Positions 1 through 64,000 of a stretch of DNA of 64,000 nucleotides are shown here, in pieces; within the stretch, counting starts at the first letter, position 1, and every line of letters begins with the position of its first letter. Position numbers and translations under genes: made by a program. Below the pieces are notes generated by a model. The model saw only the letters and a program-made list of their open reading frames with translations. It was not told where the DNA came from and made no database searches. The stretch spans positions 124,001 to 188,000 of the forward strand of contig NZ_ATHI01000026.1 in assembly GCF_000422245.1 (NCBI RefSeq). The letters run 5' to 3'. The DNA comes from Alkalidesulfovibrio alkalitolerans DSM 16529 (GTDB taxonomy: Bacteria > Desulfobacterota > Desulfovibrionia > Desulfovibrionales > Desulfovibrionaceae).

Positions 1-1341
1 AGCGGCATCGTTCTCGACTACAACGGCACGCCCGTGCTCTCGGCCTATGCGCCGGTGGAGGTCGGGACGGTGCGCTGGGCGCTCGTGGCCGAGATCGACG
101 AGGCCGAGGCCTTCGCGCCGGTGAACGGGCTCGTGCGCTCCACGGTGTTCGCGGGACTGGGGATCGCCGCCGTGGTCGCGCTTGTGACCCTGGTGTTCCT
201 GCGCCGCGAACTGCTGCGGCCCATCGAGGCGCTCATGAGCTTTGCCGGGTGCGTGGCCGGGGGCGATCTCGCGGCCAAGTGCTCGGGACGCTTCAGCGGC
301 GAACTCGCCGCCCTGCGCGGCAGCATCGACACCATGGTCGCGAGCCTGCGTGAGAAGATGGACGAGGCCCAGGCCAAGAGCCGCGAGGCAGAGGCGCAAA
401 GCGCCAAGGCCAACGCGGCCCTGGAGGAGAGCCGCAGGCAGGAGAAGGTCGTGGCCGAACTCCTGGAGCGCATGCGCGGCGCGGCAGACCAGGCCGCCGG
501 GATCGCCGAGCGGGTCTCCTCGGCCTCGGCCGAGCTGTCCGCCCAGGTGTCCCAGATCGAGGCCTCGGCCTCGGTGCAGCGCGACAGGGTGGCGGAGACC
601 GCCACGGCCATGGAGCAGATGAGCGTTTCGGTCATCGAAGTGGCGCGAAACGCCGCTGCTTCCTCGACCCTGGCCGAAAACGCGCGCTCCGAGGCCAAGG
701 GCGGCGAGCGGGTGGTGGGCGAAGCCCTCGCCGCCATCGGCGCGGTGCGCGCCACAGCAGCCGACCTGGAGCGGCACATGAGCGAGCTCGGACGCCTCGC
801 CACGTCCATCGATCAGGTCATGACCGTGATCAGTGACATCGCGGACCAGACGAACCTTTTGGCGCTCAACGCCGCCATCGAGGCCGCGCGCGCGGGCGAC
901 GCGGGCCGGGGTTTCGCCGTGGTTGCGGACGAAGTGCGAAAGCTCGCCGAGAAGACCATGGGCGCGACCCGCGAGGTGGGCGAGACCATCGACGCCATCC
1001 AGGGCGCGGCCCAGCGGAACATGGCCTCCATGGGCCAGGCGCTCGACGCCATCAAGAGCGCCGAGAAGCTGGCCGACGAGTCGGGCGGGGCGCTTGGCCG
1101 CATCGTCACCCTGGTGGACGAGAGCACGCAGCAGGCCCAGGGCATCGCCACGGCCGCAGAGGAGCAGTCCGCTGCCTCGGAGCAGATCAGCGGTTCGGTG
1201 GACGAGATCAGGCGCATGATCGCCGAGATCGCCGACAGCATCCGCGAATCGTCCGCCGCCGTGCACGAAGTCAGCCAGATGGCCGCCGACCTGAACCGGG
1301 TCATCTCCGACCTGAACGAGGCCGGACGGGACGCAGCCTAG
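1..1341 (+). CDS. Methyl-accepting chemotaxis protein, 5' end outside window
   Basis: The reading frame is open from base 1, so the N-terminus lies upstream; 446 residues are visible. The first ~40 look like the end of an extracytoplasmic Cache-type sensor domain. A membrane segment follows at about visible residues 48-67, then HAMP (~68-118), a long coiled coil, and the MCP signalling hairpin around residues 274-320 with the very conserved core [18 protein letters not shown]. The role is membrane chemoreceptor signalling to CheW/CheA. The ligand cannot be told from this part. The gene ends before a large inverted repeat at 1362-1440. Confidence 0.95.
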
Positions 1342-1361
1342 CGGTCTGAACCGCGTTTATC

Positions 1362-1440
1362 GGACCGCGCGCTCCCCTTGCCCTTGGACGCCTGGGGGGG
1401 TATATCCCCCAAGCGCCGACGGGCCGGGAGCGCGCGGTCC
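1362..1440. repeat. Long inverted repeat between receptor gene and XRE-cupin gene
   Basis: GGACCGCGCGCTCCC (1362-1376) and its exact complement GGGAGCGCGCGGTCC (1426-1440) form a perfect 15 bp stem. The enclosed loop contains a second hairpin, GGGGG (1396-1400) and CCCCC (1406-1410) around TATAT. A short run of four T follows at 1445-1448. It may end transcription of the chemoreceptor gene, although the weak T tract and large loop are not typical of a simple intrinsic terminator. Confidence 0.6.
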
Positions 1441-1493
1441 CGCGCTTTTCCCGGAAAGCCGTGCAGGCGCGCAAGGAATCGAAAGGAGTCCCC

Positions 1494-2045
1494 ATGGACA
1501 AGGCATACAAAGAGATTGCCCCCAGACTGCGAGCCCTGCGCGAGGCCGTGGGTATGAGCGTGGAGGAAATGGCCCGCGCCGCCGAGATCGACGCGGACGA
1601 GGTGCGCCGCTTCGAGTCCGGGCAGCACGAAATCCCGGTCAGCTTCCTCTTCAAGGCCGCCAAGGCCTGCGGCGTGGACACAACGGAACTCATTTCCGGC
1701 GCGGGCGCGCACCTGCGCTCCTACTCGGTGGTCAGGAAGGGCGAGGGGCTCGCGGTGGAGCGCCGCGCCACCTACGACTACAAGTCCCTGGCCTATCGCT
1801 TCGCGGGCCGTAAGATGGAGCCCTTCCTCGTCACCGTGCCGCCCAAGGAGCCCGGCGAGCTCGACTTCAACGCCCATTCGGGCCAGGAGTTCATCCATGT
1901 GATGGAGGGCCGCCTGGAACTGACGCTGGGCGACTCCGTGCTCGTCCTCGAACCCGGCGACAGCCTCTATTTCGACTCCCACGTCCGCCACGCCCTGCGC
2001 GGCCTGGACGGCAAGCCCGCCCGCTTCATCGACGTTATCATCTAG
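1494..2045 (+). CDS. XRE-family regulator with C-terminal cupin domain
   Basis: 183 residues. An N-terminal helix-turn-helix of the XRE/Cro type (about residues 10-60) is followed by a cupin beta-barrel (about 105-180). The ATG at 1494 is chosen because AAAGGAG lies 5 bases upstream; an upstream GTG at 1461 has no such site. XRE-cupin proteins are usually small-molecule-responsive repressors of an adjacent metabolic gene. Here the stop is followed 9 bases later by an AMP-dependent acyl-CoA synthetase gene, so control of that enzyme is the likely job (inference). Confidence 0.88.
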   Translation: MDKAYKEIAPRLRALREAVGMSVEEMARAAEIDADEVRRFESGQHEIPVSFLFKAAKACGVDTTELISGAGAHLRSYSVVRKGEGLAVERRATYDYKSLAYRFAGRKMEPFLVTVPPKEPGELDFNAHSGQEFIHVMEGRLELTLGDSVLVLEPGDSLYFDSHVRHALRGLDGKPARFIDVII

Positions 2046-2054
2046 GAGAGCAGC

Positions 2055-3704
2055 GTGACCGCCCGTTATTCCTTCGCCTCACACGAGGAGTTCCTTGCGG
2101 AATTCAGCCTGGAGATTCCGGAGAACTACAACTTCGCCTTCGATTTTCTCGACGCGATGGCCCGCATCGAGCCCGAGAAGATCGCCATGGTCCACGTGGA
2201 CGACCAGGGCGCGCGCCGCGAGTACGACTTCGGCTACTTCGCCGCGCAGTCCGCGCGCCTGGCCAATGCCCTGGCCGCGCGCGGGCTTGCCAGGGGCGAC
2301 CGGGTGATGCTCGTCCTGCACCGCCGCGTGGAGTTCTGGGTATCCATGCTCGCCCTGCACCGCCTGGGCGCGGTGGCCGTGCCCTCGCCCGCGCTGCTCA
2401 CGGCCAAGGACATCCAGTTCCGCGTCAACCACGCCGCGATCAAGGCCTGCATCGTGGACCAGGGAGCGGCCGCGCGCGTAAACGAGGCGCGCGCCGCGTG
2501 CCCTACCCTTGCCCTGTGCGTCTGCGCGGCCGACGGACAGGCGGCGGCTCCCTTGGGCTGGCTGGACTACCATGCCTTGGCCGCGGCCGCTCCCGAGACG
2601 TTCCCTGTCCCGGCCGACAAGCCCGGCGGGGACGATCCCCTGCTGATCTTCTTCACCTCCGGCACCACGGGCATGCCCAAGATGGTGGTCCACACCCACC
2701 GCTATCCCCTGGGCCACTTCGTGACCGGCGTGTATTGGCACGACCTGCGCGAGACCGACCTGCACCTGACCCTGGCCGACACGGGCTGGGGCAAGGCCGT
2801 GTGGGGCAAGTTCTACGGCCAGTGGATGGCCGGGGCGGCCGTGTTCACCTGGGATTTCCGGGGCAAGTTCGAGCCAGCGCGGTTGCTCGAACTCCTGGCC
2901 GAGCACGAGGTGACCTCGTTTTGCGCGCCGCCCACGGTCTACCGCTTCCTGGTGCGCCAGGACCTCTCGCGCTATGACCTCTCGGCGCTTCGCCACTGCA
3001 CCACGGCAGGCGAGCTGCTCAACGATTCCGTGTTCCACGCCTGGAAAGAGGCCACGGGCCTGCCCATCTTCGAGGGCTACGGCCAGACCGAGACCGTCTT
3101 GCAGATCGCCACCTTCCCCTTCATGACCCCGCGTCCGGGCTCCATCGGCAAGCCCGCGCCCGGCTGGGACATTGTGCTCCTGGACGAGACGGGCCGCCCC
3201 TGCCCGCCGGGCGAGGAAGGCGATATCTGCGTGCGCATCGACACGAAACGGCCCATCGGGCTCTTCACCGGCTACCTGGACGAGCCGGACAAGACCCGCA
3301 ACGCCATGGACCACGCCTTCTACCGCACCGGCGACAAGGCGTGGATGGACGAGGAGGGCTATTACTGGTTCATGGGCCGTAACGACGACCTCATCAAGTC
3401 CTCGGGCTATCGCATTGGCCCCTTCGAGGTGGAATCGGCGCTGGTCAGCCATCCGGCCGTGGTCGAGGCGGCCGTGACCGGCGTGCCCGACTCCGAGCGC
3501 GGCCAGGCGGTCAAGGCCACGGTGGTCCTGGCCGCGGGCTTCGCGCCCTCCGACGAGCTGACGCGCGAGCTTCAGGCGCACGTCAAGACCGTCACCGCGC
3601 CCTACAAGTATCCGCGCGTCATCGAATACGTGGCCGAGCTGCCCAAGACCATCTCCGGCAAGATCAAGCGCGGCGAGATCCGGGAGCGCGACGCCGGAAG
3701 CTAG
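2055..3704 (+). CDS. AMP-dependent acyl-CoA synthetase (acyl-adenylate-forming)
   Basis: 549 residues starting at GTG 2055 with AGGAG seven bases upstream. It carries the hallmarks of the ANL superfamily: the P-loop FFTSGTTGMPK at about residues 198-208, GYGQTET near 340, YRTGDKAWMDEEGYYWFMGR near 424-443, and the C-terminal catalytic lysine in PKTISGKIKR near 536. The expected reaction is acid + ATP + CoA to acyl-CoA + AMP + PPi in the cytoplasm. The overall look resembles medium-chain or aromatic acyl-CoA ligases, but the substrate is not evident. It is probably co-transcribed with the XRE-cupin gene. Confidence 0.9.
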   Translation: MTARYSFASHEEFLAEFSLEIPENYNFAFDFLDAMARIEPEKIAMVHVDDQGARREYDFGYFAAQSARLANALAARGLARGDRVMLVLHRRVEFWVSMLALHRLGAVAVPSPALLTAKDIQFRVNHAAIKACIVDQGAAARVNEARAACPTLALCVCAADGQAAAPLGWLDYHALAAAAPETFPVPADKPGGDDPLLIFFTSGTTGMPKMVVHTHRYPLGHFVTGVYWHDLRETDLHLTLADTGWGKAVWGKFYGQWMAGAAVFTWDFRGKFEPARLLELLAEHEVTSFCAPPTVYRFLVRQDLSRYDLSALRHCTTAGELLNDSVFHAWKEATGLPIFEGYGQTETVLQIATFPFMTPRPGSIGKPAPGWDIVLLDETGRPCPPGEEGDICVRIDTKRPIGLFTGYLDEPDKTRNAMDHAFYRTGDKAWMDEEGYYWFMGRNDDLIKSSGYRIGPFEVESALVSHPAVVEAAVTGVPDSERGQAVKATVVLAAGFAPSDELTRELQAHVKTVTAPYKYPRVIEYVAELPKTISGKIKRGEIRERDAGS

Positions 3705-3788
3705 CGCACCGGCCGCCGTTTCCCCAGGTTGCAGGCGATTTCGAAAAACGCTATGCAACACGGCTTCACTCTTGGTACGGAGCATGCC

Positions 3789-4163
3789 ATGAAACCTGAT
3801 TTCGCCAAATGCGGGGGGCTTGTCCCCGCCATCGTGCAAAATGTCGAGGACGGCGAGGTGCTGATGCTCGCCTACATGAACGAGGAAGCCTGGGACAAGA
3901 CCCTGGAGACGGGCGAGGCCCATTTCTACAGCCGCAGCCGCAACAAGCTGTGGCACAAGGGCGGAACCAGCGGCCACGTGCAGAAGGTGGAGAACATCCG
4001 CCTGGACTGCGACGCCGACACCGTGCTGCTCATCGTGGAGCAGGTGGGCGGCGCGGCCTGCCACGAGGGCTACACCTCGTGCTTCTATCGTGAAATCACC
4101 GGCTCGGGCGAGCCCGAGATCGTCTGCGAAAAAGTCTTCGACCCCAAGGAGGTCTACAAATAA
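3789..4163 (+). CDS. hisI: Phosphoribosyl-AMP cyclohydrolase
   Basis: 124 residues, the normal length of stand-alone HisI, which opens the adenine ring of phosphoribosyl-AMP in histidine synthesis. The Zn/Mg-binding signatures DCDADTVLL and [11 protein letters not shown] and the substrate loop [11 protein letters not shown] are present. The ATG at 3789 gives a family-like N-terminus ([11 protein letters not shown]); an upstream TTG at 3729 would add a poorly conserved 20-residue tail. The stop TAA shares one base with the hisG ATG, indicating translational coupling. Confidence 0.95.
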
Positions 4164-5041
4164 TGTCCACCGATCAGCTCAAGCTCGGCATTCCCAAGGG
4201 CTCCCTGCAGGACGCCACCATCAAGCTCTTCGCCAAGGCCGGATGGAAGATCAACCCGAGCCACCGCAACTATTTCCCCGAGATCAACGACCCGTCCATC
4301 TCCTGCGCCATGTGCCGCGCCCAGGAGATGTCGCGCTACGTGGCCGACGGCACCCTGGACGTGGGCCTGACCGGCAAGGACTGGATCATGGAGAACGACT
4401 CCGACGTGGTCGTGGTCTCCGACCTGGTCTACTCCAAGGTCTCCAACCGCCCGGCGCGCTGGGTGCTGGCCGTGGCCGGCGACTCGCCCTACAAGAAGCC
4501 CGAGGACCTGGCCGGCAAGAAGATCGCCACCGAACTCGTGGGCTACACCAAGCGCTGGTTCGCCGAGCGCGGCGTGCCCGTGGAAGTCGAGTACTCCTGG
4601 GGCGCCACCGAGGCCAAGGTGGTGCAGGGGCTTTGCGACGCCATCGTCGAGGTTACCGAGACCGGCACGACCATCAAGGCGCACGGCCTGCGCATCATCG
4701 AGGACGTGCTGATCACCAACACCCGCCTCATCGCCAACAAAAAGGCCTTCGAGAACCCGGTCAAGCGCAAGAAAATCGAGCAGATCAACATGCTGCTCAC
4801 CGGCGCGCTGGAGGCCGAAAAGCTCGTGGGCCTGAAGATGAACGTGCCCGAGGACAAGGTGGAGGCCGTGATGAGCATTCTGCCCTCCATCACCGCGCCC
4901 ACCGTGGCCCATCTCTACAAGTCGCCCTGGCTCTCCGTGGAGATCGTGGTCGCCGAGTCCACGGTGCGCGACCTGATCCCGAACCTGGTCGAGGCCGGGG
5001 CCAAGGGCATCATCGAATACGGCCTGAACAAGGTCATCTAA
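4163..5041 (+). CDS. hisG: ATP phosphoribosyltransferase, long form
   Basis: 292 residues, the length of the long hexameric HisG that has a C-terminal ACT-like regulatory domain and needs no HisZ. It catalyses the first, feedback-controlled step of histidine synthesis, PRPP + ATP to phosphoribosyl-ATP. The PRPP-binding motif [14 protein letters not shown] and the IPKGSLQ N-terminus are visible, and the C-terminal ~75 residues ([13 protein letters not shown] onward) form the regulatory domain. It overlaps hisI by one base. The rest of the his pathway is not in the window. Confidence 0.96.
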
Positions 5042-5046
5042 CGCGT

Positions 5047-5171
5047 CAGGCCGCTGAAAAGGCGGCATCTGCGGCGTTGCTGCAAAAGCGCCGGACCCTC
5101 GCGTATGTCATTATACGCGTCGGCCCCGGCGCTTTCTTGCGCCTTGCATTTGCCACCTTTTGAGCGGCCTG
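5047..5171. repeat. Dispersed hairpin element, copy 1
   Basis: 125 bp element just after hisG. Its ends CAGGCCGCT (5047-5055) and AGCGGCCTG (5163-5171) are exact complements. Further in, AAAGCGCCGG pairs with CCGGCGCTTT, and the centre is GCGTAT-GTCATT-ATACGC. Related copies are at 5176-5294 and 16399-16523. The element looks like a REP/BIME-type palindromic unit rather than a gene. Confidence 0.8.
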
Positions 5172-5175
5172 CGAA

Positions 5176-5294
5176 GATGAAAAGGCGGCATCTGCGGCGT
5201 TGCTTCGAGCCGGTCAAACCCTTGCGTATGTCATTATACGCGTCGGTCTTGACCGGCTTTCGCGTCTCGCATCTGCCACCTTTTGAGCGACCTG
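5176..5294. repeat. Dispersed hairpin element, copy 2
   Basis: Directly follows copy 1 in the same orientation and shares AAAAGGCGGCATCTGCGGCG, the centre GCGTAT-GTCATT-ATACGC and the outer CCACCTTTTGAGCG. The inner arm differs from copy 1 on both sides: GAGCCGGTCAA pairs with TTGACCGGCTT. Pairing is therefore kept although the bases changed. Confidence 0.8.
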
Positions 5295-5538
5295 CGTATC
5301 GAACTCAATTTGACAGGAGGAGGCGCTGCCTCCTCCTTGACCTCCTCCGCCAGGGGGGGCTGAGCCCCCTGGACCCCGCGATTCGCGTCGAAGCCACTTT
5401 GGCCGAGCCGACGCCAGTGCGGCGGCGATGCGCGCCCCGGAACCATGCTTTCCCGAAACCGTCGCAGACGGTTTCGGGAATCGCAGGGGGTTCGGGGGAG
5501 ATCATCTCCCCCGACGGGGTGCGGGGCAGCGCCCCGTC
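5295..5538. other. Gene-free stretch packed with short perfect hairpins
   Basis: No convincing gene. There are at least four stems in ~220 bp: GGAGGAGGC/GCCTCCTCC (5316-5336), a CCAGGGGG-type arm with GCCCCCTGG (5350-5372), CCCGAAACCGTC/GACGGTTTCGGG (5452-5478), and GGGGGAGAT/ATCTCCCCC (5494-5512). Bases 5369-5413 are repeated nearly exactly at 16558-16602, again just beyond a copy of the hairpin element. Some stems may act as terminators for hisG (+) or the VOC gene (-). Confidence 0.65.
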
Positions 5539-6156
5539 TCAGACCGGGTGCGCGGGCGCGGCGTCGCCGCCGATGACGCCGACGATCTGTCGGCCCTCGC
5601 CGGGGTAAGCGGCGCGTTCGGAGCGCGGCGTGGCCTGGGCGGGTTCGGGCCAGTGGCCGGGCTGGGGGTCGTTGCCTTCGAGGGCGGCGGGGTGCGGGTC
5701 CTGGTCGGCCATGACCGGGTAGCGCCGCACGTCCACCTGGGGCACGGGAGCGGAGAATTCGATGGCGATGCCGTTGGGGTCGAAGGCGTAGATGGAGTGG
5801 ATGAAGCCGTGGTCCACGACCTCGGAGACCCAGACGCCAGCGGCTTCGAGGCGATCCTTGAGATTCCACAGGTCGTCGTCGGAGGCCACGCCGAAGCTGA
5901 CGTGGTCGAAGGCGGCGGGGCCGGTCACGGGCGCGCCGTGGTCCTTTTCGGGGATGGGCGTCACGCCGTCCCATTCGAAGAAGGCGATCATGTCCGTGGC
6001 CGAAATCTCGAAGAAGTAGTGGCGGTAGCCGGGGCGGCCCAGGCCAGCCACGAGGCGCATGCCAAGGAGATCGCGCCAGAATCGGATGGTGGATCCCATG
6101 TCGCCGGTGGCCATGGCGAGGTGGTTGATGCCGGTGTAGCGGACGGGTGCGGGCAT
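5539..6156 (-). CDS. VOC (glyoxalase/dioxygenase fold) family protein
   Basis: 205 residues. One vicinal-oxygen-chelate module occupies about residues 6-130, beginning TGINHLAMATGD and containing FWRDLLGMRLV, FDHVSFGV and NGIAIEFS. These supply the typical His/His/Glu metal ligands. A ~70-residue C-terminal tail is less conserved-looking. The start at 6156 is preferred because AGGAG lies just upstream on the minus strand; the longer upstream reading has no ribosome site. Family members include glyoxalases, extradiol dioxygenases and resistance proteins; the substrate is not identifiable. It is isolated from its neighbours. Confidence 0.85.
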   Translation of the reverse strand: MPAPVRYTGINHLAMATGDMGSTIRFWRDLLGMRLVAGLGRPGYRHYFFEISATDMIAFFEWDGVTPIPEKDHGAPVTGPAAFDHVSFGVASDDDLWNLKDRLEAAGVWVSEVVDHGFIHSIYAFDPNGIAIEFSAPVPQVDVRRYPVMADQDPHPAALEGNDPQPGHWPEPAQATPRSERAAYPGEGRQIVGVIGGDAAPAHPV

Positions 6157-6585
6157 GACGTGCTCCTTTTTTCTCACACTGGTGGGGTGTCGCCCCACGT
6201 GTCTCTTGGGTTCGGAATCGGATCGGCGATCGCTTTTTCGAGGCGTCCGATCCCGTCCCTGGGTCGGTGGCAGGGTATCATCGAAAGCCGCGTCCTGAAA
6301 GCATTGCCGGGCAGGCGCCGGGGCGATTCGCCTTGACGAAATGACGTTTTTGGACTAACGCCTCCATCGATCGACGGGCGTGGCGTCGTGTGGCGAGCGG
6401 TGGCGTATTCCCCTGGTGCTTTTTTGCACAAGCGGTTGACGGCTTTGCCGTACCCTCGTATCACACGGATACAAGTTCTTCACATTCTGCAACTCCTGGT
6501 CCCTGACCAGCGCATGACTGGCCGCGGAACCACGGCATCGACCGCTGGTTCGGCTGCCGGGCGACCGGCTTACACGGGGTGACGC
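6157..6585 (+). promoter_or_regulatory. Upstream region and leader of the RsbRD-dsrMKJOP operon
   Basis: No gene is seen in these 429 bases. A candidate sigma-70 promoter is TTGACG (6436-6441), 17 bases, TATCAC (6459-6464). The inverted repeat GTATC/GATAC (6458-6472) overlaps the -10, a possible operator. Downstream leader hairpins include CTGGTC/GACCAG (6496-6510). GTGGGG/CCCCAC (6182-6198) lies next to the divergent VOC gene. Promoter assignment is by eye. Confidence 0.45.
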
Positions 6586-7173
6586 ATGACCTTGGCGCAA
6601 CGCATCGCGAACGGGAAGGAGTCCCTGGTCGACCGCTGGTACGACCTGGTGCTGGCGACCTATCCGGGCGAGACCGCCAAGCTCTGGCGCAGGAACAGCG
6701 ATCCTTTTACCAACCCCGTGGGGCAGACCACGCACCGCGCGCTGGCCGAACTCGTGGATCACCTCCTGGTCTGGAGCGACGCCCAGGCCATCTGCACGAG
6801 CCTGGACGAGGTCGTGAAAATCCGCGCGGTCCAGGACTTCACCCCGGCCAAGGCCATGGCCTTCATCTTTCTGCTCAAGAAAGCGCTGCGCGAGGTTTTC
6901 GCCAAGGACCTCGCCGGGGGCGGGCTCGACGCCGAACTGGCCGCCCTCGAAGCGCGCGTGGACAACATGGCCCTCATGGGCTTCGACGTCTATGTGCGCG
7001 AGCGCGAGAAGATATTTCGAATGCGGGTGGACGAGTTCAAGCGTACCCACCGCATGATTTTCAGGAAAACCGGCATCATGTGCGAAACGACGGATTCTCT
7101 CGTCCGGGGCGGGCCAGATGAGGCGGCCGACGCGGACGAAGACCTCGGGATCAAGAAACCGCAAGCGAGGTAG
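6586..7173 (+). CDS. RsbRD N-terminal domain protein linked to dsrMKJOP
   Basis: 195 residues, all-helical in appearance, matching the RsbRD-N type domain (an N-terminal sensor-like domain of stressosome proteins). The N-terminus MTLAQRIANGKESLVDRWYD and the WSDAQAICTSLDEVVKIRAVQDF segment are typical. A gene of this kind precedes dsrMKJOP in Desulfovibrio genomes. It starts the operon here, and the dsrM start follows 7 bases after its stop. It has no STAS domain or kinase, so a regulatory or assembly role for the Dsr complex is only inferred. Confidence 0.88.
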   Translation: MTLAQRIANGKESLVDRWYDLVLATYPGETAKLWRRNSDPFTNPVGQTTHRALAELVDHLLVWSDAQAICTSLDEVVKIRAVQDFTPAKAMAFIFLLKKALREVFAKDLAGGGLDAELAALEARVDNMALMGFDVYVREREKIFRMRVDEFKRTHRMIFRKTGIMCETTDSLVRGGPDEAADADEDLGIKKPQAR

Positions 7174-7180
7174 GGTGGAC

Positions 7181-8209
7181 ATGAACGCATTGTATGGGCT
7201 TTTTCTCGTCTGCGCGCTGGCGCTGGTCGCGCTGATGGGGGTCGGGGGAGCCGGGTTGACCGGGCTTTTCGGCATCGCCATCCCCTATGTGGCCGTGGCA
7301 GTCTTCATCGTGGGCTTCGCGATGAAGATATTCGACTGGGCCAAGTCCCCCGTGCCGTTCAGGATTCCGACCACGGCCGGCCAGCAGAAATCGCTGGATT
7401 GGATTCCCTACAACCGCTTTGACAACCCGGTCAACAACCGCGACACCGTGGTGCGTATGATCCTCGAAGTCGTGACCTTCCGGTCGCTCTTCAGGAATAC
7501 CTCGGCGCATCTGGGCAAAAACCCCCAGGGCGGCCCGCAGGTGGCCTACTTTTCCGAGAAATGGCTGTGGCTCGCGGCCATCCTGTTCCACTACTCCTTC
7601 CTGACGATTCTCATCAGGCACATGCGATTCTTCACCGAGCCGGTGCCCTGGCTCTTCCAGAAGCTCGACTGGGCCGACTCGGTGCTGCAGATCGGCCAGC
7701 CCGCGCTCTACCAGACCGACCTGCTGATCATGGCCGGCCTGCTGTGGCTGCTCGCGCGCCGCATCTTCTACCCCCGCATCCGCTACCTTTCCAACGCGGC
7801 CGACTACTTCGCCCTGTTCCTGATCCTGGGCATCGTCATCTCCGGCATCTACATGCGCTACGTGGCCCATGTGGATATCGTGGCCATCAAGCAGTACTCC
7901 ATGTCGCTGGTGATGTTCTCGCCGACCATTCCCGAGACCATCTCCCCGGCCTTCTTCGTTCACTTCTTCCTGGTCTGCGTGCTGCTGATCTACTTCCCCT
8001 TCTCCAAGCTGATGCACCTGGGCGGCGTCTTCCTCTCGCCCACGCGCAACCTGCCCAACGACACGCGCATCAACCACCACGAAAACCCGTGGAACCCGAA
8101 GATCAAGCCGCATTCCTACGAGGCGTACGAGGACGATTTCAGGGAGGCGATGGTCGAGGCCGGGCTTCCCGTGGTCAAACAGCCGGACGAAGCCGGCGCC
8201 GAGAAATAA
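7181..8209 (+). CDS. dsrM: DsrM, membrane cytochrome b subunit of DsrMKJOP
   Basis: 342 residues. NarI-like dihaem cytochrome b with several hydrophobic segments (about residues 5-25, 28-48, 125-145, 175-195, 215-240, 265-285) and histidines positioned for haem b. It exchanges electrons with menaquinone and passes them to cytoplasmic DsrK. The ATG at 7181 (MNALYGLFLVCALALVAL) is chosen over an upstream in-frame ATG at 7118 that lies inside the previous gene. First gene of the canonical M-K-J-O-P order. Confidence 0.95.
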   Translation: MNALYGLFLVCALALVALMGVGGAGLTGLFGIAIPYVAVAVFIVGFAMKIFDWAKSPVPFRIPTTAGQQKSLDWIPYNRFDNPVNNRDTVVRMILEVVTFRSLFRNTSAHLGKNPQGGPQVAYFSEKWLWLAAILFHYSFLTILIRHMRFFTEPVPWLFQKLDWADSVLQIGQPALYQTDLLIMAGLLWLLARRIFYPRIRYLSNAADYFALFLILGIVISGIYMRYVAHVDIVAIKQYSMSLVMFSPTIPETISPAFFVHFFLVCVLLIYFPFSKLMHLGGVFLSPTRNLPNDTRINHHENPWNPKIKPHSYEAYEDDFREAMVEAGLPVVKQPDEAGAEK

Positions 8210-8224
8210 GCGAAGGAGTTGGCC

Positions 8225-9832
8225 ATGAGTCTGAAACCCGAAGAACTGCTCGCAAGCGTAGACTACGACAATCCACCCAAGACGGAGTGGATGGATACGC
8301 CCAACGACTTCAGCCCCGGGCGCTGGCCCTATCCGGCCAAGGTGGACCTGCACAAGGCCATGGGCTTCAAGCACGCCCACGAGTGGAGGCCCGACGAGGA
8401 AGACTGGCATCTGCCCGAGAACTGGAAGGACATCGTCCACCAGGGCTTCAAGGAGAGGCTGGACAAGTACCGCTCCTTCAAGGTCTTCATGGACATCTGC
8501 GTGCGCTGCGGCGCCTGCGCCGACAAGTGCCACTTCTACATCGGCGGCGGCGACCCCAAGAACATGCCCGTGCTGCGCGCCGAGCTGATGCGCTCGGTCT
8601 ACCGCAAGGACTTCACCATGGCGGGCAAGATCATGGGCAAGCTCGCGGGCGCGCGGGTCATGGAGGAGGACGTTCTCAAGGAGTGGTTCCTCTACTTCTA
8701 CCAGTGCACCGAGTGCCGCCGCTGCTCGCTGTTCTGCCCCTACGGCATCGACACCGCCGAGGTGACGATGATGGCCCGCGAATTGCTGCACGAGGTGGGC
8801 CTGGGCATCAACTGGATCATGGAGCCGGTGAGCAACTGTAACCGCACCGGCAACCACCTGGGCATCCAGCCGCACGCCTTCAAGGAAATCGTCGAGTTCA
8901 TGTGCGACGACATCGAGGAGTACACCGGCGTGCGGATCAACCCGCCGCTGAACGAGCCGGGCCACGAGGTCCTGTTCATCACTCCCTCGGGCGACGCCTT
9001 CGCCGACCCCGGCATCTACACCTTCATGGGCTACCTCCTGCTCTTCGAGGCCATCGGGCTGGACTACACCCTGTCCACCTACGCCTCCGAGGGCGGCAAC
9101 TTCGGCTTCTTCACCGGGGCCGACACCATGCAGAAGCTCAACGCCAAGATGTACGCCGAGGCCAAGCGCCTGGGCTCCAAGTGGATTTTAGGCGGCGAGT
9201 GCGGCCACATGTGGCGCGTGGTGAACCAGTACATGGACACCATGAACGGCTACCTGCAGGAAGGCTCGAATCTGACCACGCCGAGAAACCCCATCACCGG
9301 CACGGTCTTCGAGAACGCCCGGCAGACCAAGATGGTGCACATCGCCGAGTTCACCGCCGACCTCATCAAGCACGGCAAGCTCGATCTCTCGCCCGAACGC
9401 AACAACCACCTGCGCGTGACCTACCACGATTCCTGCAACCCTTCGCGTGGCATGGGTCTTCTGGATGAGCCGCGCTACGTCATCAAGAACGTCTGCAACA
9501 ACTACTTCGAGATGCCGCCCCAGACCACGCGCGAGCAGACCTTCTGCTGCGGCGCGGGTTCGGGCCTGAACACCGAGGAAATCATGGACATCCGGCTGCG
9601 CGGAGGCCTGCCGCGCGGCAACGCGCTGAAGTATGTGCAGGACAAGCACGACGTGAACATGATGGCCTGCATCTGCGCCCTGGACCGCGCCACCCTGATC
9701 CCGGTGGCCGACTACTGGGCGCCCGGCGTGGCCATCACGGGCGTGCACGAGATGGTGGGCAACGCCCTGAACGTCAAGGGCCAGAAGAAGCGCGAAGTGA
9801 ACCTTCGCGGCGAACCGCTCGAGGAGGTCTAA
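8225..9832 (+). CDS. dsrK: DsrK, HdrD-like iron-sulfur catalytic subunit
   Basis: 535 residues, cytoplasmic. Two ferredoxin-type clusters are visible, CVRCGACADKC from residue 92 and CTECRRCSLFC from about 161. The CCG-type cysteine-rich region near 399-445 has HDSCNPSRG and FCCGAGSG and is expected to bind the noncubane cluster of HdrB/HdrD proteins. DsrK is thought to reduce the DsrC trisulfide with electrons from DsrM. The ATG at 8225 has AAGGAG six bases upstream; the TTG two codons earlier does not fit that spacing. Confidence 0.96.
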   Translation: MSLKPEELLASVDYDNPPKTEWMDTPNDFSPGRWPYPAKVDLHKAMGFKHAHEWRPDEEDWHLPENWKDIVHQGFKERLDKYRSFKVFMDICVRCGACADKCHFYIGGGDPKNMPVLRAELMRSVYRKDFTMAGKIMGKLAGARVMEEDVLKEWFLYFYQCTECRRCSLFCPYGIDTAEVTMMARELLHEVGLGINWIMEPVSNCNRTGNHLGIQPHAFKEIVEFMCDDIEEYTGVRINPPLNEPGHEVLFITPSGDAFADPGIYTFMGYLLLFEAIGLDYTLSTYASEGGNFGFFTGADTMQKLNAKMYAEAKRLGSKWILGGECGHMWRVVNQYMDTMNGYLQEGSNLTTPRNPITGTVFENARQTKMVHIAEFTADLIKHGKLDLSPERNNHLRVTYHDSCNPSRGMGLLDEPRYVIKNVCNNYFEMPPQTTREQTFCCGAGSGLNTEEIMDIRLRGGLPRGNALKYVQDKHDVNMMACICALDRATLIPVADYWAPGVAITGVHEMVGNALNVKGQKKREVNLRGEPLEEV

Positions 9833-9835
9833 CCC

Positions 9836-10228
9836 ATGTACAACGGCGGAAAAATCCTCGCCGGGCTGATCGTCTTCCTGGCCCTGGTCACCTTCCCGTT
9901 CTGGAACAACTTCGGGGCCAAGACCTGGGAGCAGCCCGAGCTCGTCTATCCTCCCAAGGACGTCGCCACCCAGTGCATCGAGTCCAAGGAGTACATGCGC
10001 GAAAAGCACATGCAACTTCTCAACACGTGGCGCGACTCCGTGGTCCGCGATACAAACCGCATCTACGTGAGCAGCCTGGACCACAAGGAATACGACATGA
10101 GCCTGCAGAACACCTGCATGAAGTGTCACGACGACAAGGAAAAGTTCTGCGACCGGTGCCACACGACAGCGGCGGTGTCCCCCTACTGCTGGGACTGCCA
10201 CATCGCGCCGAAGCCCAAGGGGAACTAG
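9836..10228 (+). CDS. dsrJ: DsrJ, periplasmic triheme cytochrome c
   Basis: 130 residues. An N-terminal membrane anchor or uncleaved signal (about residues 7-25) is followed by three CXXCH haem sites: CMKCH (94-98), CDRCH (105-109) and CWDCH (118-122). Cys47 in the sequence ATQCIES is at the place where DsrJ proteins are known to have a cysteine that can act as an unusual haem ligand. It starts three bases after the dsrK stop. Confidence 0.95.
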   Translation: MYNGGKILAGLIVFLALVTFPFWNNFGAKTWEQPELVYPPKDVATQCIESKEYMREKHMQLLNTWRDSVVRDTNRIYVSSLDHKEYDMSLQNTCMKCHDDKEKFCDRCHTTAAVSPYCWDCHIAPKPKGN

Positions 10229-10230
10229 TC

Positions 10231-11010
10231 ATGAACGAGACGAGACGCACCTTCCTCAAGTACGCAGGTCTGTCCCTGGCCGGGCTGGCCGCATTGCCCG
10301 CGGCTAACGCGGCCGCGGCCTACATCCCGCACACCGTGCACGAGAAGCCCAACCCCGACGCGCTCAAGGCCAAACGCTGGGGCATGGTCATCGACACTCG
10401 CAGGCTCAACACCGAGGCCGACTTCAAGCCGCTCATCGACGCCTGCCACAAGACCCACAACGTGCCCACCATCGAGGGGCCGCAGGAGGTCAAGTGGCTG
10501 TGGACCGACGACATGCACGCGGTCTTCCCCGAGCAGCACGGCGAGTTCCAGCACAAGGAGATCGAGCACAAGAACTTCCTGCTCCTGTGCAACCACTGCT
10601 ACAACCCGCCCTGCGTGCGGGTCTGCCCCACCAAGGCGACCTTCAAGCTGAAGAGCGGCATCACCATGATGGACATGCACCGCTGCATCGGCTGCCGCTA
10701 CTGCATGGCCGCCTGTCCCTACGGCGCGCGGTCCTTCAACTTCAAGGACCCCATGCCGCTGATTCCCGAAGAGGATCTGAACCCCGCCTATCCCGCCAGG
10801 ACGCGCGGCGTGGTGGAGAAGTGCACCTTCTGCAACGACCGGCTGGAAAAGGGCATGCTGCCCGCCTGCGTGGAGGCCTCCAACGGGGCGCTGCTTTTCG
10901 GCGACCTGAGCGACCCCTCGTCGCCGGTGCGCAAGGCGCTCAAGGAGAACTACTCCATCGTCCGCAAACCGAACCTGGGCACGCAGCCCAGCGTCTATTA
11001 CATCATCTAG
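10231..11010 (+). CDS. dsrO: DsrO, periplasmic ferredoxin-like subunit with Tat signal
   Basis: 259 residues. The twin-arginine signal (RRTFLKYAGLSLAGLAALPA) shows export of a folded iron-sulfur protein. Several [4Fe-4S] clusters are indicated by CNHCYNPPCVRVC from residue 120, CIGCRYCMAAC, and CTFCNDRLEKGMLPAC. It transfers electrons between DsrP/menaquinol and the DsrJ haems on the periplasmic face. The start codon comes two bases after the dsrJ stop. Confidence 0.95.
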   Translation: MNETRRTFLKYAGLSLAGLAALPAANAAAAYIPHTVHEKPNPDALKAKRWGMVIDTRRLNTEADFKPLIDACHKTHNVPTIEGPQEVKWLWTDDMHAVFPEQHGEFQHKEIEHKNFLLLCNHCYNPPCVRVCPTKATFKLKSGITMMDMHRCIGCRYCMAACPYGARSFNFKDPMPLIPEEDLNPAYPARTRGVVEKCTFCNDRLEKGMLPACVEASNGALLFGDLSDPSSPVRKALKENYSIVRKPNLGTQPSVYYII

Positions 11011-11019
11011 GAGGGCGCC

Positions 11020-12171
11020 ATGCTTGAGACCGCGCTGAAAGGCAACTCCCGCTACTGGGGCTGGATCGCCCTCCTGCTGATCATCATGGGTGTCGGCGGA
11101 GCGACCTGGGTCTGGCAGCTTCAGGAGGGCCTGACCATCACCGGCCTGTCCCGCGACGTATCCTGGGGTTTCTATGTGGCCCAGCTGACCTACATGGTCG
11201 GCGTGGCCGCGGCCGCCGTGATGCTCGTGCTTCCGTACTATTTCCACCACTACAAAGAATTCAAGAACATGATCATCCTGGCCGAATTCCAGGCCGTGGG
11301 CGCGATCATCATCTGCATGGGCTCCATCGTGGTCGACCTCGGTCAGCCGCAGCGCATGCTGAACGTGATCCTGCATCCCACGCCGAACTCGGTCCTGTTC
11401 TGGGACATGGTGGTGCTCAACGGCTACCTGTTCCTGAACCTGCTCATCGGCTGGGTTACCCTGATGCACCAGCGCAACAACATGCTGCCGCCCAAGTGGG
11501 TCAAGCCCCTGGTCTACCTGTCCATCGTCTGGGCCGTCTCGATCCACACCGTGACAGCCTTCCTCTACCAGGGCCTGCCCGGCCGCCATCTGTGGTTCAC
11601 GGCCATCCTGGCGCCGCGCTTCCTGGCCTCGGCCTTCTGCGCCGGTCCCGCCATCCTGCTGCTGGTGGCCATGGTCGTGGAGAAGGTGTCGAACTTCCGC
11701 GTGGGCGAAGAGGCCAAGAAGGCCATGGCCAAGATCATCGTCTACGCCATGTGCATCAACATCTTCCTCTTCCTGTGCGAAGTCTTCACGGCCTTCTACT
11801 CCGGCGTGCCCGGCCACAAGCATCCCATCGAGTTCCTGTTCGGCGCCTGGAACGCCAACTACGTGAGCGTGATGATGTGGATCGCCACGCTGCTGGCGGC
11901 CTTCTCGCTGATCTGCCTCATTCCGCCCAAGCTGCGTGAGAACCAGAAACTGCTGCCCTGGGCGCTGATCGCGCTGGTCATCGCCACCTACATCGACAAG
12001 GGCATCGGCCTGCTCGTGGGCGGCTTCACGCCGAACCCGTTCGAGGGCTTCTCGTTCTACGCCCCGACCATGCCCGAGATCATGATCACCGCCGCCGTGT
12101 ACGCGGCCGGCGCGTTCGTCGTGACCATCCTCTACAAGGTCGCCCTGGCGGTGAAGGCCGAAACGGCCTGA
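11020..12171 (+). CDS. dsrP: DsrP, NrfD-type membrane quinone subunit
   Basis: 383 residues with about ten hydrophobic segments, a polytopic NrfD/PsrC-family protein. It anchors DsrO and handles menaquinol at the periplasmic side. Start ATG at 11020 with a GGAGGG site nine bases upstream. Last gene of the operon; two strong hairpins follow. Confidence 0.95.
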   Translation: MLETALKGNSRYWGWIALLLIIMGVGGATWVWQLQEGLTITGLSRDVSWGFYVAQLTYMVGVAAAAVMLVLPYYFHHYKEFKNMIILAEFQAVGAIIICMGSIVVDLGQPQRMLNVILHPTPNSVLFWDMVVLNGYLFLNLLIGWVTLMHQRNNMLPPKWVKPLVYLSIVWAVSIHTVTAFLYQGLPGRHLWFTAILAPRFLASAFCAGPAILLLVAMVVEKVSNFRVGEEAKKAMAKIIVYAMCINIFLFLCEVFTAFYSGVPGHKHPIEFLFGAWNANYVSVMMWIATLLAAFSLICLIPPKLRENQKLLPWALIALVIATYIDKGIGLLVGGFTPNPFEGFSFYAPTMPEIMITAAVYAAGAFVVTILYKVALAVKAETA

Positions 12172-12188
12172 CGCCTGCGCGACGTGCG

Positions 12189-12226
12189 TCGATCCGGCCC
12201 GTCCCTTCAGGGGCGGGCCGGATCGA
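12189..12226 (+). terminator. Hairpin after dsrP
   Basis: Perfect 13 bp stem TCGATCCGGCCCG (12189-12201) with CGGGCCGGATCGA (12214-12226). The loop itself pairs CCC with GGG around TTCA. No T run follows, so it may protect the mRNA 3' end or work together with the next hairpin. Confidence 0.65.
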
Positions 12227-12266
12227 TGCCCCAGGCGGGACGCTCTGTGCATCCCGCACCGCAGTG

Positions 12267-12308
12267 AAAAATCCCAGGTCGTCCGGCATGGACGGCCTGG
12301 GATTTTTT
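12267..12308. terminator. Strong intrinsic terminator of the dsrMKJOP operon
   Basis: AAAAATCCCAGG (12267-12278) pairs perfectly with CCTGGGATTTTT (12296-12307), followed by one more T. The A tract and T tract on the two sides allow termination in both directions. Confidence 0.88.
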
Positions 12309-12505
12309 CGTGCTCGGAAGCGCCCAGCGGGTGCCGGGATGGCAGGATGGCGTCGGCCCCTTGCCGTATGTGCCGAAAGCTGGTGAACGGCAACGCGGGG
12401 CGAATCTGTCCGGCCTGATCGGCGGAGTGCTTTGCAAGGCGACGTTCCCATGCTAGGGGAGAGCGGCCGGACAAGGATTCCGGACGAGACGAGCGAGGAG
12501 CGACG

Positions 12506-13879
12506 ATGAACGACACGACCTGCGCACTGGTCCTGGCCGCGGGCAAGGGCACCAGGATGCACGCGGGCGCGATGCCCAAGGTCATGATGCGCATTCTGAA
12601 CGAGCCCATGCTGTGGTACGTGCACCGGGCCCTGACGCCGGTCTTCGGTGAGCGGCTGTTTACGGTGGTAGGGCACGGCGCCGAGCACGTGACCAAGGCC
12701 TTTCCCGAGCACTCGGACAATTTCGTGGCGCAAGAGGAGCAGCTCGGCACCGGCCACGCCTTGCAGGTGGCTTGGCCGCGACTCAAAGCCGCGGGGTTTC
12801 GCTATCTGGTGGTCGTCAACGGCGACACGCCGCTTCTGAAGCCTCAGACGTTGACACGACTCCTGGACGAGGCCCGGCGCGAGAAGGCGGCCCTGGCCTT
12901 CCTCTCCATCGAGGCCCCGGAGCCCAACTCCTTCGGCCGCGTGCTGCGCGACGAGGATGGGCGCGTGGTCTCGATCATCGAGGCCAAGGATTACGATCCC
13001 GCCAAGCACGGGCCCGCTCCCACGGAGGTCAACGCCGGGCTCTATTTCCTTGACATGAAATTCGTGGAGCCGTTGCTCGGCTGGCTCTCCAACCGCAACG
13101 CGGCCCGTGAATACTACATCACGGACCTCGTGGAACTGGCCATCGCCGACAAGAACACCGTTTTGGCCGTGAACTGCGGCCAGGATCTTTCGCTTTTGGG
13201 CATCAACACTCCGTTCGAGTTGGCCGAGGCCGAGGAGCGGTTGAATGCGGACATCGTGCGCGAGCATCTGAACCACGGCGTACGCATGCACAATCCAACG
13301 GCCTGCCGCATTGGCCCGCGCGTGACCATCAAGCCGGGCGCGCGCATCACCGGCCCCTGCGAGATCATGGGCGACGCAGTGGTGGCCGAGGGCGCGCAGG
13401 TGGACGCCTTCACTGTCATCACCGAGTCGTGGATCTCGGAGGGAGCGCGGATACGGCAATTCTCGCACCTGGAAGGCGCGGAGGTCGGCCCCGAGGCCGT
13501 GGTCGGCCCTTACGCGCGTCTGCGGCCCGGCGCGATCCTCGAACGGGAGTCCAAGGTCGGCAACTTCGTGGAGATGAAGAAGGCAGTGCTCGGACGCGGC
13601 TCCAAGGCAAGCCACCTGACCTACCTCGGCGACGCCACAGTGGGCGAGGGGGTGAACATCGGCGCGGGCACCATCACCTGCAACTACGACGGCGTGAAGA
13701 AACACGCCACGGTCATCGAGGATGGGGCGTTCATCGGCAGCAACACGGCCCTGGTTGCCCCGGTGACCGTGGGCGCGGGCGCGCTCGTCGGCGCGGGCTC
13801 GACCATCACCAGGGATGTCGCGCCGGGACATCTGGCCGTGAGCCGGGCCGAACAACGACAATTGAAGCGGCGCAAATAA
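12506..13879 (+). CDS. glmU: Bifunctional UDP-GlcNAc pyrophosphorylase / GlcN-1-P acetyltransferase
   Basis: 457 residues, normal GlmU length. The N-terminal uridylyltransferase has the signature LVLAAGKGTRMHAGAMPK, and the C-terminal left-handed beta-helix (from about residue 250) has hexapeptide repeats and YLGDATVGEGVNIGAGTITC. It makes UDP-GlcNAc for peptidoglycan and lipopolysaccharide. Start ATG 12506 with GAGGAG upstream. Stands alone after the dsr terminators; the cell-division small genes follow. Confidence 0.96.
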   Translation: MNDTTCALVLAAGKGTRMHAGAMPKVMMRILNEPMLWYVHRALTPVFGERLFTVVGHGAEHVTKAFPEHSDNFVAQEEQLGTGHALQVAWPRLKAAGFRYLVVVNGDTPLLKPQTLTRLLDEARREKAALAFLSIEAPEPNSFGRVLRDEDGRVVSIIEAKDYDPAKHGPAPTEVNAGLYFLDMKFVEPLLGWLSNRNAAREYYITDLVELAIADKNTVLAVNCGQDLSLLGINTPFELAEAEERLNADIVREHLNHGVRMHNPTACRIGPRVTIKPGARITGPCEIMGDAVVAEGAQVDAFTVITESWISEGARIRQFSHLEGAEVGPEAVVGPYARLRPGAILERESKVGNFVEMKKAVLGRGSKASHLTYLGDATVGEGVNIGAGTITCNYDGVKKHATVIEDGAFIGSNTALVAPVTVGAGALVGAGSTITRDVAPGHLAVSRAEQRQLKRRK

Positions 13880-13920
13880 TCCGGCTTGATTTCGCGCCGG
13901 GGGAGACTTAGAATTTCGCT

Positions 13921-14097
13921 ATGGAAATACTTGAACAGCTCGAACAGCGCATGACGGCGCTTTTGAACAGAATCAAGGAACTTGAGGAGGAGAATTCCCT
14001 CCTCAGGTCGGAGTTGGAGGAGGCCCGGCGGAACAGGGACGCGGTGATGAACCGTATCGACGGCCTGTTGCGGAAGGTTCAGGGAGCGCTGGACTAA
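13921..14097 (+). CDS. Small coiled-coil protein, ZapB-like
   Basis: 58 residues, MEILEQLEQRM to KVQGALD, almost entirely heptad-like with Leu/Ile at regular spacing (LNRIKELEEENSLLRSELEE). Small coiled coils of this type directly before zapA are annotated as cell division protein ZapB in related genomes. It lies 41 bases after glmU and 12 before zapA. The ribosome site is weak (GGGGGAG about 16 bases upstream). ZapB function, bridging ZapA-FtsZ, is inferred from position and coiled-coil form. Confidence 0.75.
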   Translation: MEILEQLEQRMTALLNRIKELEEENSLLRSELEEARRNRDAVMNRIDGLLRKVQGALD

Positions 14098-14109
14098 CGT
14101 GGGAGGCCC

Positions 14110-14361
14110 ATGCCTCAGTACACGCTGAACGTTCTCGGACTGGAGATCCGTTTCAAGACCGACGCGGACGAGGGCCGTGTGGACGCGGCCAAAGCCCTCG
14201 TGGAGGACTTGTTCAACCAGATCAGTCAGGGCGGGAAGAACATAAACAAGGAGATCCTGCTGACGGTTTTGGCCTTGAGTTTGGCCGACGATGTGCTGCA
14301 GGCAAAAAGCGAACTGCGGTCCATCGAGTCGAAATTGGGCTCGCTTTTGAAGATAGATTGA
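14110..14361 (+). CDS. zapA: Cell division protein ZapA
   Basis: 83 residues. Matches the short ZapA family: an N-terminal beta segment (YTLNVLGLEIRFKTDADE), then helices ending in a coiled coil (ADDVLQAKSELRSIESKLGSLL). ZapA cross-links FtsZ filaments. GGGAGG lies just upstream. As in many bacteria, it is immediately upstream of the 6S RNA. Confidence 0.9.
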   Translation: MPQYTLNVLGLEIRFKTDADEGRVDAAKALVEDLFNQISQGGKNINKEILLTVLALSLADDVLQAKSELRSIESKLGSLLKID

Positions 14362-14387
14362 GACGAGTGCAACGCGGCGACGCGATA

Positions 14388-14568
14388 TTTTCCCTGGGTG
14401 GCGCGTGATCGCCACTGGAATTGCTGAGCCAATGACCATCGATTGCGGTGCAGCTTCCAGCGCCGCCCGTGCGCAGGCCCGCCTTGCGGGAAGCCTGACG
14501 GCGGCACAGCCGCGCCCCCTCTGAACGTAGGTTCAGAATACGTGGCGACACGGCTATCCGGGGTACTT
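14388..14568 (+). ncRNA. ssrS: 6S RNA
   Basis: The zapA-rny gap holds a ~180 base structure of 6S type. The closing stem pairs CCCTGGGTGG (14392-14401) with CTATCCGGGG (14554-14563), all Watson-Crick or G-U. Near the 3' side, CTGAAC and GTTCAG (14521-14536) form the small hairpin found in E. coli 6S RNA at the same relative place. Location after zapA and length also fit. 6S RNA sequesters the sigma-70 holoenzyme and regulates it in stationary phase. Exact ends are approximate. Confidence 0.8.
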
Positions 14569-14838
14569 TCGACGCAGCCACACGACTGCGGCGCACCCAC
14601 CGCGCTTCTCGTCGTCTCCATCCCAACGAAACGCCCATGTCGGCGAACAGTCGGGCGCGCACGCGCCCACCGGCAGCACGATCATCCTTGCCCCCGGCCC
14701 TTGGCGGGCCGCGCGGACGCGGATTTTTCCGCGCCCAAACGGGGGGAACGCTCTCCAGCGCCTTGACGCACACGGGCCGCGATGGCCCACAGCCCACATC
14801 AGGCGGGGCGAACGCCTGAGAAAATAAAGGAGAGCACC
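14569..14838 (+). other. Gap between 6S RNA and rny
   Basis: 270 bases with no convincing gene. A short hairpin CGCGGA/TCCGCG with a T-rich loop lies at 14718-14733. AAAGGAG just before 14839 is the rny ribosome site. No clear promoter was seen. Confidence 0.4.
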
Positions 14839-16398
14839 ATGGACGCAACCATTGTCATCGTACTCGCCGTCGGCCTCGTCGGCGGAGCCGCGGCAGGCTA
14901 CGTTCTGCATCGGATCATTGAGGCCAAGCGTCTTGCCGAGGCCAAGGATCTGGCCCAGCGCATCCTCGAAGAAGCGCGCAAGGAAGCCCAAGTCACCAAG
15001 GAAGACGTGCTCGTTCAGGGTCAAAAGGAGCTTTTGCAGGAGAAGAAAGAGCAAGAGCGCGAAATCAAGGAGCGCGAGAACGCCCTCAAAGCCAAGGAGC
15101 AAAAGCTCATGGCCAAGGAGGAGCGCCTGGAGGCCAAGCTTGAGACCGCGACCCAGAAGGAGGCCAGCGTTATCGAGCTCGAAAAGAGACTGGCCCGCCA
15201 AGAGCGTGAACTCGACGACCGCGAGGTGACCTTGGCCAGACGCGAGGAGGAGCACGAGCACCGCCTCGAAGAGGTCGCCGGTCTAACCGCCGAGGAGGCC
15301 CGCCAGCGTCTGATGCAGGAGATTGAGTCGCGCACCCGTCACGAGGCCGCCAAGATGATCCGGGCTATCGAGATGGAGGCCAAGGAGGTCGGCGACAAGA
15401 AGGCCAAGGAGGTCATCGCCCTGGCCATCAACCGCTATGCGGGCGATTTCGTGGCCGAGCAGACCGTGACCGCCGTGACCCTGCCTTCCGAGGAGATGAA
15501 GGGGCGCATCATCGGCCGCGAGGGCCGCAACATCCGCGCCCTGGAGGCCGCCACCGGCGTGGACCTGATCATCGACGACACCCCCGAGACCGTGATTCTT
15601 TCCGCCTACTCGCCGCTGCGCCGCGAGATCGCCAAGCAGTCTCTGGAGCGCCTCATCACCGACGGCCGCATCCACCCGGCGCGCATCGAGGATATCGTGG
15701 CCAAGGTCGAGAAGGAGATGGAAGTCAAGCTGCGTCAGATCGGCGAGCAGGCCACCTTCGACGTGGGCGTGCACGGCATCCATCCCGACCTCGTGCGGCT
15801 GCTCGGACAACTGCAATACCGCACCAGTTACTCGCAAAACGTCCTGCAGCACTCCATCGAGGTTGCCTTTCTGTGTGGCGTCATGGCCGCCGAGCTCGGC
15901 CTGGACGAGAAGCGGGCCAAGCGCGCTGGTCTTCTGCACGATATCGGCAAGGCCGTGGACCACGAGATCGAGGGGCCGCATGCGGTCATCGGCGCGGATT
16001 TGGCCAAGAAGTACAGCGAGCACCGCGATATAGTGAATGCCATCGCCGCACACCACGAGGACCAGGCCCCGGAGACCATCATGGCCATTCTGGTGCAGGC
16101 CGCGGACGCACTTTCCGGCGCACGGCCCGGCGCGCGCAAGGAGCTTTTGCAGAACTACGTGAAACGGCTGGAGGATCTGGAGAACATCGCCAAGGATTTC
16201 GAGGGGGTCTCCAAGGCCTACGCCATTCAGGCGGGCCGCGAGATTCGGGTCATGGTCGAGCCCGACCGCGTTTCGGACGACCGCACGTACATGTTGTGCA
16301 AGGACATCGCCAAGCAGATCGAGGACAACCTGACCTACCCCGGACAGATCAAGGTCACGGTCATCCGCGAGAAGCGCGCCTCGGAATACGCCAAGTAG
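14839..16398 (+). CDS. rny: Ribonuclease Y
   Basis: 519 residues, the usual RNase Y length. Order: N-terminal membrane anchor (about 4-24), long charged coiled coil (~30-195), KH RNA-binding domain with [19 protein letters not shown], and the HD phosphohydrolase domain with [10 protein letters not shown] and [10 protein letters not shown]. It is an endoribonuclease starting mRNA decay at the membrane. The ATG at 14839 has AAAGGAG eight bases upstream; a longer in-frame reading from 14782 would put non-family residues before the membrane anchor. Confidence 0.96.
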
Positions 16399-16523
16399 CA
16401 GGCCGTCCCAAAAACACCGTCTGCTGCGTTGCCGCGAAAGCGCCGATCCCTCGCGTATTCTTTGATACGCGTCGGGCCCGGCGCTTTCTTGCGCCTTGCA
16501 TCCGGCACTTTTGGAACGGCCTG
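16399..16523. repeat. Dispersed hairpin element, copy 3
   Basis: 125 bp, starting right after the rny stop. It shares the centre GCGTAT-N6-ATACGC, the arm AAAGCGCCG/CGGCGCTTT and the GGCGCTTTCTTGCGCCTTGCA block with copy 1, and has outer ends CAGGCCGT and ACGGCCTG. Like copy 1, it lies immediately downstream of a coding sequence. Confidence 0.8.
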
Positions 16524-16787
16524 CGCAGATAAATTTTCAAGAGTAGGCTCAACGGCCCTGGACCCCGCGATTCGCTTCGAAGCCACTTTGGCCGAGCCGA
16601 CTTGGGTGCGGCGTCAAAAACCGAGAGGACAAGGCGCGAGAACCGGACAAACCCTCGCCCGCCAGCCCATGTCCGCAATGGATCGCCGGGCCTCTTGCCG
16701 GGAGGCGGGCCTTCGGATAGATGATCCGGCCTCCGCGAAGGAATCGAACGTATCAAGAGGGCGAGCGGAGCGCCGCGAGGTGGATTC
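16524..16787. other. Non-coding stretch with second copy of the 45 bp companion sequence
   Basis: Bases 16558-16602 repeat 5369-5413 with one mismatch (CTGGACCCCGCGATTCGC start, GCCGAGCCGAC end). The remainder up to the sulfatase start shows no gene. GAGGTGG at about 16775-16781 is a possible ribosome site for the next gene. Confidence 0.5.
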
Positions 16788-18608
16788 GTGGTCTGTTCGC
16801 CTAGCCGTTTCCTGAAGTCGGTTCTCTTGGTCGTGGCCTTCGGGCTGCTTGGCCTTGTGGCCGTGGAGAGCCTGGCCAGGGGAACGCCTCTGGCCGCCCT
16901 GGCCTGGGCTGTCGAGCGCCCCGTGTTCGCCCTGTGCAACCTCGCTCTGGTTCTGGCCGTGGGCGCCATGGGCTTGGCCCTGACGGGCCGCGTGGCCCGC
17001 GCCGTGGTGTTTTCGGGCATCGTGCTCCTGGCCATGGCCGCCATCAACGCGGCCAAGCTCTCCATCCTGGGCTCTCCGTTCCTGGCCTGGGACCTTCTTT
17101 TCGCCCGGCAAATCTGGGCCATGGTGGCCTCGCTCTCCATGCTCGCGGCCGTGGGGATCGCCGTATGTCTGGCAGGGCTTTGCCTGCTTGCCCTGCTGGC
17201 CGCCAGAAGGAGTTGCCCGGGAGTGGGGCTGATCGGCCGGGTGACCCTGGCCGCGTGCGCCGTGGCCGTGGCCGTGGCCTCGCAGGAGACCCTGCCGCGC
17301 TTGGCAGGCATGCCCAACACCATCTGGAACCAGGCCGAGAACGCCGAGGTCAACGGCTATCTGGCCACCTTCGCGCTCAACGTCTCGCCGCTGCTCGTGC
17401 GTCAGCCCGAGAGCTACGGCCCCGAGGTCGTGGTCCGCCTGCTGGAGCACAACGAATACCTCATTGCTGAGGCGGGGGGAGGAGCGCAAGGCAAGCGGCC
17501 GAGCCTGATCATCCTCATGAGCGAGTCGTTCCACGACCTCCTTGAAGTCGCTTACGACGCTTCGCAAAACCCCTTGGAGAACTTCAGCCGTCTGGCCGCC
17601 ACGCACCCGAGTTTCAGGCTCGTCTCTCCCTCTTTCGGTGGCAACACCTGCAACGTGGAGTTCGAGGCGCTCACGGGCCTGAGCAACGCCTTTTTGCCCG
17701 ACGGCTCCATCCCGTACGACAACTATCTGCGAGGGCCCGTGCCCTCCGTCGCCTGGGCGCTGAGGAGCCTTGGCTACCGCACCGCAGCAGTGCACCCCTA
17801 CCACGACTGGTTTTGGAACCGGAGGAACGTCTATCCGAACCTGGGTTTCGAGGCGTTCCACTCCCTCGATTCTTTCAAGGGCGTAGAGATGCGCGGCGGG
17901 TTGGTCACGGACGAGGCCATGGTGGACAGGATTCTTGAGATCGTCGAGGCCGACCCGGAGACGCCGTTCTTCATCCACGCCGTGTCCATGCAGAACCACG
18001 GCCCTTACCTGGAAAACCGCTACGGCGAGGACGCGCTCCTGGTGCAAGCCGACGCCCCCGACGCGCTGTTGCCGGTGATTTCGACGTTTCTGACCGGCGT
18101 ACGTGACGCGGATCGCGCCCTGGCACGACTGTTGGAACGGCTGGAGGAACTGCCCGGCCCGGTCGTCTGCCTGTTCTTCGGCGACCACCAGCCATGGTTC
18201 ATGCTCGACCTGCACAAGGCCAGAAATCCCGCCGGAGCCGCGCACCCCGCCCGCCTGCCCGCTCAGGAGAGCCTGCCCATGTACAGCGTGCCCGGCCTCA
18301 TCTGGAGCAACTTGCCTGGGCTGGTGGACGCGGCCGACATACCCCGCGAGCTGAGCCCGGTCCATCTCCCGGCCATTCTCTTGCACCAGATGGGCATCCC
18401 GCTGCCGCCGCACATGTTCTACCTGCGCCAGGGATTGTGGTCGCACCCAGTCATCCATCGTAATTTCGTGGTCACGGGCGACGGCGAGATCGACCGCTTC
18501 GAGGCGCGGCGCGATAGCGAATTCCTGCGCGGCCTCGAACTGTTGCAGTACGACATCCTCTTTGGGAAAGGCTTCGCTCGGCCCATTGCCGAGGGATCCA
18601 GCCTGTAG
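16788..18608 (+). CDS. LTA-synthase/phosphoglycerol-transferase type sulfatase, membrane bound
   Basis: 606 residues. Several membrane segments fill the first ~200 residues, then comes an extracytoplasmic sulfatase-fold domain. Landmarks are SLIILMSESFHD, the nucleophile loop GGNTCNVEFEALTG (Thr expected to be the catalytic residue), and FFGDHQPWF. In Gram-negative bacteria this family includes OpgB-like phosphoglycerol transferases and phosphoethanolamine transferases that decorate periplasmic glucans or lipid A. The start is a GTG at 16788. It converges with the outer-membrane gene at 18664. Precise substrate unknown. Confidence 0.85.
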   Translation: MVCSPSRFLKSVLLVVAFGLLGLVAVESLARGTPLAALAWAVERPVFALCNLALVLAVGAMGLALTGRVARAVVFSGIVLLAMAAINAAKLSILGSPFLAWDLLFARQIWAMVASLSMLAAVGIAVCLAGLCLLALLAARRSCPGVGLIGRVTLAACAVAVAVASQETLPRLAGMPNTIWNQAENAEVNGYLATFALNVSPLLVRQPESYGPEVVVRLLEHNEYLIAEAGGGAQGKRPSLIILMSESFHDLLEVAYDASQNPLENFSRLAATHPSFRLVSPSFGGNTCNVEFEALTGLSNAFLPDGSIPYDNYLRGPVPSVAWALRSLGYRTAAVHPYHDWFWNRRNVYPNLGFEAFHSLDSFKGVEMRGGLVTDEAMVDRILEIVEADPETPFFIHAVSMQNHGPYLENRYGEDALLVQADAPDALLPVISTFLTGVRDADRALARLLERLEELPGPVVCLFFGDHQPWFMLDLHKARNPAGAAHPARLPAQESLPMYSVPGLIWSNLPGLVDAADIPRELSPVHLPAILLHQMGIPLPPHMFYLRQGLWSHPVIHRNFVVTGDGEIDRFEARRDSEFLRGLELLQYDILFGKGFARPIAEGSSL

Positions 18609-18663
18609 CGGCTGCATCGGGAAGGCGGCCAGGCCGCGCACCCCTGGTGCCGGGGAAAGATCC

Positions 18664-19539
18664 CTAGAAACGGTAGCGAAGCTCCAGTCGGCCTCCAAGG
18701 GCCGGGTCGAGCGAGTGCGAATCCTGCCGGTCGCCGTTCTTGCGGTAGAAGGTGTACTTGCGCGCGAAGTCGTAGGTAGGACCCAGCGCCAGACTGAAAG
18801 CGCGCACCGGCCGCCATTCGAGGAGCAGTGCCGTGTGGATGCCACGCGCGGTCACGTAACCCTTCGGGCGCACGGGGCTGCCGTCGCGAAGGCGCGCGAA
18901 ATCCGAGTTCCAGCCGCCCGAGAGCGTGAGGCTCAGGGTCTTGTCGAAGCCATAGCCGAGCGACGCCTGCGGCATGCCGAGCGAGGCGAAGAAGCCTCGC
19001 CCCTCGCCATCGCGGCCGTCGAAACCGAAGGCGAGAAACGGCCAGAACCTCAGGTTCACGGGGTTGGCGAAGAACGCCGCGCCGAAGGACATGGTCCATT
19101 GCTCGTCAAGGGCGTAGCTCGCGCCGCCGCGTAGCGCCGCGCCGAACGATCCGGACATCTCGCGTTCGAAGGAGCTGGTCAGCGCGGCCCCTGCGAACCA
19201 ACCCCAGCGCTCGTCGATGCGTTCCTGGTGGTTTGCGGCCAGCCGTAGATGGTGAAAGGAGTCCCATGGATCCGTGCGGCGGTCCCCGAAGGGCAGGCGG
19301 TGTTTGTCTGACCAGGAAAAGGAGACGTTCTCGTAGGAGAGCTGGAGAAAACGCCAGGAGATGTCGGCCCGGCCGCTCGTCACCGCGACCTTTCCCCGGT
19401 CGTCGGAAAACTCCGCCCGGCCGATGTGGCTGCCGGAAAGTTTCAGGTCCGGTCCGCGCGAGGCGTCCTGGGCGAGAAGCGAAAAGGGGAAAAGCAAGGC
19501 GAGCAGAAGGGGAAGGGCCAGGATGGCCGCAAGTCGCAT
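18664..19539 (-). CDS. Outer-membrane beta-barrel protein, unknown function
   Basis: 291 residues. Cleavable signal peptide (MRLAAILALPLLLALLFPFS, then Ala-Gln), followed by alternating short beta strands rich in Gly, Trp and Tyr and ending in RYRF, a terminal Phe as required for barrel insertion. Resembles uncharacterised outer-membrane beta-barrel families (DUF6268-like is a guess). The ATG at 19539 has GAGG eight bases upstream. Located downstream of the CsoR-family gene on the same strand, 185 bases away. Confidence 0.75.
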   Translation of the reverse strand: MRLAAILALPLLLALLFPFSLLAQDASRGPDLKLSGSHIGRAEFSDDRGKVAVTSGRADISWRFLQLSYENVSFSWSDKHRLPFGDRRTDPWDSFHHLRLAANHQERIDERWGWFAGAALTSSFEREMSGSFGAALRGGASYALDEQWTMSFGAAFFANPVNLRFWPFLAFGFDGRDGEGRGFFASLGMPQASLGYGFDKTLSLTLSGGWNSDFARLRDGSPVRPKGYVTARGIHTALLLEWRPVRAFSLALGPTYDFARKYTFYRKNGDRQDSHSLDPALGGRLELRYRF

Positions 19540-19724
19540 GGGAGCACCTCGGTGAACCGCGTTCAGGCTATAAGGCCCGATCCTGCCCATACCGGGTTTC
19601 CGCGTCCGGAACAAGGGGGGCGCGATTTGTGTCGCCGCCTGTCGGTGATCTCGGCCAGGGGCGAGGGGTCGCCGCCCGGCGAGCAGGGCGGCCAGAGCGC
19701 AGGGAAACGTGGAAAGAGACGGGA

Positions 19725-20018
19725 TCAGCCGTCGATGAAGTTCGTCAGCACCTGCAGCGTCTTGTCCATCTTGCGCTTGGCCTCGGCCGGGTCGCCGCCT
19801 TCCATGGTCTTGTCGTAGCAGGTGGAGACGTAGCGTTTGAGGATGAGCGAGGTCGTGGACTTCAGGGCCGAGCGTACCGCCCGGACCTGGATCAGGATGT
19901 CCTCGCACTCCTTGCCGTCGCTGACCATGTTCTGGATGCCGCGGATCTGGCCTTCGATCTTGCGCAGGCGCGAGAGGACGTTTCTCTGGATTTCGTCGAG
20001 TTCTGGCTTGGCGTTCAT
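19725..20018 (-). CDS. CsoR/FrmR-family repressor of CstR (persulfide-sensing) type
   Basis: 97 residues, all helical, DUF156/CsoR family. Cys38 and Cys67 are 29 residues apart, the spacing of the two reactive cysteines in this family. The histidine that CsoR uses for Cu(I), four residues before the second Cys, is replaced by Tyr63. A C-no His-C pattern is known from CstR, which senses per- and polysulfides by crosslinking the cysteines. The neighbours are rhodanese and sulfur-reductase genes, which supports sulfane-sulfur sensing. Candidate operators ATACCC-type are at 20266-20280 and 26333-26347. Confidence 0.82.
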   Translation of the reverse strand: MNAKPELDEIQRNVLSRLRKIEGQIRGIQNMVSDGKECEDILIQVRAVRSALKSTTSLILKRYVSTCYDKTMEGGDPAEAKRKMDKTLQVLTNFIDG

Positions 20019-20265
20019 GGGCGAACATTTCCTGCAAGCCGCGTCATTGGATGATGCACGCGGGTCATTGGGGCTTGGGGGCAGGGCCGACGTCGGCTCA
20101 TCGACTGTCCGGGGCAAAGTGTGGCCGTTTCCACTCTTCGTCCTGGCGGACGCCGCGCTCCGCCGTTTCATCGGCCGTATGGCGCGTGCCTTGTGGGCGA
20201 GAACCCCTGACAACGACACCGCTGCGCTCCTTACCTCAATTTCAGACCACGGGCAACTGAAATAC

Positions 20266-20280
20266 ATACCCCGCCGGGGT
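20266..20280. promoter_or_regulatory. Possible CsoR/CstR-type operator upstream of the repressor gene
   Basis: ATACCCC-GCC-GGGGT is a near-perfect inverted repeat of the kind bound by CsoR-family proteins (ATACCC.. / ..GGGTAT). It lies in the ~340 base gene-free interval 20019-20357 between the repressor start and the end of the rhodanese gene. The interval is otherwise without a recognisable gene. Confidence 0.5.
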
Positions 20281-20357
20281 GCGGGGAGCCCCGATGCACA
20301 AGGAACGGCCGGGAAAACGCCCCGCAACCCTCGTACGCCGTACGCCGGGAGGAACGT

Positions 20358-20873
20358 TCATTCTGTGCCAAGAGGCCAATCCATGGTTCCCTCCACATAG
20401 CGGCGCACGTCCGTATATCCCAGGCGCGCAATCCAGCGCGCCCCGATCACGCTGCGCACTCATTGCGGCGAGCGGCAGTAGACGACCACCGTGCGTTCCT
20501 TGTCCGGACCGAGCAGCGCGAGAACGGCCGCCTGCTTGTCCGGTGCGATCCCATGCGCCTCGCCTGGCTCGAAGGGCATGTGCAGCGCGCCCTTCGGGTG
20601 GCCTTGGGTGAACTCGTAGTCTGGTCGGGTGTCAACCAGGAGTGGCGGCTCGTCCGAGAGCAGCAGCGCGCGCAATTCCTCGGCCCCGATGAGACGGTAG
20701 CCGTCCCTTTCGGCCTGCCAGGCGGCGCGCGGGAAGAGTGTCTCCGGGGATTTCGGGGAAGGCGTGTTGTCTTGCGCCCGCAAGGCGGCGGGCGCGAGTG
20801 TGGCGGCCAGCACCAGGGCGGCCAGCACCAGGGCGGCCAGGACGAGGGGGGAGGCGGGTGAGAGCCGGGTCAT
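20358..20873 (-). CDS. Candidate selenocysteine-containing rhodanese (in-frame UGA 20460-20462)
   Basis: 171 residues if UGA is read as Sec138. A signal peptide or anchor (LVLAALVLAALVLAATLAPA, residues 10-30) is followed by one rhodanese domain with LLVDTRPDYEFTQGHPKGALH. The active loop is YCRSPQ-UGA-VRS. After the UGA the same frame continues with a normal rhodanese end, GARWIARLGYTDVRRYVEG, to a TGA at 20358. Cys133-x4-Sec138 matches Cys-x4-Cys in both N-terminal domains of the next-door rhodanese. A GGCGCGC/GCGCGCC hairpin with a UGGAUU loop starts 17 bases after UGA. If UGA is a true stop, this is a 137-residue protein truncated just after the catalytic Cys. Confidence 0.72.
20422..20443 (-). 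promoter_or_regulatory. Candidate bacterial SECIS element
   Basis: On the minus strand GGCGCGC and GCGCGCC pair perfectly (7 bp plus one G-U), closing the six-base loop TGGATT. The loop begins 25 bases after the UGA and has G at its second position. This meets the usual bSECIS geometry (apical loop about 16-37 bases after UGA, a G in the first two loop positions). The region also encodes GARWIAR, and high GC could produce such a stem by chance. Confidence 0.55.
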
Positions 20874-20935
20874 GCGGGGCCTCCTTGGGGCGTCGGCCGG
20901 GGGGCCGGGAAGGTGATCCCGGCCCCCGCGTCCAG

Positions 20936-22048
20936 CTACTTGTTGGGCTTGATGGTGTAGCTGTTGTCCGGACCGTAGTCGATGGTGCCCTCGATGTAGT
21001 AGGCGTTCTTCATGTCCGCAGCCTTGTCCATGATCAGGTAGAAGGCCTCGCCCGAGCGCGCGCCTGTGTTGCACACGAAGACCACGGGCTTGTCGCGGGG
21101 CAGCTCGCCCAGGCGTCCCGCGAGCTGGCTGCCGGGGATGTTCACGGCCTGGGGAATGTGGCCCTTGGCGTATTCGTCCGGGTCGCGCACGTCCACGACC
21201 ATGATGCTGCCTGGGTTCTCGGCCAGGGCCTTCTGGAAGACGGCCACGTCCATGATGCCGTCCTCGCCTCCCGCGATTTCCACGGACTGGGCCGCGCCGA
21301 ACTTCTCCTTCCAGGCTGGGTAGCCGGCCTCGAAGACCTTGACCGTCTCGTAGCCCATGCGCTTGGCCGCGATGGCCGCGTCGTGCGAGAGCTTGCAGGT
21401 GAATCCTTCGCAGAAGAAGACGACCTCGGAGGCCTTGTCTGCGGGCAGGTAGCCTTTGCGCGCGTCGAACTGGCTTGCGGGCATGAACATCGCGCCGGGA
21501 ATGGAGCCGTCGAGGAACTTGGTGATGGGCCGCGAATCGGCCAGGAACATGGGCTCGCCCTTCTCGATCTTCTCACGCACGTATTCGATGCCCACGGATT
21601 CGTACACGCCCGCGTGGGTGATCCAGTCGGGGTAGCCGCCGGGATAGACCACGACGTTGGTGTAGCCGAGCTTTTCCGCCTTGCGCGCGGAGTTGTGCGA
21701 GAGCTTGCAGGCCGCGCCCTCGCAGTAGAAGATCAGGAGCGCGTCCTTCTCCTTGGGCAGTTCGGCCACGCGCGCGTCGAATTCGCTGTCCGGGATGCTT
21801 ACCGATGTCGGGATGTAGCCCTTGGCATGCTTGGTCATGTAGGGCCGCGAGTCGATGATCATCACCCCGTCGAGCTTGGGCATCTTCACGTAGTTTTTGA
21901 CGAAATCGAAATCGACGATTTTGTGGAAGAAATAGTCCGGGACTTTTTCCGCCGCCCGGGCCGTTGCCGCTCCCTGGGCCATGAGGGCCACAGCCAGGAA
22001 AAGCGCGACGAGAAGAGGCGAAAGCCTTCTGTGCAGGGTCGTGTTCAT
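20936..22048 (-). CDS. Periplasmic triple-domain rhodanese
   Basis: 370 residues with a signal peptide (residues 1-33, ending ARAAEK). Three rhodanese domains follow. Domains 1 and 2 have an unusual active loop with two cysteines, CEGAACKLS (Cys109, Cys114) and CEGFTCKLS (Cys213, Cys218). Domain 3 has a classical loop, CNTGARSG (Cys326). Rhodaneses carry sulfane sulfur as a cysteine persulfide, so this protein may deliver or store sulfur for the adjacent molybdenum enzyme. The ATG at 22048 has GGAGG upstream. Confidence 0.88.
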   Translation of the reverse strand: MNTTLHRRLSPLLVALFLAVALMAQGAATARAAEKVPDYFFHKIVDFDFVKNYVKMPKLDGVMIIDSRPYMTKHAKGYIPTSVSIPDSEFDARVAELPKEKDALLIFYCEGAACKLSHNSARKAEKLGYTNVVVYPGGYPDWITHAGVYESVGIEYVREKIEKGEPMFLADSRPITKFLDGSIPGAMFMPASQFDARKGYLPADKASEVVFFCEGFTCKLSHDAAIAAKRMGYETVKVFEAGYPAWKEKFGAAQSVEIAGGEDGIMDVAVFQKALAENPGSIMVVDVRDPDEYAKGHIPQAVNIPGSQLAGRLGELPRDKPVVFVCNTGARSGEAFYLIMDKAADMKNAYYIEGTIDYGPDNSYTIKPNK

Positions 22049-22107
22049 ACATCCTCCGGTTGACAAGGCGCTCCTGGCCCCATGCCCGGCCGCGCCTTTA
22101 GCTTCGT

Positions 22108-22854
22108 TCAGTCGTCAAGCCGCTGCGGCACCACGCCATCCTCTCCGGCCGGGAGATGCCTGATCTCCTCGTGCCACAGGGCGTGGTGATGCGCGGCGTA
22201 GTCCTCGGGAACCCAGCCCGTGAACATGGAGCGGAAACCCGGCCGCTCCTCCGGGCTGATGGCCGCCATGTAGACGTGCACGAGCAGGCCCGCGAAGGTC
22301 AGAGCGGCGAATATCCAGTGCAACAGAATGGCCCAGGAGACGACGATCGTGGTCTCGGCCGAGAAGCCGAACTGCGACCAGACCATGATCAGGCCGGTCA
22401 CGGCCAGACCGAGCCCTCCGAACACGGCCGCCTGGGCGAAGGCCTTCTGGCCCATGTTGTAGAAGCCCTGCGGGGGAAGCTCAGGATTCATGCCCAGCGC
22501 GCGCAGGGGCTTCTCGCCCAGGGTCATGAGGACCATCTTCTTGAACATCCAGGAGACGTCGCGGGGCAGATCGACCGTGAAGACGCGCCTGAGAAAGAAA
22601 CGCGCCCCCCTGAAGTTGCGGATCAGGTAGAAGAGCAGGCCCATGATCCAAAGACCGCCGAGGATCTCGTGGATCAGGAGCAGGTTGCCGCCTCCGCCGG
22701 TCAGGGAACGCACGGCTTGGGGATACCAGCCGCCGAGGGGGCTCAGCTCGGGCTTGAACAGGGCCAGACCCGTGAACATGAGCAGGATCCACAAGACGGC
22801 GTTGAACCAGTGGATGGCGATGTCCAGCCGCGAGTGGCGTTGATACTTCTTCAT
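22108..22854 (-). CDS. Cytochrome b membrane subunit of the Mo-oxidoreductase
   Basis: 248 residues with four main hydrophobic helices and haem-ligand histidines (HSRLDIAIHWFNAVLW, LLLIHEILGGLW, ILLHWIFAALTFAGLLVHVYM). It resembles the gamma subunits of formate dehydrogenase and thiosulfate reductase (FdnI/PhsC type), which connect the enzyme to the quinone pool. It starts three bases after the FeS-subunit stop. Confidence 0.9.
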   Translation of the reverse strand: MKKYQRHSRLDIAIHWFNAVLWILLMFTGLALFKPELSPLGGWYPQAVRSLTGGGGNLLLIHEILGGLWIMGLLFYLIRNFRGARFFLRRVFTVDLPRDVSWMFKKMVLMTLGEKPLRALGMNPELPPQGFYNMGQKAFAQAAVFGGLGLAVTGLIMVWSQFGFSAETTIVVSWAILLHWIFAALTFAGLLVHVYMAAISPEERPGFRSMFTGWVPEDYAAHHHALWHEEIRHLPAGEDGVVPQRLDD

Positions 22855-22857
22855 GGC

Positions 22858-23613
22858 CTACTCCTTCTTCGTGCCGTGCCCGCCGTGGGCATCGCGCTCC
22901 ACCAGGAAGCGTCGCGCGGCCATGGCCGCCACGCCCAGGCCCGCAAGCCCCACAAGGCCGGAGAGGCCGGGCAGAGCCCAGCCCGTCAGGGCTCGCATGG
23001 GCGACCGGATCTCGGCCCGCACGGGCCAGTCCAGGGGCGCGGTGTCCGCCAGATAGAACATGTTGGGTTCGGTGTCCGAATCCGCGCGCACCACCCGGAC
23101 GACCCGTTCGCGGTTGGCCTGGAGCAGGCGCGAGGCCTCGGAATCGGGGTCGGCGAGATCGCCAAAGACGCGGGCCTTGGTGGGGCAGGTGTCCACGCAG
23201 GCGGGCTGTAGCCCGGCGGCCCTGCGCTCGGCGCAGTAGTCGCACTTGTCAGCGACCTTGAGATCGGGATTGCGGAAGCGCGCGCCGTAGGGACAGGCGG
23301 GCAGACAGTTGCCGCAGCCAATGCACAGCCGCCTGTCGATGACCACCACGCCGGTTTCCTTGTCCTTGTAGGTCGCGCCCGTGGGGCAGGCGTCCACACA
23401 CAGCGGCTTGTCGCAGTGCATGCAGGCGCCGGGCTGGAAATGACCCCGACTGCCCGAGCCCGGACGCGGGATCACGGCCTTGGCCTTGATCCAGTTGCGC
23501 GAGTACCCTCTGGGCGCGTTGTTTGCGACCTTGCACGAGGCCACGCAACCCTTGCAGTCCATGCACTTGGAGGAGTCTATGACCATGGCCAGTTGGTGCT
23601 TCGCGGGGTTCAT
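22858..23613 (-). CDS. Four-cluster ferredoxin subunit with C-terminal membrane anchor
   Basis: 251 residues, PsrB/PhsB/DmsB-like. Cysteine groups are CMDCKGCVASC, CMHCDKPLCVDAC, CIGCGNCLPAC and CDYCAERRAAGLQPAC, enough for four [4Fe-4S] clusters. A hydrophobic stretch near residues 214-236 (LPGLSGLVGLAGLGVAAMAA) probably anchors it. There is no Tat signal of its own, so it is likely exported with the Tat-bearing catalytic subunit. Its ATG overlaps the stop of the catalytic gene by four bases. Confidence 0.9.
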   Translation of the reverse strand: MNPAKHQLAMVIDSSKCMDCKGCVASCKVANNAPRGYSRNWIKAKAVIPRPGSGSRGHFQPGACMHCDKPLCVDACPTGATYKDKETGVVVIDRRLCIGCGNCLPACPYGARFRNPDLKVADKCDYCAERRAAGLQPACVDTCPTKARVFGDLADPDSEASRLLQANRERVVRVVRADSDTEPNMFYLADTAPLDWPVRAEIRSPMRALTGWALPGLSGLVGLAGLGVAAMAARRFLVERDAHGGHGTKKE

Positions 23614-25838
23614 GAGACGCCTCCCGCCTTCGTTACCGTGACGAAGGTCTCGTGCATGGCCGCGTTGCCGGTCACGGCGTCCACGCGGCTTTCAAGGACC
23701 GCCGCGATGGCCAGGCCGTTGCCGTAGACGTTGGAAAGGCCTTTCGAGATCGAGCCGAAGCCGGTGTCGGTGTAGACCGTGTCCTCGCGGATGGCCTCGG
23801 TCACCTTCAGGGCCAGCGTACCCTCGCCCACGGCGCTTTTAACGCGCACCTCCATGCCGTCCGAAAGTCCCAGGCGCGCGGCCGCGTCCGGGTGCATCCA
23901 CAAGGAGTTGCTGGGCATGAGCTCGTGCAGCAGCGCGTTGTTGGTGGTGCTGCCTTGGGTCACCAGGGCGTTTCTGCCCACGACCATGCGGAAGGTTCCT
24001 TGCGGCGGCGAGGCGGGTGGCGTGTAGACGGGCAGGGGATCGAGCCCGGCCTGCGGATAGCGCTGGTTCATGAGCTCGATCTTGCCCGAACGCGTGCGGT
24101 AGCCGATGTTGTCATAGATGCCGTAGACCTTGGATGGGTTGTAGTAGACCCCGTCGCGCTCAAGGACCTCGGCCGCGCCGGGCAGGTCGGCGAGCTGCTT
24201 GGCGCGGTACTCCTCGATGGTGAAGTCGAAGTACTCGCCCAGGTCCATGCGTCCGGCCAGCTCCTTCATGACCTCGAAGATGGGCCTGGATTCGTACATG
24301 GCGGGCACCACCGGGTCGCGCTGCACCACGCAGGCGCAGGCGCTCGAGCCCTGCAACGCTTGGCAAGGGTCCTTGCGCTCCAGGTAGGAGGGCATGGGCA
24401 GCACCAGGTCGGCCATCCAGGCGGTGTCGCTCATCTGGATGTCGGCCACGGCCATGAACTCCATGGCCTCGATCATCTTCATGGTCCTGGCCCGGTCCGG
24501 AGCGGTTTGCATGGGGTTGGTCTTGAACACGAACCAGCCCTTGACCGGGTAGGGCTCGCCCGCGATGACCGCGTCGCGCGTGTGCACGAAGGAGCCTTCC
24601 TCCTCGAACATCAGGGGCGCCATGTGGGCGTCCACGCGGTCGTCGGGGTTGTCGTCGTACCACGGGGCATGGATGGGCACGCCCTTGAGCCCCACCTGGC
24701 GCGCGGCCAAGAGCCCGCCCGGCCGGTCCCAGTTGGCCAGCAGGGCGTTGACGATGGCCGTGGAGCGGCGGATCTGGGTGGAGTTCTCGTAGTCCGAGGT
24801 GCGCCGCCCGGGGTAGATGAGCGATGCGGGCGCGGCGGCGGCCAACTCGCGCGCGATGCGGGCGATGTCCGGTCCCGGGATGCCGGTCTCGGCGGCGGCC
24901 CACTGGGGCGTGCAGTCGCGCACGTGCTCGCGCAACTCGTCGAGGCCGAAGGTCTTTTCCGCCACCCAGGCGTCGTCGTAGAGGCGTTCGTTGATGATCA
25001 CGTGGCACATCGCCAGCATGAAGGCCATGTCCGTGCCGGGGCGGATGGGCCACCACTCGTGCGCCATGGCCGCGGTCTTGGTGTAGCGCGGGTCCAGCAC
25101 CACGAGCTTGGCGCCCGAGGCCATGGCCTCGACCATGTCCATGGAGTCGGGCGTGACCAGGGCCTCGAAGCGGTTGGCCCCGGCCATGATCACGTAGCGC
25201 GAGTTGAGCACGTCGGCGAAGGGCACCTCGCCGAAGGTGTCCAGATAGGCGCGGTTGAGCGAAATCAGGCACAGCGATTCGTGCGAGGTGATGTTGAAGG
25301 AGCCGTAGGCCTCGGCGAAGCGGTGCACGAACTGCGACTGCATGTCCGCGCCCACGGAGAAGAGCATGCCGCAGCGGGTGTATTTCTCGCCGATCTCGCC
25401 GAGTCGCTCGACCAGGATATCCATGGCTTCGGTCCAGGAGATGCGTTTCCACTTGCCCTCGCCGCGCGCGCCCTGGCGCAGCAGGGGGTGCTTCAGGCGG
25501 TCGGGGTCGTAGAGTTGGGCGATGCCCGCCTGGCCGCGCGCGCAGAGCATGCCGCGCGACTTGGTGAAGTGGGGGTTGGGGTCGAGCTTGACCACCCGGC
25601 CGTTCTTCACGCGGGCAATGAGGCCGCAACGGTTGAAACACATGTCGCAGACGGAATAATGGGACTCAAAGGGCCCGCTGGCCGCGGCGGCGTGGGCATC
25701 GGCAGCCGAAAGGGGGCCTGGAATGCGGCCCGCCGAGACGACGGCCGCGCCCGCGCCCATGGTCAGACCCGCGGCCTTGAGGAAAGCCCGGCGTCCGGGA
25801 TCGAATCCGGCGGAGCGTGGGTTCTTGGTCGTGGTCAT
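23610..25838 (-). CDS. Molybdopterin oxidoreductase, polysulfide/thiosulfate reductase type
   Basis: 742 residues. Tat signal RRAFLKAAGLTMG shows periplasmic location. An N-terminal [4Fe-4S] site is formed by Cys64, 67, 71 and 99, followed by the bis-MGD domains. Cys190 in SHESLC is at the molybdenum-ligand position typical of PsrA/PhsA enzymes, which reduce polysulfide or thiosulfate. GGAGG precedes the ATG at 25838. The flanking FeS, cytochrome b, rhodanese and CstR-like genes point to a sulfur compound as substrate; tetrathionate or another oxyanion cannot be excluded. Confidence 0.88.
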   Translation of the reverse strand: MTTTKNPRSAGFDPGRRAFLKAAGLTMGAGAAVVSAGRIPGPLSAADAHAAAASGPFESHYSVCDMCFNRCGLIARVKNGRVVKLDPNPHFTKSRGMLCARGQAGIAQLYDPDRLKHPLLRQGARGEGKWKRISWTEAMDILVERLGEIGEKYTRCGMLFSVGADMQSQFVHRFAEAYGSFNITSHESLCLISLNRAYLDTFGEVPFADVLNSRYVIMAGANRFEALVTPDSMDMVEAMASGAKLVVLDPRYTKTAAMAHEWWPIRPGTDMAFMLAMCHVIINERLYDDAWVAEKTFGLDELREHVRDCTPQWAAAETGIPGPDIARIARELAAAAPASLIYPGRRTSDYENSTQIRRSTAIVNALLANWDRPGGLLAARQVGLKGVPIHAPWYDDNPDDRVDAHMAPLMFEEEGSFVHTRDAVIAGEPYPVKGWFVFKTNPMQTAPDRARTMKMIEAMEFMAVADIQMSDTAWMADLVLPMPSYLERKDPCQALQGSSACACVVQRDPVVPAMYESRPIFEVMKELAGRMDLGEYFDFTIEEYRAKQLADLPGAAEVLERDGVYYNPSKVYGIYDNIGYRTRSGKIELMNQRYPQAGLDPLPVYTPPASPPQGTFRMVVGRNALVTQGSTTNNALLHELMPSNSLWMHPDAAARLGLSDGMEVRVKSAVGEGTLALKVTEAIREDTVYTDTGFGSISKGLSNVYGNGLAIAAVLESRVDAVTGNAAMHETFVTVTKAGGVS

Positions 25839-25897
25839 GGAGCAACCTCCTCGTGGTCGCGCGCCGCCCGGCGGCCGAGGCCGCCGGGCGCTAGCGT

Positions 25898-26230
25898 CTA
25901 GTTGCACTTCGCCGGGGAGGGCGAGTCCTTGGCGAAGTCGTAGAGGTAGGAGAAGGTGTCCTTGACGTCCGCCTCGGTCATCTCGGCGGGCCATTTGTCG
26001 CGGCAAGGCAGGGCTGCCGCGTTCTCGAAGTGAGCCTTCCACTCGGCCTGCACCAGCGAACTCGGCGAGAGGTCCGAGGCGGTCTGGCCGTGGCAGGTGC
26101 GGCAGTTCTTGGTGTAAAGGTACTTGCCCTTGCGGGCGTTGCCGCCCAGGGTGTCGGCCGCGACGGCCAGTCCGACGGTGGCGGCCAGGACGAGGACGGC
26201 GAAGCCGCCGATGGTCGTGGTGCGCTTCAT
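25898..26230 (-). CDS. Periplasmic monohaem cytochrome c
   Basis: 110 residues. Signal peptide (about 1-25, ending GLAVAAD), one CRTCH haem site (Cys43-His47), and a possible Met ligand in PAEMTE. Class I cytochrome c size. First gene of the sulfur module behind the promoter at 26329-26357; 59 bases before the molybdenum subunit. Likely a periplasmic electron carrier for the complex. Confidence 0.88.
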   Translation of the reverse strand: MKRTTTIGGFAVLVLAATVGLAVAADTLGGNARKGKYLYTKNCRTCHGQTASDLSPSSLVQAEWKAHFENAAALPCRDKWPAEMTEADVKDTFSYLYDFAKDSPSPAKCN

Positions 26231-26328
26231 GGCGATGCTCCTTGGTCGAAGGTTTTCCGTGCGCCCCGCGAGTGCGGCAAGCCCCTTTGACTCGTGCCAC
26301 GGCCGCGAAGCGATCCAGCCTTGATCCC

Positions 26329-26357
26329 TTGATACCCATACTGGGTAATAGTGTCAA
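26329..26357 (-). promoter_or_regulatory. Promoter of the sulfur module with palindromic operator in the spacer
   Basis: On the minus strand TTGACA (26352-26357), 17 bases, TATCAA (26329-26334). The palindrome TACCCA-TAC-TGGGTA (26333-26347) fills most of the spacer. Binding there would block RNA polymerase, and its half-sites match the ATACCC/GGGTAT form of CsoR-family operators. The rest of 26231-26647 shows no gene. Confidence 0.7.
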
Positions 26358-26647
26358 CTGGGGGGGCGGGATTTTATTGCGTGGATATTTCGGATCGATG
26401 TCATTTGAATTTGCAATAAAACAGGAGAATCAGGCGGTTTGGTGACATTTTGGTTCGCCATGGAATCGTGGCCCGGAATTGCGCAATACGAATACCGGGT
26501 ATTTTCGAGGTGGGCTGACGGACTTGCACGCATCTCTTCCCGCCCCGAGAAGACGCGGGCGCGGCGTGGCGCAGAAGGCTTTTGGATCGTTCGCCCAGCA
26601 GGCGGGAAAGACTTGCCCGCGACGGTTGATTCGGGCTACCGTGCGTC

Positions 26648-27631
26648 ATGGACATCCTCGAAGCAAACCTCCTCGACGGCCTGGCGCGCGACGCCACCCT
26701 ATGGATCGATCTCGCGGGCAAGTGGGCCATCGGCAACGGCCTACGCATCCTGCTCGTGCTCTGCCTCATCGTCCTCGCCGTGAAAGTCGGCGCGCGGCTC
26801 ATGGGGCTGCTTTTCGCCCGCATCTCCCGCGGTCGCGACGTGGAGTACTGCAAGCGCATCGACACCCTGCATTCCATCGTGGCTTTCACGCTCAAGGCGG
26901 GCCTGACCACGATCGGCGTGTTCGTGGTGCTGGGGCAACTCGGCATCGACATAGCCCCGATCCTGGCCGCGGCCGGTATCCTCGGCTTGGCCGTGGGCTT
27001 CGGTGCGCAAACGCTCGTGCAGGACGTGATTTCGGGCTTCTTTTTGCTCGTGGAAGACCAGGTGCGCGTGGGCGACGTGGTCCAGATCGGTGACAAGGGC
27101 GGGCTGGTCGAGAAGATCACCCTGCGCCTCATCGTGCTGCGCGACATGGCGGGCAACGTCCACTACATCCGCAACGGCACCGTGGGCGTGGTCACCAACA
27201 TGACCAAGGACTACTCGCGCTACGTCTTCGACATCGGCGTGGCCTACAAGGAGGACGTGGATCGCGTCATCGAGGTCGTGAAGAAAGTGGACGAGGACAT
27301 GCGCGCCGATCCAGAATTCGGCCGCGACATCCTCGACCCCATTGAGATACTCGGCGTGGACCGCTTCGAGGATTCGGCCGTGGTCATCCGCGCCCGCACC
27401 AAGACCGTGCCCATCCGGCAGTGGGCCGTGGGCCGCGAGTTCAACAAGCGGCTGAAGAAGCGCTTTGACACCGAAGGCATCGAGATTCCCTTCCCCCACC
27501 GCACCATCTACTGGGGCGAAGGCCACTCCCCGCGCGAGCAGCGCGACCCTGCGACGCCCAGGCCAAAACCGGCCGAAGCCTCGCCCGCTCAGAGTTCGGC
27601 GGCGCCTACGGCCGATTCCGAGGGCGGTTAG
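26648..27631 (+). CDS. Small-conductance mechanosensitive channel, MscS family
   Basis: 327 residues. Three membrane segments (about 28-50, 75-98, 103-125), with the pore-lining helix and the MscS core ILGLAVGFGAQTLVQDVISG. The cytoplasmic beta and alpha/beta domains follow (GDVVQIGDKGGLVEKITLRLIVLRD and VKKVDEDMRADPEF), with a Pro/Ala-rich tail. Releases solutes on osmotic downshock. ATG at 26648; the next gene begins 12 bases after the stop. Confidence 0.92.
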   Translation: MDILEANLLDGLARDATLWIDLAGKWAIGNGLRILLVLCLIVLAVKVGARLMGLLFARISRGRDVEYCKRIDTLHSIVAFTLKAGLTTIGVFVVLGQLGIDIAPILAAAGILGLAVGFGAQTLVQDVISGFFLLVEDQVRVGDVVQIGDKGGLVEKITLRLIVLRDMAGNVHYIRNGTVGVVTNMTKDYSRYVFDIGVAYKEDVDRVIEVVKKVDEDMRADPEFGRDILDPIEILGVDRFEDSAVVIRARTKTVPIRQWAVGREFNKRLKKRFDTEGIEIPFPHRTIYWGEGHSPREQRDPATPRPKPAEASPAQSSAAPTADSEGG

Positions 27632-27643
27632 CCGGAGGCGAGC

Positions 27644-28432
27644 ATGGCCGCACCGCGTTTGCGCCGAGCCAGGGAACGCCTGCGCGAGATTCTCGTGAAC
27701 GACGGCTGGCGGAGGAATCTGGACGAGGTTTTCGCCTGGCCCGCCAAGACCGCCACGGGCGCGCTCCATTCGTTTCTTGTCGGCGGCGACGCGCTGCTCC
27801 GCTTCCGGGCCGCCGAAACCTTCGGGCTGGTCACGGCGGCGCTCGCCCAGGAGAAGATGGAAGCCGCCCGCGTGGTCATGCGCGGCCTCTTGTGGCGCAT
27901 GAACGAGGAGTCGGGCGGCATCGGCTGGGGCGCGCCCGAGGCCATGGCCTGCTGCATGGCCGCGCATGAGGGGCTGGCGCGCGAGTACCACGCCATTCTT
28001 TTGTCCTACATTCATGAGCATGAGGGCATTTGCCACGGCATTTTCGTGGACAATCCGCTGTTGCGCCACGGCGTCCTCTGGGGCATCGCCCGGCTGGCCG
28101 AGACCAGGCCGGATTTGGTCGCGAAGGCTGTGCCTGACCTCTTGACCGTGCTCGACCCCGCGCGCGCCCTGGAGGGCCGGGAGGGGACGCCCGAAGCCCC
28201 TGTCTGTCACGACGCCGCCGCACGCGGGCTTGTCTGCCTGGCGCTCTCTCGCCTCGGGGTTGCCGGGGTGCGGCTGCCAAAGAGGGCGGTGGACGCGGTG
28301 GCGGGGATTGGGAACGAATCGGGCCAGGTGCTCGTCTACAGGGACGACTGCCTGGAGCAGGCCACGGTCGCTGCGCTGGCCAGGGAGGCGCTGAACGCCT
28401 TGGAGCGTGCGCCCCGAACGGACGAGGCATGA
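27644..28432 (+). CDS. Conserved helical protein, HEAT-like, unknown function
   Basis: 262 residues, alpha-helical, with repeated ~35-residue helix pairs that look like HEAT/armadillo units (for example LLRFRAAETFGLVTAALAQE and LLRHGVLWGIARLAE). Similar proteins occur in Desulfovibrio (I recall the DVU0298 family, not verified). It has several Cys and His (CCMAAHEG, CHDAAARGLVC) but no clear metal motif. GGAGG precedes ATG 27644. It lies between the MscS gene and the dsrAB leader; no function is assigned. Confidence 0.7.
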   Translation: MAAPRLRRARERLREILVNDGWRRNLDEVFAWPAKTATGALHSFLVGGDALLRFRAAETFGLVTAALAQEKMEAARVVMRGLLWRMNEESGGIGWGAPEAMACCMAAHEGLAREYHAILLSYIHEHEGICHGIFVDNPLLRHGVLWGIARLAETRPDLVAKAVPDLLTVLDPARALEGREGTPEAPVCHDAAARGLVCLALSRLGVAGVRLPKRAVDAVAGIGNESGQVLVYRDDCLEQATVAALAREALNALERAPRTDEA

Positions 28433-28930
28433 CGCGAAGACGGCCTGTATACGGCATTCCGGGAAAAGAGTGAGGCGGGTTGGCGGGCGGGCGCGTTGGC
28501 CTATGAGATTTTGATTGAATTTCGGGCTGCTTTTGGGATAAAGGGAACGAGCGGCTGCCGAACCGGATGACGGCGTTGGTTCAGGTTGCCGGGGCGCAGA
28601 GCAAGGCCCCGGGCGCGAACGGGCTGCAGGCCCGTCCCGCGAAAGCCGCCCAGCGGCGCCAAATGGCGCTGCGCAACCCTTGCCAGGCGTGCTTCGGTTG
28701 ACAAAACGGTTTTTTGTCATCTAGCTAACCACCAAGGGACCGACCCGGGACTTCCCCGGGCCGGGATGCCGGACGAGCTTGGGGGATTTCTCCCATGGAT
28801 GTTTCGCTACGTGTGCGCGGACTAGTCGGCGCGGGGGCGTTCGCCCGCGTGCCGGTTTTCTACATACGGCGAGAGTGGCTTACGTCAGGGGCTAACGCCC
28901 TTAACTCTTGAACGACGGAGGTATAGGACA
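28433..28930 (+). promoter_or_regulatory. dsrAB promoter and structured leader
   Basis: No gene is seen in 498 bases. TTGACA (28698-28703) with TAGCTA 18 bases later (28722-28727) is a candidate promoter. The perfect inverted repeat TGACAAAA/TTTTGTCA (28699-28719) overlaps the -35, a possible operator. Downstream, the leader has CCCGGG/CCCGGG, GCGGG/CCCGC and AGGGGC/GCCCTT hairpins. GGAGG at 28917-28921 serves dsrA. The 28553-28690 part is also highly foldable but fits no riboswitch I recognise. Confidence 0.5.
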
Positions 28931-30241
28931 ATGGCGAAACATCAGACCCCACTGCTCGACGAGCTGACCAAGGGGCCCTGGCCGAGCTTTGTTGACGACG
29001 TCAAGGCCGAAGCGGCCCGGCGCGCCGCCAACAAGGACGGCGTCGAGTACCAGATCCCGGTGGACGTCTGCGAAGACCTGCTGGGCATCCTGGAGCTGTG
29101 CTACAAGGACAAGGAGACCCACTGGAAGCACGGCGGCATCGTGGGCGTCTTCGGGTACGGCGGCGGCGTCATCGGCCGTTACTGTGACGTTCCCAAGCAG
29201 TTCCCGGGCGTGGCCCACTTCCACACCGTCCGCGTCAACCAGCCCGGCGGCAAGTACTACACCACCGAGTACCTGCGCGGCCTGATCGACATCTGGGACA
29301 TGCGCGGCTCCGGCCTGACCAACATGCACGGTTCCACCGGCGACATGGTGTGGCTGGGCACCTTCACCGAGCAGCTCGAAGAGATATTCTACGAGCTCAC
29401 CCACAAGATGAACACCGACCTTGGCGGCTCGGGCTCCAACCTGCGCACGCCCGCCGAATGTCTGGGCATGTCCCGTTGCGAGTACGCCTGCTACGACACG
29501 ATGGCCCTGTGCTACGCCATGACCCAGGAATACCAGGACGAACTGCACCGTCCCGCCTTCCCTTACAAGTTCAAGTTCAAGTTCGACGGCTGCCCCAACG
29601 GCTGCGTGGCCGCCCTGGCCCGCTCCGACCTGTCCTTCGTGGGCACCTGGAAGGGCGCCATCAAGATCGACCAGAAGGCCGTCGCCGCGTATGTCGGCGG
29701 TGAGCTGAAGCCCAACGCCGGCGCCCACGCCAGCCGCGACTGGGGCAAGTTCGACATCATGAAGGAAGTCGTGGACCTGTGTCCCACGAAGTGCATGAGC
29801 TACGATGGCAAGACCCTGAAGATCGACGACAAGGAATGCTACCGCTGCATGCACTGCATCAACACCATGCCCGCCGCCCTGCGCGTGGGCGACGAGAAGG
29901 GCCTGTGCATCCTGGCCGGCGCCAAGGCTCCCATCCTTGACGGCGCCCAGATGTCCTCCTTGCTCGCTCCGTTCGTGCCCGTCGAGGAGCCGTTCGACGA
30001 GGTCAAGGAAGTGGTCGAGAACGTTTGGGAATGGTGGATGGAAGAGGGCAAGAACCGCGAGCGTCTGGGCGAGACCCTGAAGCGCCTGGGCTTCGGCAAG
30101 ATCCTCGAAGTCACCAACATCACCCCGGACGCCCGCCACGTGCAGCATCCGCGCGAGAACCCCTACATCTTCTGGACCGCCGATGAAGTTGGCGGCTGGG
30201 ATCGCGACATCAAGGAATACCGCAAGCGTCACGCCCGCTAG
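28931..30241 (+). CDS. dsrA: Dissimilatory sulfite reductase alpha subunit
   Basis: 436 residues. The [4Fe-4S]-sirohaem ligands Cys177, Cys183 (AECLGMSRCEYAC), Cys221 and Cys225 (GCPNGC) are all present. An inserted ferredoxin domain (LCPTKCMSYDG and CYRCMHCINTMP) follows. With DsrB it forms the alpha2beta2 enzyme that reduces sulfite with DsrC. It is cytoplasmic. An intact full-length copy, next to dsrB 60 bases downstream. Confidence 0.98.
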   Translation: MAKHQTPLLDELTKGPWPSFVDDVKAEAARRAANKDGVEYQIPVDVCEDLLGILELCYKDKETHWKHGGIVGVFGYGGGVIGRYCDVPKQFPGVAHFHTVRVNQPGGKYYTTEYLRGLIDIWDMRGSGLTNMHGSTGDMVWLGTFTEQLEEIFYELTHKMNTDLGGSGSNLRTPAECLGMSRCEYACYDTMALCYAMTQEYQDELHRPAFPYKFKFKFDGCPNGCVAALARSDLSFVGTWKGAIKIDQKAVAAYVGGELKPNAGAHASRDWGKFDIMKEVVDLCPTKCMSYDGKTLKIDDKECYRCMHCINTMPAALRVGDEKGLCILAGAKAPILDGAQMSSLLAPFVPVEEPFDEVKEVVENVWEWWMEEGKNRERLGETLKRLGFGKILEVTNITPDARHVQHPRENPYIFWTADEVGGWDRDIKEYRKRHAR

Positions 30242-30301
30242 GCGGTATCGCGAAACGGCTGAAACTGATCGACAACGACAGAAATCAAGGGAGGACACCC
30301 C

Positions 30302-31447
30302 ATGGCTTTCGTTTCCTCGGGTTACAATCCGGACAAACCGATGGAAGGCCGCATTTCCGACATCGGACCCCGCCACTACACCGACTTCCTGCCGCCGGTC
30401 ATCCAAAAGAACTACGGCAAGTGGCTGTACCATGAGATCATCGAGCCCGGCGTGCTGATGCACAAGGCCGAGTCCGGCGACGAGGTGTACACCGTTCGCG
30501 TCGGTTCCGCCCGCTTGGTCTCCGTGGGTCTGATCCGCGAGATCTGCGACATCGCCGACAAGCACTGCGGCGGGCACGTCCGCTGGACGACCCGCAACAA
30601 CGTCGAGTTCATGGTGGACAGCAAGGACAAGGTCGGCCCCCTGAAGGACGACCTGATGTCCCGCAAGTTCGCTGGCGGCTCCTACAAGTTCCCCATCGGC
30701 GGAACCGGCGCCTCCGTGCCCAACATCGTCCACACCCAGGGCTGGGTGCACTGCCACACGCCCGCCACCGACGCTTCCGGCCCGGTGAAGGTCATCATGG
30801 ACGAGCTGTTCAAGGAGTTCCAGTCCATGGAACTGCCCGCTCCCATGCGTCTGGCCGTGGCCTGCTGCCTGAACATGTGCGGCGCCTGCCACTGCTCCGA
30901 CATCGCGGTCGTCGGCATCCACCGCAAGCCGCCCCTCATCGACCACGAGGTTCTCGAGAACATCTGTGAGATCCCGCTGGCCGTCGCTGCCTGCCCCACG
31001 GCCGCCATCCGTCCCTCCAAGACCGAGTTCGAGGGCAAGGAAGTCAAGACCGTGGCCATCAAGGAAGAGCGTTGCATGTTCTGCGGCAACTGCTACACCA
31101 TGTGCGCCGCTCTGCCCCTGGCCGACGCCGAGGGCGACGGCTGCGCCATCATGGTCGGCGGCAAGGTCTCCAACCGCATCAGCAATCCCAAGTTCTCCAA
31201 GGTCGTCGTGGCCTACGTGCCCAACGAGCCCCCGCGCTGGCCGAGCCTGGTGAAGACCATCCGCCAGATCGTGGACGCCTACAAGAAGGGCGCGAACAAG
31301 TACGAGCGCGTCGGCGACTGGGCCGAGCGTATTGGTTGGGAGCGTTTCTTCGATGTCACCGGCCTGGAGTTCTCCAAGCACCTGATCGACGACTTCCGCG
31401 ATCCGGCCTACTACACCTGGCGTCAGACCACCAACTTCAAGTGGTAA
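30302..31447 (+). CDS. dsrB: Dissimilatory sulfite reductase beta subunit
   Basis: 381 residues. The catalytic sirohaem-coupled cluster region has [12 protein letters not shown] (Cys188, 189, 193 and following), and the ferredoxin domain has [11 protein letters not shown]. DsrB carries the active sirohaem of the pair. AAGGGAGG lies seven bases before ATG 30302. A strong hairpin separates it from dsrD. Confidence 0.98.
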
Positions 31448-31466
31448 ACGCCTGACGAGCACTCAT

Positions 31467-31491
31467 GGGGCGCGGCGTCATGCCGCGCCCC
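31467..31491 (+). other. Intercistronic hairpin between dsrB and dsrD
   Basis: GGGGCGCGGC (31467-31476) and GCCGCGCCCC (31482-31491) form a perfect 10 bp GC stem with loop GTCAT. No T run follows, so RNA processing, 3'-end protection or partial attenuation is more likely than full termination. Confidence 0.75.
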
Positions 31492-31515
31492 TTCAAACCT
31501 AAAAGGGGTTGCGCA

Positions 31516-31758
31516 ATGGCCATCGAGATGGAATCCGCGAAAAAGACGATCCTCGATTTCCTTGAGAGCAAGTCGAAGAGCAAGACCAAGTTCTACTTCA
31601 ACGATTTTTGCGACCTCTTCCCCGGCGAGAAGTCGCGCGACGTGAAAAAGGTGCTGACCGAGCTGGTCAAGGGCGAGAAGGTCGTCTACTGGTCCAGCGG
31701 CTCCACCACGATGTACGGCCTTGCGGGCCTGGGCAAGCACGCCGAAGGCGAGGAATAG
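31516..31758 (+). CDS. dsrD: DsrD, winged-helix partner of sulfite reductase
   Basis: 80 residues, the normal DsrD size, winged-helix fold, with the conserved KSKTKFYFNDFCDLFP and VKKVLTELVKGEKVVYWSSGST. DsrD has been reported to bind and activate DsrAB. The ATG at 31516 with AAGGGG upstream gives the family N-terminus MAIEMESAKK; an upstream reading starts inside the hairpin. Immediately follows dsrAB as in other Desulfovibrio. Confidence 0.95.
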   Translation: MAIEMESAKKTILDFLESKSKSKTKFYFNDFCDLFPGEKSRDVKKVLTELVKGEKVVYWSSGSTTMYGLAGLGKHAEGEE

Positions 31759-31828
31759 CCCCACGTTCGCATCGCTCCGCCTCCGGCCCGGCCAGGATGC
31801 ACCGGACCGCCGGCGGCACGGTATCTGA

Positions 31829-31872
31829 CGCCGGGCCGGGCCGTCCGCAGGCCCCTGGCCCGGCGCTTTTTT
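31829..31872 (+). terminator. Terminator of dsrABD
   Basis: CGCCGGGCC (31829-31837) pairs with GGCCCGGCG (31857-31865), with an inner GGGCC/GGCCC-type pairing, and is followed by six T (31867-31872). The cbiA start is only 14 bases further, so cbiA may depend on readthrough. Confidence 0.8.
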
Positions 31873-31885
31873 CGGACACATCTTC

Positions 31886-33277
31886 GTGCAGCAACTTCCC
31901 CGCCTCATCATTTCCGGCCTTTCCGGCGGCTCGGGCAAGACCATCGTTTCGCTCGGTCTGGCCAGGGCTTTTGCCCGCGCCGGCACGGTCGTGGCTCCTT
32001 TCAAGAAGGGCCCGGACTACATAGACGCGGCCTGGCTCGGTTTGGCCGCTGGGCGCGCTTGCGCCAATCTCGACACCTTTCTCATGCCCGAAGAGGCCGT
32101 GCGAGGGCTTTTCGCACGTCGCGCCTCCCGCGATGGCATCGCCATCATCGAAGGCAACCGTGGGCTGTTCGACGGTGGCGACGCACAAGGCACGTATTCC
32201 ACGGCCGAGCTCGCCAAGCTCTTGCGAGCCCCGGTCATCCTGGTCGTGGACGCCACCAAGATGACCCGCACGGCCGCGGCGGTGATCCAGGGCTGCTGCA
32301 TCTTCGACCCTGGTCTTCGGCCCTCCGGCGTGATCCTCAATCAGACAGCCGGACCACGTCACCGCGACATCCTGCGCGAGTCCATCGAGCGCTACACCGA
32401 CGTTCCCGTTCTGGGCATGCTGCCCAAGATCGGCCAAAACCCCATCCCCGAGCGACACATGGGGCTGTGGTCGGATCGCGAGATGGACGGCGCGGCCGTG
32501 CTCGACCCTCTGGCCGATTTCGTGGCCGACAACTGCGATCTGGACGCCATCTTCCGACTGGCGCGCTCGGCTCCGGCGTTGGGTCATTTTCCCGAACCGC
32601 TCTTTGCTTCCGAGGAGCCCGGCGAGCCCGTGACCATCGGCGTGGTGCGCGACGCCGCGCTGTGGTTCTACTACCCGGAGAACATCGAAGCCCTTGAGCG
32701 CGCGGGAGCACGAATCGAGTACGTCAGCATCCTGACCCCTGATTTCTGGCCCGAAATACACGGGCTCTACCTTGGCGGCGGTTTCCCCGAGACCCAGGCG
32801 GAAGCCATTGCGGCCCGGGCCGACGTCCGGGCACGGGTGCGGGCCATGTCTGAGGATGGTATGCCGATCTACGCCGAGTGCGGCGGTTTCATGTATCTGG
32901 CGCGCGCCCTTGAGACCGGTGGACGCAGATTTCCCATGGCCGGAGCACTGCCCGTGGAGACCAGGCTTTGCGCGAAACCCCAGGGGCTTGGCTATGTCAC
33001 GGCCCAGGTCGTGCGGCAAAATCCCTTCCACCCGGAGGGTATGAACCTCAAGGCTCACGAATTCCACTATTCCCACTGCCCGGTTCCGGCCGAGGGGCTG
33101 GGCGATCTCTGCCTCGAACTATCGCGCGGGAAGGGCATGGGCGGTGGCCGCGACGGGCTGCTCGCGCGTAACACTTTCGCCGCATACAGCCACATCCACG
33201 CCCTCGGCGCCCCTCATTGGGCTCCTGGATTCGTGGCCGCCGCGCGCGCCTGCAAGGCGCGCATGCGCCAATCCTGA
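31886..33277 (+). CDS. cbiA: CbiA/CobB-family amidase, probable sirohaem amidase (DsrN)
   Basis: 463 residues, GTG start. N-terminal ATP-dependent part with ISGLSGGSGKTIVSLGLARAFA and KKGPDYIDAAW. C-terminal class I glutamine amidotransferase-like domain with LYLGGGFPE, the catalytic YAECGGFMYL and the late His region HEFHYSH. Family enzymes amidate cobyrinate a,c-carboxylates. Placement after dsrABD matches DsrN, which amidates the sirohaem of Dsr. No other cobalamin gene is nearby, so sirohaem is the more likely substrate (inference). Confidence 0.9.
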   Translation: MQQLPRLIISGLSGGSGKTIVSLGLARAFARAGTVVAPFKKGPDYIDAAWLGLAAGRACANLDTFLMPEEAVRGLFARRASRDGIAIIEGNRGLFDGGDAQGTYSTAELAKLLRAPVILVVDATKMTRTAAAVIQGCCIFDPGLRPSGVILNQTAGPRHRDILRESIERYTDVPVLGMLPKIGQNPIPERHMGLWSDREMDGAAVLDPLADFVADNCDLDAIFRLARSAPALGHFPEPLFASEEPGEPVTIGVVRDAALWFYYPENIEALERAGARIEYVSILTPDFWPEIHGLYLGGGFPETQAEAIAARADVRARVRAMSEDGMPIYAECGGFMYLARALETGGRRFPMAGALPVETRLCAKPQGLGYVTAQVVRQNPFHPEGMNLKAHEFHYSHCPVPAEGLGDLCLELSRGKGMGGGRDGLLARNTFAAYSHIHALGAPHWAPGFVAAARACKARMRQS

Positions 33278-33410
33278 CCGCCGCGCGGCCAACCGCACAA
33301 CAGGGGCCAACCGTCGCTGAAGATTCATATTCTTGCTGTAAGCTGCCACCTGGCGTAAAGTCGCGTTGGGTTCTGGTTCAGGCTTGAGCGTGCAATCCAA
33401 GCGGGTAATC

Positions 33411-34184
33411 ATGCAGCGATGCTTCACGTGGCGCCTCATTTGCGTGTCGGCAAGCCTTTTCGTTCTCCTTGCGGGGGCGTCGCCGTGCGTGGCCGAAGAG
33501 CCGTTGCGGGTGACCTACCTCGAACGTCCGCCCTATTATCACACCCAGAACGGCCGACCGGCTGGATTCCTGAACGACATCACGGCCGAGGTTCTCGCGC
33601 GGGCCGGGATCGAGGCGTCCTTCAAGGCGCTGCCCGCCAAGCGTATCCTCGACGAGATCATGGTTGCGGGCATGGCCGCTTGTTCGGTGGGCTGGTTCAA
33701 GACGCCCGAGCGCGAGGCCGCGGCCCGCTTCAGCCTGCCGCTGTGGCGCGACCCGCCCTACGTGGCCCTCATGCGCGCGGAAACGGCCGCGCGGTTTGGG
33801 GAGCATTCTTCCCTGTCCGCTCTCTTTGGCGATGCGGGGCTGCGCCTGGGCGTGCTAGACGGGTTTTCCTACGGCGACCCCATTGACGCTCGCATCACGG
33901 CCGAGGCGCGCGACGTGTACCGCATGACCGGTTCGCAGCGCCAGCTTGCCCGCATGCTCGCCGAAGGCAGGGTGGACTATATGCTCATCGCGCCCCTGGA
34001 GATCGTCGCCCTGCTGGAAAGCTCGGGTCTCGCGACCGACGAGTTCGGCACGGTCGCGTTGGACGATGTGCCTCCGGGACCGACGCGGCACTTGATCTGC
34101 GGCCGGGGCGTCTCCGTCGGCGTCATGAAACGCATAGACCGAGCCATTCGTGAATTGTACCCGAATGCGGAGCCTGCGCCATGA
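33411..34184 (+). CDS. Periplasmic binding protein (SBP_bac_3 type), sensor partner
   Basis: 257 residues from ATG 33411, with a signal peptide (LICVSASLFVLLAGASPCVAEE). The remainder is a type II periplasmic binding fold (LRVTYLERPPYYHTQNGRPAGFLNDITAEVLARAG at the start of the mature protein is typical of amino-acid-binding proteins). There is no transporter gene beside it. The stop overlaps the next gene, a histidine kinase, by four bases, so the pair probably acts in signalling rather than uptake. Ligand unknown. Confidence 0.82.
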   Translation: MQRCFTWRLICVSASLFVLLAGASPCVAEEPLRVTYLERPPYYHTQNGRPAGFLNDITAEVLARAGIEASFKALPAKRILDEIMVAGMAACSVGWFKTPEREAAARFSLPLWRDPPYVALMRAETAARFGEHSSLSALFGDAGLRLGVLDGFSYGDPIDARITAEARDVYRMTGSQRQLARMLAEGRVDYMLIAPLEIVALLESSGLATDEFGTVALDDVPPGPTRHLICGRGVSVGVMKRIDRAIRELYPNAEPAP

Positions 34185-35875
34185 ACGACAGACCGTTGCA
34201 CTTGCTCAAGCGCTCGCTGGCGCGCGATCTCTCCATCGGCATAATCGTCATCGCGGCGGTGACGGCGGTGGCCGCCATCTTTTTGCTCTACCAGGGCGCG
34301 GAGCGCCGGGCCGATCGGGACCTAGCCGAGATGGGCGACAGCTATCTGCGCTTTCTGCAGGAGACGCTGCGCATACCGTTGTGGGAGATGAACGACGTCG
34401 CGGTGATGGAGATCGGCCTGACCTTCAACCAGAACGTGCTGGTTGAACGGCTGGAGATATTCGACGCCTGGGGTCGGCCGCTGTTCGCGACCAAGGGCGA
34501 GCCCTCGGCCGACACGGTCACCCGCGCGGGCGATGTGACCTATGACGGACAGGTGATCGGGAGCGTCCGTTTGCATCTTTCCCTGGCCTCGCACCAGGAG
34601 GAGATGCGTGGGCTCGTGCGCCTGTTCGCTTTGGCGGGGATCGCCGTGCTGTTGGCCATCGGGCTGGCCACGGGCATGCTGCTCCGCGTGTTTCTCAATC
34701 GGTCCTTCGACGCCGTGAACGGGCTTGTGCAAGCCTACGCGGCGGGAAACTATGACGAGCCCGCGCCACGAATCCCGTATGCCGAGTTCGGGCCCGTGGT
34801 CGAGATGCTGACCCGCATGGGCGAAACCATCCGCCGCCAGATGAGCGAGTTGCGCGCGGCCGAGGCCAAGTACCGCTCCATTTTCGAGAACGCCGCGCAC
34901 GGCATCATCAGGACCACGGCGGATGGCCGCATACTGAACGCGAACCTGGCTGCCGCGCGCATAATGGGCTGCGACTCGGTACAAGACCTTTTGTCCCGCG
35001 ACGGACTCCTGATTTCGGGATTCTATCTCGACGAAAATTTGCGAAAGAATTTGCTCGAGACTTTGCGCGCCGCGGGCTCGGCCTCGGTCATGGCTCCGTT
35101 TCGCAACATCCAGGGCGAGGAACTGTGGATCGAGGTCCACCTGCACGGCATAATGGACGATGCAGGCAACCTCGTGGAGATTGAGGGTATCTTCGCCGAC
35201 GTCACCGAGCGGCGCGCGGCCGAGAGAGGCCTTCAGGCTTCTTTGGCCGAAAAGGAAGTGCTGCTCAAGGAGGTCCATCACCGGGTCAAGAACAACCTAC
35301 AGGTGGTCTCAAGCCTGCTCTATCTCCAATCCGCGAGCATCGAGGACGAGCGGATGAGCGAGATATTCAAGGAGAGCCAGGGGCGGGTTGCGGCCATGGC
35401 CCAGGTGCACGAGGAGTTGTACAACGCCCACGATCTCTCCAGCGTGGACCTTTCCGTGTACGCGGCCAATCTCATGGGCAAGGTTCTCATGTCGTTTTGC
35501 GGAAATTCCGTGGAGTTCGTGCGCGAAACGCTTCCAGTCCGGGTCTCGCTCGACGATGCCGTGCCTTGCGCCCTGATCCTGCACGAACTCGTGACCAACG
35601 CCTGCAAGCACGCCTTTGCAGGGCGGACGGGCGGACGGCTTCGTCTTCGGTTGTGCGAGGAGGGCGGGATGGTCGTCATGCGGCTGGACGACGACGGGCC
35701 AGGTTTTCCGGAGGGATTTGATCCGGAGCTTTCCGAATCCCTGGGCATGCTCCTGGTGCAGCGGTTGAGCGGCCAGCTACAGGGCGGTTTTGTCTTCGGA
35801 AAGAGCGATCTGGGCGGGGCCTTCGCGCGAATCGAGTTTCCCTTGCATGCGGACCGACACGCCCCTCCACCCTAG
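34181..35875 (+). CDS. Membrane histidine kinase, HisKA_2 type, with PAS domain
   Basis: 564 residues. Membrane segments at about 19-39 and 145-168 enclose a periplasmic sensor. Next come a HAMP-like linker, a PAS domain (about 222-345), and a HisKA_2 phosphorylation site EVHHRVKNNLQVVSSLL near residue 365. The ATPase has HELVTNACKHAF and DDDGPGFPEG. HisKA_2 kinases often phosphorylate stand-alone receivers; no response regulator is adjacent. Translationally coupled to the upstream binding protein, its likely input. Confidence 0.9.
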   Translation: MNDRPLHLLKRSLARDLSIGIIVIAAVTAVAAIFLLYQGAERRADRDLAEMGDSYLRFLQETLRIPLWEMNDVAVMEIGLTFNQNVLVERLEIFDAWGRPLFATKGEPSADTVTRAGDVTYDGQVIGSVRLHLSLASHQEEMRGLVRLFALAGIAVLLAIGLATGMLLRVFLNRSFDAVNGLVQAYAAGNYDEPAPRIPYAEFGPVVEMLTRMGETIRRQMSELRAAEAKYRSIFENAAHGIIRTTADGRILNANLAAARIMGCDSVQDLLSRDGLLISGFYLDENLRKNLLETLRAAGSASVMAPFRNIQGEELWIEVHLHGIMDDAGNLVEIEGIFADVTERRAAERGLQASLAEKEVLLKEVHHRVKNNLQVVSSLLYLQSASIEDERMSEIFKESQGRVAAMAQVHEELYNAHDLSSVDLSVYAANLMGKVLMSFCGNSVEFVRETLPVRVSLDDAVPCALILHELVTNACKHAFAGRTGGRLRLRLCEEGGMVVMRLDDDGPGFPEGFDPELSESLGMLLVQRLSGQLQGGFVFGKSDLGGAFARIEFPLHADRHAPPP

Positions 35876-35883
35876 CAAGCCGC

Positions 35884-36255
35884 TCAGCGTCGCAGGCGGC
35901 GCTCCCAGTCGAACTCACGGCTCGTGACCACGTCTTCCATGCGCCGGATGCGCCGCTCCAGCGTCTCGAAACGGCGCTTTAAGCCTTTGAGGGCGGCGCG
36001 TGGCGAGGCGGCATAGGTGTCGTAAAGGTCGCGCGCCTCGGAATCGGCGATCTCCATGGGCGGCTCGGGCTTGAGCAGCAGCGCGGCCAGAAGATATACA
36101 CCCACGCCCGGCCACACGCCCGTGAAGAGTGTCACCATAACGTAGACCACGCGTATCCAGAAGAGTGAAAGGCCCGAATAGGCGGAAAGACCCTTGAGCA
36201 CGCCAAGCAAAAATCCGTTCCGGGCGCGGTAAGGTCCTGGCCGATCAGCGTTCAT
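35884..36255 (-). CDS. pspC: Phage shock protein C
   Basis: 123 residues. PspC domain with the conserved FLLGVLKGLSAYSGLSLFWIRVVYVMVTLFTG and a second hydrophobic stretch ending VYLLAALLLKPEPP. A charged coiled-coil tail follows (ALKGLKRRFETLERRIRRME). Inner-membrane sensor of envelope stress with PspB. Its start overlaps the pspB stop by 11 bases. Confidence 0.92.
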   Translation of the reverse strand: MNADRPGPYRARNGFLLGVLKGLSAYSGLSLFWIRVVYVMVTLFTGVWPGVGVYLLAALLLKPEPPMEIADSEARDLYDTYAASPRAALKGLKRRFETLERRIRRMEDVVTSREFDWERRLRR

Positions 36256-36475
36256 GAGGTTTCTCCCGTTCCATGAGCAAGGTTTCCAGGGAGTCCACGC
36301 GTTTTTCCAGGCGTTCCATGCCCTGGTGCAGTTCCTGGGCGAGGCGGGCTTCCTCGTCGCGTGAGGATTTGCCCGTCCGGCCGCGAAAGAGCCAGATGAC
36401 GCCGAAGATGAAGGCGAAGACCAGTATCAGGCGCAGGGTGGTGAACAGTTCGGTGACAAAGGCGTCCGCGTGCAT
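36245..36475 (-). CDS. pspB: Phage shock protein B
   Basis: 76 residues. One membrane helix (LRLILVFAFIFGVIWLFRG, about 14-32) and a C-terminal coiled coil (LAQELHQGMERLEKRVDSLETLL), the PspB layout. The start at 36475 gives the expected size; upstream in-frame sequence is not PspB-like. Lies between pspA and pspC on the same strand. Confidence 0.85.
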   Translation of the reverse strand: MHADAFVTELFTTLRLILVFAFIFGVIWLFRGRTGKSSRDEEARLAQELHQGMERLEKRVDSLETLLMEREKPHER

Positions 36476-36607
36476 GGCGACTCCGGGATGCGGTGATGGT
36501 CGAGGTTCTGGGGCCTTCGCAGCATAGCGCACGAACGCGGAAACGGGCAAACCCGAATCCGGGCGTAAAGGGCGAGCCCAACTCTTCCGGGCGGCTCGCG
36601 CCGCGCG

Positions 36608-37285
36608 CTACGCGCGCGGCTCCCGCTCCAAATCTCGCTTGATGCTCGAAAGTTCACGCTCCACGTCCTCGTCGCGCTCAAGCTGCCGGAATTCGTCCTC
36701 CAGATCGGAGCGTTTTCCCCGAGACAGCCCCTCCACCTCGGCTTCGGCTTCCATGCGCTCGATCTCGCGCTCGAAACGATCGAAGCGCAAGAAGGCGTCG
36801 GACGATTCGGCGGCCTGGATTCGGCGACGGCAACGGGTTCGATGCTCGGCCCTGCCGTGCCGCTGCACGAGCATGCGCTGCTTTTCGCGCGCCGAGGCGA
36901 GCTTGGCTTCGAGCGCGGCGATGTCTTCCTGGGCCTGGCCCACCAGGGCGTCGGCCTGGCCCAGTTCCTCGTCCAGACTTTCGATGCGCCGCGCCAGGCG
37001 CTTCTTCTCGGCCAGCGCCTCGCGCGCCAGATCGTCCCGGCCCTTGCTCACGGCGAGCCGAGCGCGTTCCTCCCAGGTTCCAACCTTGGCGGAAAGAGCG
37101 TCCAGATCCCGGGCCACCGAAGCTCGGGCTGCCATGGCCGAGGCGCACGAAGCCTTGAGTTCGACGAGCGTCTCTTCCATCTCGCGAACCATGAGCCGGA
37201 TCATCTTCTCCGGATCCTCGGCCTTGTCGAGCATGGAGTTCAGGTTTGCGCTGATGATATCCTTGAAACGGGAGAAGATGCCCAT
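36608..37285 (-). CDS. pspA: Phage shock protein A
   Basis: 225 residues, PspA/IM30 family, nearly all coiled coil after the N-terminal amphipathic segment MGIFSRFKDIISANLNSMLDKAEDPEKMI. It binds damaged inner membrane and inhibits PspF. Translation starts after GGAGGATCGTC. A sigma-54 promoter lies directly upstream (37318-37333). Confidence 0.95.
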   Translation of the reverse strand: MGIFSRFKDIISANLNSMLDKAEDPEKMIRLMVREMEETLVELKASCASAMAARASVARDLDALSAKVGTWEERARLAVSKGRDDLAREALAEKKRLARRIESLDEELGQADALVGQAQEDIAALEAKLASAREKQRMLVQRHGRAEHRTRCRRRIQAAESSDAFLRFDRFEREIERMEAEAEVEGLSRGKRSDLEDEFRQLERDEDVERELSSIKRDLEREPRA

Positions 37286-37317
37286 GACGATCCTCCGGTG
37301 TTCTTGCCGTCAAGATG

Positions 37318-37333
37318 AGCACGGACTGTGCCA
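37318..37333 (-). promoter_or_regulatory. Sigma-54 promoter of pspABC
   Basis: Minus-strand TGGCACAGTCCGTGCT matches TGGCAC-N5-TTGCW with exact -24/-12 spacing and one mismatch (G for T at the first -12 base). It lies ~33 bases before pspA, as expected for a PspF-controlled promoter. Confidence 0.8.
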
Positions 37334-37403
37334 GTCCATCGGTTTGTCGCAACCATCTGGCGCCATTCGAAATAATGTTTCAGGCATGACGCGAGATGTG
37401 TTT

Positions 37404-37431
37404 ATTTTAGCCAAAATATGGCTATTTTAGC
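37404..37431. promoter_or_regulatory. AT-rich palindromic site between pspA and pspF
   Basis: TAGCCA-AAATA-TGGCTA (37408-37424) is a perfect inverted repeat framed by two direct ATTTTAGC copies (37404 and 37424). It lies about 80-90 bases upstream of the pspA sigma-54 promoter, where PspF binding sites are expected, and just ahead of pspF. Confidence 0.55.
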
Positions 37432-37453
37432 TGATAAGTGGTATAAATGACCA

Positions 37454-38497
37454 ATGGAAGCGACGCTGTCATCCCCAGGATTCGAATTCCTCGGCGAGAG
37501 CGAGCCGGTGCAGACATTTCTGGACGACCTGGCGCGGGCTGCGGTCGTGGAGCGGCCGGTGCTGTTCGTGGGAGAGCGTGGCACGGGCAAGGAGTTGGCA
37601 GCCGCGCGGCTGCATTATCTCTCGCCGCGCTGGCAAAATCCGTTCATGGCGCTCAATTGCGCCGCCCTGGCCCCAAGCCTCATCGAGGACGAATTGTTCG
37701 GCCACGAGCCCGGAGCCTTCACCGGCGCACTCAAACGCCGCCAGGGGAGGTTCGAGGCCGCGCACGGCGGCACGCTCTTTCTGGACGAGATCGGCGCGCT
37801 GGCCCTTTCGGCGCAGGAAAAGATGTTGCGCGTGGTGGAGTACGGGCTTTTGCAGCGCCTGGGATCGAGCAACGAGAGGCGGGTGGACGTGCGCGTGGTG
37901 GGCGCGGCCAACGTGGACCTGCCGCGCTTGGCCGACGAGGGACGCTTCAAGCGCGATCTCTTGGATCGGCTGGCCTTCGTGGTTCTGACATTGCCGCCGC
38001 TTCGTGCACGCGGGGAGGACATCGAGCTTTTGGCGAGGCACTTCGCCCGCCGTTTCGCCCTGGAGATGGGCAGGGACGAGCCGGATTTCGCGCCGTCCGC
38101 GCTTGCGCGCCTCCTGGCCCACGACTGGCCGGGCAACGTGCGCGAGTTGAAGAACGTGGTGGAGCGTGCGGTTTTCTCGGCCAGGGGCGACCTCGTCGAG
38201 GAGGTGGTATTCGATCCCTTTGCATCGCCCTGGCGGCCCGCACCGTCAATTGCAGCGCGCGAAGTGGGCTCGGCGGCAGAAGAGCCCTCTGCCCAAGACG
38301 CCGACACGGGACGGTTGGCCGCTGTGGATTTGAGCAGGCCGTTGGCCGAGCAGGTGGAGAATCTGAAGATTTCGCTTGCGCGCGAGGCCCTGGTCCGCGC
38401 ACGGCACAATCGCCGAGCCGCGGCCGTGATGCTCGGGCTGACCTATGACCAGTTCAGGGCGCTTTTGCGTCGTCACGCGGCCCGCATTCTCGAATGA
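37454..38497 (+). CDS. pspF: PspF, sigma-54 activator of the psp operon
   Basis: 347 residues. An AAA+ domain without a receiver: Walker A GERGTGKE (40-47), GAFTGA (87-92), LFLDEIGAL (Walker B), and the DWPGNVRELKNVVERAVF region. The C-terminal Fis-type helix-turn-helix is RARHNRRAAAVMLGLTYDQFRALL. Absence of a regulatory N-terminus and divergence from pspA identify PspF. No clear ribosome site was found at the ATG 37454. Confidence 0.93.
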   Translation: MEATLSSPGFEFLGESEPVQTFLDDLARAAVVERPVLFVGERGTGKELAAARLHYLSPRWQNPFMALNCAALAPSLIEDELFGHEPGAFTGALKRRQGRFEAAHGGTLFLDEIGALALSAQEKMLRVVEYGLLQRLGSSNERRVDVRVVGAANVDLPRLADEGRFKRDLLDRLAFVVLTLPPLRARGEDIELLARHFARRFALEMGRDEPDFAPSALARLLAHDWPGNVRELKNVVERAVFSARGDLVEEVVFDPFASPWRPAPSIAAREVGSAAEEPSAQDADTGRLAAVDLSRPLAEQVENLKISLAREALVRARHNRRAAAVMLGLTYDQFRALLRRHAARILE

Positions 38498-38547
38498 CGT
38501 GCCGCACGGCCGGGCCTAGGGGGTTGCTCGGCCTAAGGCGGCCCGTA

Positions 38548-38748
38548 TCAGGCCACGCGGATGATGACGTGGCCCGCTGCATGCTCGGGCACGTATCCTT
38601 GCGTTGCGGGCGTCGTGATGACGTGGCCGGCAGGGCCGGGCGTGACGTGTCCGGCCGGCGAGGCCGTGACGTGCCCTGGAGGGCCCGCCGTGGTCATGCC
38701 CGGAGGACCGGCCATGGTGGCTCCGGGACCGGTTGTCAAAATGGCCAT
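38548..38748 (-). CDS. Small Gly/Pro/His repeat protein, unknown
   Basis: 66 residues, MAILTTGPGATMAGPPG onward, dominated by a degenerate repeat of the form (G/S)PxGHVT: PPGHVTASP, PAGHVTPGP, PAGHVITTP, HAAGHVIIRV. An excellent GGAGGA site lies five bases before the ATG at 38748, which argues for real translation on this strand despite the low complexity. No signal peptide or membrane helix. Follows the 142-residue membrane protein gene by 58 bases. No family recognised. Confidence 0.5.
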   Translation of the reverse strand: MAILTTGPGATMAGPPGMTTAGPPGHVTASPAGHVTPGPAGHVITTPATQGYVPEHAAGHVIIRVA

Positions 38749-38806
38749 CTCGTTCCTCCCTGAAATGCTGCTCCCAGGATTTTCTACGTCTCCCGAAGCC
38801 GTCCGG

Positions 38807-39235
38807 TCAATATCCTTGCCCGCCCTGGGCAGGCGCATCGGCGGATTTGTCGAACTCATGTCTGAGAACGAGGAAGCCGAGCACGATCGCGGCCAGCAGG
38901 TGCAATGTCTGGGCCCCCATCCCGAAGGCGGAGGTGACGCCGATGTAGGCCAGGGCGTTCGCGGCCGCAAGGCCGAGGGCCACCGGGATGCCCAGCGCCC
39001 TCTTGATGACCATGAAACGCAGCCCGAGTGGCAGGACCAAGGCCATGATCCAACCTGCGACTCGCGAAAGCAGGGACAGGGCCAGCAGCATGGGCAGGCT
39101 CATGCCCAGAACTTCCGCGGCCGTGGCCAGTGTGTTGGCGGGATCGGGGAGGGCGGCGAGGGATGCGGCCGTCTCCACCACGGGCAAAATGCCCAGACTC
39201 ACCGCCATGGCCGTGGGGTCGCGCCAGATGCGCAT
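38807..39235 (-). CDS. Small integral membrane protein, unknown
   Basis: 142 residues with about four hydrophobic segments (near 8-28, 42-72, 80-100, 105-125). GGAG lies five bases before ATG 39235. The neighbours are a soluble hypothetical upstream and the GHV-repeat small gene downstream, all on the same strand, possibly one operon. No family recognised. Confidence 0.65.
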   Translation of the reverse strand: MRIWRDPTAMAVSLGILPVVETAASLAALPDPANTLATAAEVLGMSLPMLLALSLLSRVAGWIMALVLPLGLRFMVIKRALGIPVALGLAAANALAYIGVTSAFGMGAQTLHLLAAIVLGFLVLRHEFDKSADAPAQGGQGY

Positions 39236-39298
39236 ACGGTCTCCTTTGCGGCGTCTCGCCGCGAGACGGCCGGATTGATTGTCGCTCTCGAGCGCGTA

Positions 39299-39322
39299 AC
39301 GGCCACGACTAGTCGTGGCCGT
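39299..39322. repeat. Perfect 24 bp palindrome
   Basis: ACGGCCACGACT followed by its exact reverse complement AGTCGTGGCCGT. It covers the stop codon of the gene at 39309-39680. As RNA it would form a long stem with a very small or slipped loop; as DNA it could bind a dimeric protein. Confidence 0.7.
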
Positions 39323-39680
39323 GGTACATCTTGGCTTCCGTCTTGGCCGGGTTCTTTTCCAGGCGGCGGTAGCGGTTCCTGGCCGTCTCGGCGAACATGC
39401 CCACGATGCGCGACATATCCGAATCGGTCCAGACCTCCTGGAAGGCCGGGCGTTCGGTTATTCCCGGCCCCAGGGCGAATCCGGGTTCGTTGTCTGGATC
39501 GAGGCAGACGTCCTCGAAGCGCACCGTGCCGTTTTCACCCATGGCGTTCTCGAGCAGTTCCTGGATCGTATAGACGAAGAACTTCTTCACGTCCTCCACG
39601 GATTCGGCCTGATCCAGGCGTTCACGGAAGATGGGACGAAGCTGGTTCTCAATCTTGGTGTAGGACATCTGCTTGGTCAT
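39309..39680 (-). CDS. Conserved-looking soluble hypothetical protein
   Basis: 123 residues, MTKQMSYTKIENQLRPIFRE onward, acidic, mostly helical at the N-terminus, with a C-terminal MYHGHD tail that could bind metal. AGGAGG is placed four bases before ATG 39680, a strong start. No family recognised. May form a unit with the two small genes downstream. Confidence 0.7.
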   Translation of the reverse strand: MTKQMSYTKIENQLRPIFRERLDQAESVEDVKKFFVYTIQELLENAMGENGTVRFEDVCLDPDNEPGFALGPGITERPAFQEVWTDSDMSRIVGMFAETARNRYRRLEKNPAKTEAKMYHGHD

Positions 39681-39767
39681 GACGCCTCCTGACATGGCTT
39701 GAGTGCGAAAGGAATGCGAGCCATGCCGTAAGCATACATGTTTCGGCGTCCAGGGCAAGTGGCGCGG

Positions 39768-40508
39768 TCAGATCACGTCGGAGAGGATGCGCAGAAAGCG
39801 GCCGCGCACGCCCTCAGCCACTTCGCCTTGCGAGACCAGGCGGCCGCCCGCATAGGCCGCGATCCTGTTGTCCACCACCGAGTCGAAGCTTTGGTAATTG
39901 GTCTTGCGTTCCTTGAACTGGCTGCCCTCGAAAACGATGGTGGTGGACTTGTGGGCGCTTTTGTGGCGCATGACACCAAGCCGCGTGTCCGCGATGACGA
40001 TGTAGGTGTTGTCCGTGGCGTAGCTGCCGAGGATCGCGCCCACCGTGGCTCCGGCCACGGTCCCGGCCACCGTGTGCCCAGCCTGGTTCCTGTAGCTGTA
40101 GCCGCCCAATCCCCCGGCCGCGCCGCCGATGAGCGCACCTTCGGCGGCCATGTCCTGGCGGATCTGTCCGGAATAGGTCACGTTCACGTCCAGCCGGAGC
40201 CCGAAGTCGTCGCCCTGCGTGGGTTCGTAGCCCTTGGCCGCATACGCCTGTTCCAGGCGTCCCTTGAGATCGTAAAGGTCGAAGCTCGGGTCGCCCGAGG
40301 TGTTGCGAATGACGACCTTGATCTTCCTGTTCTCGAACTGCGAGGAGTCGATGACGATGTTGCGGGCGATGGCCGAGCCGTAGAGGATGCCGGTATCCGG
40401 GTCCTTGACCATACCCATGCGCTGTCCCGAGGGAGCGCAGGCGAAAAGCCCGGCAGCCAGGACGAGGGCCAGGGCCGAAAAGGTGAGGCAACGTGCGAAT
40501 CGGATCAT
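39768..40508 (-). CDS. traT: TraT-like outer-membrane lipoprotein
   Basis: 246 residues. Lipoprotein signal with lipobox LFAC (Cys24) and the TraT pattern: VIRNTSGDPSFDLYDLKGRLEQAYAAKGYEP, then a glycine-rich pair of hydrophobic stretches (GALIGGAAGGLGGYSY and AGTVAGATVGAILGSYA). TraT is best known for surface exclusion and serum resistance on plasmids, but chromosomal homologues occur in free-living bacteria with unknown roles. No transfer genes are nearby. Confidence 0.85.
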   Translation of the reverse strand: MIRFARCLTFSALALVLAAGLFACAPSGQRMGMVKDPDTGILYGSAIARNIVIDSSQFENRKIKVVIRNTSGDPSFDLYDLKGRLEQAYAAKGYEPTQGDDFGLRLDVNVTYSGQIRQDMAAEGALIGGAAGGLGGYSYRNQAGHTVAGTVAGATVGAILGSYATDNTYIVIADTRLGVMRHKSAHKSTTIVFEGSQFKERKTNYQSFDSVVDNRIAAYAGGRLVSQGEVAEGVRGRFLRILSDVI

Positions 40509-40538
40509 ATGCCATGCTCCGTTTGGTTTGAGAGTGTC

Positions 40539-42755
40539 CTATGTGCGCGGACGCACGCCCCGTTTATGCAGGAATTCCAGGACCTCGGAGTAATGGATGA
40601 AGAAGTTGAGATTCTGCGAACCCCGCTTGGTCCAATCGCAGACGGCCACGACTTTGTCGTTGAGAAAGACCGGTCCGCCGGAATTGCCGGGGTTGGCGGC
40701 CACGTCGGACTGCACGTAGAGCACGGGCCTGCCCAGATCTCCGTAAGCGCTACGGGCGCGGCGCACGGCGCTGACGACCCCCCGGGTGATGGTAAAGTCG
40801 AAGCCTTCGGGGTGGCCGATAAGATCGACCTGCGAGCCCAGGTCGAGTTCGTTCGCGCTGTAGAAGGTCACGGGAATGCCGCGCTTGCTGACCTTGATCA
40901 GGGCCAAGTCGAGACGTACGTCGTGAGCCACGACCGTTCCGGTCATCTCGATGCCGTCGTAGTTCTTGAGCACCGGCACCTTGGTGCCCTCGACGACGTG
41001 ATAGTTGGTCATGACCATGTCCTCGGCCACGTAGAACCCGGAGCCTGACCCTCCCTTGAGGTTGTGGATCTTGACCACGTGGTCGAAGCGCTGGTCGTTG
41101 CGGGCGTCGGTGAAGGTGCGGGCGGCGGCGGAGGCCAGGGCCAGGTTGCGGTCCGCCACGAGCGTTTCCATGACCTGTCCCAGCGAGGCGATGCGCTCGG
41201 CCTGGTCCGCACCCTTGCCGAACTCGGCCAGAATGGCCGAGAGCGGGACCACAAGCGGTTCCTTCTCATAGTCGAGGACGGCATTTTCCGATGCGTGCTG
41301 CGCGTAGAGGTTCTCCTTGTTCACGTCCGTTTCCTGGACGTCGTAGACCACGGAGAACGAATTCTGGATGCGGGCGTCGAAGGTGTCGCTGAACATGGTC
41401 ATGGCGCGCTTATCGATGACGTAATAGTTGACCGTGGCATGCTTGACGGAATCGACTTCGATGCGGCGCACCGAGTAGTCCTGATAGACCGGATCCTTCA
41501 GCGTTCTGGGCGTGTTCACCAGCTTCTCTGTCAGGTCTTCGACCTCCTGGCCCAGGGCGGCGGCAGCGATCGCGTCGGCTATCTGCGCGAAGGCGGCCAG
41601 CCCGTAGCGAGGGATCGAGGCCCGGATGTCCGCGGCGGTCTTGCGGGCCGAAGTCTGCTCAAGCTCCAGCCTCGTTTTTTCGTATTCGGGGTTGGGAATC
41701 TCCTTGTACCCGGCCAGAAGGCGCGAGGGAATCATTCCGCCCTCGGCCATGTCGCGGTCGGTGCGGGCCATGGCCACGCTCATGACCACGAGCACGTCGG
41801 CGGCTTTGGCCCCGGCGCCGTCGAAGGCGCTTTCCAGGGGAGCGGCCTCGACATCGAAGGGCATGTCCACGTCGATGTGCAAGGGGAATTCGATCTGTTT
41901 TTCTTGGATCAGGGTGGGGCTGGTGACGTTGACGACCGCGATCTTGATCTGCTCGATGCGGGCAAGGGGCATGTCCGCCTTGCGCACGTCGGCCGCCGCC
42001 TTGAGCAGCGCGGGGATGCTCGCGGCCTTGGGATCTCCGCCCACGAGGCTGCAGAAGTAGTTTTCCGCCACGTTCTCCTGGCAGGCCGCGCCCAGGTCGC
42101 CCCTGTAGGTGGCGTACATGGCCGCGATGTCGCGCGGGGTGGCCGCAGCCAGCCGCTCCTGGATGCACTCCCGGTTCCTGGCCAGAAAGCTTTCCGCGTC
42201 CAGGGGCACCGGGTAGTCGCTGAAAAAGTGGCTGTCCTCGAAGATGGGGTAGGAGGCGAATGCCTCGTCTGCGCCCGCCTCGACCCGCGCGATCAGCGTT
42301 TTGTGCGCTACAACGAGTGCGTCGAAACCGGCGGGTTTTTGGTCCGGCAGGGCGAGCACGGATTGCGCCTGGACGTGCTCAATGGTCTGCCCGGCGTCGT
42401 TCAGCAGTGCGCGGATGGCCAGCCAGTCCTCGTGCGGGGCGGGCCAGGACGTCTTCCCAAAGCCATCGAGCAAACTGGCGATCTTGGGCTCGATATCCTG
42501 CCGCAGCGCGCGGGCCAATTCGTCGATGAGGGCCTTGTCCTTGGCCTTGGCCGGGTCGAGGACGGCGGAGTGGGAGTTGTAAATCGTGGATGCCTCGTCG
42601 ACCTTGCCCTCGGCAAGCAGTTCGGCGATGTGGTCGTCCGGGCCGTAGAACATGTTGTATTGTACTTCGCCATGCTGGCCGGTGCTCTTGCAGCCCACCA
42701 GCATGGCGAAGAGAATACAACTCACCATGATCGCTGAAGCTTTTGCGCAGCGCAT
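40539..42755 (-). CDS. Lipoprotein with C-terminal trypsin-like serine protease domain
   Basis: 738 residues. Signal with lipobox MLVGC (Cys22), then ~500 residues of mostly helical sequence with no recognised family. The C-terminal domain (from about 535) is chymotrypsin-fold. The catalytic triad is visible: His in MTNYHVVEG, Asp in DVRLDLALIKV, Ser in NPGNSGGPVF. No PDZ domain follows, unlike DegP/DegS. Likely a periplasm-facing protease for envelope quality control or signalling. GGAGG precedes ATG 42755. Confidence 0.82.
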   Translation of the reverse strand: MRCAKASAIMVSCILFAMLVGCKSTGQHGEVQYNMFYGPDDHIAELLAEGKVDEASTIYNSHSAVLDPAKAKDKALIDELARALRQDIEPKIASLLDGFGKTSWPAPHEDWLAIRALLNDAGQTIEHVQAQSVLALPDQKPAGFDALVVAHKTLIARVEAGADEAFASYPIFEDSHFFSDYPVPLDAESFLARNRECIQERLAAATPRDIAAMYATYRGDLGAACQENVAENYFCSLVGGDPKAASIPALLKAAADVRKADMPLARIEQIKIAVVNVTSPTLIQEKQIEFPLHIDVDMPFDVEAAPLESAFDGAGAKAADVLVVMSVAMARTDRDMAEGGMIPSRLLAGYKEIPNPEYEKTRLELEQTSARKTAADIRASIPRYGLAAFAQIADAIAAAALGQEVEDLTEKLVNTPRTLKDPVYQDYSVRRIEVDSVKHATVNYYVIDKRAMTMFSDTFDARIQNSFSVVYDVQETDVNKENLYAQHASENAVLDYEKEPLVVPLSAILAEFGKGADQAERIASLGQVMETLVADRNLALASAAARTFTDARNDQRFDHVVKIHNLKGGSGSGFYVAEDMVMTNYHVVEGTKVPVLKNYDGIEMTGTVVAHDVRLDLALIKVSKRGIPVTFYSANELDLGSQVDLIGHPEGFDFTITRGVVSAVRRARSAYGDLGRPVLYVQSDVAANPGNSGGPVFLNDKVVAVCDWTKRGSQNLNFFIHYSEVLEFLHKRGVRPRT

Positions 42756-43106
42756 GAAACCCCTCCACCGAAGCTGTTTTTGTGAATGGATGTCGGCTCA
42801 GTTCTGGACAGCCGCTATAAGCTAAAACACATGAATGGTAAAGCCTGTATTAGGTGTAGTGGTATTGGGGGGCGGGCTGATCCAAAAGCGCCCACGCCCG
42901 CGTCGCTGGATCGTCGCGCAACCGTCACCATGGTCGGGGCATGGTGGGATAGGGTGCCGATGCGGGAAGCGATTCCCGCGCCCGCGTCTTGACGTCATGA
43001 CGCGTTCGGCTTAGGCGTGAAAATGTGGAAAGATTCGTCTGGCATTTGCCGGAATCTGGCGGAATCTGACGGAAAATGCAGCCAAGCGAAAGCGAGGGAG
43101 ACGCCG
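42756..43106. other. Gene-free interval between protease and amphi-Trp genes
   Basis: 351 bases without a convincing gene. GCTATAAGCTAAAAC (about 42814-42828) reads TTTTAGCTTATAGC on the minus strand, similar to TTTTAGCTGATAAG near pspF. Around 43046-43078 there are three spaced GGAATCTG/CGGAAAATG-like repeats. GAGGGAG before 43107 is a ribosome site. Confidence 0.35.
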
Positions 43107-43361
43107 ATGTCCAAGTCAAAGCTTTTCGAGATCGAGGAAACGCAACTCACCTACAACGCGGCCGTGCTCTTGCACCACATCGCCGACGGTCTGGCGCGCG
43201 GCAGCCTGCGGCTCAACGACGGCAGCGGCGAGCACGTCCTGGAAGTGGGCAAGCAGGTCAAGGTTTCGTGTTCGGCCAAGAGCAAGGAGAAGTCTGACGG
43301 CTTCAAGAACAAGCTCGAAATCGAGGTCACGTGGTACGCCCCGCTGGAGGGCTCCCGCTAG
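43107..43361 (+). CDS. Amphi-Trp domain protein
   Basis: 84 residues, one complete amphi-Trp-type domain: an N-terminal helix region (LTYNAAVLLHHIADGLARGSLRLND) then beta strands ending KLEIEVTWYAPL. Function of this family is unknown. GAGGGAG lies seven bases before ATG 43107. Followed 88 bases later by a larger relative. Confidence 0.8.
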   Translation: MSKSKLFEIEETQLTYNAAVLLHHIADGLARGSLRLNDGSGEHVLEVGKQVKVSCSAKSKEKSDGFKNKLEIEVTWYAPLEGSR

Positions 43362-43449
43362 CAGGGACGTTTTGCGCTCCGCCTACGGGCGCGGGCAAAA
43401 CCGCCGCTTTTCGCGGCGGAGCAGGCGCGAACGAGGAGGATGACGAGCC

Positions 43450-44583
43450 ATGGAAGCCAAGGCCATGCGTGTGGAGGGGCTGCTTCGCGTCGCCGATGCC
43501 GGAGCGGTGCTGTGCAATCTGGGCGAATGCCTGATGGCGGGCGAGATCGCCGTGGCCAGGGAGGGAGTGCTCGTGCGCCTCGCTCCGGGCAGGCTGGCGC
43601 AAGTCTCGTTCAAGGCCAAGAGCCGTGCGGGCAAGGGCAAGCTCGGACTGAAGCTGGAATGGAGCGCCGCGCCCGGCAAGGACGGCGACATGGAATCCTT
43701 CCCGCAACTCGCCGTGATGCATGGGGTTCGCGTCGGCCCCGGCGAGATCGTCGCGCCGAAGCTGCTCAAAAAGCTCGCGGCCAAGGGCCGCGTGAGCGCG
43801 CCGCGCGTGGCCGCGCTGCTCGCCGATCTGGCCATGGGGTTTGGCACCGGCCGCGCGGACATCGTCGGCGAGAAGGGGCTGGTCAGCATGTCGCCCGGCG
43901 ACACCGTGGCCGCGAGCCTGAAGCTCAAGGCCGGGGAGAAGGGGCAGCGGCTTTCGCTCAAGCTTTTCTGGGGTCCGGACGTGCGCGGCGAGACGAGCGA
44001 CGTGACCGCGTTCTTCACGCCGCCCAGGCAAGGCGTGGTCGCGCCGGGCGGGGTGCCCGGCTCCGCCTGCAAGAATATTTTCGACGGCCCGCAGAGGCCG
44101 GGCGAAAGTGAGTCAGGCGGCGTCGATCCAGCCCGGATGTGGGAGCGCGCTCAGGCTGCGGGCAGGCGCGACGAGGCCGAGGCTGTGGCCGTGCGTGAGC
44201 AGGCCGGTTCCCCGGCCATGCGGCCCGAGGCGGGGTCTTTGGCCATGCGCCCGGAAGCCGGGTCCTTGGCCACGCGGCCCGAATCTGCCTCTCCGGCGAT
44301 CAGGCCCGAGCCCGCCCTGCCGTCGCTTCGCACCGAAGGCGCGGCCCCGGCCGCTGCCGAAGCAAAGCCCACGCCACCCGCCCCGGCGAGCGCGGCGAAA
44401 AAACCCGCTCCGGCGAAAAAGCCCGCGCCGAAATCCGCTTCGAAATCCAAGCCGCCATCCAGCGCGAAAAAAGCGTCGCCCGCACAACCGGCAACGGGCA
44501 AGGCTTCGGCCAAGCCCTCGGCCAAGAAGCCCGCCCCGGCCAAAAAGGCGGCTCCGGCCAAGACTCCGGCCAAGGGCAAATAA
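43450..44583 (+). CDS. Double amphi-Trp-like protein with basic Ala/Lys/Pro tail
   Basis: 377 residues. Two diverged amphi-Trp-like modules (about 1-80 and 90-180; LGLKLEWSA and LSLKLFWGP mark the ends). Then comes a linker with four repeats of the type (M/T/I)RPE(A/S)(G/A)S(L/P)A. The last ~75 residues are made of AKKPAPAKK-type repeats, like histone H1/AlgP tails. The tail could bind DNA or polyanions. GAGGAGG upstream of ATG 43450. Function unknown. Confidence 0.75.
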   Translation: MEAKAMRVEGLLRVADAGAVLCNLGECLMAGEIAVAREGVLVRLAPGRLAQVSFKAKSRAGKGKLGLKLEWSAAPGKDGDMESFPQLAVMHGVRVGPGEIVAPKLLKKLAAKGRVSAPRVAALLADLAMGFGTGRADIVGEKGLVSMSPGDTVAASLKLKAGEKGQRLSLKLFWGPDVRGETSDVTAFFTPPRQGVVAPGGVPGSACKNIFDGPQRPGESESGGVDPARMWERAQAAGRRDEAEAVAVREQAGSPAMRPEAGSLAMRPEAGSLATRPESASPAIRPEPALPSLRTEGAAPAAAEAKPTPPAPASAAKKPAPAKKPAPKSASKSKPPSSAKKASPAQPATGKASAKPSAKKPAPAKKAAPAKTPAKGK

Positions 44584-44589
44584 ACCGCG

Positions 44590-44721
44590 TCAGGGCCGTC
44601 GCGTGGCCCACAGCCCCACGATCAGGAGGATGAGCGCCCCGGCCCCGCCGTACCATATCCTGTTCTCGTACAGGAACGAGGTGAACCGCATGTAGGCTTC
44701 GGTGAATTCGGCAGGCTGCAT
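44590..44721 (-). CDS. Very small single-helix membrane protein
   Basis: 43 residues, MQPAEFTEAYMRFTSFLY at the start, one hydrophobic helix (WYGGAGALILLIVGLWAT) and a short basic end RRP. It converges on the preceding gene, ending seven bases beyond its stop. The ribosome site is weak (AGGA 11 bases upstream). Composition and helix make it plausible but not certain. Confidence 0.5.
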   Translation of the reverse strand: MQPAEFTEAYMRFTSFLYENRIWYGGAGALILLIVGLWATRRP

Positions 44722-45334
44722 ACCCACATCCTATCCCCGCCGCCCCCGCGCGTCGAGAGGGGAAACGTCAGTGTGCGCACGTGTTGCGAGCAGGCGTCTC
44801 CGCCATCCCCTGCGTTTCGAGGGGGAAACAGTTTGTTGTTGGTTGCAACTTGCTGTTGATAGCCGCCGCCCTGTGTGACGCGGGAAAAGCGGCCGCAGCG
44901 CAACGCCGCCCGCCAAGCGCGGCAATGTAAGATGAATGTTATTTCTGTACGCATATCCTGCGGCAACTGCTGTGAGTGACCTTGGAGATGCAGGACAAGA
45001 TTGATGTTCGAGCCTATATTATTCTTAAAACTGTAAAAGTATTCGACGCATTGTCGAGAGTCCATACAATGCAATACATTCCTCGGTATTGATATCATGA
45101 TTAAGCGCATGAAATCATTATGACGCTATAATTTGCATAATTATTGCAGCTGTATTTTGTCATACAAAAACCTAGTCCGCTCGCATCTCCTCTCCTCATT
45201 GGCTCATCCTCCGTTTCTTTCTCTTTCTCTCCATCTCTCTCTTGTTTTTGAAGTCTGTGACAACCGCTTTGCAGACGAAGCGTCAGGTACCATTAACATC
45301 AGACGCCTTTGGTATGAAAAGAGGAGGCAAAGAG
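44722..45334. other. AT-rich, gene-poor stretch before the PEP-CTERM gene
   Basis: 613 bases. Composition changes sharply from about 44930 to strongly AT-rich. No convincing gene. TATAAT at 45127-45132 is a possible -10 without a clear -35. A pyrimidine tract runs from about 45183 to 45245, rich in CTCTTTCTCT units. The change marks one edge of an atypical segment. Confidence 0.5.
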
Positions 45335-46243
45335 ATGAACAAGCTGTTGCTGTGCCTTATCGCGTTATGTGTACTTTTTTCAGGGCAGGCCTTGGCTGGA
45401 ACTAGCGGACAGATCGGTAAAAAAGGAAAAATAAAATATCGCTGGAATCAAATTATTCCCAATGATACCGGGCAAGAGGTTAACGATCTCCACATTAGCT
45501 TGAAGCAAGAAGAAACTGACGTACATTTCACAGGAATCTGGGCAAAATGTGACCAGTTCACTACTTTGAAGGGCAAGTTGGTTGGTGATCACAATGCGGA
45601 GATGAATCTGTCCGGGGGCACACTCGCCCCGCGCAACACTGCAATTGTGGGCTTTATTGTTGATATGAACAAGAAGAATAATATTTGGGTGAGTTGGGAT
45701 TGGACAAGAGATACTGTCCCCATTCCGATGGCCAAGAAAAAGGTTGGGGCGGTTGTTAGAGATCCTGTAAAAATCCCAAAAAGTAGTGGTGAAATCAGAA
45801 CTCTAGCGGATGGTCAAGGAGACGACGGTGATGTTGACGATTTTATCCACAAAATAATCATATACAATGATTTTGAAGCTACTGACATATGGTTGGAGCA
45901 TTTCAATCTCCTAGCTTCAATGACGTACTATGATGAGCTGTCAGCCATCGATTTCAGCGTCGCAACAAATGCCGTGGACAGCCCCGTAGTGATCCCCATA
46001 GGCGGGTCGTGGACATATGACTTTGAGACAATAGGGCCATACTGGGGCGGACACATCTACTTTGACTTCACAATCGCTTATCTGGCTGATCCCTTTGCGG
46101 CTGACCCGGAAATCTACCGTACTCAGATCGTCGGCGACCACCCGGTTCCGACGCCGGAGCCTGCCACGGCCCTGCTGCTCGGGGCAGGTTTGGTCGGATT
46201 GCTGAGGCTCAATCGAAGGCGTCGGCACCAAGGGGACAGTTGA
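45335..46243 (+). CDS. Exported PEP-CTERM protein
   Basis: 302 residues. Signal peptide (MNKLLLCLIALCVLFSGQALA), beta-rich body, and the C-terminal sorting signal PTPEPATALLLGAGLVGLL followed by RLNRRRR. Such signals are processed by exosortases and occur on surface or biofilm proteins. GAGGAGG precedes ATG 45335. Codon use and base content are much more AT-rich than neighbours except for the last ~100 bases, a sign of transfer. No exosortase gene is in the window. Confidence 0.85.
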   Translation: MNKLLLCLIALCVLFSGQALAGTSGQIGKKGKIKYRWNQIIPNDTGQEVNDLHISLKQEETDVHFTGIWAKCDQFTTLKGKLVGDHNAEMNLSGGTLAPRNTAIVGFIVDMNKKNNIWVSWDWTRDTVPIPMAKKKVGAVVRDPVKIPKSSGEIRTLADGQGDDGDVDDFIHKIIIYNDFEATDIWLEHFNLLASMTYYDELSAIDFSVATNAVDSPVVIPIGGSWTYDFETIGPYWGGHIYFDFTIAYLADPFAADPEIYRTQIVGDHPVPTPEPATALLLGAGLVGLLRLNRRRRHQGDS

Positions 46244-46351
46244 TCACCGAGTTCGCCGGATGGCGATGCCGTAGCCCTCGTTGTGGCTGGTCACCCAAAT
46301 CGCCGCGACTTGATCCTTTGCGCCACGCATTGGCTTAGCCATTACCAAGTC

Positions 46352-46385
46352 AAAGGGTCCCGGCAGTTTGCCGGGACCCTTTTTT
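46352..46385. terminator. Bidirectional terminator between PEP-CTERM and Pat genes
   Basis: AAAGGGTCCCGGC (46352-46364) pairs perfectly with GCCGGGACCCTTT (46370-46382), loop AGTTT, and T continues to 46385. It serves the convergent genes on both sides. Confidence 0.9.
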
Positions 46386-46427
46386 CGTCCGAAAGGGGGC
46401 TGTCTCCCCATGTCCCCTCATGTCCGC

Positions 46428-49106
46428 TTAATTCATCCGCAGCCGCATTTTCACCAAGTCGTCCTCGTAGATCACGTTGATCTCGAAGCCGAACTTCTTG
46501 GCCAGGCCGACCATGCCCTTGTTCTCCGGCAGGGTCTCGGCCGTGAGCCAGGTGGTGCCGCGCGCCTTGGTGTAGCGGATGATCTTCTCCATCAGCAGCG
46601 ACCCGAGCCCCTGCCCCTTCATGTCCGTGGCCACAATGATCGCGAACTCCGCCTCGGAGTTGTCCGGCTTGGTGCTCGTGCGCACCACGCCCAGCGTCTT
46701 CGGCGTGCCCCGCACCTCCGTTGAGGCGATGAAGGCCATCTCGCGGTCGTAGTCGATCTGCGTGAACTTGGGCATGTCCGAGAACTCGAAGTTCTGCACC
46801 ACCCCAAAGAACCGAAGTCGCAGGTCGTCCTTGTCCAGGTTGCGCACGAACTCCAGGTGCGCGGGCGCATCCTCGGGCCGGATGGGCCGCAGCGTGACCC
46901 GCTGGCCGTCCTTCAGCGTCACGCACTCCTCAAGCTCGCTCGGATAGGGCCGGATGGCCAGCCTGTCCGCGCCCTCGCCCTCGTAGGGCGCCACCCAGAC
47001 CTGCGCCGAGAGCGCCAGCACGCCCTTGTCGTCCGCGAACAGCGGGTTGATCTCCAGGGCCGCGATCTGCGGCACGTCGATGATGAGCTGCGTGACCTGG
47101 ATGAGCGTCAGGCAGACGTCGTCGAGGTCCACCTGCCGCGCGGTGTCCGTGGTCTTCAAGAGGCGCGAGATGCGCGTGCGGTCGATGACGTCCTGGGCCA
47201 GGGCCATGTTCAGCGGCGGCAGCGACACGGCGAAATCCTTGATGACCCGCGAGGCCAGGCCGCCGTGGCCAAAACGGACGGTGGGGCCGAAGACCGGGTC
47301 CACATACATGCCGATGTACAGCTCGTGCGCGCCGGGCCGCCGCCCCATCTGCTGCACGGTGAAGCCGCTGATGTGGGCCGTGGGCATGTGGCGGTGCAGG
47401 CGATGGGCCACGTGCGCGGCCGCGTCCCAGACCTGCTCGGGCGTCTCCAGGTCCAGGGCCACGCCGCCCATCTCGAAGGGCTGCCTGACCTCGGGCGAGC
47501 GCACCTTGAGCGCCACGGGATAGCCCAGCTCCTCGGCCGCGAGCACGGCCTCGCGCGCGCTCTTGACCACGCGCGTCTCGACCATGGGCACGCCGTAGGC
47601 CGTGAGCAGCTCCTTGGTCTCGGGATCGGTCAGCCGCGCGCGTTCCTCGGCCAGGGCTTTTCGCACCACCTCGCGCGCGTGCGTGGTGTCCGGGAAGAAG
47701 TCGCGCGGCAGCGAGTCCGGCGTCTCCATGAGCATTTCCTGGTTGCGCCGGTAATGCACCATGTGCAGGAAGGCGTGCATGGCCTGGTCCGTGGTCTCGA
47801 AGGTGGGCACGCCCTCCTCCTGCAAGATGGCCCTGGCTTCGCGCGAGCGGTTCGCGCCCGACCAGCAGGCCAGCACCGGACGCTTGGTGCGCGAGGCCAT
47901 CTCGGCCACGGAGCGGGCCACTTCCTCGCCCTTGACCCCGGCGAAGGGCACGTGCGCCACGAGAACGGCGTTGACGCCCTTGTCCTTGACCAGCAGCGAG
48001 AGGGCGTCGGCGTACATGCGCGCGTCGGCGTTGTAGGGCAGGACCACGGGATTGTCGCCCGCGCGGTCGCGGCGCACCACCTTCTCGATCTCGGCGGCCG
48101 TCTCCGGGCCCACGCAGGCCAGGGGCGCGCCGCCCTTGAGGCAGGCGTCGGCCGCCAAAAGGCCGGTGGAGCGGCCGTTGGTCAGGATGGCCAAGGCGTC
48201 GCCGTGCAGCGGCAGGGCGCGGGCCAGGGTGCGCGCGCCGTCGAACAGCGAGTCGATGTCGGGCACGCGCACGATGCCCGCGCGGCGGAAGGCCACGTCG
48301 TAGATGGCGTCGGACTCGTCGTCCAGGGAGAACAGGCAGTTGTCCTCGCTCGTGTCCTGGGCGAAGACGTCCTCGGGCTTCATGACCAGCACGGGCTTGT
48401 TGCGCGCGCCCGCGCGCGCGGCGGACATGAAGCGCCGCGCGGCCTGCACGGACTCCACGTAGAGCAGGATGGAGCGCACGTTGGGGTCCGAGCCGAGCCA
48501 GTCGATGACCGAGGCGAAGTCCACGTCGATCTGATCGCCCAGGGAGATGAAGTGCGAAAAGCCGATCTGGTTGGCCTTGGCCCAGTCCAGGACCATGGTG
48601 AACAGCGAGTCGGACTGGGTGACGAAGGCGATGCGGCCGGGCAGGGCGGTCTCCTCGGCCAGGGAGGCGTTCAGCCCCGAGCCGGGCACGATCAGGCCCA
48701 GGCACCCCGGCCCCAGGATGCGCATGCCGTATTCGCGGGCCGCGGTCAGCACGTCGTTCTTGAGGTCCTCGCGCGCGTGGGGGCTCAAGGCCCCGAAGCC
48801 GGGGCCGAGCAGGGCGGCTGCGCGTGCGCCCTTGTCGCCCAGGCGACGCAAGAGTCCCGGCGCCTGGGCCGCGGGAGAGCAGATCAGGGCCAGGTCCGGC
48901 GGCATGGGCAAGGCCTCCACGCTCTCGTAGGTCAGCACGCCGGACACGGCTTTGGCCGTACGGGTGATGGGCATGACCGGTCCCTTGAAGCCGCCCGCGA
49001 GAAGGTTGCGCATGGCCAGGAACCCTGCGTTTCCGGGATCGCTGGAGGCGCCGACGACCGTGACGGCGCTCGGCTTGAACAGGGCGTCGAGATTGGAGAG
49101 GCTCAT
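46428..49106 (-). CDS. Pat/PatZ-like protein lysine acetyltransferase (acyl-CoA synthetase-like + GNAT)
   Basis: 892 residues, close to E. coli PatZ length. Order: CoA-binding domain (about 8-130, VTVVGASSDPGNAG), succinyl-CoA-ligase-like region, ATP-grasp domain (~480-700; LLTAYGVPMVETRVVKS, AALEINPLFADDKG), and a C-terminal GNAT domain (~730-892; FAIIVATDMKGQGLGSLLMEKII). Such proteins acetylate acetyl-CoA synthetase and shut it off. It is transcribed divergently from acs with 186 bases between. ATP-grasp catalytic state was not checked. Confidence 0.9.
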   Translation of the reverse strand: MSLSNLDALFKPSAVTVVGASSDPGNAGFLAMRNLLAGGFKGPVMPITRTAKAVSGVLTYESVEALPMPPDLALICSPAAQAPGLLRRLGDKGARAAALLGPGFGALSPHAREDLKNDVLTAAREYGMRILGPGCLGLIVPGSGLNASLAEETALPGRIAFVTQSDSLFTMVLDWAKANQIGFSHFISLGDQIDVDFASVIDWLGSDPNVRSILLYVESVQAARRFMSAARAGARNKPVLVMKPEDVFAQDTSEDNCLFSLDDESDAIYDVAFRRAGIVRVPDIDSLFDGARTLARALPLHGDALAILTNGRSTGLLAADACLKGGAPLACVGPETAAEIEKVVRRDRAGDNPVVLPYNADARMYADALSLLVKDKGVNAVLVAHVPFAGVKGEEVARSVAEMASRTKRPVLACWSGANRSREARAILQEEGVPTFETTDQAMHAFLHMVHYRRNQEMLMETPDSLPRDFFPDTTHAREVVRKALAEERARLTDPETKELLTAYGVPMVETRVVKSAREAVLAAEELGYPVALKVRSPEVRQPFEMGGVALDLETPEQVWDAAAHVAHRLHRHMPTAHISGFTVQQMGRRPGAHELYIGMYVDPVFGPTVRFGHGGLASRVIKDFAVSLPPLNMALAQDVIDRTRISRLLKTTDTARQVDLDDVCLTLIQVTQLIIDVPQIAALEINPLFADDKGVLALSAQVWVAPYEGEGADRLAIRPYPSELEECVTLKDGQRVTLRPIRPEDAPAHLEFVRNLDKDDLRLRFFGVVQNFEFSDMPKFTQIDYDREMAFIASTEVRGTPKTLGVVRTSTKPDNSEAEFAIIVATDMKGQGLGSLLMEKIIRYTKARGTTWLTAETLPENKGMVGLAKKFGFEINVIYEDDLVKMRLRMN

Positions 49107-49292
49107 GTGGGCTCCGCTTGGCGAGTGCTTCGAGGTCCCGCGCCGTTCACGGGGCCCTTTTCGACCGTTTACCAAAAAAAGGTCTGGAATGAAATTCCCC
49201 GAAAGGTATAGACTTGGACCTTGACCCGCCCACTTCGGGCCGCCCGCTTCCGGTCTCGGCGGTCCGGAAAAAACCGTATGCGAGGTGACGGC
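49107..49292. promoter_or_regulatory. Divergent promoter region of pat-like gene and acs
   Basis: 186 bases with the inverted repeat GGAAT-GAA-ATTCC (49186-49198) and TATAGA (49207-49212) as a possible -10 toward acs. GAGGTGA before 49293 is the acs ribosome site. The palindrome could be an operator shared by both genes. Confidence 0.4.
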
Positions 49293-51284
<1,992 letters not shown>

Positions 51285-51308
51285 CCGGTCCACGCCATCT
51301 TACGCCAA

Positions 51309-51340
51309 CGGGGACGCCCTTCGGGGCGTCCCCGGTTTTT
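51309..51340 (+). terminator. Terminator of acs
   Basis: CGGGGACGCCC (51309-51319) and GGGCGTCCCCG (51324-51334) form an 11 bp stem closed by a TTCG tetraloop of the extra-stable C(UUCG)G kind, then five T (51336-51340). Confidence 0.92.
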
Positions 51341-51445
51341 GCTGCGGGCGAGGTGGGGGGAATTCCGGATGAAGTCCGCGCGTTATTCGTCGGGCGCGGC
51401 CTTGGGGTGGGTGGCGTGCGGGCCTGGGTGGCCCGGTTTGGCCGA

Positions 51446-51796
51446 CTAGGATCGTTGTCCGGGTGCCTTCGGCGCGCCGGGCAGGCGCAGGGCGTCGAGC
51501 CCGCCCTCGGTGAAGGCCCTGAGCACTTCCGGCGTCTCGCCGCCGAGCCAGGCGTGGACCTTGATCCCACCCCCGTGCAACGCTTCGAGGTAGTGTGGCG
51601 AAACGCCTCCGCAGACAAGGGTGTCGATGCCGAAGCAGTGCAGGGTCAAGAGAAGGTTGGCGGGGCCGCCGCCGGGCATGGGGCTGTATCCCTTGGGCGT
51701 CGCCGCGTGGCCCCGGACCTGGAAGAAATGGAGTTCGGCGGCGTTTTCGAGCAGCGCCGCGAGGCGGTTGCCGTATGTGGCGAGGCACAGGTTCAT
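51446..51796 (-). CDS. Dinitrogenase iron-molybdenum cofactor (NifX/NifB-like) domain protein
   Basis: 116 residues with the NifX/NafY-type fold. It starts MNLCLATYGNRLAALLENAAELHFFQ and has the typical GIDTLVCGGVSPHYLEALHGGGIKVHAWL. Small proteins of this family bind metal clusters; here, far from nif genes, the role is unknown. AGGGGAG precedes ATG 51796. Last gene after the tmc cluster and its receiver gene, 125 bases downstream of the latter. Confidence 0.82.
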   Translation of the reverse strand: MNLCLATYGNRLAALLENAAELHFFQVRGHAATPKGYSPMPGGGPANLLLTLHCFGIDTLVCGGVSPHYLEALHGGGIKVHAWLGGETPEVLRAFTEGGLDALRLPGAPKAPGQRS

Positions 51797-51921
51797 GGCT
51801 CCCCTTTTCGGTCCGGCTGGGTTGGGATGGGCGCGTTCCTCGTCCGTTTGTCTTGAACGCGGGCGTGAAACGCGCCCATTATCCCGTTGGCCGTGCTCGC
51901 AAAAGACCGCCGCCGCATTAC

Positions 51922-52278
51922 CTATTTGCCGATGGTCTGCTCCACGATCCTGAGCACATGCTCGGGTTCGAAAGGTTTGTTGATGGTCGCAACGGCCCTG
52001 CGGATGGCCAAGTGGATGCCGGACAGCCCGCTGATGACGATCACTGGCGTATCCTTGAATTCCGCCTTCTGGGAGAACTTGCGGAAAAAGCGCGGCCCCC
52101 ATTCGTTGGGCATCTCCAGGTCCAGGGTGATCAGGTCCGGCCTCTCGCGCTCCAGGATGTCCATGGCGGCCTCGCCGTCGGGAGCGCTGCACGTTTCGTA
52201 ACCGTTGTCGGCAAAGAGCGTGGTCAGATACTCCACGATGGCCGGATCGTCGTCCACGACCATTATCTTCTTGGCCAT
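51922..52278 (-). CDS. Stand-alone response-regulator receiver
   Basis: 118 residues, one CheY-like receiver: VVDDDPAIVEYLTTLFADNGY, phospho-acceptor Asp in LITLDLEMP, and the final Lys in ATINKPFEPEHV. No output domain. It lies 22 bases after tmcA on the same strand, so it is probably co-transcribed with the tmc operon. A partner among the kinases at 57856-61246 is likely. Confidence 0.9.
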   Translation of the reverse strand: MAKKIMVVDDDPAIVEYLTTLFADNGYETCSAPDGEAAMDILERERPDLITLDLEMPNEWGPRFFRKFSQKAEFKDTPVIVISGLSGIHLAIRRAVATINKPFEPEHVLRIVEQTIGK

Positions 52279-52300
52279 GTAGCGCCTCCTTGTGGCTTGA

Positions 52301-52678
52301 TCAGTTGTGGCACTCGCCGCAGGTCAGCGGCCCATTGCCCGCATCGTGGTGGCAGCCCACGCATTGCCGGTGGTAGGCCCGCATCAGCGGCGTCCTGCCC
52401 GGCGCGCCTTCCACGGGGTGGCACTCGACGCAGGGCTGGCCCGGCGTCTCGAAGGTCGGATCTGCCTTGCCGTCCGTTTCGCCGTGGTGGCACACCCCGC
52501 ACTCGAAGAGCCCGGCCTTGTCGTTGTGCTCGTCGTGCTTGAACGTGGCCTCGGACCGTTGCGGAGAGGGGAAGACGGTGTTTGGCACCCGCTCCATCTC
52601 GTCCTGGGAGAGCGCCGGAAGCGCCCAGGCCAGACCGGCCAGGAGCGCCGCCACCGCGAAAAACCTCATATGTTGCAT
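52301..52678 (-). CDS. tmcA: TmcA, acidic tetraheme cytochrome c3
   Basis: 125 residues. Signal peptide (FFAVAALLAGLAWALPALSQ) and four haem sites: CGVCH (60-64), CVECH (83-87), CVGCH (106-110), CGECH (120-124). The first and third are followed by a second His, as in cytochrome c3. Acidic type II c3 is the periplasmic electron entry of the Tmc complex, accepting electrons from hydrogenase/type I c3. GGAGG lies eight bases before ATG 52678; a second ATG three codons in is also possible. Confidence 0.93.
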   Translation of the reverse strand: MQHMRFFAVAALLAGLAWALPALSQDEMERVPNTVFPSPQRSEATFKHDEHNDKAGLFECGVCHHGETDGKADPTFETPGQPCVECHPVEGAPGRTPLMRAYHRQCVGCHHDAGNGPLTCGECHN

Positions 52679-52728
52679 GGCTTTTCCTCCTCGGGTTCGC
52701 CGCGCAGGGTTTTCCAGGCCCGCGAGGC

Positions 52729-54048
52729 CTAGGCCTCGGCCGGCCGCTCCATGTTGGCGTAGATAACATCACCAAGGAACTTGATTTTCATGCCCAGCTT
52801 GAAGTGGTGGATGATGTCTTCGAGTCCGCCATGGCAGTTGTGACAGGGCGCGATGACCGTTTCCACGCCGGTGGCCTTGAGTTGGTCGGCCTTGGCCTTG
52901 TTGCCCACAATGCGCACGTTCTTGAACGGCGGGCCGCAGTTGATGACGCCGCCCCCCGCGCAGCAGCACAGGTTGTGCTCGCGGTTGGGGGTCATCTCCA
53001 CCACGTTGTCGTACAGGGCATGGACCACCTCGCGCAGCTTGTCCATCAGGCCGCGTCCGCGAATGACGTTGCAGGGATCATGGATGGTCACGGGGCCGGG
53101 CTGTTTCTGCGCGATGCGGATTTTGCCCTGGTCCAGGAGTTCCCAGAAGAACTCGATGGAATGGACCACCGGCACCGGGTGCATTTTCCAGCCCAGCCAG
53201 CGGTTGCCCACGTCGTAGACCGCGCGGAAGGCGTGGCCGCATTCGCCCATGACAATGCGCTTGACGCGCAACCTTTGCGCGGTCTCGAAGTGATAGCGTT
53301 CCACCCGGCCCATGATCTCGAAGTCACCCGAGAACATGGCCATGTTGCTGTTGTCCCAGCCTGGGGTGGCGGGCATGGTCCAACTGCATCCGGCGTTGTG
53401 GAAAATGGCCGCGGCCTGGTAGATGAGCTGGGTGCGGAACTTGGGCTCGGGCGCGATGACCGAGTACATGAAGTCCACTCCCTCAGTCTCCAGGGGGATG
53501 CGCAGATCAGGGAACTCGGCTCTGGCTTCGTCCTCCTGCCATTGCAGGCTGTCGGTCCATTCGTCGTCCTTGACCCACATCTGGTTCAAGACGGCCGAGT
53601 GGCTGTGCGTGGTGTCCTGGATGTACATGGGAGTCATGCCGAGTTTGGAGCACAGCCGCCGCACCACGGTCATGATGTAGGCCGTGTCGATGCCCAGGGG
53701 ACAGTAGTGCATGCAGCGGCGGCACAGGTTGCACTCGGTGTAGGCGATCTGGGCGCAGTCGGCCAGGAAGCGCGGCTCCACGCGGCCTCCCTGGCGCAGA
53801 AGTTCCCACATGGTCTGCCGCACCTTGCCCACGGGCGAATAGCTCGGGTCGCCGTCGTGGGAAATGCAGTAGTGGCAGGCGGGCGCGCACATGCCGCAGC
53901 GCACGCAGGTTTCGACGTAGGTTTTCAGGCGTGCGCCGGTCTCTCCGGCGAGCAATGCCTGAAAGGTTTCGGCTATCCGGTCCGGGGTCAGGCGCTCAAT
54001 GCCCCGCGCGAGCCCCGCGTCCTCTATTCGTCTGGTTTCGATGCCCAT
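52729..54048 (-). CDS. tmcB: TmcB, HdrD-like iron-sulfur subunit
   Basis: 439 residues. Two ferredoxin clusters (CVRCGMCAPAC and CNLCRRCMHYC) and the CCG-type cysteine-rich region (IHDPCNVIRGRG, NLCCCAGGG, APCHNCHGG). Cytoplasmic subunit paralogous to DsrK, thought to deliver electrons from Tmc to a cytoplasmic disulfide/trisulfide-type acceptor. GAGGC site before ATG 54048; 12 bases after tmcC. Confidence 0.93.
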   Translation of the reverse strand: MGIETRRIEDAGLARGIERLTPDRIAETFQALLAGETGARLKTYVETCVRCGMCAPACHYCISHDGDPSYSPVGKVRQTMWELLRQGGRVEPRFLADCAQIAYTECNLCRRCMHYCPLGIDTAYIMTVVRRLCSKLGMTPMYIQDTTHSHSAVLNQMWVKDDEWTDSLQWQEDEARAEFPDLRIPLETEGVDFMYSVIAPEPKFRTQLIYQAAAIFHNAGCSWTMPATPGWDNSNMAMFSGDFEIMGRVERYHFETAQRLRVKRIVMGECGHAFRAVYDVGNRWLGWKMHPVPVVHSIEFFWELLDQGKIRIAQKQPGPVTIHDPCNVIRGRGLMDKLREVVHALYDNVVEMTPNREHNLCCCAGGGVINCGPPFKNVRIVGNKAKADQLKATGVETVIAPCHNCHGGLEDIIHHFKLGMKIKFLGDVIYANMERPAEA

Positions 54049-54060
54049 GGCTGCCTCCCG

Positions 54061-54720
54061 TTACCAGTCCTTGGCGTGGCGGACTCCGCCGAATTCCGAG
54101 CCCATGTAAGCGCGGGTGAAGAGACCGAAGATCATGTGTGAGAGCCGGGTGAAGGGAATGGCCACAAGCATGAGTTCGGCCGAGAGGATGTGCAGCGTGG
54201 CCATGGTCAGCGGCGGCCCTACCTGGTGGTAGGCCAAAAGGCCCGTGGCGAAAGGCAGGAAGACCACGGCGAGCACGATCCAGTCCTGGGTGGAGGTCAC
54301 GTAGCGCACGGTGCGGTTGAAGAAGCGGCGGGCCGCGAAGAAGATGCAGGCCGCCACGACCAGCATGGTCATGACGTCGGTTACCGCCTCGGGCAGCGTG
54401 GGGTATTCGATGCCGTGGTAGAGGTCGAGCAGCACCACGTGGGCCAGCAGGAAGATTGGCGTTACGATCAGGCAGATGTGAAAGATGAAGGTGACCACGG
54501 TCAGCGCCGGATTCTCTTTCCAGCCGAGTGAGCCGAAGGGCACGAGCCAGTGGCCGATGGAGCGAAGACCGTAGCGCCAACTCATGTAGCTCAGGAAGGG
54601 CGCGTCTTTTTTCTTGGCCAGGCTGTACATGGCCACAAGGCGCGCGATCGAGCCCAGGAAGAAGACGGCGAAGGCGCCCCAGGCCAGCGGGCCGACGGCG
54701 AATTCATAGAGTTCTCGCAT
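54061..54720 (-). CDS. tmcC: TmcC, cytochrome b membrane subunit
   Basis: 219 residues, NarI-like, with five hydrophobic segments (about 8-30, 70-95, 112-130, 145-165, 178-195) and haem histidines. Links TmcA haems, the menaquinone pool and TmcB. Paralogous to DsrM. The ATG at 54720 has GGAGG upstream; the much longer reading frame upstream is a shadow of tmcD. Confidence 0.92.
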   Translation of the reverse strand: MRELYEFAVGPLAWGAFAVFFLGSIARLVAMYSLAKKKDAPFLSYMSWRYGLRSIGHWLVPFGSLGWKENPALTVVTFIFHICLIVTPIFLLAHVVLLDLYHGIEYPTLPEAVTDVMTMLVVAACIFFAARRFFNRTVRYVTSTQDWIVLAVVFLPFATGLLAYHQVGPPLTMATLHILSAELMLVAIPFTRLSHMIFGLFTRAYMGSEFGGVRHAKDW

Positions 54721-54731
54721 GGCAGCCTCCT

Positions 54732-55994
54732 TCAGGCGTGGAACGCGTCCGGCGAGGCCACGACGCGCATGCATTTTCCGCCGGAGATGCCCCGGATGAG
54801 CACCTTGCGGCCGTCGGGGGAGAAGACCGGGGTGAAGGCGTGGTCGAACCACTCCTTGTAGACCATGTCGTCGAGGACCACGGTGCGTTTGCCGTTCTTT
54901 TCCACCACGGCGGCGACGTGCGCGCCGTCGTCGGAGAAGACGGGCGCAAAGGCCATGTCGTAGCGGCCGCCCCAGGCCTTGCCGTCCACACAGACCGCGA
55001 ACCGAGTGTTGTTCTCGCTGGTCAGGCAGGCCGCGCGGCCGTTTTTGGCCACCACGAGATCGGTGACCACAGGGAAGGTGGCGCTCCACGGTGCTCCATT
55101 CACGGCCACGGTAAACGCGCCAAAGCTCGGGGCCACGATGGCCGCCGTGGTCCGGCCGTCCTCGGAGAAGGTCACGTGCCACAACTGCGAATAGACGGGA
55201 GCCCAGGCGACGTGGTCGTCCACGGCCAGGCCCCAGGCGCCCTTGATGCGCACCGGCGCGTTGACCTGCCCGGTGGCGGGGTTGAAGGTCGGCTCCCAGA
55301 CGCAGGCGTAGGTGCCCTTCCAGGGCACGCCGTCCACGGCGATGCCGTATTCGTAGAGGGAGTGGCGCACGGCCGCGGCCACGCGCGAAGCCGTCGAATC
55401 GAAGGCCGGGTTCCAGGCGTTGACGAAGGGGCGGGGCCAAGCCTCGCCATTGACCGCGATGCTGTAGACACCCTCCTGAAACGTGAAGATGTCGGCTTGG
55501 CCCAGGGATTTGACCTGCACCGAGGCCGCGCTCGAGCCGCCGTCCTCGCTGAGGACGAAGTCCGTGGCGTTCTCGTGCAGCGTCTCCCATATCGCGCCAT
55601 CCACGACCATGCCGTACTCGCCGTCTTGCTGCACGCAAGCCGCGATGACCGACCCATCCTTGCTGAAGCGTGTGCCCCAGACGTAGCTATGCGTCTCGTC
55701 CCAGGGCGTGTCGTCCACGGCCACGGTCCACTCGCCGTCACTCTGAGCCAGGGCCGTGAGGCGTCCGTCAGGTGAATAGCGTGGGTACCAGACTTTCTCG
55801 AAGACGTTTTCCCACATCTGGCCGTTCACGCAGAGCGTGAATTCGGCCTCCCCCACGCAGGCCACGGCGGCGAAACGTTCGCCGTCCGGCGAAACGTGGG
55901 GTTCCTCGACCCATTGTGCGGTAGACGAGCAGTCCCGCAAGTCCGCGACGATGCGGCTTCCGGACTCCCAGTCCCACGACGCCCTGTTCTGCAT
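54732..55994 (-). CDS. tmcD: TmcD, tryptophan-rich beta-propeller-like protein
   Basis: 420 residues. About nine repeats of ~42 residues of the form (V/A)DG..W...(Y/F)...W.P.FSPDGR..A, a WD40/PD40-type propeller rich in Trp. No signal peptide, so cytoplasmic. It matches the Trp-rich subunit copurified with Tmc, whose exact role is unknown. AAAGGAG precedes ATG 55994. First gene of the operon in transcription order (D-C-B-A), behind a sigma-54 promoter. Confidence 0.85.
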   Translation of the reverse strand: MQNRASWDWESGSRIVADLRDCSSTAQWVEEPHVSPDGERFAAVACVGEAEFTLCVNGQMWENVFEKVWYPRYSPDGRLTALAQSDGEWTVAVDDTPWDETHSYVWGTRFSKDGSVIAACVQQDGEYGMVVDGAIWETLHENATDFVLSEDGGSSAASVQVKSLGQADIFTFQEGVYSIAVNGEAWPRPFVNAWNPAFDSTASRVAAAVRHSLYEYGIAVDGVPWKGTYACVWEPTFNPATGQVNAPVRIKGAWGLAVDDHVAWAPVYSQLWHVTFSEDGRTTAAIVAPSFGAFTVAVNGAPWSATFPVVTDLVVAKNGRAACLTSENNTRFAVCVDGKAWGGRYDMAFAPVFSDDGAHVAAVVEKNGKRTVVLDDMVYKEWFDHAFTPVFSPDGRKVLIRGISGGKCMRVVASPDAFHA

Positions 55995-56101
55995 ACGCGC
56001 TCCTTTGCTCGTGCCCTTGGTTCCGGTTCCGGTCCCGCCCGGCGCACGCGGCGGGACCATGCCTCGGAGTCGAGGCCGTGCGTGCCGACGGTCCTTGTCT
56101 A

Positions 56102-56117
56102 AGCATGGGGCGTACCA
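56102..56117 (-). promoter_or_regulatory. Sigma-54 promoter of the tmc operon
   Basis: Minus-strand TGGTACGCCCCATGCT agrees with TGGCACG-N4-TTGCW at all positions except C4 to T and T12 to A, with exact spacing between GG and GC. It lies ~110 bases before tmcD, next to a sigma-54 activator gene. The hairpin GCCTCG/CGAGGC at 56061-56076 is in the leader. Confidence 0.78.
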
Positions 56118-56176
56118 GATAAAAAGCGAAGTGATGACGGATTGTTATGATACCGGAAGAGACTTGCGCCCTGCGC

Positions 56177-56199
56177 GGGGGGCGAAAAGTACGCCCCCC
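56177..56199 (-). terminator. Hairpin after the sigma-54 activator gene
   Basis: GGGGGGCG (56177-56184) pairs with CGCCCCCC (56192-56199). In the activator's direction the loop is TACTTTT. It lies between the activator stop and the tmc promoter and may insulate them. Confidence 0.6.
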
Positions 56200-56218
56200 G
56201 GAAGGGGAGAAGGACGCG

Positions 56219-57709
56219 TTATTCGTCCGCCTGCGCGCCACCGGAGAGAATTCTGCGCAGGGTGTCCTTTGAAATGTCGAGTTCGCGGCAGGCGGCCATT
56301 TTTTTGCCCTTGTGGCGTTGCACGGCCTCCACGGCTGCGGCGTACTTGATGTCGCGAAGCGTGCAGCGCCTGCCGCGCGACAGGCGCGGCTCCTCGCGCG
56401 GATGGAGGTTCTCGGGCAGATGCTCGGCCTGGATGTAGCCGTCTTGGCAGAGGATGAAGGCGTATTCGATGATGTTCTCGAGTTCGCGGACGTTACCGGG
56501 GAAGGGGTGTCTGAGGAGCATCTGGAAGACGTCTTCGGAGACCCCTTGGATGCTCTTGCCCGTGAGACAGTTGTGGCGGTTGATGAAGTGGCTGATGAGC
56601 AGGGGGATGTCCTCGGGGCGTTCGCGAAGCGGCGGCAGACGGAGTTGGACAACGTTCAGCCGGTAGAAGAGGTCGTCGCGGAAGCGTCCCTGCTCCACCA
56701 GGGCCTGCAGGTCGCGGTTGGTGGCCGCGATGACGCGGGCGTTGGTGGAAATGCTCTTGACTGAACCCAGTGGCTCGTAGGTGCGCTCCTGGAGCACGCG
56801 CAGGATTTTGACCTGCAAGGGCAGGGGCATGTCGCCGATCTCGTCGAGCAGTATTGTTCCGTCCTGGGCGGCATGGAAGCGGCCCGGCTTGTCGGTCTTG
56901 GCGTCGGTGAAGGCTCCTGCCTTGTATCCGAAGAGTTCGGATTCGAGCAGGGTATCGGGCAGCGCGCCGCAGTTCACTGCCGTGAAGGGGCCTTTCCTGA
57001 AGCGGCTGAGGTTGTGCAGGGCGCGCGCGAAGAGTTCCTTGCCCGTACCCGATTCGCCCAGGATGAGCACCGTGGAGTCGCTGGCCGCGATCTGGGGCAG
57101 GATCTGCAGGACGCGGATCAGGGACTGACTTTTGGTGATGATGTCTTCGAGCGTGTAGAGCCCTTCGAGCTTCTGGCGCATGAGCTTGATGGCCGTGATG
57201 TCGCGGAAGGTCTCCACCCCGCCCACGATCTCGCCTGCTTCATTGCGTAGCGGCGAGGCGCTGATGCTCACCGAGACCTTGCTGCCGTCGGGCCTGAGAA
57301 TGAAGATGGATTTGTTGGAAAGAGTCCTGTCGTTATGGATGCTGTGCTCCAGGGCGCACGACCCGTCGCAGATGCTGGAGCGGAAGACCTCCCAGCACTT
57401 GCGGCCTACGGCCTCGTCGCGCGGCACCCCGGTGATCTCCTCGGCGGCCCTGTTGAAGAAGGTCACGGTCCATTCCCGATCCACGGTGAACACGCCGTCG
57501 GCGATGCTCTCCATGATGGATTCGCATGGAATTTCGATGTGCAGTCCCATGGCGGCCTCCGGGAGGCTCTTCGCTTTGAGGTTGCCGTGCAGGTTACCCC
57601 ATACCGGTCCCCGGGACAAGTCGGCGCGGACCGTTTCGGACGCCTTTTCATCCTTGTTTTTGTCCGGGCTCGTTTCGCGCCCGTTTCGGGACGCATTCGT
57701 GGTTGTCAT
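56219..57709 (-). CDS. PAS-containing sigma-54-dependent activator of the tmc region
   Basis: 496 residues. PAS domain (about 60-175) with a cysteine triad Cys105, Cys114, Cys118. AAA+ domain with Walker A GESGTGKE (218-225), GAFTDA (265-270) in place of GAFTGA, and Walker B ILLDEIGD. Fis-type HTH at the end (GKKMAACRELDISKDTLRRIL). No receiver, so it senses its signal through PAS. ATG 57709 has GGGGAG upstream; a second start at 57550, also with GGAGG, would omit the unstructured first 53 residues. Likely drives the promoters at 56102 and 57743. Confidence 0.9.
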   Translation of the reverse strand: MTTTNASRNGRETSPDKNKDEKASETVRADLSRGPVWGNLHGNLKAKSLPEAAMGLHIEIPCESIMESIADGVFTVDREWTVTFFNRAAEEITGVPRDEAVGRKCWEVFRSSICDGSCALEHSIHNDRTLSNKSIFILRPDGSKVSVSISASPLRNEAGEIVGGVETFRDITAIKLMRQKLEGLYTLEDIITKSQSLIRVLQILPQIAASDSTVLILGESGTGKELFARALHNLSRFRKGPFTAVNCGALPDTLLESELFGYKAGAFTDAKTDKPGRFHAAQDGTILLDEIGDMPLPLQVKILRVLQERTYEPLGSVKSISTNARVIAATNRDLQALVEQGRFRDDLFYRLNVVQLRLPPLRERPEDIPLLISHFINRHNCLTGKSIQGVSEDVFQMLLRHPFPGNVRELENIIEYAFILCQDGYIQAEHLPENLHPREEPRLSRGRRCTLRDIKYAAAVEAVQRHKGKKMAACRELDISKDTLRRILSGGAQADE

Positions 57710-57742
57710 GGGCAACTCCCCTGAAAAGACAGGATGTTTTGT

Positions 57743-57758
57743 TGGCACACATAATGCT
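57743..57758 (+). promoter_or_regulatory. Sigma-54 promoter of the sensor-kinase operon
   Basis: TGGCACACATAATGCT matches TGGCAC-N5-TTGCW with exact spacing and one mismatch. It lies in the interval between the divergent activator gene and the kinase gene, ~98 bases before the kinase ATG. Confidence 0.82.
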
Positions 57759-57855
57759 GTTCTTACAGAAAACGTTCCAACCCGTACCACATGGGCGAAA
57801 AAATCGTCGTGCCCCATGCGAGGCGGCGGAAGTGACGGGAAAAGGCGGTCGGGAC

Positions 57856-60123
57856 ATGGTCTCCGTGACGCGAAGCCTCACCGGAAAGTTGATCGTGCTC
57901 ATCGGCGGTATTCTGCTCGTCGGGATCACGGCCCTGTCCTACTTCGCCATCGCCAACCACAGGGACTATCTGATGAAGAACCTTCTGGCGCAGGGCGACA
58001 AGCTTTCCACGACCATCAAGCTTGGCACGCACTACGCCATGATGCTCAACTCGCGCGACGACATCACCCAGATCATCACCAACATCGGCAGCCAGGAGGG
58101 CATCGAGAGCCTACGCATCTATAACAAGGAAGGGCAGATCAAATTTTCCAACAACCAGGCCGAGGTGGACTCCGTGACCAACATCCGCGACGAGGCCTGC
58201 TTCGTTTGCCACCGCGTGGAGCCTCCGCTCGTGAACCTGGAATTGTCCGAGCGCACTCGCCTCTTCGAGGGCCCCGACGGGTTCCGGCGGCTTGGCATCA
58301 TCGCGCCGATCCACAACGAGCCCGGATGCGTGGGCGAATGCCATTTCCATCCGCCCGAGAAGCAGGTTTTGGGAGCCATCGACTTCGTCGTCTCCCTCGC
58401 CCGGACGGACGGCGAGATCATCACCCTGGAACGTCGGCTGATGTTCTTCACCGCCTTCATCTTCATCGTCATCAGCGGGGCCATCTACGTCTTCATGGTC
58501 AAGGTCATCAGGAAGCCGATCATGGAACTGGTGCGCGGAACGCGCCTTATCGCGCGCGGCGAACCCAACCCCGACATCGACGTGCGGCAGGACGACGAGG
58601 TGGGCCTTTTGGCCTCGTCCATCACCAGCATGGGGCGGGCCATCGCGGCCAAGCAGGCCGAACTCAACCGGCAGCGCGACGAGTATCAGAACCTCTTCGC
58701 CCGCGTGCCCTGCATCATCACCGTGCAGGACCGCAACTACCGCCTCATCCGCTACAACCGCGAGTTTGCCGAGAAGTTCAAGCCCAGGCCCGGCGACTTT
58801 TGCTACCACGCCTATAAAAACAGGACGTCCAAGTGTCCCGACTGCCCTGTGGAGCAGACCTTCGCCACCAACCGCTCGCACACCAGCGAGGAATCCGGTC
58901 CGGACAAGGACGGCAACATGCGCCACTGGCTGGTCACCACCTCGCCCATCACCAACGAGGCGGGCGAAGTCGTGGCGGCCATGGAGATGTGCCTGGACAT
59001 CACCCCGCGCAAGGAGTTGGAGCGCGAGTTGACCAAGTCCGAGCAGAAATACCAGGCCATCTTCAGCAACATCCCAAATCCCGTCTTCGTCCTCGACCAC
59101 GAGACCCTGAACATCCTCGACTGCAACCAGAGCGTGGAGGCGGTCTACGGCATCACGCGCGAACGGCTTATGAGTTCCTCCTTTCTGGACCTTTTCAGGC
59201 CCTCGGAACGTGAGCGCTACGCGCGCGAGCTCCGTGAGCACGAGGTCATCGACCGCGCGGTGCACATGGCCGCCGAGGGGCGCAGGATTTTCGTGACCAT
59301 CCGCGTCTCACCCTCGGAGTACGGAGGACACAAGGTCTGGCTGGTGACCACGAGCGACATCACCAAGCGCTTGGAGACCGAGCAGAAGTTCATCCAGGCG
59401 GGTAAGATGGCTACTCTGGGCGAGATGGCCGCTGGCGTGGCGCACGAACTGAACCAGCCGCTCACGGTCATCAAGGCGGCCAGCGGGTTCATCCTTGGCA
59501 GGGTCGGACGCGGCCAGGAAGTGCCCCCGGAATTGCTTGCGGACCTGGCGCGCGAGGTGGACGGGCACGTGGACCGCGCATCGCGAATCATCAACCATCT
59601 GCGTGAGTTCGGCCGCAAGCCCGACATGCAGCTCTCGCCGGCGCAGGCCAATGACATCCTGCGCCGGGCTCTGGACATCTTCAGCCAACAACTCAAACTG
59701 CGCGAGATCGAGGTGGTCTTCGACCTGGCCGAGAACCTGCCTCCCGTCATGGCGGACGCCGGAAGACTCGAACAGGTCTTCGTGAACCTGCTCATCAACG
59801 CCCGCGACGCCATCGAGGAGCGATGGGCAGCAGCTCCGCCTGGAGACGAAGGAAAGCGAATCACGCTTGAGACGAGGCAGGAGGACGGCCAGGTGGTCAT
59901 CCGCATGGCGGACAACGGCGCGGGCATCCCCAAGGGAGTCATGGAGCGCATCTTCGAACCGTTCTTCACTACCAAGAAGGTCGGCAAGGGAACAGGGCTT
60001 GGACTCTCCATCAGCTACGGCATCATCCAGGACATGGGAGGCTCCATCAAGGTGGATTCGGCCGAGGGTCGGGGAACCGCCTTCACCATCAGCCTGCCTC
60101 GGGCGGAGGACGGCAATGGTTGA
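57856..60123 (+). CDS. Sensor histidine kinase with haem-binding periplasmic domain
   Basis: 755 residues. Membrane helices at about 11-33 and 196-216 enclose a periplasmic domain carrying CFVCH (Cys115-His119), a c-type haem site, and CVGECH (158-163), a CX3CH variant. Then HAMP (~218-270), a PAS with Cys316/327/330, a second PAS (~395-510), HisKA with AHELNQPLTVIKA, and HATPase (NLLINARDAIEE, DNGAGIPKG, GKGTGLGLSISYGI). A haem redox sensor near the Tmc cytochromes is a natural reading. Ends with an 8-base overlap to the next gene. Confidence 0.9.
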   Translation: MVSVTRSLTGKLIVLIGGILLVGITALSYFAIANHRDYLMKNLLAQGDKLSTTIKLGTHYAMMLNSRDDITQIITNIGSQEGIESLRIYNKEGQIKFSNNQAEVDSVTNIRDEACFVCHRVEPPLVNLELSERTRLFEGPDGFRRLGIIAPIHNEPGCVGECHFHPPEKQVLGAIDFVVSLARTDGEIITLERRLMFFTAFIFIVISGAIYVFMVKVIRKPIMELVRGTRLIARGEPNPDIDVRQDDEVGLLASSITSMGRAIAAKQAELNRQRDEYQNLFARVPCIITVQDRNYRLIRYNREFAEKFKPRPGDFCYHAYKNRTSKCPDCPVEQTFATNRSHTSEESGPDKDGNMRHWLVTTSPITNEAGEVVAAMEMCLDITPRKELERELTKSEQKYQAIFSNIPNPVFVLDHETLNILDCNQSVEAVYGITRERLMSSSFLDLFRPSERERYARELREHEVIDRAVHMAAEGRRIFVTIRVSPSEYGGHKVWLVTTSDITKRLETEQKFIQAGKMATLGEMAAGVAHELNQPLTVIKAASGFILGRVGRGQEVPPELLADLAREVDGHVDRASRIINHLREFGRKPDMQLSPAQANDILRRALDIFSQQLKLREIEVVFDLAENLPPVMADAGRLEQVFVNLLINARDAIEERWAAAPPGDEGKRITLETRQEDGQVVIRMADNGAGIPKGVMERIFEPFFTTKKVGKGTGLGLSISYGIIQDMGGSIKVDSAEGRGTAFTISLPRAEDGNG

Positions 60124-61246
60124 ACACATTCTGCTCGTGGATGACGAAGAGGGCATTCGCAAGATGCTCGGCCTGACTTTGCGCGACGCCGGATACACGG
60201 TCTTCACTGCCGGAGGCGGGGAGGAGGCGCTGGCGGTTTTCGCGCGCGAGCGGCCTCAGATCGTGCTTACGGACATCAAGATGCCGGGCATGGACGGTAT
60301 CGAGGTGCTCGGCCGCATCAAGGAACTCTCGCCGGACACGGAAGTGATCATGATCACCGGCCACGGCGACGTGGACCTGGCCATCCAGAGCATCAAGCAC
60401 CAGGCCACGGATTTCGTGACCAAGCCGGTCAACGAGGAAATCCTGAAGATCGCGCTTTCCCGCGCGGCGGAGCGAATCGCCATGCGCCGCCAGATCCGCG
60501 AGCATACCGAGAACCTGGAGCGCCTAGTCGAGGAAAAGACCCGCGACCTGATCGCGGCGGAGCGTTTCGCCGCCGTGGGTCGCACCGCCGCTGGGCTCTC
60601 GCACGCCATCAAGAACATCGCCTCGGGCCTTGAGGGAGCCATCTTCATGATCGAGGAGGGGCGGACCACCTGTCGGCCCGAATCCCTGGACCAGGGATGG
60701 GAGATGCTCAAGGCGAGCGTGCAGCGCATCAAGAACCTTTCCATGGAACTCTTGCGACTTTCGGGCCGCACCATGCTCTGCATCGGCACTCACGACCCGG
60801 ACGGGACGGCGCGCGAGGTCGCGGAATTCATGGCGTCTTCGGCCAAGGAACGCGGCATAGCGTTCTCGATTGAATGCGGAGCCGGACCGGGTCCAGTTCT
60901 TTTTGACGCCGAGGCCATGCACCGCTGTCTCCTGAACCTCGTGACCAACGCCATCGACGCCTGCGCCGAGTCTGAACAGGGTCCCCGACGAGTTGCCCTG
61001 ACTACCTCGCGCGAAGACGGGTTCGTGTGGTTCAGCGTGGCGGATAACGGCCCAGGCATGAGCGAGGCCATCCGGCGGCGCATATTCACGGAGCCGTTGA
61101 GCACCAAGGGAAGCAGGGGAACGGGCTTTGGCCTGCTCTCTGCCAAGCAAATCGCCGAGGCCCACGGGGGAAGCATCGAGGTCTTCAGCACACCGGGCGG
61201 CGGCGCGGTTTTCGTGGTCGGAATTCCCGCCCGCGAGCCCAGGTGA
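60116..61246 (+). CDS. Receiver-histidine kinase hybrid
   Basis: 376 residues. Receiver first (LLVDDEEGIRKMLGLTLRDAGY, Asp in IVLTDIKMPG, Lys in FVTKPVNEE), a coiled coil, then HisKA-like GLSHAIKNIASGLEGAIFM and HATPase (NLVTNAIDACAE, DNGPGMSEA, GTGFGLLSAKQIAE). It probably receives phosphate from, or is tuned by, the upstream haem kinase and signals onward to the small receivers. No DNA-binding domain. Confidence 0.9.
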   Translation: MVEHILLVDDEEGIRKMLGLTLRDAGYTVFTAGGGEEALAVFARERPQIVLTDIKMPGMDGIEVLGRIKELSPDTEVIMITGHGDVDLAIQSIKHQATDFVTKPVNEEILKIALSRAAERIAMRRQIREHTENLERLVEEKTRDLIAAERFAAVGRTAAGLSHAIKNIASGLEGAIFMIEEGRTTCRPESLDQGWEMLKASVQRIKNLSMELLRLSGRTMLCIGTHDPDGTAREVAEFMASSAKERGIAFSIECGAGPGPVLFDAEAMHRCLLNLVTNAIDACAESEQGPRRVALTTSREDGFVWFSVADNGPGMSEAIRRRIFTEPLSTKGSRGTGFGLLSAKQIAEAHGGSIEVFSTPGGGAVFVVGIPAREPR

Positions 61247-61263
61247 AGGAGAGGGAGACGCGC

Positions 61264-61800
61264 ATGGAACAGGTGACGCTCAGGCGCGGCGGGCTGCTCG
61301 AAGCCGAAGGGTGGGCCGTGGGGGACGATCCCCTGCCCTGGCTCGGCGCGGCCCTGGCCCTCGACGCGGACGCGCGGCTGCGCGACTTCTTCGCCATGCT
61401 TGCGCGCCATCCGGTGCTCGTCCGCGTCAGCCCCTTTCTGCCGGGGCTTATGGAGCAATACGCCCAGTGGCCCGGACGCTGCCCGGAACCCCTTGGCATC
61501 GAGGAAATCGTCGTGATCAAGGTTGTGGAGTTGATCGGATTTCCAGGCCCGCCGCGCCTGGAGATCTATACCGCCCTCACGGGCGTGTGCGGCGGCGAGG
61601 AGGTGGAATTGAAGGCCCATCCGGTCAAGACCATCGTGGATCTGCCGGTTCGGCTGGGCCGTCTCAAACACAGGGTGCTAGGCGACAGGCTCGAAGAGAT
61701 GGAATTCGAGACGAGGCACACCCTCTTCGAGTTCATCGACGGTATGGCGTGGCAGTTGGGCTTTCACGGAACCCCCATGGAATGTGCCTTGAGGAGGTAG
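61264..61800 (+). CDS. Hypothetical protein of the tmc-linked signalling operon
   Basis: 178 residues, soluble, no signal peptide or clear motif. GAGGGAG lies seven bases before ATG 61264, and the universal stress gene follows two bases after the stop. Its fixed place inside the operon suggests a link to the kinases or to Usp, but no family is recognised. Confidence 0.75.
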   Translation: MEQVTLRRGGLLEAEGWAVGDDPLPWLGAALALDADARLRDFFAMLARHPVLVRVSPFLPGLMEQYAQWPGRCPEPLGIEEIVVIKVVELIGFPGPPRLEIYTALTGVCGGEEVELKAHPVKTIVDLPVRLGRLKHRVLGDRLEEMEFETRHTLFEFIDGMAWQLGFHGTPMECALRR

Positions 61801-61802
61801 TT

Positions 61803-62759
61803 ATGTTCGAGAGGATCCTTTTCGCGACAACGGCTTCGCCCACGTGCGACGACGCGGCCAAAGTGGCCTTCGAGTTGTCCAAGAAGAACAAGTCGCAGTT
61901 GTCGGTGTTTCACGTCTTCGGCATCCCCACGCGCGGCTTCAGCACCTTCGTGCGCGACATCCGCACCGGCGAGATCGAGGAACCGGACGAGAACTACACC
62001 GCGCTGGTCGTGGAGGAGATGCGGCACACGTATGAGAAGTTCCTGCCGACCTACGACCAGATCGCCATCGAGGCGGTGACCGGCGAACCGGCCACCGAGA
62101 TCCTGCGCAAGGCGCGCAAGGATGACGTGAACATGATCATCATGGGCGCGCACTCGCGGGCCGAAGACATCGGAGCGACGCGCCACAGGGCCATCACGGG
62201 CAGCACCATGCAGCGCGTGGCCCGTGCTGCTCGGTGTCCGGTGCTCATCGTCAGTCGGCCCTGCGTGACCTGCTGGTCGTACTTCGCCAACATCGTGGTC
62301 GGCGTGGACTTCACCAAGGCCAGCGACTCGGCCTTCGCCTTCGCCCTGAACGTGGCCAAGGAGATCGGCTGCAAGCTGCACGTCTTCCACTGCATCGACC
62401 TCTCGACCGAGCCAGCGCTGACCCCGCCCACGCAGGGCGAGGTGGAGGAGCGCGTGGCCAAGGCGCGCAAGAAGATGGAGGAGAAGTACATCTCCAAGAT
62501 GGGCGACTTCGACAACTACACCGCCGACATATGGGAGGGCATGCCCTACGTGGAGATCCTCAAGTTCGCGCGCGAGCACAAGGCCGACCTCATCGTGCTG
62601 GCCCACCACACGCGCGAAGTCGATCCCGAGCAGGCGCTTTTGGGCAGCACCGTGGAACAGGTCGTGCTGCGCTCGGCCTGCCCGGTGTGCAGCGTGAACC
62701 ATCCCGACAAGGTGGATGTGACGCCCTACGGAGTGCGTCCGGCCGGGGAAGGCGAGTAG
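61803..62759 (+). CDS. Tandem universal stress protein
   Basis: 318 residues, two UspA domains (about 1-155 and 160-305). Domain 1 has MFERILFATTASPTCDDAAK and ends GSTMQRVARAARCPVLIVSRP. Domain 2 has NIVVGVDFTKASDSAF and ends LLGSTVEQVVLRSACPVCSVNHP. The GSTxxxV motifs resemble the ATP-binding ends of Usp proteins. Stress or redox adaptation role. AGGAGG before ATG 61803. Confidence 0.93.
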   Translation: MFERILFATTASPTCDDAAKVAFELSKKNKSQLSVFHVFGIPTRGFSTFVRDIRTGEIEEPDENYTALVVEEMRHTYEKFLPTYDQIAIEAVTGEPATEILRKARKDDVNMIIMGAHSRAEDIGATRHRAITGSTMQRVARAARCPVLIVSRPCVTCWSYFANIVVGVDFTKASDSAFAFALNVAKEIGCKLHVFHCIDLSTEPALTPPTQGEVEERVAKARKKMEEKYISKMGDFDNYTADIWEGMPYVEILKFAREHKADLIVLAHHTREVDPEQALLGSTVEQVVLRSACPVCSVNHPDKVDVTPYGVRPAGEGE

Positions 62760-62761
62760 CG

Positions 62762-63184
62762 ATGGCCGAGGGCCCCGCGCGCACGGTTCTGGTGGTGGAT
62801 GACGAGCCGCATCTGCGGGTCTTTCTCGCCGCCGTGTTCCGTTCCGCGGGCTTTCGGACGGTCACGGCCGCGAGCGGGGCCGAAGGTCTGGTCAAGGCCA
62901 GGGAGGCGAGACCCGATCTCGTCTCCCTGGACCTGATGATGCCCGGCCAGGGCGGACTCGTCATGTACCGGGGGCTGCGCGAGGATCCCGGGCTTTGCGA
63001 CGTTCCGGTGCTCATCGTCTCGGCCGTGCCGCCCAAGGCTTTTGGCCATTCCCTGGCCATGCTGCGGGCCACGCTGCCGGACGGCCTGAGGGCTCCGGAA
63101 GCCTATGTGGAGAAGCCGCCCACGCCCGAGGCGCTTCTTGAGGCTGCCGAAAGGCTCCTTTCCGGGACAAGGGCAGAGGGGTGA
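62762..63184 (+). CDS. Stand-alone response-regulator receiver
   Basis: 140 residues. One receiver with VLVVDDEPHLRVFLAAVFRSAGF, Asp in LVSLDLMMPG and Lys in AYVEKPPTP. It resembles the receiver after tmcA in the LDLxMP phosphorylation site. Starts two bases after the Usp gene. No output domain. Confidence 0.9.
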   Translation: MAEGPARTVLVVDDEPHLRVFLAAVFRSAGFRTVTAASGAEGLVKAREARPDLVSLDLMMPGQGGLVMYRGLREDPGLCDVPVLIVSAVPPKAFGHSLAMLRATLPDGLRAPEAYVEKPPTPEALLEAAERLLSGTRAEG

Positions 63185-63284
63185 CCCATGCCGGTGGCCT
63201 TTCCTCGGGCACCGGGGTAGGGTAAAAGAAACAGGACGTGCGGCATGCGCCGCTGATCTCCATCACTGCTCGAAAGGGAGTTCC

Positions 63285-64000
63285 ATGCCGCGTACGGTGC
63301 TGCTTGCCGACGACGAGGACGGCATTCGCAGGATGCTCGGGTTGATCCTGTCCGACCTGGGCCACGAGGTCATCGAGGCCCGCGACGGCCGCGAGGCCCT
63401 GTCGCTGTTCGAAGCGCGCCGCCCCGACATCGTGGTCACGGACGTGCGCATGCCCGGCGTAGACGGCCTCGATCTGCTCAGGCGAATCAAGGCCGAGCGT
63501 CCCGGCACCGAGGTCATCATCATCACCGGGCATGCGGACCTCGATTTGGCCATCGAGGGCTTGCGCCTGGATGCGGGCGACTTCATCGCCAAGCCCGTGC
63601 GGGCCGAGGTTCTGGAGATCGCCATCAGGCGCGCCGAGGCCAAGATCGGCCTGCGCGAGCAGCTCGCCCGCCAGTCCGAGGAGTTGCAGCGGCGGCTGCA
63701 CGACGAACTGGCCGCTTCGCAGTTGCGGTTCCAGCTTCTCTTCGACGAGGCCCCCTGCTTCATCGCGGTCCTGGACAGGAATCTGGTCATCACGGCGGCC
63801 AACCGACGTCTCAAGGAGGAGATCGGCGGCCATGTGGGCGAGCTGTGCCACAAGGCCCTCAAACGCAGCGCGAGCCGCTGCCCCGAATGCCCGGTGCAGG
63901 CGACCTTCCGCGATGGTCAATCGCACCGCGCCGAGGCGGTCATTGTCTCACGCGAGGGAAAGCCGCTGCACGTGCTCATCCGCACCGCGCCCATCCTGGG
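63285..64000 (+). CDS. Receiver-PAS signalling protein, 3' end outside window
   Basis: The first 238 residues are visible. Receiver (LLADDEDGIRRMLGLILSDLGH, Asp in IVVTDVRMPG, Lys in FIAKPVRAE), coiled coil, then a PAS domain with Cys188, Cys199 and Cys202 arranged exactly as in the haem kinase PAS (C-x10-C-x2-C). A kinase or other output may follow beyond the window. GGGAG lies before ATG 63285; 100 bases after the previous gene, so possibly its own transcript or the operon end. Confidence 0.88.
   Translation, partial: MPRTVLLADDEDGIRRMLGLILSDLGHEVIEARDGREALSLFEARRPDIVVTDVRMPGVDGLDLLRRIKAERPGTEVIIITGHADLDLAIEGLRLDAGDFIAKPVRAEVLEIAIRRAEAKIGLREQLARQSEELQRRLHDELAASQLRFQLLFDEAPCFIAVLDRNLVITAANRRLKEEIGGHVGELCHKALKRSASRCPECPVQATFRDGQSHRAEAVIVSREGKPLHVLIRTAPIL

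Follow-up and report, generated by a model that had tools for sequence, protein, structure and literature searches.

Seven genes lie together on the minus strand of the window, by which we mean the whole 64-kb stretch of DNA analysed here. They encode, in order, a cytochrome c, a molybdenum (Mo) subunit, a four-cluster FeS protein, a cytochrome b, a triple rhodanese, a selenocysteine (Sec) rhodanese and a CsoR-family repressor (Table 1), and each gene assignment is backed by Pfam and NCBIfam matches. The first-pass annotation had named this single-strand gene set, and all of its members were recovered from Pfam, NCBIfam and alignments. Its outer boundary at 26357 was misplaced: the TTG at that position was picked arbitrarily from a long open frame, whereas the start of the first gene is at 26230. 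Between the Sec rhodanese gene and csoR is a gap of ~340 nt that contains a terminator-like hairpin. The genes dsrA and dsrB (window 28931-31447) lie on the opposite strand, ~2.7 kb upstream of the operon; between them and the operon are one further gene and an MscS-type channel gene (26648-27631).

Table 1. Genes and sequence features of the operon, with coordinates in the window.
Feature	Position	Strand	Basis
CsoR/CstR-type operator TACCCAGTATGGGTA, 15-bp palindrome	26333..26347	-	3' of TTGACA (26352-26357), operon promoter region
Periplasmic monoheme cytochrome c, one CxxCH	25898..26230	-	Pfam Cytochrome_CBB3 above cut-off
Tat-exported molybdopterin catalytic subunit, PsrA/PhsA type	23610..25838	-	Tat motif; Cys190 Mo ligand (alignment); Arg345
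Four-[4Fe4S] electron-transfer subunit	22858..23613	-	16 conserved Cys; C-terminal membrane anchor judged by eye
Membrane cytochrome b, FDH-gamma/PhsC type	22108..22854	-	Pfam PF01292 (Ni_hydr_CYTB); TIGR01583 below cut-off
Exported triple rhodanese	20936..22048	-	Three Pfam Rhodanese stretches
Exported one-domain selenocysteine rhodanese, loop YCRSPQ-U-VRS	20358..20873	-	Pfam Rhodanese; TGA/Cys exchange
In-frame TGA, selenocysteine by sequence, residue 138	20460..20462	-	TGA/Cys exchange; selB and tRNA-Sec in genome
Candidate SECIS-like hairpin, apical loop UGGAUU	20415..20450	-	RNA fold
CsoR-family repressor, CstR-like	19725..20018	-	Pfam PF02583; Cys38, Cys67; Tyr63 at Cu-ligand His position

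The best solved relative of the Mo subunit is Thermus PsrA (2vpw), which it matches over residues 16-738 with an E-value of 2e-120 (7e-150 for a profile). When a profile of 16 orthologs was aligned to 2vpw, Cys190 fell on PsrA Cys173 and Arg345 on Arg332. Cys190 is invariant in 16/16 orthologs and Arg345 is likewise invariant in the alignment. The earlier description of a Psr/Phs-type Mo enzyme with a Cys ligand therefore holds over the full length of the protein, and 16 conserved Cys bear out the four-cluster FeS protein. Together with the membrane anchor, these are the subunits that define the Psr/Phs/Sre group, whose members Phs, Psr and Sre are indistinguishable by sequence (PMC8359478). 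Among NCBIfam models the best match of the Mo subunit was PhsA (NF012032) at 553.4 bits, below the curated cut-off of 694, and we did not file it as a PhsA equivalog.

Five His residues of the cytochrome b are near-invariant among orthologs. In the cytochrome c, a C-terminal Cys109 is invariant across the family, and Cys76 occurs in 55/56 rhodanese-bearing loci versus 1/8 loci without rhodaneses, a correlation that runs along the phylogeny and could stem from one event. Ortholog conservation in this family revealed no Met that stands out as a conserved ligand, so an unusual heme ligand or a role in sulfur handling is possible.

Rhodaneses and selenocysteine

The first two domains of the triple rhodanese carry the loop C-x4-C-x-x-S, while the third has a canonical loop (CNTGARS). 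Sec replaces the second loop Cys of this protein in many orthologs. Across 81 loci, position X of the loop C-x4-X-x-x-S was encoded by TGA 45 times, by Cys 73 times, by Ala once and by TAA or TAG never, with domains counted singly and hence not independent of one another. Because TGA exchanges with Cys and never with TAA or TAG, and because the genome encodes selB (389.7 bits, above cut-off) and tRNA-Sec (88.8 bits), the TGA in the window is, judged by sequence, a selenocysteine codon. The first-pass candidate for a Sec rhodanese is thus upheld, and a true stop or a pseudogene is ruled out by the lack of TAA/TAG at the site. Sec was present in 21/29 one-domain rhodaneses; multi-rhodaneses of several orders also contain it, in one or two of their domains.

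The Sec sites of multi-rhodaneses (rhod3-type) share a 7-bp hairpin ~18 nt downstream with three compensatory pairs, and its energy is low relative to codon shuffles (mean z -2.8). The Sec rhodanese gene in the window has a strong hairpin of its own downstream of the TGA. No SECIS consensus or covariation was found among one-domain Sec rhodanese orthologs, whose individual folds are barely more stable than those of codon shuffles (mean z -0.4). Eight loci without cytochrome b (L107, L129, L134, L141, L145, L152, L154 and L167) encode multi-rhodaneses with two Sec and a covarying SECIS-like hairpin, and their available stretches contain no one-domain Sec rhodanese.

Most one-domain rhodaneses (22/29) have a C-terminal extension of ~200 aa, which contains a CxxC motif in 21 of the 22. 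The extension matches AhpC-TSA, a thioredoxin-like family, above the cut-off in one example and just below it in another. The Sec rhodanese of the window and its counterpart in the sister genome are without this extension. An AlphaFold model of the window protein (pLDDT 87) has a rhodanese fold (Z 13.9), and no specific functional relative emerged from VIA-align and Foldseek, which rank many rhodaneses about equally. Sud (1qxn) was among the fold matches, with a poor sequence match (E 0.96).

The nearest described family is TsoB (NF045694), a Sec rhodanese/DsbD fusion that likewise has a rhodanese domain with Sec at the end of its loop and is tied to a thiol-redox module. The window protein matches TsoB in the rhodanese part only (1.7e-25, 89 bits); it scores far below the cut-off of 805 and has no DsbD part, and we therefore did not file it as TsoB. 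While TsoB combines a UxxxxU loop with DsbD, the window protein has CxxxxU and its orthologs a thioredoxin-like tail. These tails and the likeness to TsoB suggest from sequence that, beyond sulfur transfer alone, the C-x4-U loop has a role in thiol redox chemistry. The selenoproteome lists of PMC13188914 contain a rhodanese-like selenoprotein form 1 with the same UxxS motif, and these lists give no Mo reductase operon context for it.

Two further selenoprotein candidates were observed in the same genome. A full TsoB selenoprotein (G000 C11:68867-69169, L193; 917 bits, two TGA) lies elsewhere, which brings the number of Sec rhodanese systems in this organism to two or more. One in-frame TGA is also present in the gene of another molybdopterin enzyme (G000 C31:204728-206173, L007), probably a Sec formate dehydrogenase.

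Conservation of the gene set and its operator

Orthologs of the Mo subunit, defined as having at least 54% identity, were found in 30/119 related genomes, where the next PhsA-like enzymes had at most 42% identity, one truncated 53% match apart. Rhodanese domains were present at all 26/26 ortholog loci with at least 3 kb of sequence downstream, and other PhsA-like enzymes of these genomes are generally without them. Conversely, the triple rhodanese (E < 1e-30) occurred in 21/119 genomes, 19 of which also have the Mo ortholog. Gene order was retained in nearly all ortholog loci across dozens of genomes, which rules out a chance assembly of genes. In the wider class the distribution is patchy, with the Mo ortholog in 70/297 genomes.

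A scan of bacterial and archaeal genomes yielded 80 loci from Desulfovibrionales, Desulfobacterales, Desulfarculales, SAR324, Desulfuromonadales and Acidobacteriota. In a phylogenetic tree the Mo subunits formed a clade with a support of 100, separate from 21 other PhsA-like enzymes. Rhodaneses accompany this clade in 47/51 loci with enough flanking sequence, including 36/36 loci of the cytochrome-b type, versus 2/31 lower-scoring relatives, one of which is a truncated clade member. The gene set is thus a kept module in a clade that spans Desulfobacterota; homologous clusters that regularly lack the rhodaneses, named beforehand as evidence against a functional link, were not seen. The tree also indicates that the anchor was swapped between cytochrome b and NrfD at least once while the rhodaneses were retained.

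Four clade loci (L117, L121, L144 and L160) have no rhodaneses nearby. All four are without cytochrome b and instead carry a gene whose family member in L121 encodes an NrfD-type anchor. Since these NrfD-anchored members do without them, rhodaneses are not absolutely required by the clade. In L117 and L121, an NrfD-type anchor of ~1100 aa fused to a multiheme cytochrome c adjoins the Mo subunit, an arrangement that gives the Mo clade another electron route. Near L121 there are also genes for a TorD-like chaperone and a sigma54-type regulator.

The repressor has Cys38 and Cys67 in 30/30 family members and Tyr63 in 29/30, the latter aligned with the Cu-ligand His of the Cu-CsoR 4m1p. It was correctly described before as lacking the Cu histidine and, with two conserved Cys, it has the sequence hallmarks of the CstR subfamily. 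The palindrome TACCC-N5-GGGTA precedes the operon in 27/28 csoR-positive loci versus 0/40 csoR-negative loci; several genomes were counted twice in two overlapping collections, and without duplicates the positives are ~22/23. In the 64-kb window TACCCAGTATGGGTA is the only match to the palindrome (0 in shuffles), and the whole genome contains three sites. In loci that lack CsoR, palindrome matches located downstream of the Mo gene were discarded, as they fall on the conserved RYPAGY codons of rhodaneses and are probably coding. That the operator tracks csoR supports the proposed CsoR control of the operon. By the precedent of CstR (PMC10318464), the repressor would be expected to sense persulfides.

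Function of the module and its alternatives

We suggest that the operon probably encodes a periplasm-facing, menaquinone-linked oxidoreductase for sulfane sulfur (polysulfide/thiosulfate) that belongs to the Psr/Phs (CISM) family and comes with Sud-like rhodaneses of its own. From the sequences a sulfur substrate is favoured by three features: an active site of the PsrA type, dedicated rhodaneses and a CstR-like regulator. From the first-pass proposal of a sulfane-sulfur respiration module, the conserved combination and the csoR-linked operator stand and the sulfur substrate is favoured, while respiration of sulfane sulfur is something that we infer, as are the substrate, the direction, the hand-over of sulfur and the chemistry of the Sec loop.

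Electrons would pass between the quinone pool, the cytochrome b, the four Fe-S clusters and a Cys-ligated Mo-bisPGD site, which would cleave the S-S bond of polysulfide, thiosulfate or a protein persulfide, or make one in reverse. The triple and Sec rhodaneses may bind periplasmic sulfane sulfur as Cys persulfides and give it to the enzyme or take it from the enzyme, like Sud for Psr in Wolinella. In the C-x4-U/C loop the second residue (Sec or Cys) could attack the persulfide; sulfide would leave and a selenenylsulfide or disulfide would remain, to be re-reduced by the cytochrome c or by the thioredoxin-like CxxC domain that most orthologs carry as a fusion. The putative CstR-like repressor would sit on the promoter operator until its two Cys react with sulfane sulfur. 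A more specific version has the Mo enzyme act on protein-bound sulfur, with the C-x4-U rhodaneses (thioredoxin-like tails) and the Cys-containing cytochrome c delivering or removing persulfide sulfur at the Mo site. In this previously undescribed arrangement, which we regard as possible yet on balance doubtful, selenium would shape sulfane-sulfur respiration in many sulfate reducers.

The thioredoxin-like tails point to reductive release of sulfur, and a reductive direction is weakly favoured for this reason. The enzyme might also run oxidatively, moving sulfane sulfur from sulfide, or sulfide plus sulfite, onto the rhodaneses and electrons to menaquinone, for sulfide use or detoxification or with thiosulfate or zero-valent sulfur as the product. 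Psr/Phs-type enzymes are reversible in principle and the carrier proteins would pull product away. Energetically, the oxidative direction is the easier one, since menaquinol is a poor electron donor for reducing sulfur or thiosulfate whereas sulfide can pass electrons downhill to menaquinone. It is also favoured by a proposal for Desulfurivibrio alkaliphilus grown with sulfide and nitrate, in which sulfur formation was assigned to a strongly expressed rhodanese/molybdopterin/polysulfide-reductase operon (PMC5516251) that may or may not belong to the Mo clade. With the tails of the Sec rhodaneses against it, we consider oxidative operation rather unlikely, if the strongest of the alternatives.

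Less probable by a clear step is an ordinary thiosulfate reductase (Phs) whose adjoining rhodaneses and CstR-like repressor form a separate unit for detoxification of reactive sulfur, with no sulfur transfer between the two. PhsA is the best NCBIfam match, CstR regulators often control nearby rhodaneses (PMC10318464), and phsA of Oceanidesulfovibrio marinus makes sulfide from thiosulfate in Escherichia coli (PMC10989961). However, the rhodaneses stay with the enzyme in orders that lack CsoR and through the exchange of anchors. Moreover, the conserved operator precedes the cytochrome c gene, and the enzyme and rhodaneses therefore appear to share one transcript. A respiratory reductase for arsenate, selenate or another non-sulfur substrate is very improbable. 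CISM enzymes are diverse and the ArrA and selenate-reductase models do match weakly, but ArrA reaches 163 bits versus 553 for PhsA, the PsrA-like Cys and Arg are conserved, and the dedicated rhodaneses and CstR-like sensor also speak against it.

The sulfane-sulfur oxidoreductase that we favour has several known counterparts. Wolinella succinogenes PsrABC is also a quinone-linked periplasmic enzyme of the Psr family served by a periplasmic rhodanese, Sud, which binds polysulfide sulfur (PMC3397948). The window differs in having a cytochrome b in place of the NrfD anchor, four rhodanese domains with Sec and C-x4-C/U loops, a dedicated cytochrome c and CstR-like control. Salmonella-type PhsABC shares the layout of Mo, four-cluster FeS and cytochrome b subunits, to which the window operon adds rhodaneses, the cytochrome c and the repressor, and the Mo subunit is below the PhsA cut-off. 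CstR and TTHA1953 of the CsoR family similarly have two reactive Cys, control of sulfur genes and a GC-rich palindrome (PMC10318464), while the predicted sensor in the window sits with a respiratory-type Mo enzyme. The MOLY cluster of sulfur disproportionators consists of MolyA, MolyB and the TorD-type chaperone MolyC with no membrane anchor. The window operon has an anchor and no TorD within it, while a TorD-like gene lies close by in NrfD-type relatives. In a disproportionating Desulfolithobacter, a rhodanese and Mo enzymes were detected (PMC9751629) that may or may not belong to the Mo clade.

Among the open-licence full texts searched, we found no paper describing the operon and no experiment on any member. 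Its parts are known and the pairing of rhodanese with Psr is a known theme, but the fixed combination with Sec C-x4-U rhodaneses, thioredoxin-like tails, an extra-Cys cytochrome c and CstR-like control looks new in the open literature. The passage of zero-valent sulfur through the periplasm is an unsolved problem for sulfate reducers and sulfur disproportionators alike (PMC8359478, PMC12998232), and it becomes testable on one operon. In several Desulfobacterota classes, the module couples a Mo enzyme to sulfur carriers of its own and provides a genetic marker, the Mo clade with a C-x4-U rhodanese, together with a sulfur-type switch. It also offers a concrete respiratory context for a group of selenoproteins whose function is unknown.

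Follow-up and report, generated by a model that had tools for sequence, protein, structure and literature searches.

A predicted selenocysteine-containing rhodanese in a sulfur-handling operon of Alkalidesulfovibrio alkalitolerans

The window, a stretch of 64,000 nucleotides from the genome of Alkalidesulfovibrio alkalitolerans DSM 16529, carries on its minus strand, from 20873 to 20358, a signal-bearing rhodanese frame with the sequence YCRSPQ-UGA-VRSVIGARWIARLGYTDVRRYVEG, closed by a second TGA. The ordinary list of open reading frames closes this frame at 20460, and standard gene callers would cut the protein at the UGA, with codon 137 as the last. When the UGA is translated as selenocysteine (Sec; U), the frame continues beyond residue 138 as VRSVIGARWIARLGYTDVRRYVEGTMDWPLGTE, 33 codons in all, and stops with TGA at codon 172. 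The initial annotation had described a frame of this kind, interrupted by TGA after YCRSPQ and resuming for 33 codons up to another TGA, and translation bears it out. It had also placed the UGA at the sixth position of the active-site loop, in the column where the adjoining rhodanese has Cys (CEGAAC, CEGFTC); alignment agrees. Read on the plus strand, 20358-20873 gives a meaningless translation, and the gene belongs to the minus strand, which the initial annotation had left unsaid. Coordinates are collected in Table 1.

Table 1. Features of the rhodanese locus and its surroundings, in window coordinates
Feature	Position	Strand	Basis or remark
Small exported cytochrome c	25898..26230	-	PF13442
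Molybdopterin oxidoreductase, nearest family PhsA	23610..25799	-	Range is the stretch tested; start not fixed
4Fe-4S electron-transfer subunit (TtrB/NrfC/DsrO-like)	22858..23613	-	Profile matches
Cytochrome b, PhsC/FdhC-like	22108..22854	-	PF01292
Triple-rhodanese protein, loops CEGAAC, CEGFTC, CNTGAR	20936..22066	-	Three PF00581 stretches; start codon uncertain
Shine-Dalgarno AAGGAGG, 6 nt before ATG	20880..20886	-	Direct reading of sequence
Predicted Sec-containing, signal-bearing single-domain rhodanese, 171 residues, Sec138	20358..20873	-	Translation with TGA=U; PF00581; AF2 fold
Start codon M1/ATG	20873	-	Direct reading
Cys133, rhodanese catalytic-position Cys	20475..20477	-	Invariant in family alignment A1
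In-frame UGA, codon 138, sixth position of CRSPQU active-site loop	20460..20462	-	TGA/Cys codon in every family member
SECIS-like hairpin, 8 bp, loop UGGAUU (20435-20430), 16 nt after UGA	20422..20443	-	Folding energy, synonymous recodings, congener
Terminal TGA stop codon	20358..20360	-	Homology in congener L012 likewise ends near here
CsoR/CstR-type repressor, 340 nt downstream	19725..20018	-	PF02583

The full-length product has PF00581 as its sole Pfam match (57.7 bits, cut-off 22.2), over residues 64-166 and so spanning the UGA. Its AlphaFold (AF2) model adopts a rhodanese fold that matches solved rhodaneses, with a pLDDT of 91.2. In this model a strand (129-132) leads into the loop (133-138), which is followed by a helix (139-150), and residue 138 sits at the junction of loop and helix. 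An export signal, with a hydrophobic signal helix at residues 9-33, is predicted from the sequence.

The gene closes an operon that encodes a molybdoenzyme resembling PhsABC/PsrABC together with a triple rhodanese. In order of transcription, this comprises a cytochrome c, the PhsA-like molybdoenzyme, an Fe-S protein, a cytochrome b, the triple rhodanese and, finally, the Sec-rhodanese. The thiosulfate reductase model NF012032 (PhsA) is the best family for the molybdoenzyme, at 553 bits, below its cut-off of 694. In most relatives, too, a gene for a multi-rhodanese protein whose loops are C-x4-C is found at a distance of ~0.9-1.6 kb from the UGA, generally on the upstream side, and genes for an Fe-S protein and a cytochrome b precede it in a Desulfovibrio sp. 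(L074) and in strain NaphS2 (L089). Near some family genes, motifs of the multi-rhodanese type occur with in-frame TGA of their own at loop positions (YUQNLAUP, L036; YCMNPGUR, L050; YCGGFTUG, L076; YCMNPAUR, L101). The Sec-rhodanese itself continues into an AhpC/TSA domain in many relatives; the window copy is without a fused reductase domain. The repressor gene downstream may be a separate unit. Its product contains Cys and no obvious metal-site His, and to judge from the sequence it would suit the role of a persulfide sensor.

A search of 149 related genomes yielded about 30 close members of the family, most with exactly one internal TGA, and in the translated homologues that TGA always falls in the U138 column. 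Named close relatives include Pseudodesulfovibrio, Salidesulfovibrio and other Desulfovibrionaceae; when named genomes were scanned, the family was extended by members from Pseudodesulfovibrio, Desulfarculaceae, Desulfobacteraceae, Desulfonatronospira and strain NaphS2. Among the 59 family members retrieved, some of which come from identical or almost identical genomes and so are not all independent, the U138 column holds TGA 52 times and Cys seven times, with no third residue. Eight further loci, missed by the search motif, all have Cys there. The alternation of Cys and UGA that the initial annotation proposed to look for in homologues is thus what the alignment contains. Cys133 is invariant in the same alignment (A1), and the motif ARWxxRLGYxxVxRYxxG, which includes the LGY helix and strand needed by any rhodanese, is conserved after the UGA. 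Compared with the congener (L012), the region downstream of the UGA has 7/7/15 changes at codon positions 1/2/3, a third-position bias, with 10 non-synonymous changes in the 33 codons. The initial annotation had also named resequencing to TGC or TGG as grounds for abandoning the idea; sequencing error is excluded, because the same UGA is shared by tens of independent genomes, including that of the congener, 62% identical.

The family tree requires at least five changes between Sec and Cys. Of the 32 genomes with the Sec form, 31 contain selA, and the lone exception is 77% complete. All six of the Cys-form genomes tested contain selA too, so loss of the machinery does not account for the Cys forms. 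In the host genome that machinery is complete in the four genes that the initial annotation had suggested seeking: selA (614 bits), selB (390 bits) and selD (346 bits), each above its curated cut-off, and selC, the gene for tRNA-Sec, at 88.8 bits and also called SeC by ARAGORN. The host selD (L070, C6:15265-16185) contains a single in-frame TGA, a feature also of Sec-containing selenophosphate synthetases.

Bacterial SECIS elements are described as hairpins that lie shortly after the UGA and have a G at the start of the apical loop, and the hairpin in the window fits this description. It consists of GGGCGCGC-UGGAUU-GCGCGCCU, includes one G-U pair among its base pairs, and has a folding energy of -16.6 kcal/mol, which is matched by 0.7% of random window positions. 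The loop begins 24 nt beyond the UGA, and its second and third nucleotides are G. When the peptide is recoded with synonymous codons, ~99% of the variants give a weaker hairpin (p=0.010), and the earlier report of a UGGAUU-looped hairpin shortly after the UGA holds, with 8 bp and a 16-nt spacer. The congener has a near-identical hairpin. Across the family, the excess in hairpin strength was modest and did not separate Sec from Cys members (mean z -0.98 and -0.85, respectively), and 13 of the Sec sequences matched no register among the three compared. One register displays paired third-position changes (G-C, A-T and C-G at +18/+30 after the UGA), a weak sign from rows chosen for pairing, and the ARWxxR motif is in itself biased towards palindromic codons. 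The SECIS evidence is good for the window gene, only moderate for the family, and weak as a family-wide test.

Since dozens of relatives keep the UGA in the same column, the gene is almost certainly unbroken and makes a genuine selenoprotein that belongs to a sulfur-handling operon. We consider it very probable that the host SelA, SelB, tRNA-Sec and SelD insert selenocysteine at the window UGA, directed by the hairpin just after it. The protein is probably a periplasmic sulfane-sulfur carrier in which Sec138 would resolve a persulfide on Cys133. Cys133 would acquire sulfane sulfur and hold it as a persulfide; the donor would be polysulfide, thiosulfate or the neighbouring rhodanese. Sec138, where the next helix begins, would then attack this persulfide, and the sulfur would be released, or passed on, as HS- or persulfide. 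A Cys133-Sec138 selenenylsulfide would be left behind, to be reopened by a periplasmic reductant; in relatives the fused, thioredoxin-like AhpC/TSA domain is the likely candidate, and in the TsoB proteins discussed below, the DsbD-like membrane part. Sulfur might pass to the PhsA-like enzyme or come from it. Gene context is the basis for the proposed substrate and for the direction of sulfur flow, both of which we infer with the PhsA match below its cut-off. We give the persulfide-resolving mechanism as a whole an even chance. For the best explanation in its entirety, namely Sec decoding, the operon setting and the proposed mechanism taken together, we estimate a probability of roughly 0.8.

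The most serious competitor accepts the selenocysteine and assigns the protein another occupation: chiefly a thiol/selenol oxidoreductase or peroxide handler that uses C-x4-U as a redox pair, and not a sulfurtransferase. The AhpC/TSA fusions of relatives speak for such a role, as does TsoB, in which this loop is coupled with a DsbD-like part for electron transfer; many selenoproteins, moreover, are homologous to thiol oxidoreductases (PMC13188914). The rhodanese fold, the invariant Cys133 and the presence of a triple rhodanese and a PhsA-like enzyme in the operon speak instead for sulfane sulfur, and the two accounts overlap, persulfide resolution being itself a redox step. On balance we regard the oxidoreductase role as rather unlikely. 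Far less probable is that the protein handles selenium itself, for example by delivering reduced selenium to SelD via a perselenide on Cys133. A rhodanese domain does work with selenophosphate in tRNA selenouridine synthase, according to work cited in the reference lists of PMC1794560 and PMC2398784, and the host SelD appears to be a selenoprotein. Against this, the Sec-rhodanese carries a predicted export signal whereas SelD is cytoplasmic, selD lies on another contig, and the conserved neighbours are subunits of sulfur enzymes.

It is very improbable that the TGA terminates translation, arose by sequencing error or marks a decaying gene, so that only a truncated rhodanese of 137 residues is made. 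TGA does serve as an ordinary stop elsewhere in the window, and the non-synonymous differences from the congener noted above could be read as decay; but TGA occupies the same column in 52 homologues from several orders, and is otherwise replaced by Cys, ARWxxRLGYxxVxRYxxG is kept beyond it, and the host has the sel genes. Reading of the UGA as another residue, by Trp suppression or recoding, has only the open frame in its favour and is extremely improbable, as the column is Cys or UGA and never Trp in the members seen, and UGA terminates elsewhere in the window.

Returning to selenocysteine in a sulfur carrier, we tentatively picture a Phs/Psr-type sulfur operon of bacteria of the Desulfobacterota group with a dedicated rhodanese relay, in which the resolving Cys of C-x4-C has repeatedly become Sec in several neighbouring genes, as C-x4-U or U-x4-U. 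If this relay, to which we give slightly less than an even chance, is real, periplasmic respiration of sulfane sulfur or polysulfide would make recurrent use of selenium chemistry, and the C-x4-U rhodaneses would form an unlisted subfamily of selenoproteins. The relay apart, the Sec-rhodanese brings a widespread, single-Sec C-x4-U form into the catalogue of selenoproteins and places selenium within a conserved operon of the sulfur-respiration or disproportionation type. The natural Sec/Cys pairs at a single column, with at least five switches between them, offer a clean system for examining the benefit of selenium in persulfide chemistry.

Among known systems, Sud of Wolinella is a periplasmic rhodanese that feeds the polysulfide reductase PsrABC. 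The structure of this polysulfide-sulfur transferase, 1qxn, which bears the PDB name 'sulfide dehydrogenase', matches the family profile with an E value of 3.2e-6. Like the window protein, Sud is an exported rhodanese of a single domain; it is not known to contain Sec. The window operon differs in adding a triple rhodanese and a PhsA-like enzyme. The multi-rhodanese proteins with YCGGxxC loops, of which the upstream gene is an example, share the loop architecture as C-x4-C, which occasionally becomes C-x4-U or U-x4-U in relatives (L076 and L036). They differ from the Sec-rhodanese in having two C-x4-C domains and a third, CxxGxR-like domain, and the window copy is without Sec.

The closest comparisons are with other rhodanese selenoproteins. 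A 2026 review of 119 selenoprotein families and subfamilies includes five rhodanese forms, UxxS, UxxG, CxU, UxxG and UxxxxU, the last being TsoB (PMC13188914), and C-x4-U (CxxxxU) is absent among these five. None of the NCBIfam models reaches its cut-off with the Sec-rhodanese. The best match, to TsoB (NF045694, form 5), scores 89.1 bits, far below the 805 required for membership. TsoB has Sec in the same second loop column, and its sequence there, UVRSDSAARVAVxLGY, resembles UVRSVIGARWIARLGY of the window protein; it differs in that each of the two loop positions holds Sec and a DsbD-like membrane part is attached, where the window protein has Cys133 and no fusion. The host genome also contains one paralogous double-Sec rhodanese/DsbD fusion of the TsoB type (FYUAGLTUVRSDSAARVAVSLGY; L043, C11:68870-69310, minus strand), and the two TGA codons of this protein are conserved in many genomes of the phylum. 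Forms 1-4 (Table 1 of PMC13188914) have in common with the window protein a rhodanese domain and a predicted Sec. With form 3 (NF041203, CxU) the score is 18.8 bits where 115 are required, which places the Sec-rhodanese outside it. Form 1 (WP_010941598.1), compared by motif only, could overlap with C-x4-U, as U138-V-R-S reads UxxS. As a marker of Geobacter genomes for the comparison with form 1, ExtKL (NF040886) proved too widespread to be of use. Outside the family, C-x4-U occurs at the same loop column in ~10 rhodaneses across the phylum (L189-L194 and L196-L199; e.g. FYCQGFRUVLS, YCNGFKUSKS and FYCGGYTUKLS). Because of these loci, and of the UxxS reading, form 1 may include C-x4-U proteins. 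The column appears, from such sequences, to be a recurrent hot spot for the change from Cys to Sec, and the Sec-rhodanese is a variant of the known rhodanese selenoproteins, with a C-x4-U loop unlisted in PMC13188914.
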